The notes under the pieces: model-generated
What the model was told of the DNA's origin: nothing
Databases searched by the model: none
Seen by the model: only the letters and a program-made list of their open reading frames with translations
Program-made: the position numbers and the translations under genes
From: Streptomyces sp. P3
GTDB lineage: Bacteria > Actinomycetota > Actinomycetes > Streptomycetales > Streptomycetaceae
Length of the DNA: 64,000 nucleotides
Assembly (NCBI RefSeq): GCF_003032475.1
Contig: NZ_CP028369.1
Span: 3,658,001 to 3,722,000 of the forward strand
Direction of reading: 5' to 3'
Shown here: positions 1 to 64,000 of the stretch, one piece after another
How positions within the stretch are numbered: position 1 is the stretch's first letter
How the letters are laid out: each line of letters starts with the position of its first letter

Positions 1-902
1 TCGGGCTTGCAGTCGGTGCCCTGGACGTCGGTGCCAACACCCGGGCAGCAGCGATCGAGCGCGCCTACGGCCGCAGCGTCTTCGGCTCCTTCTACATGGC
101 ATGGAGCGTGGGAGGCGTGGTCGCGGCCCTGCTCACGGCGGGGGCTGCCCGGCTGGAGTGGCCCGTGGCCGCCGGCCTGAGCGTGCAGGCCGGCATCGTG
201 CTGCTCCTCGCCGTCTGCGTGCGCACGCATGCCCTGCCCTCTTCCCCCGCGGGGCCGTCGGACAGCCCCACGCAGCCGCCGCTGGGGCGCCGCCTGTGGA
301 TCCGGCTCATCCCGTTCGGCCTGGTCCTCCTGGTCGTCTACGTCGTCGACTCCACCGTCTCGGCCTGGTCGGCGGTCTACCTGCGCCGGACCCTCGCCGC
401 GTCCCTCACCGTCGCTCCGCTGGCGTATGCGGCCTACCAGGCCGGCACAGTCATCGGTCGCGTCGCCACGGACAGACTCGTGCAACGGTTCGGAGGGGTC
501 GCCGTCGTACGCACCGCTGCCCTGCTCGTCGCAGGTGCCCTGGCAGGCATGGCCACGGCACCGAGCTGGCCGTTCGCCGTTCTCGCGGCCGGGGTGGTGG
601 GCCTGGGGGTGTCCGTGCTGGCTCCGCTGTGCCTGGCCTCCGCCGCGTGGCTGCGTCCTGCGGCCTCGGCGGCGGTCCTGGCACGCCTGAACCTCTTCAA
701 CTACGCCGGTGTCATCACAGGTGGCGCAGTGAGTGGGCTCCTCGGCTCCACCGGCCGGTTCCGTCTCGCCTACGCGGCACCGGCCGCCCTGGCGGTTCTT
801 GTCCTGGCCGCGGCCCGCCACTTCACCCAGCAGCCTCCACGCCCGGCCCGAGCGGAGAATGTCCCTCCCTTCGACCGGGCGGATCCTCAGCCACTGGGCT
901 GA
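1..902 (+). CDS. MFS transporter, 5' end outside window
   Basis: This is the C-terminal part (about 299 residues) of a major facilitator superfamily permease of the inner membrane. The frame is open from base 3 and begins GALDVGANTRAA, then IERAYGRSVFGSFYMAWSVG, the loop and helix typical of YbjJ-like MFS proteins. Several hydrophobic helices follow, with a second half opening near WIRLIPFGLVLLVVYV. The tail after the last helix is short and polar. Substrate cannot be told; relatives are usually annotated as drug or sugar efflux pumps. The true start and the first helices lie upstream of the window. Downstream there is only gene debris. Confidence 0.85.
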   Translation, partial: GLAVGALDVGANTRAAAIERAYGRSVFGSFYMAWSVGGVVAALLTAGAARLEWPVAAGLSVQAGIVLLLAVCVRTHALPSSPAGPSDSPTQPPLGRRLWIRLIPFGLVLLVVYVVDSTVSAWSAVYLRRTLAASLTVAPLAYAAYQAGTVIGRVATDRLVQRFGGVAVVRTAALLVAGALAGMATAPSWPFAVLAAGVVGLGVSVLAPLCLASAAWLRPAASAAVLARLNLFNYAGVITGGAVSGLLGSTGRFRLAYAAPAALAVLVLAAARHFTQQPPRPARAENVPPFDRADPQPLG

Positions 903-1080
903 GCGGTCCCACACCGGGTGCCCGATGAGAAGCTTGGCGTCGTCCGTCCGGACGCGCCGGCGCGCGGATGCTTCCCTCGGGCAGCTCGATCTCGGTCACC
1001 TCGAAGGGCAGGCCGCCCAGCCCCAGCGGCGGACCCGCACAATGTCGGGGAACACGACGGCGCCGTCCGGGGTGGCCCGC
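880..1080 (-). pseudogene. Possible decayed coding fragment
   Basis: On the minus strand three short protein-like pieces lie in different frames but in order: ATPDGAVVFPDIVRVRRWGW, then GLPFEVTEIELPEGSIRA, then DDAKLLIGHPVWDRSAQW. Read together they look like one protein interrupted by two frameshifts. No start, ribosome binding site or intact frame supports a working gene, and I do not recognise the family. A chance match is possible. The rest of the stretch from 903 to 1390 shows nothing I can support. Confidence 0.25.
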
Positions 1081-1392
1081 GCGGGTACGGGGGAACCGCC
1101 CCTGGGGGCCGTCTGCCCAACGGTCTGCCGGCCCGCAGGTACCGGCAGGTGGCTCGGACCTGCCATCCCCGCGCGCAGCCGACGGAGAGGCCTGCCGAGC
1201 GAGGCGTCTGGAACGGCTGGCTGCTCCGGATGCGCTGCTTGCAGACGCGTGGCTCGTGACTGTCGTTACAGAGGCTCTACCCCCCATTTTCGAGGCAGAG
1301 CCTCTGCCCGTCGGAAGAGCAATCCGCTGCGGCCGGCTTCGCATCCCGCCCCGAGCCGGCGACTCAGGCCGCTTCCGCCTCCGTTGTCGTCC

Positions 1393-1671
1393 TCACAGGG
1401 CGTGTTGAGGACACGTTGGGGATACAACCACGCGGGCCGGCTGGGCCGTTTGGACGGCGGTGAGGATGTTGCTCGCGAAGATATGGCGGTCCTCTTCCGA
1501 GGTGATCGGCAGGTGGACGAACACTCCTGCAGCACCGCGGTAGGTGTCGGTCAGGTCGGCGGGGGAGGAGTGGGCGGCGGCCACGACGCGGGCGCCGTCC
1601 ACGACGGCCTGCTCGTTGCGGGTCACAGCGGTCACGGACCTGCCCGCGGCCGTGAGGGCGGAGGCGACGGG
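1393..1671 (-). pseudogene. Fragment of NmrA-like NAD(P)-binding reductase
   Basis: The minus strand encodes VASALTAAGRSVTAVTRN, then GARVVAAAHSSPADLTDTYR and GVFVHLPITSEEDRHIFASN. This is the early part of an NmrA/SDR-type NAD(P)-binding protein: the strand after the glycine loop, and the region where such proteins define neighbouring residues and the cofactor site. The glycine loop itself (HGATGAQGAP) lies just upstream in another frame, one base out of register, around 1671-1680. The protein stops after VVVSPTCPQHAL, far short of the usual 250-300 residues. It is therefore truncated at both ends and cannot be functional. Confidence 0.6.
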
Positions 1672-1817
1672 GCACCCTGGGCGCCGGTGGCGCCGTGAAT
1701 TGCGAAGCAGTACGCGCAGCCCGGAACGCAGCCGGTACAGGGGTTGATCACATAGTCGTTCGACGGGGTCTTCGACTTCTGGATCAGGGTCTTCGCCTCG
1801 ATCTCGACCGGTTCCAT
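1632..1817 (-). pseudogene. Radical-SAM N-terminus fused to NmrA fragment
   Basis: A proper start (ATG at 1817 with AGGGAG six bases upstream on the minus strand) opens a frame whose first 39 residues are the N-terminus of an SPL/Rv2578c-type radical SAM protein: EIEAKTLIQKSK, then NDYVINPCTGCVPGCAYCFA with the cysteine cluster for the 4Fe-4S centre. At about base 1700 the frame passes directly into IHGATGAQGAP, the glycine loop of an NmrA-type reductase, then goes out of frame and stops after 61 residues. The junction has no linker, which suggests a deletion that joined two unrelated genes. Expression of a 61-residue product is possible but neither parent activity can survive. Confidence 0.6.
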
Positions 1818-1911
1818 GAGGGGCTCCCTCTCCGTTGCCGGCCGCCCGCGCCCGGCGCGAGGCGGCTGGACGCCAGACCTGCATCACGAGGAACAATAAT
1901 CTCTGGAAGTT

Positions 1912-1925
1912 GATTCCATGGAATC
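1912..1925. promoter_or_regulatory. Perfect 14-bp palindrome upstream of VOC gene
   Basis: GATTCCATGGAATC is a perfect palindrome inside a locally AT-rich patch (about 1890-1932), which is unusual for this genome. It lies about 185 bases before the VOC start. The core TTCCATGGA also occurs at 4979-4987 in front of the MarR gene, so it may be an operator for that regulator. Inference only. Confidence 0.4.
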
Positions 1926-2015
1926 TAAATGGTTTGCTGGGTGGGCAACTGGTCCGGGGCCTCGATCTCCCGCCCCGCAGGCGGGCGCTCGTGAGCCGTT
2001 CCGGAGGAGAGCCTC

Positions 2016-2052
2016 GATCACCCCCGGATCAGCGGCGATCACCCCCGGATCA
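2016..2052. repeat. Two 16-bp direct repeats, 21-bp period
   Basis: GATCACCCCCGGATCA occurs at 2016-2031 and again, identical, at 2037-2052. The 21-base period equals two helical turns, so both copies face the same side of the DNA. They sit 58 bases before the VOC start, where an activator or repressor would be expected to bind. Confidence 0.5.
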
Positions 2053-2109
2053 AGCACACCCCGGAGAGTCATGTTCGTTCCCAAATGGGACTGTCAAGGA
2101 GTGAGCGTC

Positions 2110-2490
2110 ATGACCGTTCCCGCCTTCAACTCGGTCGCCTGGTTCGAGTTCGGCACCGACCAGCCGGAGAAGGTCAAGAAGTTCTACGGCGAGCTGTTCG
2201 ACTGGAACTACGTCGCCAACACCAACACCCCGGGCGTCACCTACCACTCGGTGATGCCGCCCGGTGCCCAGCAGCCGACGGGCGGCGTGTGGGAGTCCGA
2301 GGGCGGGTTCCCCAACTATGCGATCTTCTACGTCCTCGTCCAGGACGTCACGACGACCGTCGAGCGCGCCGGTGAACTGGGCGCCGAGGTGCTCATGGAG
2401 CCGGTCTCCGACTCCGCGGGCTTCACCTTCGCCCGGCTGAAGGACACGGCCGGCAACCACTTCGGCGTCTTCTCCGTGCCCACCCCCTGA
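2110..2490 (+). CDS. VOC family protein (glyoxalase/dioxygenase fold)
   Basis: A 126-residue single-domain vicinal-oxygen-chelate protein. The start MTVPAFNSVAWFEFGT is typical of the family: a beta strand followed by the aspartate/glutamine loop and KVKKFYGELFDW, then the second beta-alpha-beta-beta-beta unit ending GNHFGVFSV. Such proteins usually act as dimers and bind a metal; substrate is not predictable. ATG 2110 is chosen because CAAGGA at 2095-2100 sits nine bases away; GTG 2101 in the same frame is too close to that site. The neighbours downstream on the same strand are other small detoxification-type enzymes. Confidence 0.85.
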   Translation: MTVPAFNSVAWFEFGTDQPEKVKKFYGELFDWNYVANTNTPGVTYHSVMPPGAQQPTGGVWESEGGFPNYAIFYVLVQDVTTTVERAGELGAEVLMEPVSDSAGFTFARLKDTAGNHFGVFSVPTP

Positions 2491-2647
2491 CCGGCTGCGC
2501 GGGCCGCCGCACGACACCCGCCCGACGGTCTGTCCCGCAGCACGGACGACAGTCCTTCTCCTTCCGCCCCTTCCCTTCTCGTCCCCTCCCCTGCCGGAGC
2601 CACCCGCAGGGCTCACGTCCGCACAGTCCCCCGACCGGGAGGCCCCC

Positions 2648-3430
2648 ATGTCCGGCATCAGCGCCGTCAGCGACAGGATCCCCGTCCACGTATACGGCGG
2701 CCCGACCACCCTGATCGAGTACGGCGGGCTCAGGTTCGTCACCGACCCCACCTTCGACCCGCCCGGCGAGTACCCCATGCCTCTCCCCGGTGACCACAAG
2801 CTCGTCAAGACCGACCCGTCGCCCGTCACCGCCGCAGACCTGGGCGGCATCGACGCCATCCTTCTCTCCCACGACACGCACGACGACAACCTCGACAGCG
2901 CAGGCCGGGCCTTCCTGCCCGAGGCCCCCGTCGTCCTCACCACCGAAAGCGGCGCCGGTCGTCTCGGCGGCAACGCGCAGGGGCTGGCCTTCTGGGAGAC
3001 CGCCGAACTCCGGAGGCCCGACGGCGGCACCGTGACCGTCACGGGCGTCCCCGCGAGGCACGGCCCCGTCGGCTGCGAACCGGTCACCGGCGACGTCGTC
3101 GGCTTCGTGCTCACCTCCGACGACCTGCCGCCGGTCTACGTCAGCGGCGACAACGCCGCCCTGGAGCACGTCACGGAGATCGCCGGGAGGTTCGCTCCTG
3201 TCGACACCGCGGTCCTCTTCCTCGGCGGAGCCCGCATGGCCTTCGCCTTCGACAACGCTCTGCTCACCCTCGACAGTGCCCAGGGCGCCAGGGCCGCGCA
3301 GATACTCGGCGCCCGCCGGGTCGTCCCCGCCCACTACGACAGTTGGGCCCACTTCAAGGAAGGCCGAAACGAGATCGAGGCCGCGTTCACCGAAGCCGGC
3401 CTCGCCGACCGCCTCGACTTCGCCCGATAG
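2648..3430 (+). CDS. UlaG-like metallo-beta-lactamase fold hydrolase
   Basis: A 260-residue cytoplasmic metallo-hydrolase of the metallo-beta-lactamase superfamily, closest in layout to UlaG-type lactonases and N-acyl-phosphatidylethanolamine hydrolase-like proteins. The metal motif is LSHDTHDDN (H-x-x-H-x-D near residue 75), followed by VPARHGP, the VSGDN loop and VVPAHYDSW, which supplies the last histidine. The usual HxHxDH is altered to HDTHDD, as in several UlaG relatives. No signal peptide. The substrate is unknown. It is followed 37 bases later by the NTF2-like gene, so the two are probably cotranscribed. Confidence 0.85.
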   Translation: MSGISAVSDRIPVHVYGGPTTLIEYGGLRFVTDPTFDPPGEYPMPLPGDHKLVKTDPSPVTAADLGGIDAILLSHDTHDDNLDSAGRAFLPEAPVVLTTESGAGRLGGNAQGLAFWETAELRRPDGGTVTVTGVPARHGPVGCEPVTGDVVGFVLTSDDLPPVYVSGDNAALEHVTEIAGRFAPVDTAVLFLGGARMAFAFDNALLTLDSAQGARAAQILGARRVVPAHYDSWAHFKEGRNEIEAAFTEAGLADRLDFAR

Positions 3431-3467
3431 CCACCGCCCCCGCACAAGAACCCAAGGAGAGCACGAC

Positions 3468-3860
3468 GTGACCAGCGCGAACATCGACATCGCCCGCACC
3501 TACTTCCAGGCCGTCCAGACCGGAGACATGGCCGCTCTCGGCGGACTCCTCGACGCCGACATCGTCTGGCACCAGCCCGGAGACAACCAGTTCTCCGGCG
3601 AGCACAAGGGCCAGGGCGCCGTTTTCCAGATGCTCGGCAGCATGATGGAGACCAGCCGGGGCACCTTCGCCATCGACAAGATCCACACCCTCATGGGCAA
3701 CGGGGACCTGGTCACCGCCACCATCCACTTCACCGGCCGCCGCGACAACGCGTCGATGAGCATGGACGGCGTCGACCTCCTGCGCATCGAGAACGGCAAG
3801 ATCGCCGAGATGTGGCTCTTCTCCGCCGACCCGGCCTCCGAAGACGCCTTCTGGGGCTAG
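3468..3860 (+). CDS. NTF2/SnoaL-like small protein
   Basis: A 130-residue alpha+beta cone-fold protein of the nuclear transport factor 2 / SnoaL superfamily, which includes ketosteroid isomerase, polyketide cyclases and binding proteins. IDIARTYFQAVQTGDMAAL is the usual first helix, DIVWHQPGDNQFSGEHKG the conserved strand-loop, and VDLLRIENGKIAEMWLFSAD the last strands. GTG 3468 is preceded by AAGGAG with a spacing of nine to ten bases. It lies directly downstream of the metallo-hydrolase and is closed by a strong terminator. Confidence 0.8.
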   Translation: MTSANIDIARTYFQAVQTGDMAALGGLLDADIVWHQPGDNQFSGEHKGQGAVFQMLGSMMETSRGTFAIDKIHTLMGNGDLVTATIHFTGRRDNASMSMDGVDLLRIENGKIAEMWLFSADPASEDAFWG

Positions 3861-3868
3861 AGCCGTGG

Positions 3869-3897
3869 TGCCCGGGGCCGACGCGGCCCCGGGCACA
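3869..3897 (+). terminator. Rho-independent-type hairpin
   Basis: GTGCCCGGGGCC and GGCCCCGGGCAC form a perfect 12-bp stem with a 5-base loop, starting nine bases after the NTF2-like stop codon. It separates that gene from the PPOX gene downstream. Confidence 0.75.
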
Positions 3898-3935
3898 CCC
3901 ACGATGTGATCCGTACGCACACGAAAGGCACCCGC

Positions 3936-4361
3936 ATGCGGAAGATGACCGAGCAGCAGTGGCGGGCGTTCGTCACGTACGGCACCCGTACCGGCAAACT
4001 GTCGACAGTCCGCGCCGACGGCAGCCCTCACGTGACACCGGTCTGGTTCCTCCTCGATGGCGACGACATCGTGCTCACCACCGAGAAGAACGGAGTCAAG
4101 GGCGGCAACCTCGCCCGCGACGGACGGTTCGCCCTCTGCGTCGACGAGGACCGGCCCCCGTACGCGTTCGTCCTCCTCCAGGGCCGCGCGACGATCTCCG
4201 AGGATCCGGACGGCATGCTGCGCTGGGGTGGTCTCCTGGGCGCCCGGTACATGGGCGACGACCGTGCCGAGGAGTACGCCGCGCGCAACGGTGGCCCCGG
4301 CAGCCTCCTCGTCCGGGGCCGCATCGACAAAGTCATCGCCTTCGCCGGTATCGCTGACTGA
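3936..4361 (+). CDS. PPOX-class F420-dependent oxidoreductase
   Basis: A 141-residue split-barrel flavin/deazaflavin-binding protein of the pyridoxamine-phosphate-oxidase-like class (Rv1155/Rv2074-like). The start MRKMTEQQWRAFV is followed by GTRTGKLSTVRADGSPHVTP, the signature strand pair, and VWFLLDGDDIVLTTEKNGVK with the cofactor-binding lysines. These enzymes use F420 to reduce small molecules; the substrate is unknown. ATG 3936 has GAAAGG seven bases upstream; the in-frame ATG at 3906 has no such site. It converges on the MarR gene. Confidence 0.85.
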   Translation: MRKMTEQQWRAFVTYGTRTGKLSTVRADGSPHVTPVWFLLDGDDIVLTTEKNGVKGGNLARDGRFALCVDEDRPPYAFVLLQGRATISEDPDGMLRWGGLLGARYMGDDRAEEYAARNGGPGSLLVRGRIDKVIAFAGIAD

Positions 4362-4439
4362 ACTGTGGGCCGACGGGCCGGGGCTGTGTGTGTCCCGCTC
4401 CGGCTCGTCAACCCACGGGCACTGCCGGGCCGTCGCGGC

Positions 4440-4958
4440 TCACGATGCCGGCCCGCCGGGCTGCTTCGGTGCCCGCATGGCCGGCACCGGAGTCTGTGCG
4501 GCGGCCTTCCGCTCCGCGTCCAGGGCGCGTCCGGCTGCTCGCAGCGTGCTGAGGACCGCGGTCACCTCGCGTACGGACCGCTCAGGAATCACCGACCCGA
4601 TACGCAGTTCCAGCTCCTCCTCGAAGACCTTCAGCGCCCCGTCCACCAGCTTCCGGCCCGCTGAGGTCAGTTCGACGATCGAGGAACGGCGGTCGTTCGG
4701 ATTGGGCCGCCGCTCACACAGGCCCGCCGCCTCAAGACGATCGACCACCTTGCTCGCGCCGCCCACCGTGATCGAGAACTTCTCCGCGATGTCCTGCACC
4801 CGCCGCCCGGGCTGCTGATGCAGCAGGTGCAGCACCTCGAACGAGGTCAGCGGCAGGTCGTACTCGGCCTTCAACCGCCCCTCGATACCGTCCCACAGCT
4901 CGATCTCCAGCGAGACCAGCTCCCGGTACAGCAGCTTCAGGTCGGCGTCCGCCATCAC
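4440..4958 (-). CDS. MarR family transcriptional regulator
   Basis: A 172-residue winged-helix dimer. LPLTSFEVLHLLHQQPGRRV is helix 2-3, DIAEKFSITVGGASKVVDRL the recognition helix, and NPNDRRSSIVELTSAG the wing with the conserved DxR. No cysteine is present, so ligand sensing rather than thiol oxidation is likely. GTG 4958 is immediately followed by ATG 4955; GGAAG lies six and nine bases before them and either may serve. Two TTCC-TRGA half-palindromes just upstream suggest autoregulation. Transcription runs toward the PPOX gene and away from the small Cys protein. Confidence 0.88.
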   Translation of the reverse strand: MMADADLKLLYRELVSLEIELWDGIEGRLKAEYDLPLTSFEVLHLLHQQPGRRVQDIAEKFSITVGGASKVVDRLEAAGLCERRPNPNDRRSSIVELTSAGRKLVDGALKVFEEELELRIGSVIPERSVREVTAVLSTLRAAGRALDAERKAAAQTPVPAMRAPKQPGGPAS

Positions 4959-4963
4959 TCAAC

Positions 4964-4988
4964 TTCCGTAGAACTATCTTCCATGGAC
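4964..4988. promoter_or_regulatory. Candidate MarR operator pair
   Basis: TTCCGTAGAA (4964-4973) and CTTCCATGGAC (4978-4988) are imperfect palindromes 15 bases apart, starting six bases before the MarR start. TTCCATGGA is also the core of the perfect palindrome at 1912-1925. Position and symmetry fit autoregulation. Confidence 0.4.
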
Positions 4989-5176
4989 AGTTAATGGTAG
5001 CTACTGTCAGACGCGACGCACTCGCGACTTCGGCCCCGGAACCAACAACACCCCGCCCCTGTGTCCTCCAACCTCTGGTGAGCCATGGCATCGCGTCGGC
5101 GGTAGTCGCGACAGGCTCATACGTTCCTCGTTCGCGTCGTTCGTGGCGCGCTTGCCGTGGCTGCCCGGGACACGGG

Positions 5177-5449
5177 TCAGGAGCCGTCGGCCCGGTGGTC
5201 GCGGACGCGCTCGGCCAGCGGCGGCGGTGTCTCGTCCAGACCGCCGACCGCACCGCACGCGATGCGGGCGCAGGTTCCACGACAGGCGAGCAGCTGCCTG
5301 CCGTCCCGGTGGGAAACCACCACCGCCTCCGTGTCGGGTGCGTTCCGGTAGTCGGTCGTGCAGATGAGGCAGGCCAGTCCGGAAAGCATCTCCGCAGTCG
5401 GTTCGGGGCGGCCGCGGCGGTGGCCGGAGATCGAGTCCTGTGAGTACAT
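5177..5449 (-). CDS. Small cysteine-containing protein of unknown function
   Basis: A 90-residue protein starting MYSQDSISGHRRGRPEPTAE. It holds GLACLICTTDY, RDGRQLLACRGTCARIACG and a polar tail. Five cysteines arranged CLIC...CRGTCARIAC suggest a small zinc or redox site; the pattern resembles short conserved Streptomyces proteins I recall, but I cannot name a family. ATG 5449 has AAGAGGA nine bases upstream. Codon use is normal for the genome. No neighbour gives a functional hint. Confidence 0.55.
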   Translation of the reverse strand: MYSQDSISGHRRGRPEPTAEMLSGLACLICTTDYRNAPDTEAVVVSHRDGRQLLACRGTCARIACGAVGGLDETPPPLAERVRDHRADGS

Positions 5450-5795
5450 GCGTCCGCATCCTCTTGATCGGTTCGGGGGGCGTACGCCAGATGCCGGGAC
5501 GCCTCGGAGGCATCCCGGCAACCGGGGAATCCGCTATCGCGCCGCGCGGCGCCTGACGCTCGAGGGGGTGTGGCTGTACGAGCCAAAAGGCATGGTGCGG
5601 CTCTCTTCCGGCCGGCTCCGACGTGCGCCGGCCTGTGCCGTTCTCCGAGGGCGACGCCGAAACGGGTGACGGCGTGCGAGGTGCGCTCAATGCCGCAACC
5701 GTACCCCCTGCGCACCCCGCGTGAGCCGGACCCGGACTCCGGGACCGCCGCCGGGAGCGTCACCCGGGCTCCCGCCTGTTCCTGGACCTCCCGGT
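5450..5795. other. Intergenic, no gene seen
   Basis: No frame in this stretch has both a start with a ribosome binding site and plausible protein sequence. It probably holds the promoter of the small Cys gene (minus strand); no clear -35/-10 pair could be picked. Confidence 0.5.
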
Positions 5796-5831
5796 CCGCC
5801 GCGGCGGCGTCGGGGGACGCCGCCGCGGCGG
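5796..5831 (-). terminator. 16-bp stem terminator after MGH1-like gene
   Basis: CCGCCGCGGCGGCGTC and its exact complement GACGCCGCCGCGGCGG form a perfect 16-bp stem with a GGGG loop. It begins 12 bases past the stop codon of the large hydrolase on the minus strand. Confidence 0.75.
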
Positions 5832-5842
5832 GGGAGGGCCGG

Positions 5843-8800
5843 TCAGGAGGAGGCGAACGGCGTGGAACCGTCGTCCGCGACGAGGCGCCACAGGTGGTCG
5901 GGAGTGCCGTTGTCGTCCCACTGCAGGACCGGGGCGCCGGACGCGGTGGACATGCTCTGGACGCCCAGGACCATGCCGCTGTTCTTGTTGACGATCTTGC
6001 TGTAGCCGCCCCCGGCGTCCACCAGGGACCACAGGTGGTCGGAGGTGAGGGTGTCGCCCCACTGGAGTGCGACGGCGCCGGCCGTCTTGGAGGCGTCCTT
6101 GATGCCGAGGACCTGGCCGCTGTTGGCGTTGAAGATCTTGTAGTAGCCGTTCTCGGCGGGGACGATCTTCCAGTGGTGGTTGGCCGTGGTGTCGGCCGTC
6201 TGCTGCTGGGCGGCACCACCCGCGCTGATCGAGGAACCGGAGATGCCGAGCTCCAGGTTGCTGTTCTTGTTGACGATCTTCACGGCCGGGGTCTCCGGGT
6301 ACCAGGACTCCAGCTCGGTGACGCCGACGAACTTGCCGGCCTGGGGCGTGAAGACGACCCGGAACTGGGACGTCGTGATCGTCGGGAACGTCACCTCGTT
6401 GACGTTGTTCGCGACCGGTGCGGCCGGGCTCCTGGTCTGGTTCGGGACGTTCACCCATGAGCCGTTGTCGAGATACTGGACGGTGTAGCTCGCCGGGACA
6501 CGGATGTTCGCGCCGTCGTCGTAGGTGTAGAACTTCACCTCGTTGATCTTGCGGGGTGCGCCGAAGTCGACGCCGAGGTGGTCGGTGGAGTTCGGCGAAC
6601 CGGAGTTGGTCCACCGGTCGTCGGGGGTCTTGTCGTAGCGGATCCAGCCGTCGGTGGCCCGCAGCGGGGCGTCGAAGGTGGTGGGCTTGCAGGTCTGGCC
6701 GCTGTGGCAGTGCGGGCCGTTGGAGACGGTGTTGGTGTAGGAGGCGAAGGCCTTCGGGTAGGGCTGGGTGATGGCGCGGCCCAGCCAGTCCTGCTCGGCG
6801 GTCAGCGGGTTCGCGGCCACGTTCATCATCCGCGCGGGCTGCGCCGGGGTGACCGGGGAGGCCACGTTCACGGTGGTGTTGCCGAGGGTCGCGGACTGGA
6901 GGATACGGCCGCCGTCCTGGAAGACCTGCAGGCCGCTGCCCTTGCCGTAGTGGGTGCCGTCGCGGTCCCAGCGGATCGAGTAGGTGTGCCCGTGGTACGG
7001 CAGGCTCTCCACCGCGAAGTAGTCCCAGCCCGCCGGGATCAGCGGCTTCAGGACGAGAGTGTTGCCCGCCTGCGGCTTGATGCCGAGCAGCCCGGTGAGC
7101 ACGAGGTCGTTGAAGCTGGAGTGGTTGTAGTTCTCGCTGAAGTTGAGGCCGTCGTAGATCCAGTCGCCGGTGTCGCCGTTCGCCGCCTCGGCGATGTAGG
7201 GCTTGCCGTCCTTGTGCTGGAGGTCGGCGAACTGGGCCAGCATGGTCGCGTAGTCGGCCTTGGTGACGTAGCTCTGCGCCGGGTAGTCCTGGAGCAGGTT
7301 CGCCATGCCGGTGAGGACCTGGCTCGTCTGGTAGGGCCAGCTCGGGCCGTTCCAGTGGCAGCAGTTGGCGTCGTCGCGGTTCTGCTGGGCCGGGATGGCC
7401 TGGTAGTTGAAGTACGGGTTCGCCGTGATGCGGTCGAGCTCGGCGAAGCTCGTGCCCTTGGCGAACTTCAGCGTGTTGGCCCCGGCCTTCAACGGGACCT
7501 GCACGGTGACGGCCTGCGACTCCGAGAACTTCTGCCAGGCGCCGGTGGGCGCGTAGCTGACGGTGATCGGGTGCGCGGTGTCGTCGTTGACGACGAGCTG
7601 GTGGGTGGACGTGCCGCTGGTGCCGTTGGCGTAGTGGACGGTCACCGGGTACGTGCCGGCGCCGGGCGCGTCCACGGTGAACGTGACGTAGCTGTCGGCG
7701 AAGTCGATCTGCCCGATGTACTGGCCGTTCGAGGCCGTCGACGAGGTGAACAGGTTGGCGTGGTTGCGGGTGGCCTGCTCGGCCTCGAAGTCGTGCACCC
7801 GCTCCAGGGTCGTGGGCCCGAACGGCGCCTTGAACCTCTTGGGGTCCGCCAGGTACTTCCACGCCGACGAGTACTGCGCGTCCGGCAGGTTGAACGCCCA
7901 GGGGGCGTAGCCCATCAGCTCGCGCCATGTCGTCCGGGTCTGCTGCAGGGCGCCGTTGGTGCCGTCCGTGTTGTAGACCTGCATGAAGAAGTTGCGCTGC
8001 GGGTCCCAGAGCGAGTTCTGCACCGCTGCCTTGAGCTGCGCGGCCTTCGCGTCGTAGTCGTTCGCGGTCGCCGTGTCCCCGGTCATGGTGGCGATCTTGC
8101 TGATCGACTGGGCGGCGGCGTACATGTACGCGTTGATCGTGGGCCGGTAACCGCGGCCGCCGCTGAACCAGTTGCTGCTGTGCATCGACGTCTCGGTGTA
8201 CTCCGTGGCGTCGGACAGCGGGCTCTGGTGGTAGAGGTCGCTGGTCGACTGGGTGCCGTTCACCGTGATGTCGGTGGTGAAGTTGGAGTCCCACCGCTTG
8301 TACAGGGCGATGAGGTGCGGGAGAGCCGACTTGATCTGCGCGGCGTCACCGGTCGCGAGATAGCGCTGGTAGGCGGCGCTCGTGATCCACTCGCTGAAGT
8401 TCCGTGCGCCCGGGTTGCCCGCGCCGCGCAGCCAGAAGTCCAGGTAGTCACCGGCGTAGTCGCGGTTGTGCAGCCAGCGTCCGTCCAGCAGGTGATAGCC
8501 GGTCGCGTCCGGGAGCGCCGTGTACGGGTTGCCGGCGTAGCCGATCGGCACGTCGTACTCGGTCGACACGTACCCCGTGCCCGGGACGGTGTAGCGGAGC
8601 GCGCGCTTGTAGGTGCTCCACCGGTAGTAGTAGACGTCGTCGATGTCGTTGTCGGGGGTGTCCACGAACGGGATGTTGTCCTTGTACCACTGCCGCTCGT
8701 CGAGCTGGTTGGCGGCGAGGATCGCGTCCTTGTCGAGCGCGACGGCGTTGGGGTCGTCGGCTGCCTGGGCGGCGGTGGCCCCGGGCCCCACGGCCAGCAG

Positions 8801-8869
8801 GGTCGTGGACAGCAGAGAGCCGCACAGTGCGGCCACCAGACGGTTGCCGGGTCTGAATCTCTGACGCAT
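5843..8869 (-). CDS. Secreted MGH1-like glycoside hydrolase with CBM35-, F5/8C- and ricin-type modules
   Basis: A 1008-residue extracellular multidomain enzyme. Residues 1-36 are a Sec signal peptide (RFRPGNRLVAALCGSLLS ... ATAAQA). An (alpha/alpha)6 catalytic domain of the MGH1/trehalase-like clan fills about 37-365 and 490-690; it is interrupted by a CBM6/35-like beta-sandwich (FEAEQATRNHANLF to AELDRITANPY). HWNGPSWPYQTSQVLTGMAN is the conserved catalytic-core stretch. A discoidin-like (F5/8 type C) domain covers about 715-860 and a ricin-type/CBM13 domain 865-1000 with repeated NHHWKI, DHLWSL, DHLWRL motifs. Substrate is probably a plant or microbial side-chain glycan; exact bond unknown. 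ATG 8869 follows GGAGGT. It lies 101 bases downstream of the GH43 gene, with a hairpin between. Confidence 0.85.
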   Translation of the reverse strand: MRQRFRPGNRLVAALCGSLLSTTLLAVGPGATAAQAADDPNAVALDKDAILAANQLDERQWYKDNIPFVDTPDNDIDDVYYYRWSTYKRALRYTVPGTGYVSTEYDVPIGYAGNPYTALPDATGYHLLDGRWLHNRDYAGDYLDFWLRGAGNPGARNFSEWITSAAYQRYLATGDAAQIKSALPHLIALYKRWDSNFTTDITVNGTQSTSDLYHQSPLSDATEYTETSMHSSNWFSGGRGYRPTINAYMYAAAQSISKIATMTGDTATANDYDAKAAQLKAAVQNSLWDPQRNFFMQVYNTDGTNGALQQTRTTWRELMGYAPWAFNLPDAQYSSAWKYLADPKRFKAPFGPTTLERVHDFEAEQATRNHANLFTSSTASNGQYIGQIDFADSYVTFTVDAPGAGTYPVTVHYANGTSGTSTHQLVVNDDTAHPITVSYAPTGAWQKFSESQAVTVQVPLKAGANTLKFAKGTSFAELDRITANPYFNYQAIPAQQNRDDANCCHWNGPSWPYQTSQVLTGMANLLQDYPAQSYVTKADYATMLAQFADLQHKDGKPYIAEAANGDTGDWIYDGLNFSENYNHSSFNDLVLTGLLGIKPQAGNTLVLKPLIPAGWDYFAVESLPYHGHTYSIRWDRDGTHYGKGSGLQVFQDGGRILQSATLGNTTVNVASPVTPAQPARMMNVAANPLTAEQDWLGRAITQPYPKAFASYTNTVSNGPHCHSGQTCKPTTFDAPLRATDGWIRYDKTPDDRWTNSGSPNSTDHLGVDFGAPRKINEVKFYTYDDGANIRVPASYTVQYLDNGSWVNVPNQTRSPAAPVANNVNEVTFPTITTSQFRVVFTPQAGKFVGVTELESWYPETPAVKIVNKNSNLELGISGSSISAGGAAQQQTADTTANHHWKIVPAENGYYKIFNANSGQVLGIKDASKTAGAVALQWGDTLTSDHLWSLVDAGGGYSKIVNKNSGMVLGVQSMSTASGAPVLQWDDNGTPDHLWRLVADDGSTPFASS

Positions 8870-8922
8870 GTGAGGTGACCTCCATCGGGCACTGATGCGT
8901 TGGGTCGGCGTGCGCGGACCGA

Positions 8923-8954
8923 GATGCCGGCGCTCGCAGCGGAGCGCCGGCATC
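8923..8954 (-). terminator. Intercistronic hairpin between GH43 and MGH1-like genes
   Basis: GATGCCGGCGCTC and GAGCGCCGGCATC form a perfect 13-bp stem with a 6-base loop, 17 bases past the GH43 stop. It may terminate most transcripts or protect the 3' end of the GH43 message, giving more GH43 than downstream enzyme. Confidence 0.65.
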
Positions 8955-8970
8955 CGGTCGGGTCGTCGGG

Positions 8971-10401
8971 TCAGCTCGTGACGCGGAAGGTGGCGTCGCT
9001 GCGTCCGGTCGCGGTGGTGATCGGGTCCAGCCGCAGCTCGTAGGCGTAGTGGCGGATGTAGCGGTCGGGGTAGTTGTACGACTGGAAGGACGACCAGGTG
9101 GAGTCGGCGAGGCCGGCGACCTGACGGAAGGTCGCGTCCGCGGCGAACTGGGCGGTGCCGTCGTTGTAGGCCAGCTGGAAGTCGAAGTTGGAGTGGCGCA
9201 GGAAGTGTCCGGGGAAGTTCACCGACTCGAAGGAGACGGTGCCGGTGCCCGCCAGGCCGGGCCTCATCCGGAACTTGGCGTCCTCGCTGGTGACGTTCTG
9301 GTCGATGCGCACGTCGAAGTTGGTGTGCCGGACGTACCGGTCCTGGAAGTTGTACGACTGGAGCCGGTTGGCCGGGGTGTTGGGCCAGCGGGCGAGGACA
9401 CGGCTCTCCTCGGCGGCCGTCAGGTTCATGATCCAGCCGTGGCGCTTCTTCGTGCCGCCCATGTTGTAGCTGCTCGACGTCTGCTTCTGGTAGGCGGCGG
9501 GGTTGGACGGGTCGGTCGTCAGGACCGGCATGTAGCCGCCACCGGTGGCGTACTGGTCCAGGTAGAGGGCCCACTTGTTGGTGCCGTTGAACTTCATCCA
9601 CATCGGGCCCTCGACCATCGACCCGGTCAGGCCGATGCCGGAGAGGTTGCCGAGGTTGGTCCACGTCCCGAGGATCGAGTTGCTGCCTTCGAGGGTGATC
9701 TGACCGTCGCCGGAGGCCCGCACGTAGCGGTAGTTGCCGACACCGGCCGGGACCTCGATGATCTGGGTGTCGATGATCTCCTGGGAGCCGGGGCGCTCGA
9801 TGTAGGTCTGCGGGGCGCTGATGGTGCGGAAGTCGCTGGTGTGGGCGTAGAAGATGCGGTGCTTGGTCGCGCCGTTGAGGGGCACGTTCGTCGCCCAGTA
9901 CAGGACGTAGTCGTTGCTGGCCGGGTCCCAGATCGCCTCCGGAGCCCACGCGTTGCGCCCGTCGGGGATCGCGCCGGCGACGTTCAGCAGCCGCGGCTGC
10001 GACCAGGTGACGAGGTCGGTCGACTCCCACACCACGAGGTTGCGGCTGCCGTCGTTGATGGACTGGCTCCAGGTCTGTCCGCAGTCGATGCACAGGTCGG
10101 TCGCGATGATCCAGTACTTACTGCCGTCGGGGGATCTCACGAACGCGGGGTCGCGCACGCCCTTCGTGCCGACGGTGGAGCGCAGGACCATGCCGCCGCC
10201 GTTGAGGTCGCTCCAGTGCACGCCGTCCGTGCTGTGCGAGAGGTACATCTGCTGGTTGGTCGACCCTTCCCCGGTGAAGTGCACCATCAGGTAGCCGGGG
10301 TCGGCGGCGGCGGCCGGTTGCGGTGTGGTCAGGGCTTGACCTGTGAAGAGCAGGCACGCGGCGAGCAATATCGCCGACAGCCGTGCGCGCAGCGCGGACA
10401 T
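8971..10401 (-). CDS. Secreted GH43-like arabinosidase with CBM42 (AbfB) domain
   Basis: A 476-residue exported five-bladed-propeller hydrolase. Residues 1-33 form a signal peptide (LSAILLAACLLFTGQALT ... AAA). The propeller spans about 36-340; candidate catalytic residues are Asp84 (GVRDPAF), Glu155 (WAPEAIW) and Glu264 (MVEGPMW), the arrangement of clan GH-F. Residues 345-476 are three beta-trefoil repeats of an arabinofuranose-binding CBM42: LQSYNFQDRYVRHTNFDVRI, then SVNFPGHFLRHSNFDFQL, then QSYNYPDRYIRHYAYEL. This points to arabinose-decorated polymers such as arabinoxylan or arabinan. ATG 10401 has AGGAG six bases upstream. It heads a likely two-gene operon with the MGH1-like enzyme. 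Confidence 0.88.
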   Translation of the reverse strand: MSALRARLSAILLAACLLFTGQALTTPQPAAAADPGYLMVHFTGEGSTNQQMYLSHSTDGVHWSDLNGGGMVLRSTVGTKGVRDPAFVRSPDGSKYWIIATDLCIDCGQTWSQSINDGSRNLVVWESTDLVTWSQPRLLNVAGAIPDGRNAWAPEAIWDPASNDYVLYWATNVPLNGATKHRIFYAHTSDFRTISAPQTYIERPGSQEIIDTQIIEVPAGVGNYRYVRASGDGQITLEGSNSILGTWTNLGNLSGIGLTGSMVEGPMWMKFNGTNKWALYLDQYATGGGYMPVLTTDPSNPAAYQKQTSSSYNMGGTKKRHGWIMNLTAAEESRVLARWPNTPANRLQSYNFQDRYVRHTNFDVRIDQNVTSEDAKFRMRPGLAGTGTVSFESVNFPGHFLRHSNFDFQLAYNDGTAQFAADATFRQVAGLADSTWSSFQSYNYPDRYIRHYAYELRLDPITTATGRSDATFRVTS

Positions 10402-10568
10402 GTACGTCTCCTGTCGTTCTGCGGATGACTGCGTCGGCCTGGTGGTGACCGCTGTGGCGTGGAGGGGATGCCGTCGCGGCCCTCGGGCCGGGAAACCTGC
10501 GCCGCCGAGTCCCGTTCGGCCGAGGCAAGTTGTCCGAAATATCGCACAGTGTTCGTATGTTCGGGCAG

Positions 10569-10598
10569 ACGGTAAGTGTGGGAAGCAGGATGCGTCAA
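10569..10598 (-). promoter_or_regulatory. Sigma70-type promoter for GH43 operon
   Basis: On the minus strand TTGACG (10593-10598), an 18-base spacer and TACCGT (10569-10574) form a good HrdB-like promoter, giving a leader of about 160 bases before the GH43 start. Just downstream lies CGAAC-ATA-CGAAC. The flank GAGGTATTGAC is the same as that of the plus-strand promoter at 10828. Confidence 0.5.
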
Positions 10599-10827
10599 TA
10601 CCTCCGACGTCCGTGAATTCCGGGGAGCCGAAGCGGGGGTCGGACTCGACGCGAGCGCCCCGACTCGGGCACCGCCTCTGCGGGGTCCCGTGCCGCGGTC
10701 GGACGCTTCGGTGGAGGGCGGTGCGCTCCGTTCTTCCTGGTGGGCGCGGTGGACGCGTAGGCGGCAGGTTGACGCGAGGTCGAACCTACGGGTTTCCGGG
10801 GGCGCGGCGGACGGCGTGTGAGAGGTA

Positions 10828-10886
10828 TTGACACCCGCGCAGTCACCTCCTACCTTCCCTTCACGTGAACCGGTTCGACGAAGGAG
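10828..10886 (+). promoter_or_regulatory. Promoter with LacI-type operator and RBS
   Basis: TTGACA (10828-10833), a 17-base spacer and TACCTT (10851-10856) are close to the consensus. The palindrome GAACCGGTTC (10867-10876) lies at about +4 to +13, where a LacI-family repressor would block initiation. AAGGAG (10881-10886) follows, four bases before a GTG. The only gene behind it is a 52-codon frame of doubtful value. Confidence 0.5.
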
Positions 10887-10890
10887 TCCC

Positions 10891-11049
10891 GTGAGCCTCG
10901 GTGGGACGGCCGCACGGGCCGGTGTCCTCGCGGAGCACCGCGCCACCGGTCGGCGCCCACCGCACCGCACACCAGTCGACGTCACCGGTGGCGCCGTGGA
11001 GGCGGCGACCGCCACCGTGACGCCTCCCCGTCTCGGGACGCGAGGGTGA
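10891..11049 (+). CDS. Short open frame behind a strong promoter, doubtful
   Basis: GTG 10891 after AAGGAG opens a 52-residue frame (VSLGGTAARAGVLAEHRATG ...) that resembles no family I know and is rich in Arg, Thr and Gly. The promoter, operator and ribosome binding site are better than the product. It may be the first codons of a gene whose body has decayed or been deleted. Confidence 0.2.
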   Translation: MSLGGTAARAGVLAEHRATGRRPPHRTPVDVTGGAVEAATATVTPPRLGTRG

Positions 11050-11742
11050 GGAGCATCTTGGCGGCGTGCCGCTCGTAGCGGCCGGGGATTCCGACGGCGC
11101 AGCGGACGCCGGCCAAGTCCGGCCAAGCCCGCCCGCCGGGACGGGTGGCGGCGATCGCCTGCGCCATCGGCTCCCGCGCGCGGCCTCGACCGCTCCGCCC
11201 CCCGCCTCAGCACCCCGGCCTGTGGCCTCGACCGCCCCGCCCCATCGCCCCGGCGCGCGGCCTCGACCGTTCCGCACTGGCGGTCCCGGCCCGGCAGTAC
11301 TGCCCTGGCGGTCCCGGCGGCCCTGGCCCGGCCCTCTGCGGCGGTCGGCGCCCACCGGATGCGCGCCTGGTCCGCCCGCGCGATCCTCCGCCGATCGTCG
11401 CCTTCGCGAACTCCCGGTGCGCGCAGCCGAATCGGGAGGCTGCGGCGGCTGATCCCGCCGGTGCTGTCGGAGACGGCGGACCGCCTGAGCCGCGAGGTGG
11501 CCGGCCTTGACGTCCGCTCGCCGGAGCCGACCTCTCGCGTCGGCGGGGTCGCCGTCCCTCGGAGTCTCGCGCTCACCCACGCGCACCTCGCCGGCCTCGC
11601 GCCTCACCACTCCCCGTCCCCACCCGTCCCGGGTCTCCTTCCTCCGTGTGCGGTGACGCATGGGCCCGGGTCCGGCGCGAAGCGCGGCGACGGTGACGGC
11701 GGCGCCGGGACCGGGACCGGGAACCCCACGCGGTCACGGGTC

Positions 11743-11798
11743 TTGTCATCGGTGCGGGTACCGTGCCAGTGTCCGGCCCATGGTTACGTAACCATGGG
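11743..11798 (+). promoter_or_regulatory. Promoter and 22-bp palindromic operator of GH5 gene
   Basis: TTGTCA (11743-11748), an 18-base spacer and CAGTGT (11767-11772) form a plausible promoter. A perfect 22-bp palindrome at 11777-11798, core ATGGTTACGTAACCAT, covers the expected start site. The same core occurs twice before the second GH5 gene (23978 and 24044), so a common LacI-type repressor is likely. Confidence 0.6.
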
Positions 11799-11916
11799 CG
11801 GTTCACACGGGCCCGAGTACCTGTATCCGGACCGGACCCGGACCCTGGTTCCTCACTGCCTCGGCTCAGGTGACGAACCCGCACTCCGCCCCGCGATTTC
11901 CGTCACTGGAGACGAC

Positions 11917-13401
11917 ATGACCAAGACCCCGACGAGGTCGAGAAGACTGGCCAGTGTGCTCATGGCCGGCTTCGGCGCGACACTCATGCTGCTGACCGCC
12001 CCCGCACCCGCCGTCGCCCGGCCGGCCGTCACGACGTCGGCCGACTCGTACGCGCCCACCAAGCCCGCGCCGAAGGGCGGTACCAGTGACTTCCGCGGGG
12101 TCAACTGGGCGGACCCGCGGGACAACTACGCCAGTGACGCCGTGGTGCCCAGCGGGCTGAAGGTGACCGACAACTACCGCACGGTGTACCGCACCACCGG
12201 CCGTATGGTGAGCGGCTTCAAGAAGAACCTGGGCGCCAACACGCTGCGCCTGCCGATCAACCCGGCGACCGTGGGCACCACCTGGTGGAAGTCGTACCGG
12301 GCGACGATCGACGCGGCCACGGCCCACGGTGACAAGGTCATCGTCAGCTACTGGGAGGCCGACACCAGCAAGGACGGCCTGGTCGACGACACGGCCTCCT
12401 GGAAGAAGATGTGGAACACCGTGGTGCGGGAGTACAAGCACAACCCGCGGGTCTACTTCGAGCCCATGAACGAGCCGCACGGCTACACCCTGGACCAGTG
12501 GGTGTCCGTCACCAGCGGCTGGCTGGCCCAGCACAAGGACGTCCCGCGCGGTCGTGTCGTGATCAGCGGTACCGGTTACAACGACAACGTCACCGGGGTC
12601 GGCGCGGCCCGCGCGCTGCGGGGAACGCTGCTGTCGCTGCACTTCTACGGGTTCTGGAACAGCTACACCCAGCAGTCGGACTGGACCGCCGACCTGGAGG
12701 CCCGCCTCGGCAAGTACGCCGGCCGGACCATCATCGACGAGGCCGGCGCTCCCATGACCATCGGTCTGAACTACGGCGCGTGGAACGGCAACATCTACAC
12801 CTCGTATCTCGCGGCCGTGGCGAACACCGCCCGCAGCAAGGGGATGGGACTGGTGTACTGGCCGGGCCTGAGGTTCGGCGACGCGTACTCGATCGAGTCG
12901 CTGGACTCAAAGGGCAACCTGGTGGACAACAGCGCAACCGGAGTCGCGCTGCTGCGCTGGGGATACGGCTTCGGCAAGACCCCGCCCGTGAACAACCTGC
13001 CGCCCGCGCCTCCCGGTGAGGTTCTGCGCGGAGTGGGCTCCGGCCGCTGCGTCGACGTGCCCGGCTTCAGCACGGCCAACGGCACCCAGCTCGACCTCTG
13101 GGACTGCAACGCCGGCGGCAACCAGTCCTGGAACTGGAACGCGGCCAAGCAGTTCACCGTCTACGGCAACAAGTGCATGACGGTGGGCGGCACCGGAGCC
13201 TCCGCGGGAGACCCGGTGGTCATCTCCGACTGCACCGGCGCGACGGCGCAGCAGTGGAACGTGAACGCGGACCTCTCGGTGACGAGCGTCGCGAACCCGG
13301 CGCTGTGCCTGGACGCGGCCGGAGCGGGCACCGGCAACGGCACGTCGGTCGACGTCTGGTACTGCAACGGAAGCACCAACCAGCAGTGGGCCAGGAGCTG
13401 A
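11917..13401 (+). CDS. Secreted GH5-family hydrolase with CBM13 domain
   Basis: A 494-residue exported retaining hydrolase. Residues 1-35 are a signal peptide ending PAPAVARP. The (beta/alpha)8 catalytic domain runs from about 55 to 355: GVNWADPRDN, NLGANTLRLPIN, acid/base Glu186 in YFEPMNEPHGY, nucleophile Glu275 in TIIDEAGAP. Residues about 365-494 are a ricin-type CBM13 with QxW motifs (NQSWNW, AQQWNV, NQQWAR). GH5 members cleave beta-mannan, beta-glucan or related chains; the subfamily cannot be fixed here. ATG 11917 has GGAG five bases upstream. A close paralogue without CBM13 lies at 22870-23958, with the catalytic residues at identical positions and the same operator. Confidence 0.88.
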   Translation: MTKTPTRSRRLASVLMAGFGATLMLLTAPAPAVARPAVTTSADSYAPTKPAPKGGTSDFRGVNWADPRDNYASDAVVPSGLKVTDNYRTVYRTTGRMVSGFKKNLGANTLRLPINPATVGTTWWKSYRATIDAATAHGDKVIVSYWEADTSKDGLVDDTASWKKMWNTVVREYKHNPRVYFEPMNEPHGYTLDQWVSVTSGWLAQHKDVPRGRVVISGTGYNDNVTGVGAARALRGTLLSLHFYGFWNSYTQQSDWTADLEARLGKYAGRTIIDEAGAPMTIGLNYGAWNGNIYTSYLAAVANTARSKGMGLVYWPGLRFGDAYSIESLDSKGNLVDNSATGVALLRWGYGFGKTPPVNNLPPAPPGEVLRGVGSGRCVDVPGFSTANGTQLDLWDCNAGGNQSWNWNAAKQFTVYGNKCMTVGGTGASAGDPVVISDCTGATAQQWNVNADLSVTSVANPALCLDAAGAGTGNGTSVDVWYCNGSTNQQWARS

Positions 13402-13476
13402 CGCCTGCGCCCGAGGCCCGGGACAGTAGCCCCCCGGCGACCGACCCGACCCGGGGCCCGGGACCTTGACCGGGGG

Positions 13477-13508
13477 CTCGGGTCAGGGGCTCTGGCCCCT
13501 GACCCGGG
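13477..13508. terminator. Bidirectional terminator between GH5 and LacI
   Basis: CGGGTCAGGGGC and GCCCCTGACCCG form a perfect 12-bp stem with a TCTG loop, lengthened by a wobble and one further pair. It separates the convergent GH5 and LacI genes. Confidence 0.7.
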
Positions 13509-13587
13509 AGTCTGACCCTCACCACCGACTCGACCACTGATCCGAACCGTGCGGGCCCGGCGATCACTCTCGCCGGGCCCGTACCGG

Positions 13588-14643
13588 TCAGGGCCGCCGT
13601 GCTTCGCCTTCCGGCGAGGACGGCGGCTTTCCGCTGCTCGCGCGGACGATCAGCCGGGTCGGGACCAGGGTCTTGTCGACCAGGTCGGGCCCGGTCCGGT
13701 CGATCTTGGTCAGCAGCTTCTGCAGGCTGAGCCGGCCGACCGCGGCGAAGTCCTGCCGCACGGTGGTCAGCGGCGGCCAGAAGGCCTGGGTCTCCTCCAT
13801 GTCGTCGAACCCCACGACGCTGACGTCCTCGGGAATCCGGCGGCCGAGCTCGTGCAGGGCACGCATGACGCCGAGCGCCATGTGGTCGTTCGCGGCGAAG
13901 ATCGCCGTGACCTCCGGCCGCCGCCCCAGAGTGAGCCCGTGCAGGTATCCGGAGCGGGTGGTCCAGTCGCCGTGCAGCACCGGGGGCGCGACGATGTCGG
14001 CTTCCTGCAGTGTTTGCCGCCAGGACTCGACCCGATGGGCCGCGGAGAACGAGGTCAGGGGTCCGGCGATGTGCCACACCTGCCGGTGACCGAGTTCCAG
14101 CAGGTGTTCCGTCGCCTGACGGGCGCCCTGCGCCTGATCGGTGTCCACCACGGTGTAGCCGGGGCCGGTGTCGGAGTCGACGACCACCATCGGCACCCCC
14201 GGCGGGAGGCTGAACTCCGCGTCGTCCAGGAGATGCGCCTCGAAGACGAGGATCACCCCGTCGACGGCCGCCTCGCTGAGCCGGTCGTAGGCGCCGGAGA
14301 GCCTGCCCATCGTCGGGTCCGGCACGGGGATGAGGGTGACGGCGTACTTGGCGCGCGCGGCTTCCTTGGCGATGGCGTCGAGCGTGCGCGTGTTCCCGAA
14401 CGTCCTGAGCGTGAAGGTGATGACGCCGATCGTGTTGAACCGGCCGCTCTTGAGCGCGCGTGCGGCTCCGTTCGGCCGGTAGCCCAGCGCCTGCATCGAC
14501 TCCACGACCCGCTGCCGGGTCGCCGGGTCGACGTTGGTGTGGCCGTTGGACACGCGTGACACCGTCTGCGGCGCGACACCCGCGTGCCGGGCGACGTCCG
14601 CCATCGACGGCCGGGGCCGTCCGGACCTGGACCTTTCCCCCAT
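13588..14643 (-). CDS. LacI family transcriptional regulator
   Basis: A 351-residue sugar-responsive repressor. The helix-turn-helix MADVARHAGVAPQTVSRVSN begins at residue 14, the hinge helix is GYRPNGAARALKSG, and the periplasmic-binding-like effector domain runs to the end (IPEDVSVVGFDDMEET, PLTTVRQDFAAVG). ATG 14643 is used; the ribosome site is poor (AGGGG ten bases away). It converges on the GH5 gene and sits near GH43, GH5 and MGH1-like hydrolases, so it is the obvious candidate to read the operators at 10867 and/or 11777, but the sequence alone cannot pair them. Confidence 0.9.
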   Translation of the reverse strand: MGERSRSGRPRPSMADVARHAGVAPQTVSRVSNGHTNVDPATRQRVVESMQALGYRPNGAARALKSGRFNTIGVITFTLRTFGNTRTLDAIAKEAARAKYAVTLIPVPDPTMGRLSGAYDRLSEAAVDGVILVFEAHLLDDAEFSLPPGVPMVVVDSDTGPGYTVVDTDQAQGARQATEHLLELGHRQVWHIAGPLTSFSAAHRVESWRQTLQEADIVAPPVLHGDWTTRSGYLHGLTLGRRPEVTAIFAANDHMALGVMRALHELGRRIPEDVSVVGFDDMEETQAFWPPLTTVRQDFAAVGRLSLQKLLTKIDRTGPDLVDKTLVPTRLIVRASSGKPPSSPEGEARRP

Positions 14644-14771
14644 CGCGATGATCCCCTGTTTCCTTGTTCCGCCTGTTTCCCGGGCCCTGACGACAGCCTA
14701 GGCCCACTGCCCGGGGGTCTGCGGCACGAGGCCCCGCCCGCCTCCTCGCGCGGGATGCGCACGACCGTGGA

Positions 14772-15758
14772 TCAGGGCCGGGCGCCTTCGCCGAGGGCGT
14801 GCCGGTAGGCCTGTTCGTCGTCCTCGCCGAACACGGCGAACACGACGCGGTCGAAACGGCCGAGGTGGGCGTCCAGCCAGTCGGTGACCGCGCGCAGCGC
14901 GACGGGGGCGGCCTCGCTCCTCGGGTAGCCGAAGACGCCGGTGCTCACGGCGCAGAAGGCGAGGGTGCGGATGGTCTCCACCTCGGCGGCGAGGTCCAGG
15001 CAGGCCCGGTAGGAGGAGGCGAGCACCCGCGCGTCATCGGCCCGTGGACGGCCGTCGACGATCGGGCCGACCGTGTGCAGGACGTACCGGGCCGGCAGAT
15101 GGTGGCCGCGGGTGATCTTGGCCGTGCCGGGCGCTTCGGGCGCGCCCTGCAGCGTCATGATCGCGTGGCAGTCGTCGCGCAGCCGGGGGCCCGCGGCGTT
15201 GTGGAAGGCGTTGTCGATGCAGGGGTGCAGCGGGCGGAAACAGCCCAGCAGGGCGCTGTTGGCGGCGTTGACGACGGCGTCCGCGTCCACAACGGTGAGG
15301 TCTCCGCGCCACAGCACGGTGCGGTCTCCGGCCGGGAGGAGGGACCCGGGAAACCGTTCCTCGATCGTGGGCAGAGTCTCCACCCGGACGGTCGGCCGCA
15401 GGACGCGCTCCCCGCCCAGGAGCGCGTCCACCGCGTCGTTCGCGCCCTGCGGCAGCGGTCCGGGCCCGCGGACCGTCAGCACCGCACGAAGCAGCTCGCG
15501 GGCCGTCGCCGCGTCCATGCCGTCGAGGTTCCCCGGCGAATCGGCCCGCAGCCCCAGCCGGTGTACGGCCGGATCGGCGGCGAGCAGGCGCAGCGCCGCG
15601 CGGACGTGAGCGTCCAGCCGGTCGGCGGCCGCGGGGGCCGTCGCCGGCCGGAAGGGCTCGTCCAGGGCGACGGCCTCCCGGTAGGCGGTCAGAGGCAGCG
15701 GAGGGGGCACTGCCTCCGTGCCGGCCAGGACGTCGGACTCGGCGCGGGACGCGTTCAT
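14772..15758 (-). CDS. Zinc-containing macrodomain protein-ADP-ribose hydrolase
   Basis: A 328-residue protein of the protein-ADP-ribose hydrolase family whose macrodomain occupies about 140-325. Features: LWRGDLTVVDADAVVNAANS (first strands and the Asp/Asn of the ribose site), GCFRPLHPCIDNAFHNAAG with Cys173, His178 and Cys180 as the zinc-binding loop that marks the class found next to class M sirtuins, and FCAVSTGVFGYPRSEAA, the diphosphate loop. The N-terminal 130 residues are a helical extension. The predicted job is to strip ADP-ribose from proteins modified by the sirtuin at 18123-18971. ATG 15758 follows GGAG. It is the last gene of a five-gene minus-strand array. Confidence 0.88.
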   Translation of the reverse strand: MNASRAESDVLAGTEAVPPPLPLTAYREAVALDEPFRPATAPAAADRLDAHVRAALRLLAADPAVHRLGLRADSPGNLDGMDAATARELLRAVLTVRGPGPLPQGANDAVDALLGGERVLRPTVRVETLPTIEERFPGSLLPAGDRTVLWRGDLTVVDADAVVNAANSALLGCFRPLHPCIDNAFHNAAGPRLRDDCHAIMTLQGAPEAPGTAKITRGHHLPARYVLHTVGPIVDGRPRADDARVLASSYRACLDLAAEVETIRTLAFCAVSTGVFGYPRSEAAPVALRAVTDWLDAHLGRFDRVVFAVFGEDDEQAYRHALGEGARP

Positions 15759-15847
15759 CAAGGGCTCCGGGCGGTGCGTACGGACAGGTCGTGCCGACGG
15801 CCCGGCGCGTGCACGTCCTCGTGCGCGGGCCGGGCCGTCGGCGGCGG

Positions 15848-16171
15848 TCAGAGCTGTTCGAGCGTGCCGGCGTGCAGCTCGCCGATCCGGCCCCCGGCCG
15901 TCTCGTACGTCCAGAAGGCGTGGACGGTGGAGGTGTTGAGGTTCATCGCGTGGGTGACGGTCATGCCCGACTTCTCCACCCAGCCGAGCAGGAAAACGCC
16001 GGGGGCGACCTTGGCCGTGTGCAGGATGACGTCCTCGCTCGCTCCCGCGCCGGGACCGGCGACGGTCTCGTAGTGCAGGGTGGTGCCGTCGGGGCCGTAG
16101 GCGTTGTGGAAGACGACGCCGTTGTCGACGCTGAACCGGTACGTCTTGCCCGCGTAGGTGGGGCTGCTCAT
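15848..16171 (-). CDS. MoaF-related small beta-barrel protein
   Basis: A 107-residue protein with no signal peptide. YAGKTYRFSVDNGVVFHNAY, then LHYETVAGPG, VFLLGWVEKSGMTVTHAMNL and VHAFWTYE match the MoaF-like lipocalin-type barrel seen in Actinobacteria. Family members bind small hydrophobic or phenolic ligands; catalysis is unproven. It lies 89 bases before the macrodomain gene and 72 bases after the NTF2-like gene on the same strand, so cotranscription is likely. Confidence 0.75.
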   Translation of the reverse strand: MSSPTYAGKTYRFSVDNGVVFHNAYGPDGTTLHYETVAGPGAGASEDVILHTAKVAPGVFLLGWVEKSGMTVTHAMNLNTSTVHAFWTYETAGGRIGELHAGTLEQL

Positions 16172-16243
16172 GCTGTGGCGCTCCCTCGGTGCGTCCGCCG
16201 GAGGTCGGGGGTGTCCGGGGTGTCCGGCGGTGTCCGGTGTCGG

Positions 16244-17005
16244 TCAGAACAGGCCGTTGCCGTGCGGCAGTTCGGACGGTACCGGTGCGATGACGTCCCA
16301 GTGCTCGACGATCTTGCCGTCCGCGACGCGGAACAGGTCGTAGTAGGCGACCGCGACGCCGAACTCGCCCTCGGACTGCGTCAGGACGAAGTCGCCCTCG
16401 GCGATGACCTTGTGGACCTTCTTGTAGACGAGGTTCTTGCCCTGTTCGGCCCACTTCGCCGCGGCCGCCCCGAAACCGTCGAGACCGTCGGCGGCCTCGG
16501 TGTTGTGCTGGTGGTAGGTCTCGGTGGAGATGTAGTCGGTGAGCACCGAGTAGTCGGCACCGACGAGGACCTTCTCGGCGAACCCGGTCACCAGGGCGCG
16601 GTTGGCCTCGGTCTTGTCGACGTCGGTGACGGCGGCGGGGCCGTCGGTCTGGGAGCGGCCGGAGACGGTGACCTCGACCTCGGGGGTCAGGGCGTCCCAG
16701 TGCTCGGCCAGCCTGCCGTCGGCGTCGACGCGGAAGATGTCGAAGCCGACGAGCGGGTCGGGGCCGAACCCGTGGTAGGTGCCGTGCAGGGCGACCAGGT
16801 CGCCGTCGGCGATGACCCGGGCGCCTTCGTAGCGGAAGTCCTCGCCGAGGCCGGTCACGAGTGCGCGCAGCGCCTCGGGGCCGTCGGCGGCGAGGGCGCT
16901 GTGCTGCGTGTAGTCCGTGGCCGCCCAGCGGTCCACGGCGGAGGGGTCCTTGTCGCCGAACAGCTCCGAGGCGGCCTGGAGAACGGCGTTCTTTGCGTTG
17001 CTCAT
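16244..17005 (-). CDS. Tandem NTF2/SnoaL-like protein
   Basis: A 253-residue protein made of two NTF2-like domains. The first runs about 5-125 (DRWAATDYTQHSALAADGPE, DLVALHGTYHG, DIFRVDADGRLAEHWD) and the second about 130-250 (DYISTETYHQHNTEAADGLD, DFVLTQSEGEF, DLFRVADGKIVEHWD). Both keep the YxQH...EHWD core, so the gene arose by internal duplication. Relatives act as isomerases, cyclases or carriers. The start at 17005 has AAGGAAG upstream. It sits inside the sirtuin/macrodomain array, after a 159-base gap that could hold an internal promoter. Confidence 0.82.
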   Translation of the reverse strand: MSNAKNAVLQAASELFGDKDPSAVDRWAATDYTQHSALAADGPEALRALVTGLGEDFRYEGARVIADGDLVALHGTYHGFGPDPLVGFDIFRVDADGRLAEHWDALTPEVEVTVSGRSQTDGPAAVTDVDKTEANRALVTGFAEKVLVGADYSVLTDYISTETYHQHNTEAADGLDGFGAAAAKWAEQGKNLVYKKVHKVIAEGDFVLTQSEGEFGVAVAYYDLFRVADGKIVEHWDVIAPVPSELPHGNGLF

Positions 17006-17164
17006 GACGGTCTTCCTTGCGTGGGGGACCTGTGCGGGATGAACCGGAGGTCGAGTGGCGATATGTTCAAACTAGGCCGCTGCGAGGGGTCAACCGGGGC
17101 AGAAAAGGACTTCTGATGCTCAAAAAGCGACAGCTCGAGACTCGTGGGTGCTGACGCGTGTGTG
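17006..17164. other. Intergenic gap inside the sirtuin array
   Basis: The gap holds an AT-rich patch (17061-17074) on which a minus-strand promoter might sit, but no -35/-10 pair has a normal spacing. On the plus strand AAAAGGA followed by ATG opens only a 12-codon frame. Confidence 0.35.
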
Positions 17165-18076
17165 TCAGCCGAGGGCGGCGCGGACGACGTCGGCGAGGGG
17201 TGTGGCGGGGTGGCCGGTGAGGCGGGGCACGGCGTCGCTGACGCCGTCGAGCTCGCCGGACGCGATGGCCGTGTAGGTGGACACCCAGGCGTCCAGCTGC
17301 CACGGCGGGGCGCCGTAGGAGGCACGGGAGGCGTAGGCCTCCTCGAGCGTCTCCGGCCGGTAGGCGACCGTGCGTCCCAGCTGCTCGGACAGGATCACGG
17401 CCGCTTCGTCCAGGGTCAGGGACTCGGGGCCGGTCAGGTCGTAGGCGACGCCGGTGTGGTCGTCCGGACGGGAGAGCACCGCGGCGGCCGCGTCGGCGAT
17501 GTCGTCCTGGCCGACGAACGCGGCACGCCCCCGTCCGGCCGGACCGCGGATGACGCCGTCCTCACCGACCAGGTCGGGGACGAACTCGGCGTAGAGGTTG
17601 TCCCTGAGGAACGTGTACGCCAGTCCGCTCGCCCGGATGTGCTGCTCGGTGTGGAAGTGGTCGCGCGCCAGGGTGAAGGCGGCGTCGGGGGCCGCGCCGT
17701 AGAACGAGACGTACACCAGATGGCGCACTCCCGCCTCGGCGGCCGCGTCCACGAACGCCCTGTGCTGGGCGAGGCGGTCCACGCTCTCGGAGGCGGACAC
17801 CATGAAGACGGTGCGGATACCGGCGAGGGCCTCGGTCACCGCGGCCCGGTCGGCGTAGTCGCCGCGCACGGCCACCGCGCCGGGCAGTCGCGGAGCCCGC
17901 TCGGGGCGGCGGACCACCAGGGTCTGCGGGACGCCCCGGTCGGCCAGCCGCCGGGCCACCCGCCCGCCGAGACGGCCGGTGGCCCCGGTGACCGCGATCG
18001 TGGGGGCGGACACCTCCGGTGCCGCGGGTGCTGCGGATGTCTCGGATGCCTTGGATGCCTTGGATGCCTCGGACAT
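17165..18076 (-). CDS. NmrA/SDR-type NAD(P)H-binding reductase
   Basis: A 303-residue Rossmann protein related to NAD(P)H:quinone oxidoreductase QOR2 and NmrA-like proteins. The nucleotide loop is TIAVTGATGRLGGRVARRLA near residue 26; HLVYVSFYGAA, YTFLRDNLYAEF and VAYDLTGPESLTLDE are typical later motifs. The first 24 residues are low complexity (SEASKASKASETS) and are encoded by a 9-base repeat; the start at 18076 is nevertheless supported by GAGGAG eight bases upstream. It begins 46 bases after the sirtuin stop, so the two are probably one transcript. Confidence 0.85.
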   Translation of the reverse strand: MSEASKASKASETSAAPAAPEVSAPTIAVTGATGRLGGRVARRLADRGVPQTLVVRRPERAPRLPGAVAVRGDYADRAAVTEALAGIRTVFMVSASESVDRLAQHRAFVDAAAEAGVRHLVYVSFYGAAPDAAFTLARDHFHTEQHIRASGLAYTFLRDNLYAEFVPDLVGEDGVIRGPAGRGRAAFVGQDDIADAAAAVLSRPDDHTGVAYDLTGPESLTLDEAAVILSEQLGRTVAYRPETLEEAYASRASYGAPPWQLDAWVSTYTAIASGELDGVSDAVPRLTGHPATPLADVVRAALG

Positions 18077-18122
18077 GAATGGGTCTCCTCGCGTGGTGAC
18101 GTGGGCGCCCCGCCGGAACCCG

Positions 18123-18971
18123 TCAGGGATCGAGCCGGTCGAGCAGCCGGTCCGCCCCGAGGGGAACGGACAGGGCCCGCTCGCCGAGGTCTGCGGGTAC
18201 GTCGGGGTGTCGGGGGTTGATCCGGACGAGCCGGGCCCGGGGCGTCCGGCGCACCACGTCCTCCATGGGCAGGCGGATCACCCCCGGGGTATTGAATCCG
18301 GCGCCGAGTTCCAGGACGAGCAAGGTGCTGTCCCTGGGCGCGTCCTCGAGCCACCGCACCAGCCGCCGCCCCGCCGGCAGATAGGCCCGGTCGACGAACT
18401 CGGGACCGACCCGGACGTTGGGGAAGACCTCGCCGCCGCAGTTGGGGCACCGAGGCAGCGCCCGGGAGTCGGTCACCCGGCCCGTGTCACGGTCGTAGGC
18501 CGCGAGGATCGTGTCGAGGAACGGTTTGCTGGGCCATGTCTCAAGGGTGCACGGGACGGTGCACTGCAGGCGGCCGTAGTCGCCCTGCGGGGTGAAGACC
18601 CGGTCGGGGGCGAAACCGCTGCGGGCGAAGAGGGCGTCGACGTTGGACGTCGTCACCCAGTGGTCGCGCTCGCCCACCAGCGTCCTCAGCCGCCGGTACA
18701 GGGGGTTGGGGCCCGGGCTGTGACGGATGTCGTCGATGTGCACGGCCCAGTACCCCCACATCATGTCCTTCGGCAGGGGCGCGCCGAGCAGGTAGCGCGA
18801 GCGCAGACCGAGCCGGTGGAGCCCGGGCAGCAGTTCCCTGAAGCGTTCCGCGTCGCCGTAGTCGTAACCGGCCGCCGCGCTCAGACCGGCGCCGGCCGCG
18901 ACCAGGACCCGGTCGGACTCCTCCAGCCACGTGCGGATCGTCTCGTACGCCGCCCCTGCCACCCGCGCCAT
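18123..18971 (-). CDS. Class M-type sirtuin (SirTM-like, predicted ADP-ribosyltransferase)
   Basis: A 282-residue Sir2-fold enzyme. The NAD loop is GAGLSAAAGYDYGDAERF (27-44). The ribose-binding TSNVD contains Asn110. At the place of the catalytic histidine of ordinary sirtuins there is Gln129 (TPQGDYG), as described for class M sirtuins that ADP-ribosylate proteins rather than deacetylate. Zinc ligands are Cys137, Cys141, Cys175 and Cys178. The C-terminal half holds ELGAGFNTPGVIRLPMEDVV, where ordinary sirtuins have the GTS/N motif. ATG 18971 follows GGAGGGCG. The zinc macrodomain hydrolase lies in the same array, as in the firmicute systems, but no lipoate-protein ligase or GcvH-like gene is present in the window. 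Confidence 0.85.
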   Translation of the reverse strand: MARVAGAAYETIRTWLEESDRVLVAAGAGLSAAAGYDYGDAERFRELLPGLHRLGLRSRYLLGAPLPKDMMWGYWAVHIDDIRHSPGPNPLYRRLRTLVGERDHWVTTSNVDALFARSGFAPDRVFTPQGDYGRLQCTVPCTLETWPSKPFLDTILAAYDRDTGRVTDSRALPRCPNCGGEVFPNVRVGPEFVDRAYLPAGRRLVRWLEDAPRDSTLLVLELGAGFNTPGVIRLPMEDVVRRTPRARLVRINPRHPDVPADLGERALSVPLGADRLLDRLDP

Positions 18972-19067
18972 CGCCCTCCGCCGTCCTTTCCGGATTCCGC
19001 CGGGACAGGGAGAATCCGCCCCTTCGGCAGTACGACCAACGTACGAGGACGACAGAGGACGTCCCGA

Positions 19068-19081
19068 TAAACTTGTGACTG
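19068..19081 (+). promoter_or_regulatory. -10 element; AraC message may be leaderless
   Basis: TAAACT (19068-19073) lies eight bases before ATG 19082, and no ribosome binding site precedes that ATG. The expected start point therefore coincides with the start codon, the usual layout of leaderless actinomycete messages. Confidence 0.35.
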
Positions 19082-19981
19082 ATGATGGCCAAAACGCGAC
19101 ACGGTTCGTCGAAGGAGATCCTCGAGGTCCCCTTCGCTCCGCCCGCGGGTACCCCGGCCGGAGTCGAGGTCATGTCACTGGCGGAGCTGCGCCGCCGTGT
19201 CTCCGCGCCCACCCTGGGCCGGCCGCTGCGCCCCGACTTCCACCATCTGCTCACCCTCACGACGGGCGGCCTCCGGCACACCGTCGACTTCACCGCTCAC
19301 GTGCTGCGGCCCGGGTCCTGGCTGTGGGTGCGCCCGGGGCAGGTGCATCAGTGGGGTGCCCTCGGCCGGGCCGAGGGCACGCTGGTCCTCTTCCGGCAGG
19401 ACGCGCTCGACGCGGCCACCGCGACGGCCGCCCGGGTCGACGACCCGCACGCACCCGTCGTCACCACCCCCGTCGCCGACGACGCGCAGGCCCTGACCAT
19501 GGCCGCGGAGCATCTGAGCCGCGAGTTCCAGGCACTCGGCCATCTCCCCCTGGAGGTGCACATGGCGGCCCTGCGTCACCTCCTGGCCGTCCTCCTGCTG
19601 CGGCTCGCCCACCTCACCGTCCCGGTCGGCAGCGCCGCACCGGAACCCGACGAGACGTACCTGCGGTTCCGGGACGCGGTCGAACGGGACTTCACCCGCA
19701 CCCGGCGGGTGGAGGACTACGCCCGCACGCTCGGCTATTCGGGCCGCACCCTCTCCCGGGCGACGCTGGCGGGCGCCGGGCTCAGTGCGAAGGAGTTCGT
19801 CGACCGCCGGGTCGTGCTGGAGGCGAAGCGGCTGCTGGCGCACGGCGACCGGACCGCGGCCCAGATCTCGGACCAGCTCGGCTTCGTCAACCCCTCCCAG
19901 TTCAGCAAGTACTTCCTGCACCGCACGGGCCAGTCCCCGATCGAGTTCCGCAAGGAGGTCCGCGGGCGGGGCGACGGCTGA
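19082..19981 (+). CDS. AraC family transcriptional regulator
   Basis: A 299-residue activator-type regulator. The N-terminal half is a cupin-like ligand domain (FHHLLTLTTGGLRHTVDF, GSWLWVRPGQVHQWG). The C-terminal pair of helix-turn-helix units covers about 195-295: RVEDYARTLGYSGRTLSRAT and TAAQISDQLGFVNPSQFSKY followed by the FLHRTGQSPIEFRK signature. It is transcribed divergently from the sirtuin gene across 110 bases and is the obvious local regulator of the sirtuin/macrodomain array, though no operator could be assigned. ATG 19082 or 19085 may be used. Confidence 0.88.
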   Translation: MMAKTRHGSSKEILEVPFAPPAGTPAGVEVMSLAELRRRVSAPTLGRPLRPDFHHLLTLTTGGLRHTVDFTAHVLRPGSWLWVRPGQVHQWGALGRAEGTLVLFRQDALDAATATAARVDDPHAPVVTTPVADDAQALTMAAEHLSREFQALGHLPLEVHMAALRHLLAVLLLRLAHLTVPVGSAAPEPDETYLRFRDAVERDFTRTRRVEDYARTLGYSGRTLSRATLAGAGLSAKEFVDRRVVLEAKRLLAHGDRTAAQISDQLGFVNPSQFSKYFLHRTGQSPIEFRKEVRGRGDG

Positions 19982-20008
19982 CCCGCCCCCACCGCCGGCG
20001 CCGACCAG

Positions 20009-20476
20009 ATGCTGGTGCTGGCCTCCAAGGGGCGCAGGATCTCGGCGCGTGTGGTGGACACGCTGATCGCGTTCGGGGTGGCGTATCTCCTCCTGGTCGG
20101 CCTGGCGGGGTCGACGAGCGACGACGGGGCGATTCTGGTCATCGCGTCCGTGAGCCTGGTGGGCGGCGCGCTGCTCTACTACCTGCCCCTGGTGCACTGG
20201 TGGGGCACCACCGTCGGCAAGCGGGTCCTCGGGCTGCGGGTGGTCCGGCTGTGGTCGGACGGGACGCTTCCGCCGTCCTGGAAGGACACGTTCCTCCGTG
20301 AGTTCGACCGGGCCGCCTTCCTGTCGATTCCGGTGCTGAACGTGTTGGTCGGGGCGATCCTGCTCGCGCAGATGGCCAAGGGCCGGGGGACCTACCACCA
20401 GAGCAAGTTCGATCGCGCGGCGCGCACCGTCCTCGTGCGGTGGCCCGGCGTGCGCGCCCGGTCTGTCGCGGCGTAG
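20009..20476 (+). CDS. RDD family membrane protein
   Basis: A 155-residue protein with about three membrane helices (TLIAFGVAYLLLVGLAG, ILVIASVSLVGGALLYYLPL, FLSIPVLNVLVGAILLAQ). RISARVVDTLI carries the Arg-Asp pair and GTTVGKRVLGLRVVR the conserved loop. ATG 20009 has no good ribosome binding site. The same frame continues upstream as PAPTAGADQ, the proline-rich lead typical of longer RDD proteins, back to the AraC stop codon 27 bases before. It may be translated by coupling to AraC, or it has lost its N-terminus. Function unknown. Confidence 0.75.
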   Translation: MLVLASKGRRISARVVDTLIAFGVAYLLLVGLAGSTSDDGAILVIASVSLVGGALLYYLPLVHWWGTTVGKRVLGLRVVRLWSDGTLPPSWKDTFLREFDRAAFLSIPVLNVLVGAILLAQMAKGRGTYHQSKFDRAARTVLVRWPGVRARSVAA

Positions 20477-20537
20477 CCACGGGTTCGCCGCAGGCAGTCC
20501 CGGCTGCTCCTCGCTTCGCCCGCCGTCCGACACCCCG

Positions 20538-21701
20538 CTAGAACAGGCGGGTGTTCCAGGTCAGTTGGCGGGTGAGGTCGTCGTCGCCCGGACGGGGCGG
20601 GGGCGGGGCGCCGGTGGGGTGGGGAGCGGGGGTGTGGACGCCGCGGGAGATGTTGCCGCTGACCGTGGTGTTGTGCTCCACGCGGGGGCGGCGGAGCGTC
20701 TCGTAGAGGGTGAGCGCGGACTCGGGGTCCGGGGCGTCGCGCAGGCACTTCGCGAGGATCACCGCGTCCTCCAGGGCCATCGACGCGCCCTGTCCGGTCG
20801 CGGGGGAGGCCGCGTGCGCCGCGTCGCCGATCAGCAGCGTGCGGCCCGAGCGCCAGGGCGTGCCGTTGGGGATCTCGGTGGCGTCGGTGACCAGCACGGG
20901 GGCCTTGGTGGACGCGACGACGTCCGCGGCGGGCGTGCGGTCGGCGCGCAGCAGCGCGACGAGCAGGTCCCGCCAGTGGCCGGGGCCCGCATCCGCGATC
21001 TCGTCGGCGGTCAGCGGCTCGGCGGCGTCGACGCGGGCGAACCAGGAGGTTTCCCCGCCCGGTGACGTCATGTGGCCGAAGGCGACCGCGCTGCCGCGGG
21101 TCATGGTGATGTACGCCGTCTCGTCGACGCCGCTCACCGGAGCGTCGGCGGTGTAGCCGTAGAAGACGCGCTGCCCCGCGTGACACGGCGCCGCGGTGGG
21201 GGCGATGGTCCGGCGGACGGTGGAGTTCAGGCCGTCCGCGCCGAGCAGCAGGTCGCCGGTGGCCGTGCCGCCGTCCGTGAAGTGCGCGGTGACGCCCTCG
21301 GGGCCCTCCGAGACGGAGACGAGGCGCGTGCCGTGGACGATCTCGACGCCCCGCCGGACAGCCTGCGCCTGCAGCGCCGCGCTGAGCTCGCCGCGGCGCA
21401 GGCACCGGTACCGCAGCCGGGGATCGCCGGCCTCCCCGAGCGGGACGTGGGCCGTCTCGGCGCCCGTCGCGTCCACCACGCGCATCGAGGTGAGCGGGAA
21501 GCCGAGCGAGGTCACCGCGTCCGACGCGTCGATCTGGGCCAGCGCCCGCAGGCCGTTGCTCGCGAGGGTGAGGAACGCGCCGACGTCCTCGGCGGAGTCG
21601 GGGTGCGCCTCGTACACGACGGCCTGCTGCCCCGCCTTCCGCAGCGCCAGCGCCGCCGCGGTGCCGGCGATCCCGCCGCCGATGACCAGTACGCGCGCCA
21701 T
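20538..21701 (-). CDS. FAD-dependent aromatic monooxygenase (PHBH-type)
   Basis: A 387-residue class A flavoprotein hydroxylase. The ADP-binding loop is VLVIGGGIAGTAAALALRKA at the N-terminus; the DG motif is LLLGADGLNSTVRR, and the second FAD/ribityl motif is TLLIGDAAHAASPATGQGAS. No membrane segment. It probably oxygenates a small aromatic or polyketide-type substrate with NAD(P)H. The ATG at 21701 places the glycine loop near residue 8, as usual; the ribosome site (GGGACAGGG) is modest. It lies 109 bases downstream of the luciferase-like gene on the same strand. Confidence 0.85.
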   Translation of the reverse strand: MARVLVIGGGIAGTAAALALRKAGQQAVVYEAHPDSAEDVGAFLTLASNGLRALAQIDASDAVTSLGFPLTSMRVVDATGAETAHVPLGEAGDPRLRYRCLRRGELSAALQAQAVRRGVEIVHGTRLVSVSEGPEGVTAHFTDGGTATGDLLLGADGLNSTVRRTIAPTAAPCHAGQRVFYGYTADAPVSGVDETAYITMTRGSAVAFGHMTSPGGETSWFARVDAAEPLTADEIADAGPGHWRDLLVALLRADRTPAADVVASTKAPVLVTDATEIPNGTPWRSGRTLLIGDAAHAASPATGQGASMALEDAVILAKCLRDAPDPESALTLYETLRRPRVEHNTTVSGNISRGVHTPAPHPTGAPPPPRPGDDDLTRQLTWNTRLF

Positions 21702-21810
21702 CCCTGTCCCCGTTCTCTCCGTGTCCGAACGTGTCCGGACGTGCACGGATCGTCCTGCCCGCGATCCTGTGCGGGGGAACGTCCGGGCGGTGGCAGGGAG
21801 TTCCCCGGCC

Positions 21811-22746
21811 TCAGCGCCCGAGGGACGCCAGCAGCGCCGCGAGCTGCCCAAGAGGCTCCGGGCCCACGACGCGCAGGACGACGGTGTCCGCGCCGGAGGC
21901 GTGCAGGGCGCGCACGTCGTCGGCGGCCTGCGCGGGCGTGCCGGAGACGGTGAACACCTCGTCCTGAGGGCGGCCGAGCCAGGCACCGTGGCCCTCGGTG
22001 TGCGGGTGCAGGGTGCGCGCGACGTCGTCGGCGTCGTCGCCCACGCAGGCGAACGACAGTACGGTCAGGGTGTGTTCGGGACCCGCGCCGCCCTTGGCTG
22101 TCAGGGCCCGGGTGTTCTCCAGGTCGGCCGGCCCGTGGCCCTCGGCGATCAGCACGCCGTCCGCGACCCGCCCGGCCAGCTCCAGCGAGCGGGGCCGGAC
22201 GACGCCCGCGATCACCGGCGGCACCAGGACCGGTGGATGCACCAGCGTGACGCCGTCCAGGCGCACTTCACGGCCGTCGAGCTGGACCCTCTCACCGCGC
22301 AGCAGCGTACGCACGGAGGTGATCGTCTCCTCCAGCAGGGCCAGCGGCGACCGGGGCGCGACGCCGACCGACTCCATCCACTCCCGCACCCCGTGCCCGA
22401 CCCCGGCGACCAGCCGTCCGGGGAACACCCGGGCCAGCGTGGCCAGTTCCATGGCCAGCAGCGCCGGGCTGCGCAGCGGGGCGGGGGCGATGCCGATGCC
22501 GACCCGGATGCGTTCGGTGGCTCCCAGCGCCACGGCCGCCGCCGACACCCCGCCGTTCCACCCGAGGTCCTCGACCACCCACAGGTCGTCCACGCCGAGC
22601 GCCTCGGCCTCCCGCGCGAAACCGGGCAGGTCCTCGGGCGCCCAGTCCCGGTCGTACATGACACCGAGCCGTACGTTCGCCTCTTTCGCCTCGTTCAAGT
22701 GGTTGGAGGTGTTCGAGTCGTTCGAGTCGCTCGTCATCTTCGTCAT
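21811..22746 (-). CDS. Luciferase-like (LLM) flavin-dependent oxidoreductase
   Basis: A 311-residue TIM-barrel monooxygenase of the bacterial luciferase/F420-dependent reductase superfamily. LGVMYDRDWAPEDLPGFARE opens the barrel; ATERIRVGIGIAPAPLRSPA and RLVAGVGHGVREWMESVG are the FMN/F420-binding strands. The first 25 residues (TKMTSDSNDSNTSNHLNEAK) are low complexity and partly encoded by short tandem repeats; the true start may be internal. Known class M sirtuin operons also carry luciferase-like monooxygenases, so the proximity to the sirtuin array (3 kb) may matter. It probably shares a transcript with the FAD monooxygenase. Confidence 0.8.
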   Translation of the reverse strand: MTKMTSDSNDSNTSNHLNEAKEANVRLGVMYDRDWAPEDLPGFAREAEALGVDDLWVVEDLGWNGGVSAAAVALGATERIRVGIGIAPAPLRSPALLAMELATLARVFPGRLVAGVGHGVREWMESVGVAPRSPLALLEETITSVRTLLRGERVQLDGREVRLDGVTLVHPPVLVPPVIAGVVRPRSLELAGRVADGVLIAEGHGPADLENTRALTAKGGAGPEHTLTVLSFACVGDDADDVARTLHPHTEGHGAWLGRPQDEVFTVSGTPAQAADDVRALHASGADTVVLRVVGPEPLGQLAALLASLGR

Positions 22747-22777
22747 GGCTCGGAACCTACTTCCTGTCAGGCCGCGA

Positions 22778-22811
22778 AGGCTCCGCCCCGACGAGTGCCG
22801 GGACGGAGCCT
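22778..22811 (-). terminator. Terminator after second GH5 gene
   Basis: AGGCTCCG (22778-22785) pairs with CGGAGCCT (22804-22811) to give an 8-bp stem with an 18-base loop that can add further G-C pairs. It lies about 60 bases past the GH5 stop on the minus strand. Confidence 0.5.
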
Positions 22812-22869
22812 CCGGGGTGGGGGGAGTGGGGGGAGTGGGGTGGTCGGGGGTGGGTGGGCCGGCCCGGAG

Positions 22870-23958
22870 TCAGCCCTTGACCGGCTTGCCGCGGCCCCAG
22901 GCCCACGCGAGGCGGTCGGCGCCGGACTGGTTGGTCGTGGCCAGCCAGGGACGGTCGGCTGGGCCCACGAGGGTCTGCACCGAGTAGATGTCGTCGGTGC
23001 GCAGGCCCGGCCAGTACACCGAACCCATCTTCAGCTCGCGGAAGGTGTCGGTGACGGCCTGGACGAAGTTGACGAAGTTGTCGTCCGGTGTCTTCACGTT
23101 GTAGTTCAGACCGGTCGTCATCGGGGCGCCGAACTCGTCCGCGACGGTACGGCTCGCGCAGTCGCCGATGCGCACCTTCAGGTCGGCCACCCACTGGTCG
23201 TAGGTCGCGTAGTCCTTCCAGAACCCGTAGTGGTGCAGGGAGAGGTACGTGCCCTTCAGCCTCGGGTCCGCGCAGACCGTGGTGACGTGGTCGTTGTAGC
23301 CCGCACCGCTGACGAAGACGCGGTTGCGCGGCACCTTGGAGTACGTCGACAGCCACTTCGCCGCGATGTCGGCCCACTGGGCGTCGGTGTAGCCGTGCGG
23401 CTCGTTCATCGGCTCGAAGTAGACGCGCTCGTCGTTCTTGTAGGTCTTGACGACGGTGTTCCACATCGGCCAGTAGGCGGCCTCGTCGTCGATGAAGCCG
23501 TCCTTCTGGGCGCCCGTGCCCTCCCAGTACGAGACGATGACCTTGAAGCCCTGGTCGGAGGCCGCGTCGATGACCCCGCGGTACGACTTCCAGTACGCGC
23601 CGTTGACCGTGTACGGGTTGATCGGCAGCCGCACGGTGTTCGCGCCGAGGTTCACGCGGAACGCGGCGATGATCCGGCTCGCCTTGGCATAGGTCTGGCG
23701 GTAGCTGTCCGTGGTCTTCAGGCCGGACAGCTGCAGGTGGTCGTCGGCGAAGTTGTCGCGCGGGTCTGCCCAGTTCACGCCCTTGAACTGGGTGGTGTCG
23801 GCGGTCGGCCGGGACCCGTGGTGCGCCGGGGCGGCGGGGGTGGCGGAGGCCGGGCTGCCGGCCAGGGTCGCGCCCGTGACGGCGGCGACGGCGACCGCGG
23901 CGAAGGCGGCGCGCAGGCGGGGGGAGGCGAAGGACGCTGCGGTGGGGGACTTACGCAT
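22870..23958 (-). CDS. Secreted GH5-family hydrolase without CBM
   Basis: A 362-residue exported enzyme, paralogue of the GH5-CBM13 protein at 11917. A signal peptide covers about 1-40 (RLRAAFAAVAVAAVTGATLA). The catalytic barrel begins at FKGVNWADPRDN; acid/base Glu186 lies in YFEPMNEPHGY and nucleophile Glu275 in TVADEFGAP, the same residue numbers as in the paralogue. It ends right after the barrel (RLAWAWGRGKP), with no binding module. ATG 23958 follows GAAAGGG. Two operators of the same type as those of the paralogue lie upstream, so both enzymes are probably induced together on the same beta-mannan- or glucan-type substrate. Confidence 0.88.
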   Translation of the reverse strand: MRKSPTAASFASPRLRAAFAAVAVAAVTGATLAGSPASATPAAPAHHGSRPTADTTQFKGVNWADPRDNFADDHLQLSGLKTTDSYRQTYAKASRIIAAFRVNLGANTVRLPINPYTVNGAYWKSYRGVIDAASDQGFKVIVSYWEGTGAQKDGFIDDEAAYWPMWNTVVKTYKNDERVYFEPMNEPHGYTDAQWADIAAKWLSTYSKVPRNRVFVSGAGYNDHVTTVCADPRLKGTYLSLHHYGFWKDYATYDQWVADLKVRIGDCASRTVADEFGAPMTTGLNYNVKTPDDNFVNFVQAVTDTFRELKMGSVYWPGLRTDDIYSVQTLVGPADRPWLATTNQSGADRLAWAWGRGKPVKG

Positions 23959-23977
23959 CTACGTGCCCTTTCAAGAC

Positions 23978-24101
23978 GATGTTTACGCAACCATCGACTC
24001 CGCGGTGACCCCGCGGCACCCCCGAGGCGACCCTGCGGTGGCGGATGTTTACGCAAACATGGCGGCGCCGGAATCGTGGCACCCGGCCAGGTGATCGTCA
24101 A
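23978..24101 (-). promoter_or_regulatory. Promoter with two operators for GH5 gene
   Basis: On the minus strand TTGACG (24096-24101), a 17-base spacer and CACGAT (24073-24078) form a plausible promoter. Operator 1, GATGTTTACGCAAACATG (24044-24061), begins at about +5; operator 2, GATGTTTACGCAACCATC (23978-23995), lies just before the ribosome binding site. Centres are 66 bases apart, suiting loop formation or a roadblock. Both match the core at 11777-11798. Confidence 0.6.
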
Positions 24102-24140
24102 GGTTGCGCACATGTGACGCCGGTAAAGCCGAGATGGTCC

Positions 24141-24230
24141 CGTGCCTGCCGGTGCGTGCCCGTGCGTGCCCGTGCGTGCCCGTGCGCTGCCGTGTGCTCC
24201 CGTGGGCGCCGGTGCCCGCCCGTGCGTCCC
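24141..24230. repeat. Degenerate 10-bp tandem repeat
   Basis: About nine tandem units based on CGTGCGTGCC, the central copies identical and the outer ones diverged. It lies between the mbl terminator and the GH5 promoter region, outside any gene. Confidence 0.6.
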
Positions 24231-24232
24231 TC

Positions 24233-24264
24233 GGCGGCCCCGCTCCCGGGGGCGCGGGGCCGCC
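24233..24264 (-). terminator. Terminator after MreB-like gene
   Basis: GGCGGCCCCG and CGGGGCCGCC form a perfect 10-bp stem with a 12-base loop that contains CCCGGG. It lies 13 bases past the stop codon of the MreB-like gene. Confidence 0.6.
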
Positions 24265-24276
24265 CCGTGCCTCGCC

Positions 24277-25314
24277 TCAGGTGCCCAGTGGGTTCAGGGT
24301 CAGCGGTTCGATCCTGCCCTCGAGCATCGCGCCGAGCCCCTGGGCGGCGCAGATGTCGGGGCGTTCGGCGATGTGCACCGGCATCCCGGTGGCCTGACGC
24401 AGCATGTGGTCGAAGCCGGGCAGCAGGGCGGAGCCGCCGACCATCATGATCCCGCGGTCGGCGAGGTCGGCCACCAGGTCGGGCGGGCACTCCCGCAGCA
24501 CTCTGCCGATGCCGTCCAGGACGGCGGTCAGCGGGGTCTCGATGGCGTCGCGGACGGCCGCGGTGTCGACCTGCACGGAGCGTGCGAGGCCGGTGGCGAC
24601 GTCCCGTCCGTGGATCTCGGTGGACGCGGGGCCCTGCGGGGTGAGGCCGTTGCCGGAGAGGGCGAGCTGCAGCGGTCGTACGGACTGGCTGGGCAGCATC
24701 AACTCGTGCTCGTGGCGCAGGTGCTGGACGATCGCGTGGTCCACGGCCTCGCCGCCCACCGGGATGCGCTCGGCGGTCACGATCGAGCCGAGGGAGAGGA
24801 CGGCGACCTGGGTCGCGGCGGCCCCGCACACCATGATCATGGTGGCCTCGGGTTGCTCCACGGGCAGCCCGCAGCCCACGGCGGCGGCGATGAGGGTGTC
24901 GACCAGCTCGACGCGCCGGGAGCCGAGGCCCACCAGGGTCTCGATCGCGGCGCGCTGGGCGAGCGGATCGGCGTCGTGCGGGGTGCAGGCGGCGGCCCGC
25001 AGGAACGGCTTGCGGCGCAGTTGCCGGCGGATCTTGTCGCCGATGAGATGACGCAGCATGCGCTGTGCCATCTCGATGTCGACGACCGTGCCGCCGGAGA
25101 CCGGGCGCATCACGCGGATGTAGTGCGGGGTGCGCCCGGTCATCTTCTCGGCGAGCTCGCCGACCGCGATCAGCGCGCCGGTGCGGGTGTTCACGGCGGC
25201 GGCGGACGGCTGGTCGACGACCAGTCCGGCACCCTTGACATAGACCCGCGTCCGCGCCGCTCCCAGGTCGACGGCGAAGTGGCAGCGGCGCAGCTGCTCC
25301 AGGCTGGCGGTCAT
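24277..25314 (-). CDS. mbl: MreB/Mbl actin-like cell-shape protein
   Basis: A 345-residue actin-fold ATPase. FAVDLGAARTRVYVKG is phosphate-1, VDIEMAQRMLRHLI the connect region, TMIMVCGAAATQVAVLSLG phosphate-2, and RGIMMVGGSALLPGFDHML the adenosine motif. MreB-type proteins form filaments under the membrane; in Streptomyces they act in spore-wall synthesis. ATG 25314 follows GGGAGG by seven bases, and an upstream in-frame start lacks such a site. Phosphate-1 has DLGAARTRVY instead of DLGTANTLVY, so the protein is divergent and nearer Mbl-type paralogues than MreB itself. It stands alone, without mreCD. The symbol rests on length, sequence and position near matB. Confidence 0.8.
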   Translation of the reverse strand: MTASLEQLRRCHFAVDLGAARTRVYVKGAGLVVDQPSAAAVNTRTGALIAVGELAEKMTGRTPHYIRVMRPVSGGTVVDIEMAQRMLRHLIGDKIRRQLRRKPFLRAAACTPHDADPLAQRAAIETLVGLGSRRVELVDTLIAAAVGCGLPVEQPEATMIMVCGAAATQVAVLSLGSIVTAERIPVGGEAVDHAIVQHLRHEHELMLPSQSVRPLQLALSGNGLTPQGPASTEIHGRDVATGLARSVQVDTAAVRDAIETPLTAVLDGIGRVLRECPPDLVADLADRGIMMVGGSALLPGFDHMLRQATGMPVHIAERPDICAAQGLGAMLEGRIEPLTLNPLGT

Positions 25315-25689
25315 GGCAGGTCCTCCCGAGAGCACAGACCGTGCGGGCCGCCGGTCGGCAGGCCTCCCTACGCATCGTGCTCGGGCGCGGAGGGGGCCGC
25401 CTTTTCAGGTGGGCCGGACGAGGCACGGCTGAACGGGGGTTGTTCCGCAAACCTCGCGCGGGGAAAGGGGGTGAGGGGACCCTCGCCCGCCCCACGCGGG
25501 CCGGGCCCCGGTCCCCGCCGCCCGCCCGCCACCTGCCGGGCCTCGGTCCGCGCACGTGTCCCGTGGCGTTCGCTGCCCCGCACTGGCGCGGCGGCCCCTG
25601 TGCCGTGCTTCGTGCCCCCCTGCCCCTGTGCCTTGCTCCCGCCCCCCGTTCCCCGCCCCCTGCCCCGTCCCGTGCTCGTGGCTGTTTCG
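25315..25689. other. Intergenic, nothing recognised
   Basis: Extremely GC-rich with C-rich runs (for example CCCCGTTCCCCGCCCC near 25640). No frame with a ribosome binding site is credible. The mbl promoter should lie near its right-hand start but no clear elements were found. Confidence 0.5.
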
Positions 25690-27189
25690 TCAGTCGAAGA
25701 TGCCCTGGCCCGGGGCCAGGATTCCCCGCGGGTCGTAGGTGCACTTGGCGGACTGCAGGCCTGCCCACGCCGGCCCGAAGTGGGCCTGCCAGTCCGCGGG
25801 GGTGAGGGGGATGCTGCCGACGGGGTAGTGCGTGCCGCCTGCCGCGGCGACCGTGTCGTAGGCGGAGCGGTTGACGGCCAGGAGGCGGTCGACGGCGGCC
25901 GTGTCGTCCGGTGCGGCCGCGCTCAGGATGTCGAAGAGGTACGACACCTCGTCGTCGGAGGTGCGCAGCAGCGGGGTGGTGAGGCGGTCGCGCAGCAGGG
26001 GGTAGAAAAGGATGACGGCGCCGGGGCCGACGTCCGCCGGGGTGAGCCCGCCCAGCACCTGTGCGCCGAGCGCCGCCGCGGACGTGCCGGGGAGCATCAG
26101 GTTCAGCCACGGGTGGGCGAAGCCCCAGATGCCGGCCTCCTTCATGGCCGCGATGACGGGCGCGAGGCGGTCGAGGAAGTCGTAGTAGGGCTGGTCGGTG
26201 ATCTGCACGGTGGCCGGGTCGTGGCGCAGGCCGCGCAGCAGAGCCGCGTCGTCGGGGGCCGGCCCGACCGGCGGGCCGTAGGCCACCGCCTCCAGGACGT
26301 GGACGCCGAACGCGCCGGCGGCGTCCGCGTGGACCTGACCCTCGACGTAGTCGAAGCGGCCCTCCCGGACGAGGACGCGTTGGTCGTCGAGGAAGGTCGC
26401 CAGGTCGCCGTAGGTGAGCTGGTAGCGGCGGACCGTCGTGGGCGCGGGCACCAGACGCAGCGTCGCCTCGACGATGACGGCGCACTGGCCGAGGCCGGCC
26501 AGGACGGCACGGAAGAGGTCGGCCCGCCGGGCGGGTGAGCAGCGCACCAGCTCGCCCGCGCCGGTGACGACCTGCAGTTCCGTCACGTTGTCGACCTGGG
26601 CGCCGACCCGGTGGGCCTGGCCGCCGAGGCCGCCCACGGACAGCGTGCCGCCGACGGAGAGCTCGAGGTAGTCGGTGAACACGGGCGGGGTCAGGCCCTG
26701 GGCGAGGGCGGCCCGGGCGACGGCGCTCCACTTGGCGCCGGCGCCCACGGTGACCGTCCTGGAGGCCGTGTTCACGGAGCCGATGCCCGAGAGCGGGGCG
26801 GTCTCGATGACGAGGCCGCCCTCGGCCTGTGCCTGGCCGAACGGGGAGTGCCCCTGGCCGCGCGGCGCGACCGGCAGCCCGTGGTCGTTGCAGAAGCGGA
26901 CCATGGCGACGACGTCGCGCACCGAGCCCGGGCGCAGGACCGCCGCGGGGCGGTGGTGCACGATGTGCCCGTAGTCGTCGGCGGCGGCGGTGAGCGACGA
27001 GGCGTCCGTGAGGAGAGTTCCGTCCAGCCGCGGGACCTTGGCGAGGGTCGCGGATGCCGGTGAGGAGGCGGTCTCGGACTCGGTGGCGGTCGCGGCCCAG
27101 GAACGGGACGCCGTGTCGAAGGCGGCCACTGCCGCTCCGGTGACCGTGAGTCCGCGCAGAACGGTACGTCGGGACGGTGTGCGGGGCAT
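25690..27189 (-). CDS. Tat-exported FAD oxidoreductase, cytokinin-dehydrogenase-like
   Basis: A 499-residue flavoprotein of the VAO/PCMH family. The N-terminus SRRTVLRGLTVTGAAVA is a twin-arginine signal. The FAD domain contains VVAMVRFCNDHGLPVAPRGQ and GHSPFGQAQ, where the histidine of GHS is the usual site of covalent flavin in cytokinin oxidases, and ELSVGGTLSVGGLGGQAHRV. The C-terminal substrate domain has GFAHPWLNLMLPGTSA and ends in KCTYDPRGILAPGQGIF. Cytokinin dehydrogenases cut the side chain of adenine-type plant hormones, but related actinomycete enzymes may act on other substrates. ATG 27189 is preferred because AGGTGG lies eight to nine bases upstream; GTG 27201 is in frame. Confidence 0.8.
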   Translation of the reverse strand: MPRTPSRRTVLRGLTVTGAAVAAFDTASRSWAATATESETASSPASATLAKVPRLDGTLLTDASSLTAAADDYGHIVHHRPAAVLRPGSVRDVVAMVRFCNDHGLPVAPRGQGHSPFGQAQAEGGLVIETAPLSGIGSVNTASRTVTVGAGAKWSAVARAALAQGLTPPVFTDYLELSVGGTLSVGGLGGQAHRVGAQVDNVTELQVVTGAGELVRCSPARRADLFRAVLAGLGQCAVIVEATLRLVPAPTTVRRYQLTYGDLATFLDDQRVLVREGRFDYVEGQVHADAAGAFGVHVLEAVAYGPPVGPAPDDAALLRGLRHDPATVQITDQPYYDFLDRLAPVIAAMKEAGIWGFAHPWLNLMLPGTSAAALGAQVLGGLTPADVGPGAVILFYPLLRDRLTTPLLRTSDDEVSYLFDILSAAAPDDTAAVDRLLAVNRSAYDTVAAAGGTHYPVGSIPLTPADWQAHFGPAWAGLQSAKCTYDPRGILAPGQGIFD

Positions 27190-27508
27190 GCGCAATTCCA
27201 CCTCTCGATCTTCATGAAATCTTCAAAACCCTGCCAGCCTAAGCCAGTTCGCCGGGTTTCGATGGTCCGCCCACGCTTCCCCGCCGGTGGCTTCCCGCTC
27301 CGCACCCCGCCGCCCCGGCCGCCGTCGGCGACCACCGGGTCAGCCACGGCAGGCGCGCCGGGCAGTGCGGTGAGCGAGGCCGGCAGGGCGTCCGGCGCCG
27401 TCCCGGCATGACATGGCACGGGTCGCCACCTCGGGTGAGGTGGCGGGGATGGCCCGCGCCCGCCGCCGCCTGCCGGTCCAGACAGGCGCTGTGGCGCTGC
27501 GGCGCTGG

Positions 27509-27835
27509 TCAGGTGTCCGAGGAGGGCGACCAGGTCAGTTTCACGACGAGATGCCCCTCCGCCGTGCCCTTGGCGATGATCGCGCCCGTCTCCGCGGACA
27601 ACTTCACGCCGAACTCGATCTCGACGCCGTCGGGTTGCAGCGTCCCGTCCCGGAACACCCGCAGTGCGGACTCGGCGGCCGCGCGCACGCCCTCCAGGGC
27701 GCCCTCGAAGGTGCGGGCCGCCTGCACCGTCCCGTCACCGCGGGCCACCAGCCGGGAACCGGGCCGCCCCTCCGCGCCCGCCTCCACGGCGACCACGGTG
27801 CCGTCGTCGGTTCTGAACTCCACCAGTCCGTCCAC
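27509..27835 (-). CDS. CU044_2847 (Trypco1) family protein
   Basis: A 108-residue protein that fits the CU044_2847 / trypsin-co-occurring domain 1 pattern: VEFRTDDGTVVAVEA, then TFEGALEGVRAAAESAL, then GVEIEFGVKLSAETGAIIAK and HLVVKLTW. In other genomes this small domain often sits with trypsin-like proteases and predicted conflict or signalling modules. Here none of those partners is adjacent; the upstream gene on the same strand is the carboxyltransferase, 108 bases away. GTG 27835 follows GGGGGA. Role unknown. Confidence 0.75.
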   Translation of the reverse strand: MDGLVEFRTDDGTVVAVEAGAEGRPGSRLVARGDGTVQAARTFEGALEGVRAAAESALRVFRDGTLQPDGVEIEFGVKLSAETGAIIAKGTAEGHLVVKLTWSPSSDT

Positions 27836-27943
27836 GGTTTCCCCCGTAACCCCTTCTTCTGCTGTTGCCGCTGCTCTTCTCGGCTCCGTGCTACCGCGCG
27901 TCCGTCCGCCCGTCCCGTGTCGCGTCTCTGCGTGCCTCCATTG

Positions 27944-29572
27944 TCACGGACGGTGCGCGCGATTGTCCTGCGTTCCGTGCGCCCGGTCGGTTCGGATCAC
28001 CCCGAGCTCCGCCAGGTCCTGGGGCCTCAGGCGTAGTTGGTCGGCCGTCGCGTCCACCTCCTGCGGGGGCCGCTTCAGGATCGCGGCCGCCGACTCCGGC
28101 GCGATGACGGAGAAGTAGCCGTCCGGGGTCACCCAGGTGCGCCCGGGTGCGGCCAGTGCCAGCGCGCCACCGGAACCGCCCTCGCCGATCACCAGCGTGG
28201 TGAGCGGTGTGCGGGCGGTGGCGACCGCGCCGAACAGGTCCGCGATCGCCGCACCGGCGCCCTGTCGCTCCGCCGCCGCGTCGTTGGCCGCGCCCGGCGT
28301 GTCCACCAGGGTCAGCACCGGGATGCAGAGCCGGCCGGCGAGCCGGATCAGCCGGGCGGCCGTGCGGTAGCCGGCGGGCCGGGTCGCCGCACCGGTCTGC
28401 GCCGCGTACGCGACCGTGCGGCCCCGGTGCAGGCCGAAGCCGCACAGCATCCCCTCCGGGTCGGCACCGCCGCACCGGTCGCCGGAGATCGCCAGCCGGT
28501 CGGTGAAGTAGGCGTCCAGGTAGGCCTGCGCACGGGGCCGTTCCGGCGCACGGGCCCGCCGAACGGCGTCCCGTCCGGTACGCGGCAGATCCGTCGCCCC
28601 GAGGGCGTCCGGCACGGGGGCGGGTTCGACCGCGGCCTGTGGGCCGGGCGCTGACCCGGACAGGGCGGCGGTGTGCGCTGCTTCCTCCTCCCGGTGGGTG
28701 CGCGGCTCGGCGGGGACGGGAGAGTGCCCCTGGAGCGGTTCCGCGGGCTCGTCCGGGGTCTGCGGGCCGGTGGTGCCGTGCTGGTGCGGGCTGAGCCGTG
28801 CCGCTGCCGCCCCTCCTGCTGCTGCCGTTGCTGAGTCGGGCGCGTACGGTCCGTCGGGGGCGGCGGGTTCCGCCGGTCGCCCTCCCGCGGCCGGCGTCCC
28901 GCCGGTCAGCAGGCGCAGCCAGCGGCCCAGTACCTTCCGCAGCTCCGTCACGGGCACCACCGCGTCCGCCGCACCCGCCGCGAGTTGCGCCTCCGCGGTG
29001 TAGGCGGCCGGGTCGGCGTCCGGCGGTCGCACCCGTGAGCCGGCGAAGCCGACCTGCGCGCCCGGCAGCGCCAGCACCACGTCGGCGCCCGCGCCCAGCG
29101 TGGCCCAGCCGCCGCCGGTCGTCGGATCCCGCAGGACCGCGATCTGCGCCAGCCCGGCCTCCCGGGTGAGCGCCGACTCGCGTGCCACCCGCTGGAGCTG
29201 GGTGAGGGCGAGCATCCCCTCCTGCATCCTGCTGCCACCGGTGGCGACCAACGGCACCACCGGCAGCCGGTGTTCGCGGGCGTATGCGTAGGCCGCGACC
29301 AGGCGGTCGCCGGTGCGTTCGCCCAGCGAGCCGCCGAGGAAGCCGAACTCGAAGGCGATCAGCACCGCTCGGACGCCCTCGACGCGGGCGACACCGCAGA
29401 CGACGGACTCCGACTCGCCGGTGCGCCGGGCGGCGCGCTCGCGCGAGGCGTCGTAGCCGGGCCAGCCGAGCGGCCCGTCCGGCCGGGACTCCCGTTCCAC
29501 GTGCGGGAGTTCGTGGAACCCGTCGGCGACCAGGGCGATGAACTCCCGCGCGCCCGCCCGCCGCGCCGTCAT
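27944..29572 (-). CDS. Fused AccD/AccA-type carboxyltransferase
   Basis: A 542-residue protein joining two crotonase-fold carboxyltransferase halves. Residues about 1-220 are AccD-like (LVATGGSRMQEGMLALTQLQ, LGAGADVVLALPGAQVGFAG). A 110-residue Pro/Ala/Glu-rich linker follows. Residues about 335-540 are AccA-like (CIPVLTLVDTPGAANDAAAE, VIGEGGSGGALALAAPG, GYFSVIAPESAAAILK). The four-cysteine zinc ribbon of AccD is absent. No biotin carrier or carboxylase gene is in the window. ATG 29572 overlaps the matB stop by four bases (ATGA), so the two are translationally coupled and the activity is likely tied to malonyl-CoA, as in malonate decarboxylase beta/gamma subunits. The precise reaction is inference. 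Confidence 0.82.
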   Translation of the reverse strand: MTARRAGAREFIALVADGFHELPHVERESRPDGPLGWPGYDASRERAARRTGESESVVCGVARVEGVRAVLIAFEFGFLGGSLGERTGDRLVAAYAYAREHRLPVVPLVATGGSRMQEGMLALTQLQRVARESALTREAGLAQIAVLRDPTTGGGWATLGAGADVVLALPGAQVGFAGSRVRPPDADPAAYTAEAQLAAGAADAVVPVTELRKVLGRWLRLLTGGTPAAGGRPAEPAAPDGPYAPDSATAAAGGAAAARLSPHQHGTTGPQTPDEPAEPLQGHSPVPAEPRTHREEEAAHTAALSGSAPGPQAAVEPAPVPDALGATDLPRTGRDAVRRARAPERPRAQAYLDAYFTDRLAISGDRCGGADPEGMLCGFGLHRGRTVAYAAQTGAATRPAGYRTAARLIRLAGRLCIPVLTLVDTPGAANDAAAERQGAGAAIADLFGAVATARTPLTTLVIGEGGSGGALALAAPGRTWVTPDGYFSVIAPESAAAILKRPPQEVDATADQLRLRPQDLAELGVIRTDRAHGTQDNRAHRP

Positions 29573-31104
29573 GCCGGCAGCGCCCGCTTCATGATCTTCC
29601 CCATGTCGTTGCGGGGCAGGGCGTCCAGGTATCGGACCGTGCGGGGCCGCTTGTGCGGGGCGAGGCGGCGGGCGACGTGGTCGGCCAACTCGCGCTCACC
29701 GGGCGGCGAGTGCGGATCGTCGGGCACCACCCAGGCGACGACCCGCTCGCCGAGGTCCGCGTCCGGCTCACCGGTGACGGCGGCCTCCCGCACCCCGGGA
29801 TGTTCCAGCAGGGCGTTCTCGATCTCGCCCGCGCCGATCTTGTAGCCGCCGCTCTTGATGAGATCGGTCGCCTTGCGCCCGACGATCCGCACGTACCCGT
29901 CGGGGTCGCGGACGGCCACGTCGCCGGTGCGGAACCAGCCGTCGGCGGTGAACGCGGCGGCGGTCGCGTCAGGCCGGTTCAGGTACGCGGTGAACAGGTT
30001 CGGCCCGCGCACCTGGATCTCCCCGACGCTCTCCCCGTCGTAGGCCTCGACGGCCGACCCGTCCTCGTCGACGAGCCGGAGCTCCACCCCGGGCAGCGGC
30101 ACCCCGACGGTGCCCGCCCTGGCCTCGCCGTCGGCCCGCACGGAGGTGTTCATGAGCGTCTCCGTCATGCCGTACCGCTCGATCACCCGCCGTCCGGTGG
30201 CCGCCGCGATCCGCTCGTGGTCGTGCACGGGCAGCGCGGCCGAACCGGACACCAGCAGCCGCGCCCCCGCGAGCGCCTCGGCGAGCCCGGGGTCGGACGG
30301 CAGGGCCTCGGCGATGCGGTGGTACATCGTCGGCACCCCGAACAGCATGGTCGCGCCGCCGGTCAGCTCCCGTGCGACGCCTTCCGTGTCGAACCGCCCG
30401 AGGTGCCGGACCGAACCCCCCCGGCGCAGCGGTCCGAGCACCCCCAGCACCAGCCCGTGCACATGGAACAGCGGCAGCCCGTGCACGAGGACGTCCTCGC
30501 CGGTCCACTGCCAGGCGTCGGCGAGCGCGTCCAGGGTCGTGGCGATCGCGCGGCGCGGGATGACCGCGCCCTTGGGCGGTCCGGTGGTGCCGGAGGTGTA
30601 CACGACGAGCGCGGGCTCCTCGTCGTCCGACGGCTCGTCGCCCCACGGCTCGTCGCGCCCCACCTCGTCGTGCAGCGGCGCGCCGTCAGTCGCCGGACCC
30701 GCGTCGCCGCGCTCGTCCACGTCGACGTCGATCCGCGGCAACGAGCGCAACGGCTCGGGCAGTTCGTCGCCGAGGGCCGCGAGCACCGCGCTCGGCGCGC
30801 TGTCGGACAGGATGTGCCCGAGCTCCTTCTCGCCCGACTTCGGGTTCAGCGGCACGGCCGCCACCCCGGCGAGCAGCACGCCGACCACGGCCACGGCGGT
30901 CTCCAGGGCGGGCGTGGCCCACACGGCGACCCGTCCCCGGTCCCGGCCTCCCTCGGCAGGGTGGACGCCCGTCGCCTCCCGCACGCGTCCGCCGACGGCG
31001 CGGGCGGCCGCGGCGAGCTCCGCGTAGGACAGGGAACGCTCACCGAACCGCAGGGCGGGGCGGCCGGACGGATCGTTCGTCAGGGCGGGGAAGAGAGGCG
31101 GCAC
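29569..31104 (-). CDS. matB: Malonyl-CoA synthetase
   Basis: A 511-residue ANL-superfamily ligase that makes malonyl-CoA (and often methylmalonyl-CoA) from the free acid, ATP and CoA. Motifs: VVYTSGTTGPPKGAVIPRRA (P-loop), VIERYGMTETLMNTSVRADG (A5 with malonate-binding context), GWFRTGDVAVRDPDGYVRIV, RKATDLIKSGGYKIGAGEIE (hinge) and the catalytic lysine in DMGKIMKRAL. The sequence is very close, from memory, to the structurally known S. coelicolor MatB. GTG 31104 has AAGGAG eight bases upstream. It is first of a matB-carboxyltransferase operon and may supply extender units for polyketide synthesis. Confidence 0.92.
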   Translation of the reverse strand: MPPLFPALTNDPSGRPALRFGERSLSYAELAAAARAVGGRVREATGVHPAEGGRDRGRVAVWATPALETAVAVVGVLLAGVAAVPLNPKSGEKELGHILSDSAPSAVLAALGDELPEPLRSLPRIDVDVDERGDAGPATDGAPLHDEVGRDEPWGDEPSDDEEPALVVYTSGTTGPPKGAVIPRRAIATTLDALADAWQWTGEDVLVHGLPLFHVHGLVLGVLGPLRRGGSVRHLGRFDTEGVARELTGGATMLFGVPTMYHRIAEALPSDPGLAEALAGARLLVSGSAALPVHDHERIAAATGRRVIERYGMTETLMNTSVRADGEARAGTVGVPLPGVELRLVDEDGSAVEAYDGESVGEIQVRGPNLFTAYLNRPDATAAAFTADGWFRTGDVAVRDPDGYVRIVGRKATDLIKSGGYKIGAGEIENALLEHPGVREAAVTGEPDADLGERVVAWVVPDDPHSPPGERELADHVARRLAPHKRPRTVRYLDALPRNDMGKIMKRALPA

Positions 31105-31438
31105 GGGACGGACTCCTTGCACGGCTGAGGTGGGCGACAAGCAGGTTCCTACCCCACGCGCCGCGCCCGCACCTCCCCGCGTCGCCCGTTCCACCACGCC
31201 TCGACCGCGCGGCCGCCCGGGCAGGCCGGACCCACGCCTGTTCATGTCGGCCGGCCCACGTCGGCCCCGCCGTGCGCGGCGGGCCCATGGCGGGCGGTCC
31301 CAGGTCCGCTCACGCCGGCCGCGGGCCACGTCGGGCGGGCACCTGTCGGCCTGGCCGGTCCACGGCGGCGGGGCGGGTGCGGCGGCCGGCTTGTTAGCCT
31401 TCCGGTGCTCGGACAGTCGTACGAACAGGGAGTCCGTC
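31105..31438. other. Divergent promoter region, elements unclear
   Basis: This stretch separates matB (minus) from the ATP-grasp gene (plus). TAGCCT at 31395-31400 could be a -10 for the latter but no -35 of normal spacing is visible. No gene seen. Confidence 0.4.
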
Positions 31439-32413
31439 GTGGCCCGAATCGCGCTCGTCACCTACGACCCCCGGCCGGAGCCGAGCAAGGACGCCGACTT
31501 TCCGGTGCTGCTGAGCGCGCTGCGCGAGGCAGGCGCGAAGGCCGACGGCGTCTTCTGGGACGACTCGGACGTGGACTGGGCCGCGTACGACCTCGTCGTC
31601 ATCCGCTCCACCTGGGACTACAGCTGGCGCGCGGACGAGTTCGCGGCCTGGACGCGGAAGGTCGAGGCCGTCACCCGGCTGGCCAACCCGGCCGACGTGG
31701 TGCGCTGGAACGCCGACAAGCGGTATCTGGGGGAGCTGGCGGCGGCCGGGGTGCCGACCGTGCCGACGCGCTACGTCGCGCCCGGCGAGCCGGGCGGGCT
31801 GCCCGACGGCGGTGAGTACGTGATCAAGCCCGCCTCGGGGGCCGGCGCGCGCTACGCCGCCCGCTACACGCCCGACGGCCACGAGAGGGCCGTCCGCCAC
31901 CTCGCGCGGATGCACGCGGAGGGGCTGACGGCGATGGTGCAGCCGTACGTGCGCGCCATCGACGCCGGCGGTGAGCGCGCCCTGCAGTTCTTCGGCGGCC
32001 GCCTCCTGCACGCCAGCCGCAAGCGTGCGGTCCTCGCCCCCGGCACCGCCTTCGACGCGGACAAGGTCGCCCACCCCGGTCTGGAGCCCTGGACGCCGTC
32101 CCCGGCCGAGCTGGCCGTCGCCGAGCGCGCCCTGGCCGCCGTGCCGGACGCGCCCGAACTGCTCTACGCCCGCGTCGACCTGGTGGACGGCGACGACGGG
32201 GAACCGCGGGTGATGGAGCTGGAACTGGTCGAGCCGAACCTCTTCCTGTTCCTGCACCCGCAGTCCCTGCCACATGTCGTCGCAGGCATCCTGACGGCGG
32301 CCGCGGCCGCGGCCGCGGCTTCTGCTCCGGCTCCTGCTCCGGCTCCTGCTCCGGCTTCTGCTCCGGCTCCTGCGCCGGACGGTGCGCGCGATCCGGGAGC
32401 CGCTAATCCCTGA
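31439..32413 (+). CDS. ATP-grasp domain protein with Ala/Pro tail
   Basis: A 324-residue ATP-grasp ligase. Residues 1-100 are the pre-ATP-grasp fold (RIALVTYDPRPEPSKDADFP, YDLVVIRSTWDYSWRADEFA); the ATP-binding domain holds NADKRYLGELAAAGVPTVPT, GEYVIKPASGAGARYAARYT, and the metal-binding end VMELELVEPNLFLFLHP. Relatives include DcsG of cycloserine biosynthesis and RimK-like amide ligases; the product here is unknown. The last 35 residues are a low-complexity APAPAPAPASAPAPAP tail encoded by 12-base repeats at 32299-32390, not part of the fold. GTG 31439 has AGGGAG six bases upstream. Its 3' end runs into the frameshifted gene on the other strand. Confidence 0.82.
   Translation: MARIALVTYDPRPEPSKDADFPVLLSALREAGAKADGVFWDDSDVDWAAYDLVVIRSTWDYSWRADEFAAWTRKVEAVTRLANPADVVRWNADKRYLGELAAAGVPTVPTRYVAPGEPGGLPDGGEYVIKPASGAGARYAARYTPDGHERAVRHLARMHAEGLTAMVQPYVRAIDAGGERALQFFGGRLLHASRKRAVLAPGTAFDADKVAHPGLEPWTPSPAELAVAERALAAVPDAPELLYARVDLVDGDDGEPRVMELELVEPNLFLFLHPQSLPHVVAGILTAAAAAAAASAPAPAPAPAPASAPAPAPDGARDPGAANP
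32299..32390 (+). repeat. GC and 12-bp microsatellite in ATP-grasp 3' end
   Basis: GCGGCCGCGGCCGCGGC followed by several copies of GCTCCGGCTCCT encode the Ala/Pro tail. Such runs are prone to slippage and would change the tail length without breaking the enzyme. Confidence 0.6.
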
Positions 32414-32986
32414 CAGCGGTCCGCTGGAGCAGGCCCCAGGTGAACTCGGCGACGACGTCCTGCCGCGCCCGTCCGGCGCGGCGAAGGCCAGTCCCCAGCG
32501 GTTGGGGGCGGTGCCCTCCAGGGGGCGGGCCGGGGAGAAGGCGTGGGCGGCCTCGTCGACCGTGCAGGACCAGGGGGTGAGGTCGGCGAGGGACTGCAGG
32601 AACGGCGGCCGTGCCCCCGGGGCGCGGACCAGCCACTCGTTCCAGACCGAGCCGTTCGGGGCGAGCAGCACCTCGAAGCGCAGGTCGGGCCAGAGCGGGA
32701 GCGGCCACAGCCACGCCTCGCAGTCGAGGTCGCCGACGCGCCGGGTGGTTCTCGACTCGGGTTCGCCGAGTACCGAGCGATACCGTGAAAGGGAACCCCG
32801 CGTGTGCGGGGAGTGGACCATCGCCTGCCAGCGTCTGTTGGCCTCCCTCATCTGCGTGAGGGAAACGCCCAGTTCGTGGCGGGCGTTCTCCACCAGATCC
32901 GGATTGTGATCGGCCATGCGGCGCAGCAGGACCAGCTGGAAGTCGAGCGGTGAGAACGAGCCCGCGAGGCGTTTCTGGGTCGGCAT
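32403..32986 (-). pseudogene. Conserved hypothetical protein with C-terminal frameshift
   Basis: A protein of about 190 residues starting MPTQKRLAGSFSPLDFQLVL, then RRMADHNPDLVENARHELGV and CEAWLWPLPLWPDLRFEVLL. The main frame is convincing to NRWGLAFAAPDGR near 32470 and then runs on as low-quality sequence antisense to the ATP-grasp gene. In another frame the natural ending is present: DVVAEFTWGLLQRTAVRD and a TAG at 32403-32405. One base lost around 32463-32475 (GGGCGCGGC) explains this. It could be a real mutation or a sequencing error. ATG 32986 is the likely start. The family has no known function. Confidence 0.6.
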
Positions 32987-33127
32987 GCGCTCCATCCTGG
33001 CCCACCGCGCGACTCACGACCATTGCCCGCCGCAACACCTTATGACAGCCTGTGTTCGTCATGCCGATCGCCTGTTGATATCTCGAACGCGGGCACTGAG
33101 ACTACAGACTAAGGGAGGGGGCCGGTC

Positions 33128-33901
33128 GTGGGACGCCTTGTACCTGCCGTGACCCGAGCTCTCGACATCCTCGAGCTCTTCCTCGACGGGGACGGTTCGC
33201 TCTCCGCCCCCGACATCGTGCGCAAGCTCCAGCTTCCGCGCACCACCGTGCACGAACTCGTGACCACCCTCTCCGCCCGGGCGTACATCGTGCCCGTCCC
33301 CGGACAACCCGGACGGTACCGCCTCGGGGTGCGTCCCTACCAGCTCGGCAGCCGCTACGCCGAGCAGCTGGACCTCGCCGCCGAGGGTCAGCAGGTCGCC
33401 CGCACCGTCGCCGAAACGTGTGACGAGACGGTGCACGTGGCGATCCTGGAGGGGGCCGACGTCATCTACATCGCGAAGGTCGACTCCACGCACGCGGTCC
33501 GGATGGTGTCGGCCGCGGGCCGCCGCCTGCCCGCCCACTGCACCTCCGTCGGCAAGATGCTGCTGGCCTCGCTCCCCGAGCAGGAGCTCATGGCGCGCAT
33601 CCCCGACGACGCCGAACTCGTGCGGATGACCCCGAACAGCATCACCGAGCCGAAGGAGCTGCGGGCGGCCCTGGCCGAGATCCGGGAGCGGGGCGTCGCG
33701 GTCGAGAACCGCGAGTCCAATCCGGACGTCAGCTGCGTGGCCGCGCCGGTGCGCGACCGCACGGGGCAGGTCGTCGCGGCCCTGTCCATCTCCGTCCCCA
33801 TGATCCGCTGGAGCGAGGAGCGCCGCGCGGGTCTGGAGACGCTCGCCCTGAAGGGGGCCGGCGAGCTGTCCGAGCTGCTCGGCTACCGGAGCGCGGCGTG
33901 A
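33128..33901 (+). CDS. IclR family transcriptional regulator
   Basis: A 257-residue regulator. The winged helix LVPAVTRALDILELFLDGDG, then APDIVRKLQLPRTTVHELVT, is followed by the GAF-like effector domain (ETVHVAILEGADVIYIAKVD, RLPAHCTSVGKMLLASL, SCVAAPVRDRTGQVVAALSI). IclR proteins usually sense small organic acids. GTG 33128 lies after GGAGGGGG. It overlaps the lactonase start by four bases (GTGA), so regulator and enzyme are one unit. The promoter region contains ATCTCGAACGCG (33080-33091), nearly identical to a site at the dehydratase promoter (53838-53849). Confidence 0.9.
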   Translation: MGRLVPAVTRALDILELFLDGDGSLSAPDIVRKLQLPRTTVHELVTTLSARAYIVPVPGQPGRYRLGVRPYQLGSRYAEQLDLAAEGQQVARTVAETCDETVHVAILEGADVIYIAKVDSTHAVRMVSAAGRRLPAHCTSVGKMLLASLPEQELMARIPDDAELVRMTPNSITEPKELRAALAEIRERGVAVENRESNPDVSCVAAPVRDRTGQVVAALSISVPMIRWSEERRAGLETLALKGAGELSELLGYRSAA

Positions 33902-34749
33902 GGGCAGGGTACGAGGTGGCCGTGCCGGCCGGGGCGACCCTCGGCGAGGGGCCGACCTGGGACCCGGCCGCCGGGCGGCTGCTCTGGATAGACATCCTGG
34001 GCGGCCGTCTGCACGCGTACGACCCCGCCACCGGCCGCCGCACGGTCCGCACGACCCACCAGCACGTGGGCGCGGCCAAGCCCCGGGCGGGGGGCGGCCT
34101 GGTCCTCAACCTCCGGGACGGCGTGGGCCTCCTCGATCCGGACGGCGGCTTCCGCTGGCTGCGGCACGAGCCCGTCCCGGGCCGCCGCGCCAACGACGCG
34201 GCCGTCGCCCCGGACGGCTCGCTGTGGGCGGGCACGATGCGCTACGACGAGGCCCCCGGCGGAGGCACACTGTCCCGCCTCACCGGCGACGGGTCGGCCG
34301 AGGTGATCCTCGACGACGTGGCGGTGAGCAACGGAACGGGCTGGAGCCCGGACGGCACGCTCATGTACTACGTCGACTCGCCGACGCGCCGCGTCGACGT
34401 CTTCGACTTCTCGGCGGACGGGCGGGCGTCCGGCCGCCGTCCCTTCGTGGGGATCGAGGAGGGGGCCGGGTTCCCCGACGGACTCACCGTCGACGCCGAC
34501 GGCTGCGTGTGGGTGGCGCTGTGGGACGGGGCCGCGGTACGCCGCTACACGCCCGCGGGCGTCCTGGACCGGCAGATCGACCTGCCCTCCCCGCGCGTCA
34601 CCGCCTGCGCCTTCGGCGGCCCGGACCTCACCGACCTGTACGTCACCACGGCCCGCGTGGGCCTCGACGCCCCCCACCCGACGGCGGGCTCCCTGCTGGT
34701 GCTCCCGAACGCCGGCCAGGGCCTCCCCCAACCGGCCTTCGCCGGCTGA
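33898..34749 (+). CDS. SMP-30/gluconolactonase-like sugar lactonase
   Basis: A 283-residue six-bladed propeller that hydrolyses aldonolactones. Metal ligands of the family can be placed: Glu in ATLGEGPTWD, Asn in GRRANDAAVAPDGSLWAGTM, Asn in VSNGTGWSPDGTLMYYVD and Asp in FPDGLTVDADGCVWVALW. No signal peptide, so it is cytoplasmic. GTG 33898 overlaps the IclR stop. A lactonase next to IclR, with a sugar dehydrogenase and a sugar-acid dehydratase elsewhere in the window, points to an oxidative (non-phosphorylating) sugar route. Confidence 0.88.
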   Translation: MRAGYEVAVPAGATLGEGPTWDPAAGRLLWIDILGGRLHAYDPATGRRTVRTTHQHVGAAKPRAGGGLVLNLRDGVGLLDPDGGFRWLRHEPVPGRRANDAAVAPDGSLWAGTMRYDEAPGGGTLSRLTGDGSAEVILDDVAVSNGTGWSPDGTLMYYVDSPTRRVDVFDFSADGRASGRRPFVGIEEGAGFPDGLTVDADGCVWVALWDGAAVRRYTPAGVLDRQIDLPSPRVTACAFGGPDLTDLYVTTARVGLDAPHPTAGSLLVLPNAGQGLPQPAFAG

Positions 34750-34809
34750 CCGACACCCGCCGGCCGAAGACGCCCGCCGCTGACCGCTGCCTCGTCGGCC
34801 GGCGGCATC

Positions 34810-34830
34810 GGCCGACGACGGCCGTCGGCC
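34810..34830. terminator. Terminator between lactonase and FAD enzyme
   Basis: GGCCGACG (34810-34817) and CGTCGGCC (34823-34830) form an 8-bp stem with a 5-base loop between convergent genes. Confidence 0.55.
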
Positions 34831-34897
34831 GTGGACGTCCGCGGGTCCCGCACGGGCCGGTGCCCCGCGCCACCGGGGCGGGGAAGACGCCGCCCGT

Positions 34898-36298
34898 CTA
34901 CCGCAGGCCCGCCCGCCGTCGTTCCTCCACCGTCAGCGGGGGGCCGGGCAGGGGTGGCCGGAGGGGGCCGACGGCGGCCGCCGCCAGCGTGGAGGGGCTC
35001 AGCAGGACCTGCGGGCCGCGTTCCAGGGACGTCACGTCCGTCACCCGGCGGGCCATGCGGCCGTTGCCGGTGGCGGTGAGCATCAGGCGGCCGACGTACG
35101 CGGCCACGAGCCGGTCCCGCCGGGTGGGGCCGGTCTCGGTCGCGCCGGGGTAGAACACGTCCTGGCCGACGGCGAGGTCCCAGGCGGTCGCGACGGGCCG
35201 GGCCACCGCCTTCTGCGCGCGCCGGGACAGCCCCGCCGTGCCCCATCCGTGCCGCCGGACGGTGTCGCGCAGGAGCACCGCACTCTGGGCGGCGACCGCG
35301 AGGCCGTGCCCGTAGAGCGGGTTGTACGCGGCGAGGGCGTCACCGAGGGCGACGAAGTTGTCGGGCCAGGCCGGCATCCGCTCGTAGAAGTGCCGGCGGT
35401 TGACGGTGGACCGGGTGTACGCCACGCCGGACAGCGGCTCGGCCTGTTCGAGGAGTTCCCCGATGACGGGGTGGCGCAGCTCCTCGCGGGCGAAGCGCAC
35501 GAAGTCGTCGCCGTCGGGGGAGGGTTCGCCGCCCCGGGTGCCGTTGAGGGTGACGATCCAGCGGCCGTCCTCGATGGGCAGCAGGAACCCGGCGCGGCCG
35601 GGACCGGCGTCCCGCGGGTCGGGCTGCACGTTGACGATCGGGTACCCGGACCGGGCCGGCTCGGGCGCGAGGTACAGCCGGCTGGCGTAGGCGAGCCCGG
35701 AGTCCACCTCGCGCCGTTCCGCGGCGGGCAGCCCCAGCTCCGCCAGCCAGGCCGCCGCCCGCGACCCGCGCCCGCTCGCGTCGACGACCAGGCCGGCCTC
35801 GACGATCCGCTCCGCGCCGCCCTCCCGCACCCGCACGCCGGTGACCGCGCCCGCGTCCCCCACCAGGCCCAGGGCCTCGGCCCCCGAGCGCAGTTCGACC
35901 CGCTCGTCGGCCAGTACGTGGGCCCGGACCGTCGCGTCCAGGAGGTCGCGGCCGGCCAGGATCACGTGGTGCGACTCGGGCCAGCGGCGGAACCAGCCGC
36001 GCGGGCCGAGGACCACCATGTCCGTGGTGACCGGCGACCGGCGCGCCCCGGCCGCCCGGAGCGCACCGGTGACGTCCGGCAGCAGCTCCTCCACCGCCCG
36101 CACCCCGCCCGACCACAGCATGTGGGCGTGACGTGCCTGGGGCAGCCCCTTGCGGGGCGCGGGACCGTCGGGCAACACGTCCCGCTCGATGACGACGACC
36201 CGGTCGGCGAGGCCGGTCAGGGCGCGTGCCGCGAGCATGCCCGCATGGGATCCCCCCAGGACTACGGCGGTTCTGGCGGGGTTGGAGGGTTCAGTCAT
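34898..36298 (-). CDS. FAD-dependent oxidoreductase/hydroxylase
   Basis: A 466-residue flavoprotein related to geranylgeranyl reductase- and halogenase-type enzymes. The Rossmann loop is TAVVLGGSHAGMLAARAL (10-27), GLVVDASGRGSRAAAWLAEL is the DG-like motif, and DNFVALGDALAAYNPLYGHG the second FAD motif. PRKGLPQARHAHMLWSGG is typical of this hydroxylase subfamily. The substrate is unknown. ATG 36298 lies eight bases inside the end of the preceding MAB_1171c gene, so the three genes from 38278 to 34898 form one operon. Confidence 0.82.
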   Translation of the reverse strand: MTEPSNPARTAVVLGGSHAGMLAARALTGLADRVVVIERDVLPDGPAPRKGLPQARHAHMLWSGGVRAVEELLPDVTGALRAAGARRSPVTTDMVVLGPRGWFRRWPESHHVILAGRDLLDATVRAHVLADERVELRSGAEALGLVGDAGAVTGVRVREGGAERIVEAGLVVDASGRGSRAAAWLAELGLPAAERREVDSGLAYASRLYLAPEPARSGYPIVNVQPDPRDAGPGRAGFLLPIEDGRWIVTLNGTRGGEPSPDGDDFVRFAREELRHPVIGELLEQAEPLSGVAYTRSTVNRRHFYERMPAWPDNFVALGDALAAYNPLYGHGLAVAAQSAVLLRDTVRRHGWGTAGLSRRAQKAVARPVATAWDLAVGQDVFYPGATETGPTRRDRLVAAYVGRLMLTATGNGRMARRVTDVTSLERGPQVLLSPSTLAAAAVGPLRPPLPGPPLTVEERRRAGLR

Positions 36299-37661
36299 GC
36301 GTGGAGATGCTCTCTGCCGGGGCGGCCGCGCGGGTGCGGACCGCCTGGATGTCGTCGGGGTGGCGCAGGGCCTGGGACACGGCCTGGATCTCCCGCAGGA
36401 GATACGTGGTGTCCGGGCCGGAGGAGAAGAGGGCGGAGGGAGCGGAATGGGCGGCAGAGGCGGGAGAGGCGGGAGAGGCGGGAGAGGCGGAGCCGGCGGA
36501 CGCGGGGGAGGGGGAGGCGTCGAGGGGATCCGGGTGAGCGGCGGAAGCCGGGGAGGCGGCTCCGCCGTCGCTCTGCGTGGACCGCGTCGCCTCGGGGGCC
36601 GCCGAGGCGTGCTGTGCGCGCTCCCGCGCCTCCACGACGTCCAGCAGCGCCACCGCGGCCGCCAGGGTCTGGGCCCGGCCGCGTTCGACGCCGAGGGCGA
36701 CGGCGGCGTCGTAGGCCCGGGCGAGCAGGTCGTCGTCCAGGCGGCGGGCCAGCGGGAGGAGGGCGTCCCGGATGAACGTCTCGCGGCGGATCAGCCGCAG
36801 TTCCGGGGTGGCGCGCAGGTCGAACGGCTCGCGGCCGCCGGTGACGGTCCGCATCAGCCGGGACAGCGGCTGCAGGCTCCGGTGACGGCGGCGCACCCGC
36901 CACCGCTCCTGGAGGTACTGGCCGGCGTGCGGCACGATGAAGCCGATCGCGACGAGCGTGGCGGCGACGCAGGCGGCGGCCGGCGCGATGCCGGTGTTCA
37001 GCCAGTCCAGGTCGTGCCCGGTCCAACGCGCGCCGACCGCCGTCAACTTGGCCGCGCTGAACAGCAGGTTCGTCACATAGCCGGCCCCCAGGAAACGCAG
37101 TCCCCAGCGCAGCCACGCGTCGAGGCCGTCGGTGCGGCTCCAGTTCCACACCAGGCGGGCCGTGACCGAGCAGGCCACGGTGTGCGCGACCAGGTAGAGC
37201 AGGATCTCCTCGCGCATGAAGGGCGTGTTGGCGTAGTAGGTGTCCAGGTCCTGGATCCGCTCCACGGGGACCTCGGCGAGCGCGAACAGCACCCACAGCG
37301 CGACCACCACCGCCGCGTAGACGGAGACCACCAGGCGGGTCGTCCGGCGGGTCTGGGCCGAGCGCTCGGACCGGCCGTTGCGCCAGGCGATGATCAGCAG
37401 CAGCCAGGACGCGGACAGCGCCGTGAGCAGCGAGTACACCCAGGGCGCGGCGATGTTCGGCACGCCGGTGACCCGGTTGGTCCAGGCGATGGTCTTCGGG
37501 GCCGCGAAGACGAAGACCGCACAGCCGAAGACGAGCAGGCCGCCGACCGCGCGCAGCAGCGGGTCCCGCCAGAGCTTGACGATGCTGGGCAGCTTGATGG
37601 CGAGGGCTGCCCCCAGCACCACCGTGGGCAGCCAGAAGGAGATGTACAGCCCATGGTTCAC
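36291..37661 (-). CDS. MAB_1171c family membrane protein
   Basis: A 456-residue protein. The N-terminal 230 residues hold about seven hydrophobic helices (LYISFWLPTVVLGAALAIKL, LLRAVGGLLVFGCAVFVF, PWVYSLLTALSASWLLLIIA, LVVSVYAAVVVALWVLFALA and others). The soluble C-terminal half contains RETFIRDALLPLARRLDDDL and a Ser/Ala/Pro-rich linker near 380-420 that differs in style from the rest. The family is named a putative transporter, without experimental proof. GTG 37661 overlaps the ImmA/IrrE stop by four bases and follows GGGGGA. Its constant pairing with an ImmA/IrrE-type protease gene suggests the two work together. Confidence 0.8.
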   Translation of the reverse strand: MNHGLYISFWLPTVVLGAALAIKLPSIVKLWRDPLLRAVGGLLVFGCAVFVFAAPKTIAWTNRVTGVPNIAAPWVYSLLTALSASWLLLIIAWRNGRSERSAQTRRTTRLVVSVYAAVVVALWVLFALAEVPVERIQDLDTYYANTPFMREEILLYLVAHTVACSVTARLVWNWSRTDGLDAWLRWGLRFLGAGYVTNLLFSAAKLTAVGARWTGHDLDWLNTGIAPAAACVAATLVAIGFIVPHAGQYLQERWRVRRRHRSLQPLSRLMRTVTGGREPFDLRATPELRLIRRETFIRDALLPLARRLDDDLLARAYDAAVALGVERGRAQTLAAAVALLDVVEARERAQHASAAPEATRSTQSDGGAASPASAAHPDPLDASPSPASAGSASPASPASPASAAHSAPSALFSSGPDTTYLLREIQAVSQALRHPDDIQAVRTRAAAPAESISTHD

Positions 37662-38278
37662 CGCAGCGTCCCCCTGCGTCCGCGGTAGCCGAGGGTGCGC
37701 TGGACCGCGGCGGTGTCCGCGGCCCCTTGAACGGCGGGCCCGGAGTCGGCGAGGTAGCGCCGGAAGCGGGCCGCGAGCCGGTGGCCGAAGTCGTCGGCCT
37801 CGGCCTCGTCGTCCTCCCGGGAGCCGTTGCGGGCGGCGAAGGCCAGGGCGGCGGACTCCCAGCCGGAACGGCCGGCCAGGACGCCCGCGGCGACCGTGCC
37901 GAGGCCGTGGTGGTGGTGCCGGTGCCCGGCGTGCAGATGCCACAGTTCATGGCCGAGGATGACCAACTGCTGGACGGCCTCGGCCCGTTCCTCGACGATG
38001 ACCAGGTCGAAGTCCTGGAACTCCACCCAGAGTCCGGTCACGCCGATCTCGTCGGGGAACCGCTCGAAACGCACCTCCACCGGCCGTCCGCCACGCCGCC
38101 CGGACAGTTCCTCGCACAGTGCCCGGCACAACTCCCGGACCCCTTCGGGCCGTTCGGTGCGCGCCCGCAGTGCGGCGGAGAGATCGCCGGTCAGCTCGCG
38201 CATGGCCGGGCCGGTCCTCGCGCGCCGCAGCGCCGAGGCGATCCGGGCCGCCGTCCCGCGCGCGCCCGCGACGTCCAT
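37658..38278 (-). CDS. ImmA/IrrE-type metallopeptidase
   Basis: A 206-residue protein with the zinc-peptidase motif HELWHLHAGH (His110, Glu111, His114), preceded by a helical N-terminus (LTGDLSAALRARTERPEGVR) and the strand VTGLWVEFQDFDLVIVEERA. ImmA and IrrE cleave XRE- or DdrO-type repressors to switch on their targets. An XRE repressor, the expected substrate, is not next to this gene, and none was recognised in the window. It is the first gene of the operon with MAB_1171c and the FAD enzyme. The run GHRHHHHG after the motif is unusual and could bind extra metal. Confidence 0.82.
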   Translation of the reverse strand: MDVAGARGTAARIASALRRARTGPAMRELTGDLSAALRARTERPEGVRELCRALCEELSGRRGGRPVEVRFERFPDEIGVTGLWVEFQDFDLVIVEERAEAVQQLVILGHELWHLHAGHRHHHHGLGTVAAGVLAGRSGWESAALAFAARNGSREDDEAEADDFGHRLAARFRRYLADSGPAVQGAADTAAVQRTLGYRGRRGTLR

Positions 38279-38367
38279 CGGCTCCCCCTTCCGGCCGCCC
38301 CGCGACGGCCGGTCCGAGACTACGCGGCTGGTTGTGTCCGCGTCACAAGAAGTCGTTGCACGGTCAA

Positions 38368-38442
38368 TGACAGAAAGCGCTGTCAGAAGTCACGCCGAAG
38401 GCATTGACGAGCGGCCGTTTCGAAATCTACGGTCCGTTCGAA
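38368..38442 (+). promoter_or_regulatory. Promoter and operators of GH51 gene
   Basis: TTGACG (38404-38409), an 18-base spacer and TACGGT (38428-38433) form a promoter. TTTCGAAA (38418-38425) sits in the spacer and a second TTCGAA (38437-38442) at the start point, centres 18 bases apart. Upstream, TGACAG-N6-CTGTCA (38368-38385) overlaps GAAAGCGCTGTC, a LacI-like core. Confidence 0.5.
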
Positions 38443-38570
38443 GTAGCGATCACGTTCCGGCATGTCGAACCGAGCGGCCCACCGGCCCACCAGGCCGCGA
38501 CGCGACGGAGGAGGTCCGGGGAGGGCCGGCCGCCCGGGCGTCGGGGCGAGACCGAACCCGAAAGGCCAAG

Positions 38571-40085
38571 ATGAGCACCGCCCGCTTCACCCTCGACCCC
38601 GCCTTCACCGTCGGCGAGGTCGACCCCCGCCTCTTCGGCAGCTTCGTGGAACACCTCGGCCGCTGCGTCTACACCGGCCTCTACGAGCCCGGCCACCCCA
38701 CCGCCGACGCCGAGGGCCTGCGCACCGACGTACTGGACCTCGTCCGCGAACTCGGCGTCACCGCGGTCCGCTACCCCGGCGGCAACTTCGTCTCCGGCTA
38801 CAAGTGGGAGGACTCCGTCGGTCCGGCCGCGGAGCGTCCCCGCCGCCTGGACCTGGCCTGGCACTCGACGGAGACGAACCGCTTCGGCCTCTCCGAGTAC
38901 ATCGGCTTCCTCCGGAAGATCGGCCCGCAGGCGGAGCCGATGATGGCGGTCAACCTCGGCACGCGCGGCGTCGCCGAGGCCCTGGAGCTCCAGGAGTACG
39001 CCAACCACCCCTCCGGCACCGCCCTCTCCGACCTGCGCGCCGCCCACGGCGACAAGGAGCCGTTCGGGATCAGGCTGTGGTGCCTGGGCAACGAGATGGA
39101 CGGCCCCTGGCAGACCGGCCACAAGACGGCCGAGGAGTACGGCCGCGTCGCCGCCGAGACCGCCCGCGCCATGCGGCAGCTCGACCCCGGCGTCGAACTC
39201 GTCGCCTGCGGCTCCTCCAGCCAGTCCATGCCGACGTTCGCCGAGTGGGAGGCGACGGTCCTGGCCGAGACGTACGACCTCGTCGACTACATCTCGCTGC
39301 ACGCCTACTACTGGCCCGAGGACGGCGACGTCGACTCCTTCCTCGCCTCCGCCGTCGACATGGAGTCGTTCATCGACAATGTCGTGGCGACCGCCGACCA
39401 CATCGGCGCGCGGCTCAAGTCGAAGAAGCGGATCAACCTCTCCTTCGACGAGTGGAACGTCTGGTACCTGCGCGAGTGGGAGGAGCACGCGAAGGGCCTC
39501 GAGCAGGAGGACTGGCCGCAGGCCCCGCGCCTGCTGGAGGACAACTACAGCGTCACCGACGCCGTCGTCTTCGGCTCGCTCCTCATCGCGCTGCTGCGGC
39601 ACGCCGACCGGGTGACGGTCGCCTGCCTCGCCCAGCTCGTCAACGTCATCGCGCCGATCCTCACCGAGCCGGGCGGCCCGGCCTGGCGGCAGACGACGTT
39701 CTTCCCGTTCGCGCAGGCGTCCCGGTACGGCCGCGGCACCGTCCTCGACGTGCGGGTGGACTCGCCGACGTACGAGACGCGCAAGCACGGCACGACGGAC
39801 CTGCTGCACGCCACTGCGGTCCGCGCCGAGGACGGCACGGTCACCGTCTTCGCCGTGAACCGCAGCCGCACCGACGCGCTGCCGCTCCAGGTCGCCCTGC
39901 ACGGGCTGGAACTGACCTCGGTCGTCGAGCACAGCGTGCTGGCGGACGCCGACCCGGACGCCCGCAACACCCTCGCCGACCCCGAGCGGGTCGCCCCGCA
40001 CCCGGCCGAGGGCACCGCGCTGACGGACGGCGGGCTGACGGCGACTCTGGAGCCGCTGTCGTGGAACGTGATCCGGCTGGCATGA
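38571..40085 (+). CDS. GH51 alpha-L-arabinofuranosidase, intracellular
   Basis: A 504-residue retaining arabinofuranosidase. FGSFVEHLGRCVYTGLYEPG is the family N-terminus; acid/base Glu175 lies in CLGNEMDGPW and nucleophile Glu294 in SFDEWNVWY; the C-terminal beta domain ends LEPLSWNVIRLA. There is no signal peptide, so it acts on imported arabino-oligosaccharides, complementing the secreted GH43-CBM42 enzyme. Length is normal for GH51. ATG 38571 follows AAAGG. A promoter with TTCGAA motifs and a LacI-like site precedes it, suggesting dual control by sugar regulators. Confidence 0.93.
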   Translation: MSTARFTLDPAFTVGEVDPRLFGSFVEHLGRCVYTGLYEPGHPTADAEGLRTDVLDLVRELGVTAVRYPGGNFVSGYKWEDSVGPAAERPRRLDLAWHSTETNRFGLSEYIGFLRKIGPQAEPMMAVNLGTRGVAEALELQEYANHPSGTALSDLRAAHGDKEPFGIRLWCLGNEMDGPWQTGHKTAEEYGRVAAETARAMRQLDPGVELVACGSSSQSMPTFAEWEATVLAETYDLVDYISLHAYYWPEDGDVDSFLASAVDMESFIDNVVATADHIGARLKSKKRINLSFDEWNVWYLREWEEHAKGLEQEDWPQAPRLLEDNYSVTDAVVFGSLLIALLRHADRVTVACLAQLVNVIAPILTEPGGPAWRQTTFFPFAQASRYGRGTVLDVRVDSPTYETRKHGTTDLLHATAVRAEDGTVTVFAVNRSRTDALPLQVALHGLELTSVVEHSVLADADPDARNTLADPERVAPHPAEGTALTDGGLTATLEPLSWNVIRLA

Positions 40086-40332
40086 GCCCGGTCGTCGCCG
40101 GAACGGGGTCGGCGGCGGGCTCGGCCGGCCGCTGACCCCACCTGGTTTCCGGGCAGGGCGCCCGGTCCTTCCGGCAAAGTCCTTCACCCGGCCGAGGCAC
40201 CCGGCACGGACACGGTCATCGGCGTCTACCGGGGCGTCACCGTCACCCCTGCGGACAGCCGGTGCCGGAGGGACGACATCGCCCAACCAGCGGTCGAGCG
40301 TCCGTGAACCTCGGCCCCACCGGGTTGGAGCC
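40086..40332. other. Intergenic, no gene seen
   Basis: Nothing beyond the 3' flank of the GH51 gene and the upstream region of the Rrf2 gene could be identified. No clear terminator stem of more than eight pairs was found. Confidence 0.4.
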
Positions 40333-40350
40333 CCCCTCTGTCAAGAGGGG
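40333..40350 (+). promoter_or_regulatory. Hairpin in front of Rrf2 gene
   Basis: CCCCTCT-GTCA-AGAGGGG is a 7-bp stem with a 4-base loop, 19 bases before the Rrf2 start. As DNA it is also an inverted repeat that could be the regulator's own binding site; CAAAAT (40358-40363) may be the -10. Confidence 0.35.
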
Positions 40351-40369
40351 AGGATGTCAAAATGGACGC

Positions 40370-40828
40370 ATGAGGATCTCGGCAAGAGCGGACTACGCGG
40401 TGCGGGCGGTGCTGGAGCTCGCGGTGCGGCAGGGCGGCGACCCGGTGAAGGCGGAGGCGATCGCCGCCGAGCAGGACATCCCGCACAAGTTCCTCGAGGG
40501 GATCCTCGGCGACCTGCGGCGCGGCGGCATCGTCGACAGCCGGCGCGGCGGTGGCGGAGGGTACCGGCTGGCCCGCGACCCGGCGGCGATCACCGTCGCG
40601 GACGTCATCCGGGCGGTGGACGGCCCGATCGTGTCCGTGCGCGGCGAACGCCCGACGGGACTGTCGTACACGGGGACCGCGCAGCCCCTGCTGCCGCTGT
40701 GGATCGCGCTGCGGGCCAACGTGCGCCGCATCCTGGAGGGCGTCACGATCGCCGACATCGCCGCCGACGCGCTGCCGGCCCCGGTGAAGGAACTGGCGGC
40801 GGAACCGGCGGCCTGGGAGAACCCGTGA
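40370..40828 (+). CDS. Rrf2 family regulator without cysteines
   Basis: A 152-residue winged-helix regulator. RISARADYAVRAVLELAVRQ and AEAIAAEQDIPHKFLEGILG form the DNA-binding part, GGYRLARDPAAITVADVIRA the wing and the start of the dimer helix. Rrf2 proteins such as NsrR and IscR bind an Fe-S cluster through three cysteines; this protein has none, so it must sense something else or act constitutively. ATG 40370 has only a weak ribosome site. It stands alone between the GH51 and DUF4360 genes. Confidence 0.88.
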   Translation: MRISARADYAVRAVLELAVRQGGDPVKAEAIAAEQDIPHKFLEGILGDLRRGGIVDSRRGGGGGYRLARDPAAITVADVIRAVDGPIVSVRGERPTGLSYTGTAQPLLPLWIALRANVRRILEGVTIADIAADALPAPVKELAAEPAAWENP

Positions 40829-41096
40829 GCACGGGGGCCCGGGTCAGGGGCCGGGTTCCGCTCTGAGCGGTACGGAGATCCGTGGCCCCGGACTGTCCGG
40901 ATCCCGCCGTGGACGCAACGGTGAACTCCCGTTGTTTCCAGGCGAGTTCGGGCATCTCGGTGGGGGTGTGAACGGGACTGGGTGAATGGCCGGAGTTCTA
41001 CCTGGCCGCACCTCATCGGCCTCCCTACGATGCCATCGCCCCCCCAGTTCTTCACAGGAACTCCACAGGTCTTCCGTTGAACCAAGGAGAGTGACC

Positions 41097-41747
41097 ATGG
41101 CAAGTGGGCTGCTTCTGGGCGGCGCTGTCGCCGCTCTGATCACCGCGGCGGTGCCCGCGCACAACTCGTCCCCCGTGTTCGACAACCCGCCGCCGGACAG
41201 GATCGTCATCGACGTCGCCACGGTGAACGGCTCCGGCTGTCCCGCGGGCACGGCCGCCGTCGCCGTGTCCGAGGACAACACCGCCTTCACCGTGACCTAC
41301 AGCGACTACCTCGCCCAGGTCGGCGGGGGCTCCAACCCCACCGCGTTCCGCAAGAACTGCCAGCTCAACCTGGTCGTCCACGTCCCCTCGGGCTTCACGT
41401 ACGCCATCGCCAAGGCGGACTACCGCGGCTACGCCTCGCTCCAGCCCGGCGCGAGCGCCGTGCAGCGGGCCTCGTACTACTTCCAGGGGTCGTCGCAGAC
41501 GGTGTTCAAGACCCACAACTTCCCCGGCTCCTACAACGACAACTGGCAGGCCACCGACATCACCGACTGGGCCCAACTCGTCTGGGCCCCCTGCGGAGTC
41601 CAGCGCAACTTCAACATCAACACCGAACTCCGCGTCAACGCCGGCTCGTCCTCGCCGAGCAAGGTCAGCTTCATGACGATGGACTCGACCGACGGCGACC
41701 TCAGCACGATCTACCACATGGCCTGGCAGCAGTGCCCGGCTAAGTAG
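41097..41747 (+). CDS. Secreted DUF4360 protein
   Basis: A 216-residue exported protein. LLLGGAVAALITAAVPAHNS is the signal peptide; the mature part matches DUF4360: DVATVNGSGCPAGTAAVAVS, AFTVTYSDYLAQVGGGS, FRKNCQLNLVVHVPSGFTYA, with cysteines probably paired (CPAGT, NCQ, PCGV, QQCPAK). The fold is a beta sandwich of unknown role, common and often duplicated in Streptomyces, also present in fungi. ATG 41097 has AAGGAG seven to eight bases upstream; GTG 41091 is too close. No neighbour explains its function. Confidence 0.88.
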   Translation: MASGLLLGGAVAALITAAVPAHNSSPVFDNPPPDRIVIDVATVNGSGCPAGTAAVAVSEDNTAFTVTYSDYLAQVGGGSNPTAFRKNCQLNLVVHVPSGFTYAIAKADYRGYASLQPGASAVQRASYYFQGSSQTVFKTHNFPGSYNDNWQATDITDWAQLVWAPCGVQRNFNINTELRVNAGSSSPSKVSFMTMDSTDGDLSTIYHMAWQQCPAK

Positions 41748-41795
41748 GCGGAGAAGGGGTCGCCCGGCTCCTTTCGGAGTGGGCGGCCCCGACGC

Positions 41796-41880
41796 TCATT
41801 TCGCCGCGTAGGCGATGAAGTCGGGGTCGGAGATCTGCAGCACGAGGTCGATCAGTCCCCGTGTGACCTCCGTGTGCCGT
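41796..41880 (-). pseudogene. C-terminal remnant of an unknown gene
   Basis: The minus strand ends a frame with HTEVTRGLIDLVLQISDPDF and a normal stop at 41796. Upstream of this only unrelated sequence is found, so about 28 codons of a lost gene remain. The family cannot be told. Confidence 0.3.
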
Positions 41881-41892
41881 CCCCGTTCCGCG

Positions 41893-42070
41893 CCCTCTCG
41901 ACGAAGGCGGCCGGAGGCTGCTCCTCGTCGACGCGCTCGCCGCCCGCTGGGAGGTGCCGGACCGTGCCCGGCACCCGGCAGGACGGTGCGAGCGGAGGTC
42001 GAACTCCCCAACTGGCAGACTCTGGCGAAGAGGTTGCCGGTCGCCTGGGCGATCATGGGGCCTCGGCTCG
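41893..42070 (+). pseudogene. C-terminal remnant of HATPase-type anti-sigma-like protein
   Basis: LDEGGRRLLLVDALAARWEV is the G2-box end of the RsbW/SpoIIAB-like ATP-binding proteins that are numerous in Streptomyces. After a frame change the expected ending continues as GRTVRAEVELPNWQTLAKRL. The N-terminal ATP-binding part is missing. A fragment of this kind cannot bind ATP, so this is a relic. Confidence 0.5.
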
Positions 42071-42101
42071 CCGCGCGGCGGGCGGAGGGGGCCGGTGGGG
42101 C

Positions 42102-43226
42102 ATGGGTCGCAACGCGGTGGTCGTCGGCGGGGGCATCGGCGGGCTGGCCGCCGCGATCGGGCTGCGCCGGATCGGCTGGGACGTGACGGTCCTGGAACGC
42201 GCCCCCGCCTTCGCCGACGTGGGCGCGGGCATCTCCCTGCACGCCAACGGGGTGCGGGCGCTGGACGCGCTGGGCGTCGGCGAGGCGATCCGCACCGTCG
42301 TGCGCCCCTTGTACACGGGCGGCACCTTCACCCCCGACGGCCGCCTGCTGTCCCGGATGGACGGAGCGGCCCTCGAGCGCCGGCTCGGCGCGCCGGTCGG
42401 CGGTGTCCTGCGCGCCGACCTGCACCGCGTCCTGCGCGAGGCGCTGGCCGCGGGATGTGTGAAGACCGGGGTGGAGGTGACCGGCGTCGACGGCGTGGGC
42501 GCGGACGCCGATCTCGTCGTCGCCGCCGACGGCGTCGACAGCCGGCTGCGCGCGGAGCTGTTCCCGGGGCATCCGGGCGCGGTCCACAGCGGCTCGACGG
42601 TCCTGCGGGCCGTCACCGCGAGTCCGCTCCGCGACCTGCCCGCCGACCTGGAGCTGACCTGGGGCGCGGGGGCCGAGTTCGGGCACATCCTGTTCGCCGA
42701 CGGGCGGGCGGAATGGCACGCGGTGCTCACCGCCCCGCCGGGCGTCCGCCACCCCGATCCCCTCGCCGAGATGCGCCGCCGCTTCCACGGCTGGCACGAC
42801 CCCGTCCCGGCGCTCCTGGACGCGACCCGTCCGCACGACGTCCTGCACCACGACATCAGCGAACTGGTCACCCCGCTCCCCACGTTCACCGTAGGCCGGG
42901 TCGCGCTCCTCGGCGACGCGGCGCACGCGATGACCCCGAACCTCGGGCAGGGAGCCAGTCAGGCGCTCGAGGACGCGGCCGTGCTCGCCTTCTGCCTCGC
43001 GGCCGAGCCCACCACCGCGTCCGCGCTGCGCCGCTACGACGCCCTACGGCGACCGCGCAGCCAGTCCGTGGCCCGCGCCGCCCGGCAGGCCGGCCGGATG
43101 GGGCACCGGCTGACGCATCCCCTCGCCATGGCCCTGCGCAACACCGGGGTGCGGCTGGTGCCGTCCGCGGTGATGCTGCGCGTCGCGCTCCGGCACGCCG
43201 ACTGGACGCCACCGCACATCGGGTGA
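42102..43226 (+). CDS. FAD-dependent monooxygenase
   Basis: A 374-residue class A flavoprotein hydroxylase of the salicylate/3-hydroxybenzoate type. NAVVVGGGIGGLAAAIGLRR is the dinucleotide loop, DLVVAADGVDSRLRAELFPG the DG motif and RVALLGDAAHAMTPNLGQGA the second FAD motif. The substrate is an unknown aromatic. ATG 42102 puts the glycine loop at residue 8; GGTGGGG precedes it. The gene is bounded upstream by relics and downstream converges on the aminotransferase. Confidence 0.87.
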   Translation: MGRNAVVVGGGIGGLAAAIGLRRIGWDVTVLERAPAFADVGAGISLHANGVRALDALGVGEAIRTVVRPLYTGGTFTPDGRLLSRMDGAALERRLGAPVGGVLRADLHRVLREALAAGCVKTGVEVTGVDGVGADADLVVAADGVDSRLRAELFPGHPGAVHSGSTVLRAVTASPLRDLPADLELTWGAGAEFGHILFADGRAEWHAVLTAPPGVRHPDPLAEMRRRFHGWHDPVPALLDATRPHDVLHHDISELVTPLPTFTVGRVALLGDAAHAMTPNLGQGASQALEDAAVLAFCLAAEPTTASALRRYDALRRPRSQSVARAARQAGRMGHRLTHPLAMALRNTGVRLVPSAVMLRVALRHADWTPPHIG

Positions 43227-43318
43227 CGTCCCGTCGGACGTGAGTGTTCCTGGGGGAGGGTGGAGTGGCGCGGGTGGCCACCCCCGGCCCCGTCGACTGC
43301 TCCCAGGCGACTGGGTGT

Positions 43319-45148
43319 CTAACCCGCCTGGCCCATCCCCGCGGCGTTCGGCCAGCTCTGGGCGTTGGGCCAGCCGGTCGCGGCGGCGGGGGAGAGGCCG
43401 TTGGTACCTCTGACCTGCGCGGCCGTGAGACCGCCGCGGGCCGGGACGCCGGGCGGGGTCGGGCCCATCGGCGGCGCGGGAGCGACCGGCGCCATGGGCG
43501 GGGCCATCGCCGGGGACATCGCCGCGGGCGACATGGCGGCCGGAGACATGGGCGGAGGTGCCATGGCGGCCGGGGACATGGCGGCCGGGGACATCGGCGG
43601 AGGTGCCATGGCGGCCGGGGACATGGCGGCCGGGGACATCGGCGGAGGTGCCATGGCGGCCGGGGACATCGCCACCGGGGACATCGGCGGCGGTGCCATG
43701 GCCGCCGGGGACATCGCCGCCGCCGGGGCCATGGGGGCCGGCGCCGGAACGGGGGCCGGGGCGGGCGCTGGTGCCGGCGCCGGTGCGGGCACGGACTGGG
43801 GGAAGATCTGTGCCGCGGCGGGCAACGGCACCCCGGCGCCCTCGGACGGCGCGGGAGCGGGCATCGCCGGGGCGGCGGCCGGGGCGGCTGCCACCAGTCC
43901 CGGCGGCGCGACACCCATGGCCTGAGCGGCGAGGCCGTGCATGCCCGCCCCGTTGGTGACCAGCCGGTCCACCGCCGCCGTGCCCGAGCTGTAGCCGGCG
44001 CCGGGGCTCAGCTCGGGCACGGGGGCTCCCCGTCTGGTCCCGTAGAGCACCTGCTCCATGCCGGACACCAGTCGGCGCACGTCCACCTGGGGGCGCACCA
44101 CGAGCCTCAGGAAGCGGCTCGACGAACCGATCTTGTTGCCGCACTCACGGACCAGGATGCGGTGCTCGGCGAGCAGCCGGTCGCGGACCACGGTGCCCTC
44201 GGCGCCGACGGGCAGGCGCACGAAGAGGAAGTTCCCCTGGGAGGGGTAGACGGTCAGGCCCGGCAGGGCGCTGAGCTGGCTTGCCATGTCGAGGCGGTCC
44301 CGGCGTATCTGCTGCAGGCTCTGCGCGTACTCGGCGCCGTGCTGCTTGAGCATGAACACCACGTGTTCGGCGAAGGAGTTGAGGTTCCACTTCGGGAGCA
44401 TCGAGCGGACCCGGCCGGCCAGCGCCGGGTTGGCCACCAGGTAGCCGAAGCGGATGCCGTGCAGGCCGAAGTTCTTGCCCAGGCTGCGCAGGACGACCAC
44501 GTTGGGCCGCAGCATCGCCTCCTGGACGACGCTCGGCTCGGCCTCGGCGTCCGCGAACTCCAGGAACGACTCGTCGATGACGATCAGGTCCAGGTCGGCC
44601 ATCGCGTCCATGAACTGGACGATGGCGTGCTTGTGCAGGAACCCGCCGTCGGGGTTGTTCGGGTTGCAGATGACCGCGGCCCGGGTGCCCCGCGCACGGA
44701 TGAACTCGGCGTACTGAGCGAGGTCGAGGGCGAAGCCGCTGGATTCCTGGAGCGGGAACATGTCGACCCGCTTGCCGGTCTCCATGGGCTGGTCGGTCCA
44801 GCGCCCGAAGGTGGGGACCGGGACGGCGAGCGACTCACGGACCAGGAGATGGTCGATCCAGGTGATCAGCTCCGTCGAGCCGTTGCCCATGGCGACGGCC
44901 TGCGGCGGGAGTTGCAGCAGGCTGCACAGTTCCGCGGTGATGGTGTCGGCGCTGCTCGGGTAGTAAGTGATGATGTCCCGCAGCCGGGCCGCCATCTCGT
45001 CGAACATCGCCGGAGTGGGGAAGTAGGGGTTGCAGGGTATGCAGAAGTCCACCGGGCCGACCCCCTCGCCGCCCTCCCGTGTCAGCGCCGCCATCGACGG
45101 GCTGTGCGCCGCGTTGTTGCGGAACAACGAGGAGACGTTGTCGGCCAT
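43319..45148 (-). CDS. Class I/II aminotransferase with repetitive Met/Ser/Pro/Ala tail
   Basis: A 609-residue protein. Residues 1-380 are a fold-type I PLP enzyme close to histidinol-phosphate aminotransferase/threonine decarboxylase CobD-type proteins: AVAMGNGSTELITWIDHLLV, AVICNPNNPDGGFLH, LDLIVIDESFLEF, catalytic Lys225 in SLGKNFGLHGIRFGYL and FLRLVVRP with the carboxylate arginine. Residues 381-609 are disordered-type sequence with APAPAPAP and 15-residue repeats of the form MSPAAMAPPPMSPAA, encoded by near-identical 45-base units. ATG 45148 follows GGAGG. Normal enzymes of this class end near residue 370, so the tail is an added module of unknown purpose. The gene seems to be monocistronic. 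Confidence 0.85.
   Translation of the reverse strand: MADNVSSLFRNNAAHSPSMAALTREGGEGVGPVDFCIPCNPYFPTPAMFDEMAARLRDIITYYPSSADTITAELCSLLQLPPQAVAMGNGSTELITWIDHLLVRESLAVPVPTFGRWTDQPMETGKRVDMFPLQESSGFALDLAQYAEFIRARGTRAAVICNPNNPDGGFLHKHAIVQFMDAMADLDLIVIDESFLEFADAEAEPSVVQEAMLRPNVVVLRSLGKNFGLHGIRFGYLVANPALAGRVRSMLPKWNLNSFAEHVVFMLKQHGAEYAQSLQQIRRDRLDMASQLSALPGLTVYPSQGNFLFVRLPVGAEGTVVRDRLLAEHRILVRECGNKIGSSSRFLRLVVRPQVDVRRLVSGMEQVLYGTRRGAPVPELSPGAGYSSGTAAVDRLVTNGAGMHGLAAQAMGVAPPGLVAAAPAAAPAMPAPAPSEGAGVPLPAAAQIFPQSVPAPAPAPAPAPAPVPAPAPMAPAAAMSPAAMAPPPMSPVAMSPAAMAPPPMSPAAMSPAAMAPPPMSPAAMSPAAMAPPPMSPAAMSPAAMSPAMAPPMAPVAPAPPMGPTPPGVPARGGLTAAQVRGTNGLSPAAATGWPNAQSWPNAAGMGQAG
43516..43725 (-). repeat. 45-bp tandem repeat inside aminotransferase gene
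   Basis: Units 43561-43605 and 43606-43650 are identical; 43516-43560 and 43651-43695 are diverged copies and a partial copy follows. Each unit encodes 15 residues. The near identity of the central units shows recent amplification or homogenisation. Confidence 0.8.
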
Positions 45149-45332
45149 GGAACCTCCGTATGGGGCGGGCCCGGCGGGGACGACCGGGCCCGTCGTCATT
45201 GGGTGGCCCGCGCGGGGGAGCACGGGCCGTCCTTACATACGGGGGTTCGGGTGACGGTGTTCAACCGACGGGAAGTCGGTGGGAAATTGTGGTTTAACTG
45301 TGAAGCAGATGTCAAAACAAGCTGCTGACGGG

Positions 45333-46382
45333 TCAGGAGCAGCCGAACGAGTGGATCGTCGTCGACCGGTACGTCTGACCGGGGCGCAGCACCGTGGAGG
45401 GGAACGACGGCCGGTTCGGCGCGTCCGGGAAGTGCTGGGTCTCCAGGCAGAGCGCGTCGCCCTGACGGTAGGTGCGGCCGCCGGTCCCGACGAGCGTGCC
45501 GTCGAGGAAGTTGCCCGAGTAGAACTGCAGCCCCGGCTCGGTGGTCGCGATGCGCAGGGTGCGGCCGGAGGCGGGGTCCCGCAGGACGGCGACCGGTTCC
45601 GGCCGGGCGGTGACGCCCTTGTCGAGGACGTAGTTGTGGTCGACGCCCTTGCAGTGCAGCGACTGCTCGTGTGCGACGCGCAGGTCCCGGCCGACCGCCT
45701 TGGCCGTGCGGAAGTCGAAGGGGGTGCCGGCGACGTCGGCCAGTTCACCGGTGGGGATGAGCCCTTGGTCCACGGGCAGGTAGCGGGCGGCGGCGATCTC
45801 CAGCTCGTGGTCGTGCACGGAGCCGCTGCCCTCGCCGGCGAGGTTCCAGTAGACGTGGTTGGTGAGATTGACGACGGTGGCCCTGTCGGTGGTGGCCTCG
45901 TAGTCGATCCGCCAGTCGCCGCCGCCGGTGAGGGTGTACGTCACCTTCACCTCGAGCGTGCCGGGGTAGCCCATCTCGCCGTCGGCGCTCGTCAGGCGCA
46001 GACGCAGACCGACGTCCGGTCCCTCGGTGAACGGCTCGACGTCCCAGACGCGCCGGTCGAAGCCCTCGGCGCCGCCGTGCAGACTCCGGTCCCCGTCGTT
46101 GAGGGGCAGTTGGTGGCTCTCGCCGTCCAGGGTGAAGCGGCCCGCGGCGATGCGGTTGCCGAAGCGGCCGATGAGCGCCCCGAAGTAGGGGCTGCCCGCC
46201 ACGTAGTCGTCGAGGGTGGAGAACCCGAGGGAGACGTTGGCGTACCGGCCGTCCCGGTCGGGGATCTCCAACGACTGCACGATCCCGCCGTAGTCGAGGA
46301 CCTTCAGTCGGGTCCCGCCGTTCTCCAGCGACCAGCTGGAGACCTCGGTGCCGTCGGCCAGCACGCCGAAGAGCGTCTGCAC
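45333..46382 (-). CDS. galM: Galactose mutarotase (aldose 1-epimerase)
   Basis: A 349-residue beta-sandwich enzyme that interconverts alpha and beta anomers of aldoses. GNRIAAGRFTLDG, the catalytic histidine regions DRSLHGGAEGFDRRVWDVE and VNLTNHVYWNLAG, and the catalytic glutamate region LCLETQHFPDAPN are all present. GTG 46382 is used. It lies downstream of the ABC operon, behind a strong terminator, so it may have its own promoter or depend on read-through. With the transporter and the dehydrogenase it prepares imported sugars for oxidation or phosphorylation. Confidence 0.92.
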   Translation of the reverse strand: MQTLFGVLADGTEVSSWSLENGGTRLKVLDYGGIVQSLEIPDRDGRYANVSLGFSTLDDYVAGSPYFGALIGRFGNRIAAGRFTLDGESHQLPLNDGDRSLHGGAEGFDRRVWDVEPFTEGPDVGLRLRLTSADGEMGYPGTLEVKVTYTLTGGGDWRIDYEATTDRATVVNLTNHVYWNLAGEGSGSVHDHELEIAAARYLPVDQGLIPTGELADVAGTPFDFRTAKAVGRDLRVAHEQSLHCKGVDHNYVLDKGVTARPEPVAVLRDPASGRTLRIATTEPGLQFYSGNFLDGTLVGTGGRTYRQGDALCLETQHFPDAPNRPSFPSTVLRPGQTYRSTTIHSFGCS

Positions 46383-46426
46383 TGTTTCCCGCCTTCCACT
46401 TCCTGTTGCCGCCCGCCCCTGGAAAC

Positions 46427-46463
46427 ACGAGCGGGCCCCGCCGTGAAGGCGGGGCCCGCTCGT
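46427..46463 (-). terminator. 16-bp stem terminator of sugar ABC operon
   Basis: ACGAGCGGGCCCCGCC and GGCGGGGCCCGCTCGT form a perfect 16-bp stem with a GTGAA loop, five bases after the permease stop codon and 45 bases before the mutarotase start. Confidence 0.85.
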
Positions 46464-46467
46464 CGGT

Positions 46468-47715
46468 TCAGGAACCGGACTTGCGCTTGTTCCACACGTC
46501 GAAGCCGACCGCGATCAGCAGGGCGAGACCCTTGATGACCTGCTGCCAGTCGCTGCCGACGCTGAGGAGGTTCATGCCGTTGTTCAGCACACCGAGGACG
46601 AGACCACCGATGATCGCGCCGAGGACGGTGCCCACACCGCCGCTCATGGACGCGCCACCGATGAACGACGAGGCGATCGCCTCGAGTTCGAAGCTGAGGC
46701 CCGCCTTGGGCGACGCCGCGTTCAGACGGGCGGCGACCACGAGACCCGCCAGGGCCGCGAGCACGCCCATGTTCAGGAAGACGAGGAAGGTGACCTTCTT
46801 GTCCTTCACGCCCGACAGCTTCGCCGCCGGCAGGTTGCCGCCGATCGCGTAGATGTGCCGGCCGAAGACCGCGTTGCGCATGATGTAGCCGTAGCCGACG
46901 ACCAGCAGACCGAGGATGATCAGGATGATCGGCGCGCCCTTGTAGCTGGCGAGCAGCATCGTGACCGTGAGGACCGCGGCGGCGATGGCGACGAGCTTGA
47001 GCAGGAAGAGGTTCCTGGGCACCACGTCGAGGGCGAACTCCTGCTGCCGCTTGCGGTCGCGGACCTCCTGCAGGACCACGAACGCCAGCAGGGCGAAGCC
47101 CAGCAGCAGCGTCAGGTTGTGGTAGTTGGTGTTCGGGCCGACCTCCGGCAGGAAGCCGTTGCCCATCTTCTGCAGACCGTCCGGGAACGGGCCGAGGGTC
47201 TGGCCCTCCAGGAGGATCTCCGTCAGACCGCGGAAGAGCAGCATGCCCGCGAGGGTGACGATGAAGGAGGGTATGCCGAGATAGGCGATCAGGAAGCCCT
47301 GCACCGATCCGGCCACCGCGCCCACGACCAGGCACAGCACCAGCGCCACAGGCCATGACACGTCGTGCTGGACGGTGAGGACGGCCGCGAAGGCGCCGGT
47401 GAACGCCGTCACCGAACCGACCGAAAGGTCGATGTGGCCCGCGATGATCACCAGCATCATGCCGATCGCGAGGATCAGGATGTAGCTGTTCTGCAGGACC
47501 AGGTTGGAGACGTTCCGGGGGAGCAGCAGGTCGCCGCCGGTCCACACCTGGAACAGGACGACGAGCAGGCCGAGCGCGATCAGCATGCCGTACTGGCGCA
47601 TGTTGCGGCGCAGGCCGTCGAGCATCACCTGCAGCAGCCCGCCGCCGGAGGCTGAGCCCCCGCTCTTCCCGGGCGGCGCGGCCGCCGGGCTCTTGTCGGT
47701 CACGTCCGTGCTCAT
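46468..47715 (-). CDS. mmsB: CUT2 sugar ABC transporter permease (MmsB-type)
   Basis: A 415-residue inner-membrane permease with about ten helices. [20 protein letters not shown] is the CUT2 signature, [19 protein letters not shown] and [20 protein letters not shown] are further conserved stretches. The N-terminus is a soluble Gly/Ser-rich lead of 30 residues, and a long cytoplasmic loop ([14 protein letters not shown]) distinguishes MmsB-type permeases from ordinary RbsC. It forms the channel for MmsA and the ChvE-like binding protein. ATG 47715 overlaps the MmsA stop by four bases. Confidence 0.92.
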
Positions 47716-49265
47716 CGCGTTACCTCTTTGTCCTTCGTCATCTGACGCATCAGCACTTCCTGCGTGGCCTCGGCCCGCGGGAACTCGCCCGTGAGCCGTC
47801 CGGCGGCCATCGTGTAGATGCGGTCGCACATGCCGAGCAGTTCCGGCAGCTCGGAGGAGATGAAGACGACCGCCTTGCCCTGGGCGGCCAGCTGGTCGAT
47901 GACCGTGTAGATCTCGAACTTGGCGCCGACGTCGATACCGCGCGTCGGTTCGTCCAGGATCAGCACGTCCGGACCCGCGAAGATCCACTTGCTGAGGACG
48001 ACCTTCTGCTGGTTGCCGCCGGACAGCTTGCCCACCGGTTCGAAGACGGTCGGGGCCTTGATGTTCATCGACTTGCGGTAGCCCTCGGAGACCTGCCGCT
48101 CCTCCTGCTCGTCGACCACGCCCCGCTTCGCGACCTTGTTCAGGGCGGTCAGCGAGATGTTGCGGTTGATCGTGTCGATGAGGTTGAGGCCGTAGTGCTT
48201 GCGGTCCTCGGTGACGTACGCGATCCCGTGGCCGATGGCCTCGGCGACCGTCTTCGTACGGATCTCCTTGCCGTCCTTGAGGACCGTGCCGCCCGCGTGC
48301 CGGCCGTAGGAGCGCCCGAAGACGCTCATGGCGAGCTCGGTGCGGCCCGCGCCCATGAGGCCGGCGATACCGACGATCTCCCCGCGGCGCACCTGGATCG
48401 ACACGTCGTCGACCACCTTGCGCTGCTGGTCGATCGGGTGGTGCACGGTCCAGTCGCGGATCTCCAGGGCCGGAGCCGCGTCCTTCTCCGCCGCCTCGTG
48501 CGGGGTGCGCTCGGGGAAGCGGTGGTCGAGGTCGCGGCCGACCATGCCGCTGATGATCCGGTCCTCGGTCGTCTCCGCCGACTTCACGTCGAGCGTCTCG
48601 ATGGAGTGCCCGTCGCGAATGATCGTCACCGAGTCCGCGACCTTGCGGATCTCGTTGAGCTTGTGGGAGATGATGATCGAGGTGATGCCCTGGCGCTTCA
48701 ACTCCAGCATCAGATCAAGGAGCTTGCCGCTGTCCTCGTCGTTCAGCGCCGCGGTGGGCTCGTCGAGGATGAGCAGCTTCACCTTCTTGGAGAGCGCCTT
48801 CGCGATCTCCACGAGCTGCTGCTTGCCCACGCCGATGTCGGCGACGCGGGTCTCCGGGTGGTCGTCGAGACCCACCCGGCGCAGCAGCTCAGTGGCGTGC
48901 CGCAGAGTCTCCCGCCAGTCGATGAACCCGCCCTTGGCGTGTTCGTTGCCGAGGAAGATGTTCTCCGCCAGGGAGAGGTACGGCGACAGCGCCAGCTCCT
49001 GGTGGATGATCACAATGCCGTGCTGCTCGCTCGCCCGGATGTCCTTGAACTGGACGACCTCCCCCTCGAAGAGGATGTCGCCCTCGTAGCTGCCGTGGGG
49101 ATGGACGCCGGAGAGCACCTTCATCAAGGTGGACTTTCCGGCGCCGTTCTCACCGCAAATGGCGTGGACCTCGCCCTGACGGACGGTCAATGAGACGTCT
49201 GACAGCGCCTTGACGCCGGGAAAGGTCTTGACGATCGAGCGCATTTCCAGGACGGGTCCCGCCAT
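47712..49265 (-). CDS. mmsA: CUT2 sugar ABC transporter ATPase (MmsA-type)
   Basis: A 517-residue protein with two ATPase domains. Domain 1: [16 protein letters not shown] (Walker A), [15 protein letters not shown] (signature), [15 protein letters not shown] (Walker B). Domain 2 has a degenerate Walker [17 protein letters not shown], then [15 protein letters not shown] and [15 protein letters not shown]. This is the standard two-domain CUT2 layout in which only one site is fully canonical. ATG 49265 is chosen because GGAAGG lies seven bases upstream. It stands between the binding-protein and permease genes. Confidence 0.93.
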
Positions 49266-49297
49266 GGTCGTGCCTTCCAATCCGTAAGGTTCGACGC

Positions 49298-50404
49298 TTA
49301 CTTGAGCTGGTCCGCGGTGTAGTAGCCGCCGTCGACGAGTTCCTTCTGGTAGTTCGTCTTGTCGACGCTCACCGGCTGCAGCAGGTAGGCGGGGACGACC
49401 TTGGTGCCGTTGTCGTACGACTTGGTGTCGTTGATCTCGGGCTTCTTGCCGTTCAGGGTGGCGTCGACCATGTCCGTGGCGACCTGGGCGAGCTTGCGGA
49501 GGTCCTTGTAGACGGTCATCGACTGCTGGCCGGCGATGATCGACTTCACGGACGCCAGCTCGGCGTCCTGGCCGCTGATGACCGGCAGGGGCTTGGCGGC
49601 GGTGCCGTAGCCGTCCGACTTCAGCGCGGCGATGATGCCGATGGAGATGCCGTCGTAGGGCGACAGCACCGCGTCGACCTTGCCGCTCTTGTAGGACGAG
49701 GTGAGGATGTCCTCCATGCGCTTCTGGGCGGTGGCGCCGTCCCAGCGCAGGGTGGTGACCTGGGTCATCTTGGTCTGGCCGGACTTGACCACGAGCTTCT
49801 TGCTGTCGATGTACGGCTGGAGCACGCTCATCGCGCCGTTGAAGAAGTACTTCGTGTTGTTGTCGTCGTTGGAGCCGGCGAACAGCTCGATGTTGAAGGG
49901 GCCCTTGCCGGACGCCACGCCCAGCTTGTCCACGAGGTAGGTGGCCTGGAGCTTGCCGACCTTCTCGTTGTCGAAGGACGCGTAGTAGTCGACGTTCTTC
50001 GAGCCGAGGATCAGGCGGTCGTAGGAGATGACCGGGATCTTGGCGTCGGCGGCCTGCTGGAGGACGTTGTTCAGCGACTTGTTGTCGATCGCCGCGATGA
50101 TCAGGGCCTTGACGCCCTGGGTGATCAGGTTCTCGATCTGCGAGACCTGCTGGTCGGGGTCGTCCTCGCCGAAGACCAGCTTGGTCTTGTAGCCCTTGGC
50201 CTTGAGGTCCTTCTCGACGTTGGCGCCGTCGGTGATCCAGCGCTCGGAGGACTTGGTCGGCATCGCGATGCCGATGGTGCCGCCCTTGGCGTCGCCGGCC
50301 TTCTCCTCACTGCCGCCCTCACCGGACTGTCCGCAGGCGGACAGGGTGAGGGCGAGGGAGGCGGCTCCGGCTATGGCGGCGAGGGCGGCTCTGCGGTTAC
50401 GCAT
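49298..50404 (-). CDS. chvE: Sugar-binding lipoprotein (ChvE-like)
   Basis: A 368-residue substrate-binding protein of the ChvE/multiple-monosaccharide type. [10 protein letters not shown] is a lipobox, so the protein is anchored to the membrane by Cys24. [40 protein letters not shown] and [17 protein letters not shown] are typical. ChvE-type proteins bind galactose, arabinose, fucose and related aldoses. ATG 50404 has AAGGA eight bases upstream. The gap to the next upstream gene (141 bases) shows no certain promoter, so the unit may continue from the dehydratase operon. Confidence 0.92.
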
Positions 50405-50545
50405 GATCAACATCCTTGATGTGTGTGCAGGGATCGGTCTCGCGCTGCGAAGGACGCTCCCGGAGCGACGCCGGAAAGACCGAGAAGCGATGTGTGGGAT
50501 TCTGCGCGCCTGTGTCGGCTTCTGTGAAGCAAGGTTTCCGGAACG

Positions 50546-51517
50546 TTATGACCCGGCGTCGAACCTGTGCAGTTCGCCGGGCAGTCTCGAGCCGAGGGGG
50601 GCCATGTCTCCGTCCGCTCCGTGACGGGCGAGCAGGTCGAGGGCCAGACGTCCGCGACGCACCCGTTCCCGGGCTGTGGCGAGCGCCACGTCGCGCATGT
50701 GGTGACCGTAAGGGTAGATGCCCGGCGCCTTGGAGAGGCCGAACTTCAGGTAGAGCGGTGCGCCGCGCCGGATCAGCTCGGCGACCTCGTACATCCGAAT
50801 GTACCCGCCGAGATCGTCGGGGGCCTCGATGTACATGTCCATGGGGGCGGCCGACGCCCGCCGGATCTCCGTGAGGTGATCCAGCGTCAGGTCGCTGGGC
50901 ACGTTCACGGAGTCGGCGCCGAGACGCTCGTACACCGCGTACGCGGCCGGATTGACGGGGCCGATGAGCGCCGACACCTTCAGCGTCGTGTCGGCCGGGA
51001 TGACGCCGGCCGTGCGGGCGCGGTGCAGCGTCCACAACACGCCCTCGTCGGCCACGAGCAGACACTTTACGCCCAGCTCCGTCGCCCGCAGGGCGTCCTC
51101 GACGCATCCGGCGACGGCGTCGTGGCCGCGGGCACGCAGTCCGCCGCCCCGGGAGTCGGTACGCGTCGAGCCGCCGATGTCCCAGGTGCCGCGGGGGCCG
51201 GTGAACAGGCACAGCTCGATGTCACGCTCTGCGGTGGAGTCGACCATGTCGGTGATCTCCGCGTCGGTCAGCATCCACACGCCGCTGCCCTGGCTGATCC
51301 GGTGGATCGGCACGTCGAGGCGTGAGGCCTCTTTCAGGATGACGGCCAGCGCTTCGGGGCCCTCGCACGAAGGGACCTCGGTGCGCCAGCGGCCGCCGCC
51401 CGGGAACCCGTGGGGTGAGGCGTCGGCGGGATCGAGAGCGGGCGCACCCAGGCCGAGCGCGGCGAGCGCCTGCTCACCAGGTCGGCGAGCTGCCGTGGTG
51501 GAAGCGTCGGTGGTCAC
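50546..51517 (-). CDS. TIM-barrel protein of the sugar operon (U32 peptidase-like)
   Basis: A 323-residue protein without signal peptide. DVPIHRISQGSGVWMLTDAE, IELCLFTGPRGTWDI, GVKCLLVADEGVLWTLHRAR and DTTLKVSALIGPVNPAAYAV alternate strands and helices as a TIM barrel; overall it resembles U32-peptidase-like proteins often seen in sugar-acid operons, where an aldolase-type role is suspected. No catalytic residues can be assigned with confidence. GTG 51517 has AAGGA six bases upstream. It follows the zinc dehydrogenase gene on the same strand and precedes the ChvE-like gene. Confidence 0.6.
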   Translation of the reverse strand: MTTDASTTAARRPGEQALAALGLGAPALDPADASPHGFPGGGRWRTEVPSCEGPEALAVILKEASRLDVPIHRISQGSGVWMLTDAEITDMVDSTAERDIELCLFTGPRGTWDIGGSTRTDSRGGGLRARGHDAVAGCVEDALRATELGVKCLLVADEGVLWTLHRARTAGVIPADTTLKVSALIGPVNPAAYAVYERLGADSVNVPSDLTLDHLTEIRRASAAPMDMYIEAPDDLGGYIRMYEVAELIRRGAPLYLKFGLSKAPGIYPYGHHMRDVALATARERVRRGRLALDLLARHGADGDMAPLGSRLPGELHRFDAGS

Positions 51518-51638
51518 ATGCCGTCCTTCGTGTTCGATATGTCGGTCAAGGTTCGCAGCTCAGGTCGTGCGGGGCTGGGTGTACACCGGCCCGGGGCGGG
51601 TCAGGGCGCCCCGAGCCGGCGTACGGCTTGGCGGGGGC

Positions 51639-52643
51639 CTACGGCCTGAGCAGCACCTTGCCCACCTTCGGATCACCGGAGCCGACCAGCTCGATGGCTT
51701 CGGCGAACGCGGTCAGCGGCAGCTCGTGCGTGACGAGCGGCAGCGGATCGAGCAGTCGGGCCCCGAACACCCGGACCGTGTAGGCCCAGGCGTCCGGTGG
51801 AGCCCCGAAGACGGTGTGCACCTCCAGTTGCCGTACGACGAGGTCCGTCGGGTCGAGCCCGGCCGCACCGGGCGCCGGGATCCCCGTCAGGACCAGCCGG
51901 CCGCCGCGCCGAAGGAGCGAGGCGGCGGTGCGTGCGGCGGTGGTGGACCCGGCGGTCTCGATGACGACGTCGATGTCGTCCGGGAGATCCTGGTCACAGG
52001 TGCGGAAGTCGGTGGCGCCGAACTGCCGGGAGAGCGACTCCCGGTCGCCGCGCGTGCCCACGACCAGCAGTTCGGCGGGCGAGCCCGCCTTGAGGAACTG
52101 CACGGCGAACATGCCCAGCGTCCCGGTGCCGACGACGGCCACCCTCTCGCCCGGCAGGGCGTGCGCCTTGATCGCGGCGGCCGCGACGCAGGCCGCCGGT
52201 TCCAGCAGGGCCGCCGCGGTGAGGTCGGCGTCGTCGGGGAGGGCGTGCAGCAGCCGTGCCGGGAGCGTGAGGGTGGCGGCCATCGCCCCCGGCTGGGTGA
52301 AACCGGTCTCCTCGTAGCCTTCGGTGCACAGCGTCGTCGCGCCCGTGTGGCAGCGGTCGCAGACCTGGCAGTTGCGAAAGCCCTCGCCCACCACCTTGCG
52401 GTCGAGGAGCGAGGGGGGAACGCCGGCGCCGACCTCCTCGACCGTCCCGGACCACTCGTGGCCGGGGGTCACCGGGTAGCGCACGTACCCCTCGGGCCGG
52501 TTGCCGTGGTACACCTCGCGGTCGCTGCCGCAGATGCCGGTCGCGTGGACGCGGACCAGCGCCTCGCCGGGTTCCGGCCGGCGCGGTTCGTGCGGGACGA
52601 TGCGATGCTCGCCCGGCGCCTCCACCACGACGGCGGTGCTCAC
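51639..52643 (-). CDS. Zinc-dependent sugar/polyol dehydrogenase
   Basis: A 334-residue medium-chain dehydrogenase. Catalytic zinc ligands are the Cys in ATGICGSDREVYHG and the His-Glu in TPGHEWSGTVEEVG; structural zinc is bound by CQVCDRCHTGATTLC; the cofactor loop is VAVVGTGTLGMFAVQFLKAG. Family members oxidise alditols, aldoses or threonine-like alcohols with NAD(P). GTG 52643 overlaps the stop of the enolase-superfamily gene by four bases. Its place between a dehydratase and a TIM-barrel gene suggests it works on the same sugar-acid route. Confidence 0.88.
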   Translation of the reverse strand: MSTAVVVEAPGEHRIVPHEPRRPEPGEALVRVHATGICGSDREVYHGNRPEGYVRYPVTPGHEWSGTVEEVGAGVPPSLLDRKVVGEGFRNCQVCDRCHTGATTLCTEGYEETGFTQPGAMAATLTLPARLLHALPDDADLTAAALLEPAACVAAAAIKAHALPGERVAVVGTGTLGMFAVQFLKAGSPAELLVVGTRGDRESLSRQFGATDFRTCDQDLPDDIDVVIETAGSTTAARTAASLLRRGGRLVLTGIPAPGAAGLDPTDLVVRQLEVHTVFGAPPDAWAYTVRVFGARLLDPLPLVTHELPLTAFAEAIELVGSGDPKVGKVLLRP

Positions 52644-53800
52644 TGCTCGGCGGCCTTCGGCTTGCGCTGTTCCCAGCCCTCGGCCCAGAGGTCGAAGCGC
52701 GCCTGCTGCTGCGGGAACTCGGCTGCCGCCTCCACGTCCAGCTCGACGCCGAGACCGGGCTCGTCGGAGAGGTGGAAGTAGCCGTCGATCACTTCGGGCG
52801 CGCCCTTGACGACCTTCTTGATCTCCGCGTCGGCGAAGTCGTTGAAGTGCTCGAGGATCTTGAAGTTCGGGGAGGTGAACCCGACCTGCAGGGAGGCGGC
52901 GGTGAGGACCGGCCCGCCGACGTTGTGCGGGGCGACGAGCACGTAGTGCGCCTCGGCGGTGGCGGCGAGCTTGCGGGTCTCCCAGATACCGCCGATGTGA
53001 CCGACGTCCGGCTGGATGACGTCGACGGCCTGGCTCTCGAACAGCTCGCGGAACTCGATGCGGTCGTGGATGCGTTCACCGGTGGCGACCGGGATGTCGA
53101 CCTTGGCGGCGATCTTCTCCAGGGCCTTCAGGTTCTCCGGCGGGCAGGGCTCCTCCAGCCACGCGGGCTTGAAGGGCGCGAGCTCCTTGGCCAGCCGTAC
53201 GGCGGTGGCGGGGGAGAAGCGGCCGTGCATCTCCAGCATCAGCTCGGCGTCCGGCCCGATGGCGTCGCGCACGGCCTCGATCAGCGAGACGGCGTAGAGG
53301 CTCTGCTGGTGGTCCAGCTCGAAGTGCCCGGTGCCGAAGGGGTCGATCTTGAGCGCCTGGTAGCCGCGTTCCATGACGCTCCTGGCGGCCTTGTGGTAGG
53401 CCTCCGGGGTCCGCTCGGTGGTGTACCAGCCGTTGGCGTAGGCCTTGACCTTGTCGGTGACCTTCCCGCCGAGGAGCTGCCAGACCGGCACGCCGAGCGC
53501 CTTGCCCTTGATGTCCCAGCAGGCCATCTCGACGACGGCGATGCCCGACATCACGATCTCGCCGGCCCGCCCGTAGTCGCCGTACTTCATGCGGCGCGTG
53601 AGGTCCTCGACAGCGAACGGGTCGGAGCCGAGAATGTGGTTGGCCTCGGCCTCCTTCAGGTAGCCGATCAGCGCGTCGGTGTGGCCCAGCATGCGGGTCT
53701 CGCCGACGCCCGTGAGGCCCTCGTCGGTGTGCACCAGGACGTAGGTCAGGTTGCGCCACGGCGTCCCGACCACATGCGTGCTGATTCCGGTGATGCGCAC
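52640..53800 (-). CDS. Enolase-superfamily sugar-acid dehydratase
   Basis: A 386-residue mandelate racemase/muconate lactonizing-type enzyme. Candidate catalytic and metal residues: Lys151 and Asp153 (LKIDPFG), Glu190 and His192 (LEMHGRF), Glu216 or Glu217 (WLEEPCP), Glu242 (TGERIHDR), Asp265 (QPDVGHIGG) and His292 (APHNVGGP). The EMHGR and APHN motifs are those of galactonate/mannonate-type acid-sugar dehydratases, which turn an aldonate into a 2-keto-3-deoxy acid. The exact acid is unknown. It is first of an operon with the zinc dehydrogenase and the TIM-barrel gene and has a clear promoter. Confidence 0.87.
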   Translation of the reverse strand: MRITGISTHVVGTPWRNLTYVLVHTDEGLTGVGETRMLGHTDALIGYLKEAEANHILGSDPFAVEDLTRRMKYGDYGRAGEIVMSGIAVVEMACWDIKGKALGVPVWQLLGGKVTDKVKAYANGWYTTERTPEAYHKAARSVMERGYQALKIDPFGTGHFELDHQQSLYAVSLIEAVRDAIGPDAELMLEMHGRFSPATAVRLAKELAPFKPAWLEEPCPPENLKALEKIAAKVDIPVATGERIHDRIEFRELFESQAVDVIQPDVGHIGGIWETRKLAATAEAHYVLVAPHNVGGPVLTAASLQVGFTSPNFKILEHFNDFADAEIKKVVKGAPEVIDGYFHLSDEPGLGVELDVEAAAEFPQQQARFDLWAEGWEQRKPKAAEQ

Positions 53801-53812
53801 GGAAGTTAACCC

Positions 53813-53888
53813 TTCGAAGCTGTTCGAGATTTCGTCACGCGTTCGAAATGCTGACCAGACAGTAGGGACCGCGTGAGCGGGGTGTCAA
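53813..53888 (-). promoter_or_regulatory. Promoter and operator region of dehydratase operon
   Basis: On the minus strand TTGACA (53883-53888), an 18-base spacer and TACTGT (53859-53864) form a strong promoter. ATTTCG-N9-CGAAAT (53829-53849) lies at the start point and two TTCGAA boxes fall at 53813 and 53842. Farther upstream, TTTCGAT is repeated at about 53909 and 53917. Confidence 0.6.
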
Positions 53889-54021
53889 TGGGGCGACCGG
53901 GCATCGCTTTCGATAGTTTCGATGACGGTTTCGGACGGTGAATCGACCTCCTGTGGGGTAGGTCACTCTACTTGACGCGCCGTATGGCCTGTTTCCCACA
54001 CAACTTTCACACGTGTGTTCG

Positions 54022-54050
54022 GGAACGGTCGCTTCCGGGAACTTAGTCTC
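54022..54050 (+). promoter_or_regulatory. ECF-sigma-like promoter, leaderless SCO2400 gene
   Basis: GGAAC (54022-54026), 19 bases and GTCTC (54046-54050) resemble the SigE-type envelope-stress promoter. The expected start site coincides with ATG 54059, which has no ribosome binding site, so the message is probably leaderless. Confidence 0.4.
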
Positions 54051-54058
54051 TCCGCGTC

Positions 54059-54955
54059 ATGGACTACTGCCACCCGTGCCGACGGCACCTCAACGGCGCC
54101 CTCGCCTGCCCGGGGTGCGGCGCACCTGCCGACCGGCTACGCGCGTATCCGCACGACGCGCACCAGCCGGAGCAGTACGAGCCGGAGCCGCTCCCCTACG
54201 AGCCCGGGCCGGAGCCGCTCCCCTACGAGCCCGGGCCGTACGGCGACTCGTCGCCCACGGACTCGCCGGACGACCGCACCGCTCACGACGGGCCCGGCCG
54301 TCACGGCGAGGCCGGTGATCACGACGGGCCCGGTGATCACGCCCGGTCCGGCGTCGCCGGCGACGAGGCGCGGGGGCGGGCCGCGCGCCGCCGGGAACAG
54401 GGCAGGGGTGGCCGACGGGGGCCGGGTGGCACGCCTGCCGCACCGGACGCGAGCCGTCGCGACCGCAAGGCCTCCGCCCACCGACGGCGCCGCAGGCGCG
54501 TGATCCTGATCGGTGTCGGTTTCGTGCTGGCCGCGGGCGGCCTGAGCCTGGCCGAGCTCGGCGTGGACGCCCCGGGCTTCTCCTCGCCGTCCCACCCGGC
54601 GGCGGCCGGCGGGGAATCGTCCGAGGTCGACGGGTCGGCGGTGGAGTCGAGTGCGTCCGGGCGGCCCCTGGACGACCGGACGGACACGGGCCGGGCCTCA
54701 CCCTCCCCGGACCCCTCGGCGTCGGCGTCCGCCTCCGCCTCCGCGTCGGCCTCCCCGTCCCCGACGGCCGGGACCGCGACGCCGGGCCCGGACAAGGAGA
54801 CCCAGTCGGGCTCCCGCCCCGGCTCCTCCGGGTCGACGGCTCCGTCGGACGACGACTCGGGCTCCAGTCCGACCTCCGGCGCGTCGGCGCCGGCCTCGTC
54901 CCCGAAGCCCTCGCCCTCGGAGACCTGCACCCGGTTCCTGTGGTGGTGCTCCTGA
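54059..54955 (+). CDS. SCO2400 family membrane-anchored protein
   Basis: A 298-residue protein. It begins MDYCHPCRRHLNGALACPGC, a four-cysteine zinc ribbon, followed by a Pro/Glu-rich segment with two exact copies of EPLPYEPGP (27-base repeats at 54184-54237), a basic stretch (RKASAHRRRRRRVILIGVGF) that leads into one membrane helix near residue 145-163, and a long Ser/Pro/Thr outer region ending ETCTRFLWWCS. The C-terminal CxxxxxxC pair and its aromatic centre are conserved in the family, as far as I recall. Topology suggests a cytoplasmic zinc ribbon coupled to an exposed tail; function unknown. Confidence 0.85.
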   Translation: MDYCHPCRRHLNGALACPGCGAPADRLRAYPHDAHQPEQYEPEPLPYEPGPEPLPYEPGPYGDSSPTDSPDDRTAHDGPGRHGEAGDHDGPGDHARSGVAGDEARGRAARRREQGRGGRRGPGGTPAAPDASRRDRKASAHRRRRRRVILIGVGFVLAAGGLSLAELGVDAPGFSSPSHPAAAGGESSEVDGSAVESSASGRPLDDRTDTGRASPSPDPSASASASASASASPSPTAGTATPGPDKETQSGSRPGSSGSTAPSDDDSGSSPTSGASAPASSPKPSPSETCTRFLWWCS

Positions 54956-55243
54956 GCCTCCGGACGGGCGTTCCGGTGACCCCTCGATGGTTGATTCTGT
55001 GCGCAGTTGTGCGGTTCGCCGGCCTGTTTGGACATCCTGTCCAGGGCGACGCGCGGGACGTCCCCCGTGTGGCGAACGCCGTCCGGAGTGGCCCCGCCGA
55101 GGTCCCGTCCGGACGCGCGGACCCTCGTCGGGCCTCCGCCCGGCATCACCGCCCGGAACCCTCGATAGGGCTGTGACCTGGCACGATGCGTAATTCGTCC
55201 ATATCGCGTTATGGAACCGTGACGACCATTGGCCGCAACCCTC
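54956..55243. other. Intergenic, no gene seen
   Basis: No credible frame. It carries the 3' flank of the SCO2400-type gene, some short inverted repeats (GGACATCCTGTCC near 55028-55041) and leads into the LacI promoter. Confidence 0.4.
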
Positions 55244-55274
55244 TTGACCGCCATGAATTGTTAGCGCTCACAAT
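55244..55274 (+). promoter_or_regulatory. LacI promoter with lac-like operator
   Basis: ATTGTTAGCGCTCACAAT (55257-55274) is an 18-bp palindrome with one mismatched pair, a textbook LacI-family operator. TTGACC (55244-55249) and CACAAT (55269-55274) could be the -35 and -10 with a 19-base spacer, so the operator covers the promoter. The LacI gene starts 190 bases downstream. Confidence 0.6.
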
Positions 55275-55464
55275 GACCTCCGCGTTCACCAGTCAACGCC
55301 CAGCGTCGGCAGGGAAGGTCGAGCGTCGTGCGCACAGCGTCCCGACTCGTCATTTCCGTCGTCTGCGTTGGGCCCTCCGGGACTCCGGAGTGACATCCGC
55401 GGAGCGGAGCAGTCCGCCCGCATCGCAGGTCTTACCCACGAACGAGAGCCGAGGAGGGGCGTAC

Positions 55465-56511
55465 GTGGCACACATCGGGCTCCGGCCCCCCACCATGGCC
55501 GACGTGGCACGCCAGGCCGGCGTGTCCCACCAGACCGTGTCCCGTGTGCTGGGGGATCACCCCAACGTGCGGGAGGAGACACGGGCCAGAGTGCTCCGAG
55601 CGATCGAGGAGATGGGCTACCGCCGCAACTTCTCCGCCCGGGCCCTGGCGACCCGGCGCACCCGGACACTGGGCGTGGTCGCCTCGGACACCACCCTCTA
55701 CGGGCCGGCCAGCACGCTGTTCGCGCTCGAGGAGGCGGCACGTTCCGAGGGGTATCTCGTCTCGACGGTCAGCCTGCGCAAACTGACCATGGAGACGCTC
55801 TCCGAGGCCCTGGACCACCTCAGCGAGGGCGGGGTCGAAGGCGTGGTGGCCATCGCTCCGCAGCGGTCCGCGGTGGACGCGCTGGCCGAACTGCGCCACC
55901 CGTTCCCCGTGGTGATCGTGGGGGGCGGATCGGGGGGGGAGATCCCGAGCGTCGGCGTGGACCAGCACCTGGGGGCGCGGCTGGCGACGGGTCATCTGCT
56001 GGCCGCCGGCCACCGCAGCGTCTGGCATCTCGCCGGGCCCGAGGACTGGCAGGAGGCGGCCGACCGGGCCGCCGGCTGGCGGGCGATCCTCGAGGAGGCG
56101 GGCGTGGAACCGCCCATGACGCTGTGCGGCGACTGGAGTCCGCTGTCGGGCTACCGTGCGGGCCAGGAACTGGCCGGCTGGGTGGGCCGGGGGCTGACCG
56201 CGGTCTTCGCCGCCAACGACCAGATGGCGCTGGGGGTGTTGCGGGCCCTGCGGGAAGCGGGGGTCCGCACGCCCCAGGACGTGGCGGTGGTCGGCTTCGA
56301 CGACATCCCGGAGTCGGAGTACTTCGCACCTCCCCTGACCACCGTCCGGCAGGACTTCGCGGCGGTGGGCAGGCGCGGCATCGCACTGCTTCTGGAGCTG
56401 ATCGAGGGGCGGCCGCCCGCCACCACGCCTCGCATCGCTATCGAACCCCAACTCGTGGTCCGCGCGAGTACGTTCCCTCAGGCCGCTCAACCCGAGGGCG
56501 TACCCCGCTGA
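55465..56511 (+). CDS. LacI family regulator of YtfQ-type sugar transporter
   Basis: A 348-residue repressor. The helix-turn-helix MADVARQAGVSHQTVSRVLG begins at residue 11; the hinge helix is GYRRNFSARALATRRTRTLG; the effector domain includes EGVVAIAPQRSAVDALAELR and QDVAVVGFDDIPESEYFAPP. GTG 55465 has GAGGAGG seven bases upstream. It is followed by the YtfQRT-YjfF genes on the same strand, 133 bases away, and preceded by a lac-like operator, so autoregulation and control of the transporter are the simplest reading. Confidence 0.92.
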   Translation: MAHIGLRPPTMADVARQAGVSHQTVSRVLGDHPNVREETRARVLRAIEEMGYRRNFSARALATRRTRTLGVVASDTTLYGPASTLFALEEAARSEGYLVSTVSLRKLTMETLSEALDHLSEGGVEGVVAIAPQRSAVDALAELRHPFPVVIVGGGSGGEIPSVGVDQHLGARLATGHLLAAGHRSVWHLAGPEDWQEAADRAAGWRAILEEAGVEPPMTLCGDWSPLSGYRAGQELAGWVGRGLTAVFAANDQMALGVLRALREAGVRTPQDVAVVGFDDIPESEYFAPPLTTVRQDFAAVGRRGIALLLELIEGRPPATTPRIAIEPQLVVRASTFPQAAQPEGVPR

Positions 56512-56644
56512 CCGACCGTCGGCCGACAAGCGCAGCCGTGTGGCCGAAATTCCGAACAATGATCGACAGGCTGGACGCACTGCAGCCGGTCCCCTCAAGT
56601 ACCAGCAGGTCCGTCCCCGGGCCGGCTCTTCAAAGGAGAAGCAC

Positions 56645-57649
56645 ATGCTCAGCAGAAGGAACTTCCTCACCGTTGCGGTCGGCGTGGCGGCGGCGGGCGG
56701 CCTGACCGCCTGTGCCAAGAAGGACGACAGCTCCTCCGACTCCTCCTCCGGCGGCAGCAAGACGATCACGCTGGGCTTCTCCCAGGTCGGCTCGGAGAGC
56801 GGCTGGCGCAGCGCCAACACGGACTCCGTGAAGTCGGCCGCCAAGGAGGCCGGCTACAAGCTGCAGTTCTCCGACGCGCAGCAGAAGCAGGAGAACCAGA
56901 TCTCCGCGATCCGCAGCTACATCACCCAGAAGGTCGACGTCATCGCCTTCTCCCCGGTGGTCGTCACCGGCTGGGACGCGGTCCTCAAGGAGGCCAAGGC
57001 CGCGAAGATCCCGGTCGTCCTCACCGACCGCTCCGTGGAGACCTCCGACGACTCCCTGTTCGTCACGCTCGTCGGCTCCGACTTCACCGACGAGGGCCGC
57101 CGCGCCGCCAAGATCCTCGAGAAGGTCATCGCCAAGGCCGGTCTCAAGGCCCCGGTGAAGATCGCCCAGCTGGAGGGCACCACCGGCGCCGCCCCGGCCA
57201 TCGAGCGCGCCAAGGGCTTCAAGGAGGTCATGGACGCCGAGCACAAGGACGACTGGAAGGTCGTCGTCAGCCAGACCGGTGACTTCACCCGCGCCGGCGG
57301 CAAGCAGGTCATGGCGGCGTTCCTGCAGTCGAACCCGGACATCAACGTCCTGTTCGCGCACAACGACGACATGGCCATCGGCGCCATCCAGTCCATCGAG
57401 GCGGCGGGCAAGAAGCCCGGCAAGGACATCCTCATCGTCTCGATCGACGGTGTGAAGGACGGCTTCGTGGCCATGTCCGAGGGCAAGATCAACGCCATCG
57501 TCGAGTGCAACCCGCTCCTCGGCCCCCAGCTCATGGACGTCGTGAAGAAGGTCAAGAACGGCGAGAAGGTCGAGCGCTGGATCAAGACCAAGGAGGGCGA
57601 CTTCATGCAGGACCAGGCCAAGGCCGCGCTCCCGAGCCGCAAGTACTGA
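56645..57649 (+). CDS. ytfQ: Sugar-binding lipoprotein (YtfQ-like)
   Basis: A 334-residue substrate-binding protein. SRRNFLTVAVG followed by GGLTACAKK is a Tat-type signal ending in a lipobox, so the protein is folded before export and lipid-anchored. ITLGFSQVGSESGWRSANTD and QKQENQISAIRSYITQKVDV are the marks of the YtfQ subfamily, which in E. coli binds galactofuranose and related furanoses; arabinofuranose is an alternative here given the nearby GH51 and GH43 genes. ATG 56645 has AAAGGAG six bases upstream. It is followed by an intercistronic hairpin. Confidence 0.92.
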   Translation: MLSRRNFLTVAVGVAAAGGLTACAKKDDSSSDSSSGGSKTITLGFSQVGSESGWRSANTDSVKSAAKEAGYKLQFSDAQQKQENQISAIRSYITQKVDVIAFSPVVVTGWDAVLKEAKAAKIPVVLTDRSVETSDDSLFVTLVGSDFTDEGRRAAKILEKVIAKAGLKAPVKIAQLEGTTGAAPAIERAKGFKEVMDAEHKDDWKVVVSQTGDFTRAGGKQVMAAFLQSNPDINVLFAHNDDMAIGAIQSIEAAGKKPGKDILIVSIDGVKDGFVAMSEGKINAIVECNPLLGPQLMDVVKKVKNGEKVERWIKTKEGDFMQDQAKAALPSRKY

Positions 57650-57665
57650 CCGACGCACCCACCGG

Positions 57666-57712
57666 CAGGGAGCCTCCGGCCGACCGAGAGCCATCGGTCC
57701 CGGGGCTCCCTG
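57666..57712 (+). promoter_or_regulatory. Intercistronic stem-loop after ytfQ
   Basis: CAGGGAGCC and GGCTCCCTG form a 9-bp outer stem and GACCGA/TCGGTC a 6-bp inner one. Such structures after binding-protein genes usually protect the upstream message, so that more binding protein than ATPase is made. Confidence 0.6.
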
Positions 57713-57744
57713 CGGGCCTGAACCAAATGAAGAGGAGCGCTGCC

Positions 57745-59277
57745 ATGGCAGAGCCGCGGCCCGTCCTGGAGATGGCGGGCATAGTCAAGGAGTTCCCGGG
57801 GGTACGGGCTCTGTCGGGCGTCGACTTCCGGCTCTTCCCCGGCGAGATCCACGCCCTCATGGGCGAGAACGGGGCGGGCAAGTCCACCCTGATCAAGGTG
57901 CTGACCGGGGTCTACTCCCTGGACGGCGGCACGATCACGCTGGACGGCGCGTCCGTGCGCATCGCCAGCCCGCTGCAGGCCCAGCAGGCCGGCATCAGCA
58001 CGGTGTACCAGGAGGTCAACCTCTGCCCCAACCTGTCGGTGGCGGAGAACATCTTCATCGGCCGTGAACCCACCCGCATGGGCCGCATCCAGTGGAAGCG
58101 GCTGCGCCGGGAGGCCGCGGAGCTGGTGGACCGGCTCGGACTCGACATCGACGTCTCCGCCCCGCTGGAGTCGTACCCCCTGGCCGTGCAGCAACTGGTC
58201 GCGATCGTCAGGTCGTTGAACACCGGCGGCGGCGACGGACCGGGCACCAAGGTGCTCATCCTCGACGAGCCGACCTCCAGTCTCGACCGCGACGAGGTCC
58301 TGCAACTGTTCGCGCTGATGCGCCGGTTGAAGGACGAGGGCGTGGCGATCCTGTTCGTGTCGCACTTCCTCGACCAGATCTACGAGATCTGCGACCGGAT
58401 GACGGTGCTGCGCAACGGCACCCTGGTCGGCGAGCACATGGTGAGCGACCTCGACCAGGTCGGCCTCGTCCAGCTCATGCTCGGCAAGGCCATGGGCCAG
58501 CTCGACGAGCTCCAGGAGCAGCAGCAGCGCGCCGAAGCGGGCGAGGCCCTGCTGCAGGCGGAGGGCCTCGGCAAGACCGGCCGTATCGCGCCGTTCGACA
58601 TGGAGATCAAGAAGGGCGAGGTGATCGGCCTCGCCGGCCTGCTCGGTTCGGGACGCACCGAACTGGCCCGCCTGCTCTTCGGCGCCGACCAGCCGGACGC
58701 CGGCACGGTGTCCATCGACGGCAAGCAGGTCTCGATGAGCGCCCCGAACGACGCGATCGGCGCGGGCGTCGCGTTCTGCTCCGAGAACCGCAAGAGCGAG
58801 GGCCTGGTGCCCGACCTCACGGTGCGGGAGAACATCATCCTGGCGCTGCAGGCCTCGCGAGGCTGGACCCGGCCCATCCCGGCCGCCCAGCGCGACGAAC
58901 TGGTCGCCAAGTACATCAAGGCCCTGGACATCCGCCCCGCCAACCCCGAGGCCAGGGTGGGCCAGCTCAGCGGCGGCAACCAGCAGAAGGTGCTGCTGGC
59001 CCGCTGGCTGATCACCCAGCCGAAGCTGCTGATCCTGGACGAGCCGACGCGCGGCATCGACATCGGCGCGAAGGCGGAGATCCAGAAGCTCGTCGTCTCC
59101 CTCTCCGAGGACGGGATGTCCGTGCTGTACATCGCGGCCGAGCTGGAGGAGGTACTCCGGCTCAGTCACACCATCGGAGTGCTGCGCGACCGCCGGCTGG
59201 TGGCGCAGATCGCCAACGGGCCCGAGATCACCACGAGCCGGATCCTGGAGACCATCGCGAGCGGAGAGCACCAGTGA
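57745..59277 (+). CDS. ytfR: CUT2 sugar ABC transporter ATPase (YtfR-like)
   Basis: A 510-residue two-domain ATPase. Domain 1: [44 protein letters not shown]. Domain 2: LAGLLGSGRTELARLLFG (degenerate Walker A), [15 protein letters not shown] and [15 protein letters not shown]. An insertion, LNTGGGDGPGTK, before the first Walker B is unusual. ATG 57745 has AGGAG eight bases upstream; ATG 57727 is in frame but lacks a site. It energises the two permeases downstream. Confidence 0.93.
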   Translation: MAEPRPVLEMAGIVKEFPGVRALSGVDFRLFPGEIHALMGENGAGKSTLIKVLTGVYSLDGGTITLDGASVRIASPLQAQQAGISTVYQEVNLCPNLSVAENIFIGREPTRMGRIQWKRLRREAAELVDRLGLDIDVSAPLESYPLAVQQLVAIVRSLNTGGGDGPGTKVLILDEPTSSLDRDEVLQLFALMRRLKDEGVAILFVSHFLDQIYEICDRMTVLRNGTLVGEHMVSDLDQVGLVQLMLGKAMGQLDELQEQQQRAEAGEALLQAEGLGKTGRIAPFDMEIKKGEVIGLAGLLGSGRTELARLLFGADQPDAGTVSIDGKQVSMSAPNDAIGAGVAFCSENRKSEGLVPDLTVRENIILALQASRGWTRPIPAAQRDELVAKYIKALDIRPANPEARVGQLSGGNQQKVLLARWLITQPKLLILDEPTRGIDIGAKAEIQKLVVSLSEDGMSVLYIAAELEEVLRLSHTIGVLRDRRLVAQIANGPEITTSRILETIASGEHQ

Positions 59278-60395
59278 CCACGTCTTCGACCACCTCTTCC
59301 CGGTGGCGGGCGCTGACCCGGCACCATCTGTTCTGGCCGGTGGCGGTGCTCGTGCTCCTGCTGCTCGTCAACGTCCCGTTTACGCCCGACTTCTTCTCGA
59401 TCAAGATGGCGGACGGCCACCTCTACGGCAGCCTCGTGTCGATCGTGCTGTTCGGGTCGCCGCTCATCCTGGTGGCGGTCGGCATGACCCTGGTCATCGC
59501 CACCGGCGGCATCGACCTCTCCGTCGGCGCCGTGGTCGCCATCACCGGAGCACTGGCCTGCTCGTACATCAGCGACCAGAAGGACCAGGGCGCGCTGTCC
59601 GGAGTGCTGCTCGCCATGGGCCTCGGTCTGCTGGCCGCGGTCGTCTGCGGTCTGTGGAACGGCTTCCTCGTTGCCCGGATGGGCATTCAGCCGATCATCG
59701 CCACCCTGATCATCATGGTCGCCGGCCGCGGTGTCGCCCAGCTGATCACCGACGGCCAGATCATCACCATCAACAGCGAGCCGTACAAGCTGATCGGCGG
59801 CGGCTACTGGCTGACGCTGCCGTTCTCCATCTTCGTGGTGGCCGCGGTCGTGGCCGTCACCGGTGCGCTGACCCGCCGTACGGCGCTCGGCCTGCTGGTG
59901 GAAGCGGTCGGCGGCAACGCCGAGGCGAGCCGCCTGGTCGGCATCAGGTCCCGTCGCATCAAGATCCTGGTCTACATGTTCTGCGCGCTCTGCGCGGGCA
60001 TCGCCGGCCTGATGATCAGCTCCAACACCTCGGCCGCCGACGGCAACAACGCCGGCCTGTGGATCGAACTCGACGCGATCCTCGCCGTGGTGATCGGCGG
60101 CACCTCGCTGCTCGGCGGCCGGTTCTCCATCGGCGGCACGGTGGTCGGCGCCCTCGTCATCCAGACGCTCACCACCACGATCTACACCATCGGCGTGCCG
60201 ACCCAGACCAACCTGGTCTTCAAGGCCGCCGTCGTCATCGTCGTCTGCCTGCTGCAGTCCCCGAAGTTCCGCGACAAGGTCTTCGGCGCGAAGTTCGCCG
60301 CCCGGTTCCGCGCGAAGGCCGGCGCCAAGACGGCCGCGACCCCGGCGGACTCCGCCGCGCCGACCGAGGCCGCTCCCAAGATGGAGGTGTCGTGA
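59274..60395 (+). CDS. ytfT: CUT2 sugar ABC transporter permease (YtfT-like)
   Basis: A 373-residue permease with about ten helices. VGMTLVIATGGIDLSVGAVV is the family signature; GIQPIIATLIIMVAGRGVAQ and VVIGGTSLLGGRFSIGGTVV are later conserved stretches. The last 40 residues are a hydrophilic Ala/Lys-rich tail (FRAKAGAKTAATPADSAAPT). GTG 59274 overlaps the ATPase stop (GTGA). Pairing with a second, different permease is the YtfT/YjfF arrangement. Confidence 0.93.
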   Translation: MTTSSTTSSRWRALTRHHLFWPVAVLVLLLLVNVPFTPDFFSIKMADGHLYGSLVSIVLFGSPLILVAVGMTLVIATGGIDLSVGAVVAITGALACSYISDQKDQGALSGVLLAMGLGLLAAVVCGLWNGFLVARMGIQPIIATLIIMVAGRGVAQLITDGQIITINSEPYKLIGGGYWLTLPFSIFVVAAVVAVTGALTRRTALGLLVEAVGGNAEASRLVGIRSRRIKILVYMFCALCAGIAGLMISSNTSAADGNNAGLWIELDAILAVVIGGTSLLGGRFSIGGTVVGALVIQTLTTTIYTIGVPTQTNLVFKAAVVIVVCLLQSPKFRDKVFGAKFAARFRAKAGAKTAATPADSAAPTEAAPKMEVS

Positions 60396-61417
60396 TGAGC
60401 GCGACCACCCAGAGCCCCACGGCCTCCGAAAGCCGTACCCCGTCCAAGGCCGCGCGTCTGCTCGGCGACCGGCGGCTGCCCGTCGGCGTGACGGCCCTGC
60501 TCTTCCTCGTGATGTACGGGGTGGGCCTCGGCCGGTACCAGTTCTACGGCTTCGCCGAACCGCAGGTCTTCCTGAACCTGTTCATCGACAACGGCTATCT
60601 GCTGGTCGCCGCGGTCGGTGTCACCTTCGTCATCCTGTCCGGCGGCATCGACCTCTCCGTCGGGTCGATGATCGGCTTCACGACGATGTTCACGGCCTGG
60701 CTGGTGGAGCGCCAGGGGCTGCCGATCGTGGTCGTGATCCCCATGGCGCTGGCGGTGGGGGCCTTCGGCGGCTTCCTGATGGGCTATGTGATCCACAACT
60801 TCGAGATCCAGCCCTTCATCGTGACCCTCGCCGGCCTCTTCCTCTTCCGCGGTCTGTGCCTGGTCATCAGCAAGGAGTCGATCTCCATCAGCGACGCCTC
60901 GGTGAGCAGCATGGCCCAGGCGCAGGTGTCGCTGGGGATGGGCTTCGTGTCGATCGGCGCGGTCGTCTCGCTGGTGGTCCTCGCCGTGGCGTTCTACGTC
61001 CTGCACTACACGCGCTTCGGGCGCCGGGTGTACGCGATCGGCGGCAACGAGCAGTCGGCCATGCTGATGGGCCTCCCGCAGGGCGGCACGAAGATCGCGG
61101 TGTACACGGTGAGCGGGTTCTGCTCGGCGCTCGCCGGCCTCATGTTCACCCTCTACATCCAGTCCGGCGACCCGCTGCACGCGACCGGCATGGAACTCGA
61201 CGCGATCGCCGCGGTCGTCATCGGCGGCACGCTGCTGACCGGCGGCTCCGGCTATGTGCTGGGGACCCTGTTCGGCGTGCTGGTGCTCGGCCTCATCAAG
61301 AGCATCATCCAGTTCGAGGGCACGCTGAGTTCCTGGTGGACGAAGATCGCCACCGGTGTGCTGCTGTGCGCGTTCATCCTGGTCCAGCGCTTCATGACGA
61401 CCCGGAAGAAGACCTGA
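60395..61417 (+). CDS. yjfF: CUT2 sugar ABC transporter permease (YjfF-like)
   Basis: A 340-residue permease with about ten helices. VGVTFVILSGGIDLSVGSMI is the signature; FEIQPFIVTLAGLFLFRGLC and VVIGGTLLTGGSGYVLGTLF follow. It overlaps the preceding gene by one base (TGATG), so the two permeases are translationally coupled and form a heterodimeric channel. It is the last gene of the unit, with a terminator 55 bases downstream. Confidence 0.93.
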   Translation: MSATTQSPTASESRTPSKAARLLGDRRLPVGVTALLFLVMYGVGLGRYQFYGFAEPQVFLNLFIDNGYLLVAAVGVTFVILSGGIDLSVGSMIGFTTMFTAWLVERQGLPIVVVIPMALAVGAFGGFLMGYVIHNFEIQPFIVTLAGLFLFRGLCLVISKESISISDASVSSMAQAQVSLGMGFVSIGAVVSLVVLAVAFYVLHYTRFGRRVYAIGGNEQSAMLMGLPQGGTKIAVYTVSGFCSALAGLMFTLYIQSGDPLHATGMELDAIAAVVIGGTLLTGGSGYVLGTLFGVLVLGLIKSIIQFEGTLSSWWTKIATGVLLCAFILVQRFMTTRKKT

Positions 61418-61471
61418 TCCGAGGAGCGGCCCCAGAGCGGTCCCGCACCACCTGAAGCGGTCCCGAGCGGT

Positions 61472-61499
61472 CCCGAGCGAGCTGTAGCGGCCGCTCGGG
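61472..61499 (+). terminator. Terminator of YtfQRT-YjfF unit
   Basis: CCCGAGCG (61472-61479) and CGCTCGGG (61492-61499) form an 8-bp stem; the loop holds the palindrome AGCGGCCGCT. Confidence 0.55.
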
Positions 61500-61788
61500 G
61501 CCGCTTTCGTCGTCACCCGTCCGGCGACAGGAGGGCGGTGCCGTACGCCTTGCAGGTGGCCCTGTCGACGACGAGCCGGCCGAGCCGGTCGAGTCCTGCC
61601 ACCGCTGGACGGCGGCACGCGGCACGCCCCTGGCCGGGCGCCGCCGGAGCGGGGCCGGCGACCCCGCCCTGCTGACCGAGCTCGGCCACCCCGCCCCGGG
61701 TGGTCACGGACCGCGTCCGCGCCCCATCCGGAACCACGGCAGGAGCCGCAGGGTCACAGAGGCCGCAGGAGTCGAGGAGCCGCGGGGG
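61500..61788 (-). other. Intergenic with possible coding relic
   Basis: On the minus strand a frame ending at 61513 reads LGRLVVDRATCKAYGTALLS, faintly like the N-terminus of a small 3Fe-4S ferredoxin (VDRxxCxxYG) but without the further cysteines. No complete gene is visible and I would not annotate one. Confidence 0.25.
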
Positions 61789-62289
61789 TCACGGAGCCGC
61801 AGGGCCGGACGGCTCCTGAGGGCGCTCGCCCTCCGCTGCCAGCATCCGCCGCAACAGCCCCCGCAGCACCGCCCGCTCCTGCTCCGCCAGTCCGGCCAGC
61901 GGCTCCCGGGCGAACCGCAGCGACTCGCGCAGCCCCTTGGCGACGTCGCGGCCCTCGTCCGTCGCCGCCGCCAGTTTCACCCGGCGGTCGGCCGGGTCGG
62001 GGCGGCGTTCGACCAGGCCGCGGGATTCCAGGCGGTCGACGATGCCGGTCACGTTGGACGGCTCGCACTTCAGCTTCTGCGCCAGCTTGCGCATCGGCAG
62101 CGGCTCCAGCGAGAGCAGACTCAGCAGCCGGGCCTGTGCGCCGGTGAGGGAGTGGCCGGCGGCGGCCTCCTCGTAGTCCTCGTAGAAGCGCGCCACGACC
62201 TCGCCGATCAGCTCGACGACTTCCATGGTCAGGGCGTCGGGCAGCGGGGGCGGACCAGCTGGACGAGAGGTCGGATGTGAGGCGGGCAT
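61789..62289 (-). CDS. MarR family regulator with one recognition-region cysteine
   Basis: A 166-residue winged-helix repressor. SLTGAQARLLSLLSLEPLPM and RKLAQKLKCEPSNVTGIVDR are the DNA-binding helices, DPADRRVKLAAATDEGRDV the wing. The only cysteine, Cys75, lies at the start of the recognition helix, a position where oxidation or alkylation could release DNA. The start ATG 62289 is weakly supported. It is divergent from an NADP oxidoreductase, and a perfect inverted repeat fills the shared promoter, so it probably represses that gene in response to electrophiles or quinones. Confidence 0.88.
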   Translation of the reverse strand: MPASHPTSRPAGPPPLPDALTMEVVELIGEVVARFYEDYEEAAAGHSLTGAQARLLSLLSLEPLPMRKLAQKLKCEPSNVTGIVDRLESRGLVERRPDPADRRVKLAAATDEGRDVAKGLRESLRFAREPLAGLAEQERAVLRGLLRRMLAAEGERPQEPSGPAAP

Positions 62290-62310
62290 GGATCCAGGGT
62301 ACCCGTTTAC

Positions 62311-62340
62311 TTGACATCCTGAAATATTCAGGAGCATGGT
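62311..62340 (+). promoter_or_regulatory. Promoter with MarR operator in the spacer
   Basis: TTGACA (62311-62316) and CATGGT (62335-62340) flank an 18-base spacer that contains the perfect inverted repeat TCCTGAA-ATA-TTCAGGA (62317-62333). A bound repressor would exclude RNA polymerase. A further half site TTTCAGG follows at 62343-62349. Confidence 0.7.
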
Positions 62341-62403
62341 TGTTTCAGGTAGTGAAGCATTTCCGTACCGACGTAATCTCCCGCACGTGAAAGGCAGCCC
62401 CCC

Positions 62404-63423
62404 ATGACTGACTCGGCCCTCCCCGCCACCGGCCGCGAATGGCGTCTGCTCAGCCGTCCCGTCGGCTGGCCGAAGCCCGAGGACTTCGAGCTGGCCGAGA
62501 CGGAGATCCGCCGGCCCGGTCCGGGTGAGGTGCTGGTGCGCAACGCGTACGTCTCCGTCGACCCCTACATGCGCGGCCGTATGAGCAGCGCCAAGTCCTA
62601 TGTCGCCCCCTTCGAGCTGGGCAAGGCCATGCAGGGCGGGGCGGTGGGCGAGGTCGTCGCCTCCGAGGCCGAGGGCATCGTGGCCGGCGACCACGTCCTG
62701 CACTTCGGCGGCTGGCGCGAGTACGCGGTGTTCGACGCCAAGCAGGCCGTCAAGGTCGACCCCGACGCCGCGCCGCTGTCCACCTACCTGGGCGTCCTCG
62801 GCATGACCGGCCTCACCGCCTACGCCGGACTGCTGCGCACCGCCGCCTTCAAGGAGGGCGACTCCGTCTTCGTGTCGGGCGCGGCCGGCGCCGTCGGCAG
62901 CCAGGTCGGCCAGATCGCCCGGCTCAAGGGCGCTTCCCGGGTCATCGGTTCGGCCGGCTCCGACGAGAAGGTCAAGCTCCTGGTCGAGGAGTACGGCTTC
63001 GACGCCGCCTTCAACTACAAGAACGGCCCGGTCGCGGAGCAGCTGCGCGCCGCCGCCCCCGGCGGGATCGACGTCTACTTCGACAACGTCGGCGGCGATC
63101 ACCTCGAGGCGGCCATCGGCTCCCTCAACGAGAAGGGCCGCATAGCGATCTGCGGCATGATCTCCGTCTACAACAACACCGAGCCGGCCCCCGGCCCGAA
63201 GAACCTCGCCCGCCTCATCCAGACCCGCGGCCGCATCGAGGGACTCCTCGTGGGCGACCACTACGACCTGCAGCCGCAGTTCGTCCAGGAGGTCGGCGCC
63301 TGGGTCCGCTCCGGCGAGCTGAAGTACCGCGAGACGGTCGTCGAGGGCATCGAGAACAACCTCGAGGCGTTCCTCGGCGTCCTGCGCGGCGACAACACCG
63401 GCAAGATGATCGTCAAGCTCTGA
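62404..63423 (+). CDS. NADP-dependent medium-chain oxidoreductase (PTGR/CurA-type)
   Basis: A 339-residue zinc-free medium-chain reductase of the leukotriene B4 12-hydroxydehydrogenase/curcumin reductase type. VSVDPYMRGRMSSAKSYVAP is the family signature, SVFVSGAAGAVGSQVGQIAR the NADP loop, and GIDVYFDNVGGDHLEAAIGS the later motif. These enzymes reduce alpha,beta-unsaturated ketones and aldehydes, which fits control by a cysteine-bearing MarR protein. ATG 62404 has AAAGG nine bases upstream. Monocistronic, with a strong terminator. Confidence 0.92.
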   Translation: MTDSALPATGREWRLLSRPVGWPKPEDFELAETEIRRPGPGEVLVRNAYVSVDPYMRGRMSSAKSYVAPFELGKAMQGGAVGEVVASEAEGIVAGDHVLHFGGWREYAVFDAKQAVKVDPDAAPLSTYLGVLGMTGLTAYAGLLRTAAFKEGDSVFVSGAAGAVGSQVGQIARLKGASRVIGSAGSDEKVKLLVEEYGFDAAFNYKNGPVAEQLRAAAPGGIDVYFDNVGGDHLEAAIGSLNEKGRIAICGMISVYNNTEPAPGPKNLARLIQTRGRIEGLLVGDHYDLQPQFVQEVGAWVRSGELKYRETVVEGIENNLEAFLGVLRGDNTGKMIVKL

Positions 63424-63501
63424 CCCGGCCGGCCCTCGGGCCACGTCGGCAGGGCCGCGCCTTCGGCCGGCCCGTGACGTGCGGCCCGGTGGTCACGCGC
63501 C

Positions 63502-63540
63502 GCGCGGGCCGCACCCCTGGACGTGGGGTGCGGCCCGCGC
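63502..63540 (+). terminator. 16-bp stem terminator
   Basis: GCGCGGGCCGCACCCC and GGGGTGCGGCCCGCGC form a perfect 16-bp stem with a 7-base loop, 79 bases after the oxidoreductase stop. It also suits the convergent gene on the other strand. Confidence 0.8.
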
Positions 63541-63604
63541 CGCCGCAGGCCGTGAGACCTCGTCGTGCACCGCCCGCCCTGTCGCCCCCACCGGCCACCC
63601 GCCG

Positions 63605-64000
63605 TCAGGAGTGTGCCAGGGCCGCGGTGTGCGCCGCCTTCGCCAGCCGGTCGTTCTCCGGCGCCGCGCCGCCCGGGAAGGCGAACCGGCGGCGCGTGTA
63701 GCCGTAGGCCAGAGCGCTGCGCGGGTCGGCGAAGGCCTGGCAGCCGCCCGCCCCGCTGTGCCCGAACGCGCCGGCGCCCAGGAACGGGTACCAGGTGTCC
63801 GCGGTCGCCTGGAAGCCCAGCCCGTACGCCTTGTGCGAGCGGGCCACCACGTCGTAGCCCACCGAGTGCAGCTGCCCGAACTCCGCCGCCGTGTCCTCCT
63901 TCAGCAGCGGGGCCTTCCCGTCGGTCTCGCTGATCGCCGCCGCGTACATGCCGGCCAGCCCGCGCGCCGACGCCACCCCGCCCACCGAGGCCGGGCCCCG
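63605..64000 (-). CDS. Serine hydrolase (class C beta-lactamase-like), 5' end outside window
   Basis: The last 131 residues of a beta-lactamase/esterase-type serine hydrolase. GGVASARGLAGMYAAAI is the region after the active-site cleft, and FGHSGAGGCQAFADPRSALA carries the HxG motif that replaces KTG of beta-lactamases; the protein ends DRLAKAAHTAALAHS. The SxxK serine lies beyond the window. The frame is open to the last base, so the start is outside. Such proteins are usually esterases or D-amino-acid peptidases; substrate unknown. Confidence 0.82.
   Translation of the reverse strand, partial: RGPASVGGVASARGLAGMYAAAISETDGKAPLLKEDTAAEFGQLHSVGYDVVARSHKAYGLGFQATADTWYPFLGAGAFGHSGAGGCQAFADPRSALAYGYTRRRFAFPGGAAPENDRLAKAAHTAALAHS

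Follow-up and report, generated by a model that had tools for sequence, protein, structure and literature searches.

Gene content of the array

The window is the whole 64-kb stretch of the Streptomyces sp. P3 genome that was analysed (positions 3,658,001-3,722,000; gene positions below are counted within it). It contains an array of five minus-strand genes and a divergent regulatory gene. The gene farthest upstream encodes a class M sirtuin (SirTM) of 282 aa (18123-18971), the predicted ADP-ribosyltransferase, or writer. It is followed by an NmrA-type NAD(P)H reductase of 303 aa (17165-18076; PF13460/PF05368), whose best solved structure is ytfG (2zcu, 1.1e-37), a tandem SnoaL protein with a double NTF2 fold (253 aa; 16244-17005; PF12680 and PF07366) and a MoaF-like protein of 107 aa (15848-16171; PF22036; PDB match 5hal, 1.7e-8). 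The last gene, at 14772-15758 with its ATG at 15758, encodes a zinc macrodomain protein (Zn-Macro) of 328 aa (PF01661), the predicted ADP-ribosyl hydrolase, or eraser. An AraC-family regulator (PF12833 and PF02311) is encoded on the plus strand at 19082-19981. Every gene that a first-pass annotation had placed in the array was thus found on the strand assigned to it, including the AraC gene diverging from the rest.

Between the AraC gene and the operon lies the element TCAGTCACAAGTTTATC (19066-19082, minus strand), a possible AraC operator or AraC promoter. We collected 58 divergent AraC/operon regions, that of the window among them; AGTCnnnAGnnTATC stands 1-4 bases ahead of the AraC start in 26, and the reversed control pattern in none. 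A genome search with the 17-base element gave a single exact match and a further two with 3 mismatches (control 1); with only one exact place, the idea of a wider regulon was discarded. A promoter and terminator scan of 14500-20100 found none. The five array proteins had no PADLOC match at E<=0.01, and an anti-phage defence reading was dropped.

The predicted writer and eraser

The window sirtuin has no Pfam match at E<=0.01, and phmmer matched it to just two PDB entries at E<=0.001: 8rsn (4.8e-40), a fungal macrodomain-SirTM fusion that is the closest solved sequence, and SpySirTM 5a3a (5.5e-21). The catalytic HG of sirtuins is replaced by QG (TPQGDYG), with Q129 and G130 invariant across 19 aligned sequences. 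The class motif GVGx[NT]TP is present as GAGFNTP, with a single change of V to A. Asn110, within TSN, is invariant in the alignment, the SirTM criterion being Asn118 of SpySirTM; Arg187 aligns to the SpySirTM arginine (criterion Arg192), a position taken by His in some relatives. The gene is also linked to a macrodomain gene, as in 70 of 80 related loci (the best 80 of 147). On these signatures, and on its place in a tree of 93 of the 103 available rows (excluding rows below 200 or above 340 residues, rows below 60 bits, and L003, L142 and L145), the protein is a class M sirtuin. The SirTM-like character proposed at first pass is therefore borne out, and the loss of the deacetylase histidine to Gln argues against an ordinary deacetylase.

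The macrodomain carries NAAN, the Cx4HxC Zn-loop and Dx3H (VVNAANSALLGCFRPLHPCIDNAFH), so that its earlier designation as a zinc macrodomain hydrolase holds at the level of the predicted family. The Zn-loop with Dx3H recurs in 80 of the 81 macrodomains scoring above 120 bits. MorMacro is the best PDB match (8rsi, 5.6e-53); its alignment begins at residue 91 of the 332-residue query, and the N-terminal part, where Zn-Macros carry a three-helix extension, is about 150 residues long. In our reading of the alignment, the position of SauMacro Asn46 is occupied by Thr. The best NCBIfam family is NF003163 (protein-ADP-ribose hydrolase), at 256.8 bits, below its 272-bit cut-off.

Distribution of the partners

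SirTM occurs in 14 of 295 Streptomyces genomes, that of the window included, and Zn-Macro in the identical 14. All 14 also have a close tandem-SnoaL homologue, compared with 6 of the 281 genomes without SirTM; G190, with a broken 70-residue SnoaL fragment, is not counted among the six. The association of SirTM with close SnoaL greatly exceeds chance (Fisher p 1.2e-19 over the 295 genomes, a value uncorrected for shared ancestry). In two of the 14 (G294 and G247) SnoaL is present though it and SirTM lie on different contigs. Close homologues of the NmrA and MoaF proteins are found in 5 and 7 of the 14, respectively. SnoaL is therefore the constant partner, and NmrA and MoaF are accessory. The first-pass proposal that the ADP-ribosylation target is one of four partner proteins consequently survives in a narrower form: SnoaL stands, while NmrA and MoaF, being optional, are weak candidates. 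Some copies appear broken in the records, namely SnoaL in G011, L079 and L080, SirTM in G179 and the macrodomain in G274 and G294.

The association extends beyond this sample. Among the best 80 of 147 related loci, we assigned 63 to an actinobacterial clade, from the tree and, for loci outside it, from similarity (the broken sirtuin of L093 is included). Locus counts were taken from tblastn because the simple gene caller used for de novo neighbour clustering missed known genes; its sirtuin cluster, identified by motif, holds 51 of 81 sources. SnoaL lies within the locus in 48 of the 63 clade loci and in 6 of 6 Vibrionaceae/Shewanella loci, in two of which it is interrupted. Fifteen clade loci lack it in the fetched DNA; a whole-genome look at three of them, L023, L066 and L081 (G274, G294 and G247), found SnoaL elsewhere. 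The prevailing order, SnoaL > macrodomain > SirTM, is kept in 37 of the 63 clade loci and in all six Vibrionaceae/Shewanella loci, and of the 53 adjacent pairs, 33 have, by our start assignment, a 4-base overlap of SirTM with the macrodomain stop. The neighbourhood survey called for by the first-pass annotation thus found a conserved association.

Where SnoaL, SirTM and the macrodomain all gave long matches (45 loci), median identity to the window is 83%, 66% and 60%, respectively, and SnoaL is the highest in all 45; this slow evolution may alternatively be caused by the fold of SnoaL and nothing more. A divergent AraC gene scoring above 100 bits is present in 48 of the 63 clade loci (again from the best 80 of 147), about as constantly as SnoaL, so shared regulation alone could hold the genes together. 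In the phylum sample, none of the 16 other genomes hit by the SirTM query has this SnoaL; SirTM can therefore work without it, and these distant actinobacterial SirTMs show the SnoaL association to be that of a branch, not of the whole class.

Lipoate genes

Profiles for GcvH (PF01597) and BPL/LplA/LipB (PF03099) have no match within the 64-kb window. Their absence, already remarked on at first pass, thus extends beyond the array to its surroundings, where a lipoyl carrier and ligase were looked for. Elsewhere in the genome there are two GcvH matches (8,938,293 and 493,653) and one PF03099 match (1,061,621). The novelty first attached to this absence does not stand, since passages of PMC4518038 and PMC11490716 already describe SirTM/Zn-Macro pairs that lack lipoate genes; the literature, in the parts that bear on these pairs, states their targets to be unknown. 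The new element here is the SnoaL partner in place of the usual lipoate carrier.

The tandem SnoaL protein

The EHWD motif is kept in both domains of the SnoaL protein, and its structure model has a pLDDT of 95.3. In Foldseek, tandem-domain epoxide hydrolases ranked first (Lsd19, MonBI/MonBII), with 13-17% identity and a poor whole-chain superposition (rmsd 15.6-16.5); the match is good only domain by domain (3g0k). Given the poor superposition and VIA rows that fall mostly on residues 1-111, we refrain from assigning an enzyme activity. The paired motif and the Foldseek ranking suggest that the modelled protein is probably an enzyme or a binder of a reactive small molecule. In a tree of 74 rows of at least 225 residues (L003, L142, L146 and L148 left out), SirTM-linked SnoaLs split from the common Streptomyces double-SnoaL paralogue.

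Candidate modification sites were sought among columns conserved in 51 SirTM-associated actinobacterial SnoaLs and changed in at least two of six SirTM-less ones. These columns included no Asp, Glu or Cys. The six have lost none of the acidic residues conserved in the SirTM-associated set, so the comparison singles out no residue as a modification site. The window SnoaL has zero Cys. Asp121 and Glu212 are clade-specific acidic residues.

A proposed module and its alternatives

From gene identities, signature residues, linkage and co-occurrence we infer, tentatively and at somewhat short of an even chance, a SirTM/Zn-Macro module for reversible mono-ADP-ribosylation, with the tandem SnoaL protein as its dedicated client in an AraC-controlled response. 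AraC would sense a small molecule or stress and control the locus. SirTM would use NAD+ to place one ADP-ribose on SnoaL, probably at an acidic side chain, switching SnoaL function, and Zn-Macro would take it off. NmrA, MoaF and, elsewhere, DsbA-like proteins may join that stress or electrophile response as optional helpers. The steady companionship of SnoaL makes it a concrete suspect for the tagged protein: among the 295 genomes the writer never occurs without the client, while the client does occur alone, which matches the expectation for a substrate. A slightly bolder version, held a little more loosely, would recognise a second, lipoylation-independent SirTM branch in actinobacteria and marine gammaproteobacteria that reversibly ADP-ribosylates a tandem SnoaL/NTF2 enzyme, with Asp121 and Glu212 as the foremost candidate sites. 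If true, NAD+ status would gate a small-molecule enzyme. The target question also gains one named candidate protein in a tractable host, a partner common to all 14 SirTM Streptomyces genomes sampled and recurring in a distant proteobacterial clade.

It is also quite possible, if rather doubtful, that the pair modifies a protein encoded elsewhere and that SnoaL, NmrA, MoaF and DsbA serve in detoxification within one stress response, regulated together but never modified. The distant SirTMs without SnoaL, the AraC-SnoaL pair kept without SirTM in 6 genomes, the HxlR regulators that accompany 7 of the 14 distant QG-SirTM loci and the resemblance of the partners to redox/electrophile enzymes (ytfG-like NmrA, DSBA, tandem epoxide-hydrolase-like SnoaL) all agree with this, but it sits poorly with a SnoaL that accompanies SirTM in all 14 SirTM genomes of the Streptomyces sample, even unlinked, while NmrA and MoaF are optional. 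A pair that acts on a small molecule or SnoaL-bound metabolite, ADP-ribosylating and releasing it in place of a protein, with SnoaL and NmrA processing the same compound, would suit the small-ligand folds of the partners; it is unlikely, as characterised SirTMs modify a protein, GcvH-L (in the relevant passages of PMC4518038), and there is no further widespread neighbour family (beyond the macrodomain, SnoaL, sirtuin, AraC and NmrA clusters, none exceeds 11 of 81 sources). Quite improbable is an unlinked, firmicute-like target among canonical lipoylated proteins, one of the two GcvHs or an E2. The genome does hold the GcvH and BPL/LplA/LipB-family matches given above, but of the 13 phylum-sample genomes with a distant QG-SirTM, 12 lack a GcvH match (the 13th, G444, has a weak, partial one), so SirTMs can serve other targets, and Zn-Macros from outside the extended operon failed to demodify GcvH-L, as far as the pertinent part of PMC11490716 goes. 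That an ordinary deacylase and macrodomain came to stand side by side by chance would fit database sources, where most such proteins go under the name of SIR2-family NAD-dependent deacetylase or deacylase, but this is highly improbable given the catalytic His-to-Gln change, which contradicts it, and the identical distribution of the pair over 295 genomes.

Comparison with known systems

Among the closest known systems to the window array is the minimal SirTM/Zn-Macro pair, a term used in a passage of PMC11490716 with Methanobrevibacter oralis, Enterococcus faecalis and Treponema pedis as examples. Both have a QG sirtuin and a Cx4HxC macrodomain without GcvH-L/LplA, and MorMacro belongs to that group. 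In the window the pair comes with a constant third gene, the tandem SnoaL, and an AraC regulator, which may set it apart from those examples. The extended SirTM operon of Staphylococcaceae/Lactobacillales (GcvH-L, LplA2, LLM, OYE) shares the writer/eraser pair, an adjoining third protein and a redox-enzyme link, whereas GcvH-L and LplA are missing near the window array. The LLM (21811-22746) and FAD monooxygenase of the window were considered as a counterpart of the firmicute LLM/OYE and rejected, since LLM homologues at E<=1e-6 occur in only 3 of 99 loci, many of which are short. Fungal Mfs1, the closest solved sirtuin sequence (8rsn), has the macrodomain fused to SirTM, whereas the window keeps them as separate genes. 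The polyether epoxide hydrolases Lsd19 and MonBI/MonBII share with the window SnoaL two SnoaL/NTF2 domains per chain, but diverge from it in sequence and superposition as described above. For the SirTM/Zn-Macro/SnoaL variant proposed here, defined by a close tandem SnoaL in the same genome as the pair, the window's own genome provides an example.

Identity of the array genes

The array occupies the minus strand of the window at 14772-18971, within a genome of 9.85 Mb on a single contig, and its transcription order is a class M sirtuin (SirTM), an NmrA-type reductase, a tandem SnoaL protein (16244-17005), a MoaF-like protein and a zinc macrodomain protein (Zn-Macro; 14772-15758). An AraC gene (19082-19981) diverges from it. 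The window sirtuin, whose closest relatives come from Streptomyces, has no Pfam match and only a weak NCBIfam match (37 bits; cut-off 243). It aligns to the fungal macrodomain-SirTM fusion 8rsn and to SpySirTM, carries QG where other sirtuins have the catalytic HG, and contains TSN and GAGFNTP, residues whose roles in SirTM are given in the available sections of PMC4518038. The macrodomain protein has all of NAAN, Cx4HxC and Dx3H, which are Zn-Macro features according to the available sections of PMC11490716, and matches NF003163 at 256.8 bits, below the cut-off of 272. Judged from sequence, the assignment of SirTM as the predicted ADP-ribosylation writer and of Zn-Macro as the predicted eraser is well supported.

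The position of SauMacro Asn46, a residue that helps hold the Zn-loop, reads as threonine in the window macrodomain and most of its actinobacterial relatives; fungal Mfs1 has cysteine there (PMC11490716). Besides SirTM, the genome encodes one PF02146 sirtuin at another place. It also holds two strong GcvH-family matches, at 8,938,293 and 493,653.

Co-occurrence in Streptomyces genomes

SirTM was found in 14 of 295 Streptomyces genomes, and exactly these 14 also have a Zn-Macro match at E<=1e-40. A close SnoaL (at least 67% identity, more than 300 bits) is present in 20 of the 295, including all 14 with SirTM (Fisher p 1.2e-19, which overstates independence because the genomes are related), and in 13 of 13 SirTM genomes once the window's own is removed. 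SnoaL and SirTM lie on separate contigs in genomes G294 and G247. Going by the records, several copies appear broken: SnoaL is in two pieces in G011, as is SirTM in G179, the macrodomain gene of G274 contains a stop, and that of G294 is a partial match.

The six genomes with SnoaL and no SirTM retain the divergent AraC gene. One of them (G091, locus L133) has MoaF and, beside SnoaL, a short macro-like remnant, which suggests that the SirTM/macrodomain pair was lost there. A broken SnoaL fragment was also seen in G190 (L147). Counted in these 20 genomes, NmrA (E<=1e-60) occurs in 5 of 14 with SirTM and 1 of 6 with SnoaL only, and MoaF (E<=1e-20) in 7 and 1 of them, respectively.

Conservation of the neighbourhood

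From a scan of named bacterial genomes that gave 147 relatives, the best 80 loci were surveyed by tblastn with fixed bit thresholds. These loci contain the macrodomain (70/80), SnoaL (55/80), AraC above 100 bits (49/80), NmrA (15/80), MoaF (15/80), a DsbA-like gene (12/80) and HxlR (9/80). Within the actinobacterial clade, assigned from the SirTM tree and, for loci outside it, by similarity, SnoaL is present in 48 of 63 loci: Streptomyces (27/36), Lentzea (9/9), Kutzneria (3/3), Nocardia (2/2), Actinoplanes (1/2) and one each from Frankia, Georgenia, Herbiconiux, Naasia, Microbacterium and an unplaced actinobacterium. The same search found none in single loci of Umezawaea, Actinospica (a short contig) and a Micrococcales strain, nor in two Nocardioides loci, save a short weak match.

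The order SnoaL, macrodomain, SirTM occurs in 37 of 63 clade loci, the window's arrangement (SirTM, SnoaL, macrodomain) in 6, and SnoaL on the opposite strand in 4. All six loci from Enterovibrio, Grimontia, Vibrio and Shewanella have SnoaL, macrodomain and SirTM in that order, with an upstream AraC gene of weak similarity (25-29% identity); the SnoaL frame is interrupted in the records of two Vibrionaceae loci (L079, L080). Among eight further loci (three Synechococcus, two Acidimicrobiales, Paenibacillus, Clostridia and Centipeda), SnoaL was found in one (L089), about 8 kb off. The remaining three (L096, L098, L099) encode ordinary sirtuins with HG.

Many Streptomyces loci have a DsbA-like gene before SnoaL and MoaF after it. 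The DsbA-like gene is often first in the operon (L022, L029, L031, L035, L036, L038-L041, L052, L059, L087), mostly ahead of SnoaL and in L022 ahead of SirTM; the L039 protein matches PF01323 with a CAWC motif, and the window's array has no such gene. HxlR adjoins the macrodomain gene in L058, L068, L069, L070, L072 and L094. Zinc alcohol dehydrogenase-like and aldehyde dehydrogenase-like genes, named by eye, lie near SirTM in 11 and 10 of 81 sources, recurring at L021, L022, L023, L046 and the Lentzea loci.

Phylogenetic extent of the SnoaL link

In a SirTM tree of 93 rows built by a quick method, 60 actinobacterial rows form one group (SH-aLRT 99) and six Vibrionaceae/Shewanella rows another (support 99); SnoaL is in the locus for 44 of the 60. 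Sixteen distant rows, most of which belong to the phylum sample, group together, and none has SnoaL. In the SnoaL tree, a long branch (2.63, support 100) separates the SirTM-linked proteins from the double-SnoaL paralogue common in Streptomyces; six close copies without SirTM sit among the linked proteins, and the Vibrionaceae group also takes in three unlinked relatives.

Across the 396 genomes of the phylum sample, the SirTM query matched 16 besides the window's, and none of these has SnoaL at E<=1e-20. QG is missing in three (G615, G410, G442); of the 13 QG-bearing genomes, 12 have no GcvH (PF01597) match and one (G444) has a weak, partial match. Other SirTMs therefore make use of neither GcvH nor this SnoaL; linkage to SnoaL is characteristic of one branch. 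With our own queries, a macrodomain was detected beside 8 of 14 QG loci fetched from this sample. An HxlR-family regulator lies within about 2.2 kb of SirTM in 7 of these 14 (L171-L175, L178, L180), five of the seven with a macrodomain.

Possible regulatory element

Among 58 collected AraC-operon intergenic regions, AGTCnnnAGnnTATC stands 1-4 bases ahead of the AraC start in 26, irrespective of which gene opens the operon (SirTM, DsbA, SnoaL, NmrA or the macrodomain); the reversed pattern, used as a control, occurs in none of the 58. The conserved stretch next to it, inside the AraC gene, is the AraC coding start. The 17-base form in the window (19066-19082) has one exact place in the genome. 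The element could serve as an operator, or it could just be the AraC promoter.

Functional reading and comparison with published systems

The association of SnoaL with SirTM/Zn-Macro is strong, and in the best single reading SnoaL would be the target of the pair. The ytfG-like NmrA, DSBA and HxlR families have roles in stress. The putative setting of redox or electrophile stress rests on these families, HxlR as neighbours and the others as partners, together with the published link between SirTM systems and oxidative stress.

Searches of literature outside subscription papers and preprints found no paper on sirtuin, SnoaL and macrodomain together, on SnoaL with ADP-ribosyl, or on SirTM with NTF2, and titles on SirTM with Streptomyces or actinobacteri, on SirTM/Zn-Macro since 2022 and on other names of the pair included none on this arrangement. 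The words "Streptomyces" and "actinobacteri" are absent from the main texts, supplements aside, of PMC4518038 and PMC11490716. Within the literature so searched, the SirTM-SnoaL association is undescribed.

The first-pass annotation had taken the absence of lipoate genes as the mark of a new system. By itself this fails, because SirTM/Zn-Macro alone is one of three contexts published in the available sections of PMC4518038 and PMC11490716, the others being the extended operon with GcvH-L and LplA and the fused form. The best PDB match of the window macrodomain is MorMacro, whose own pair has no lipoate genes.
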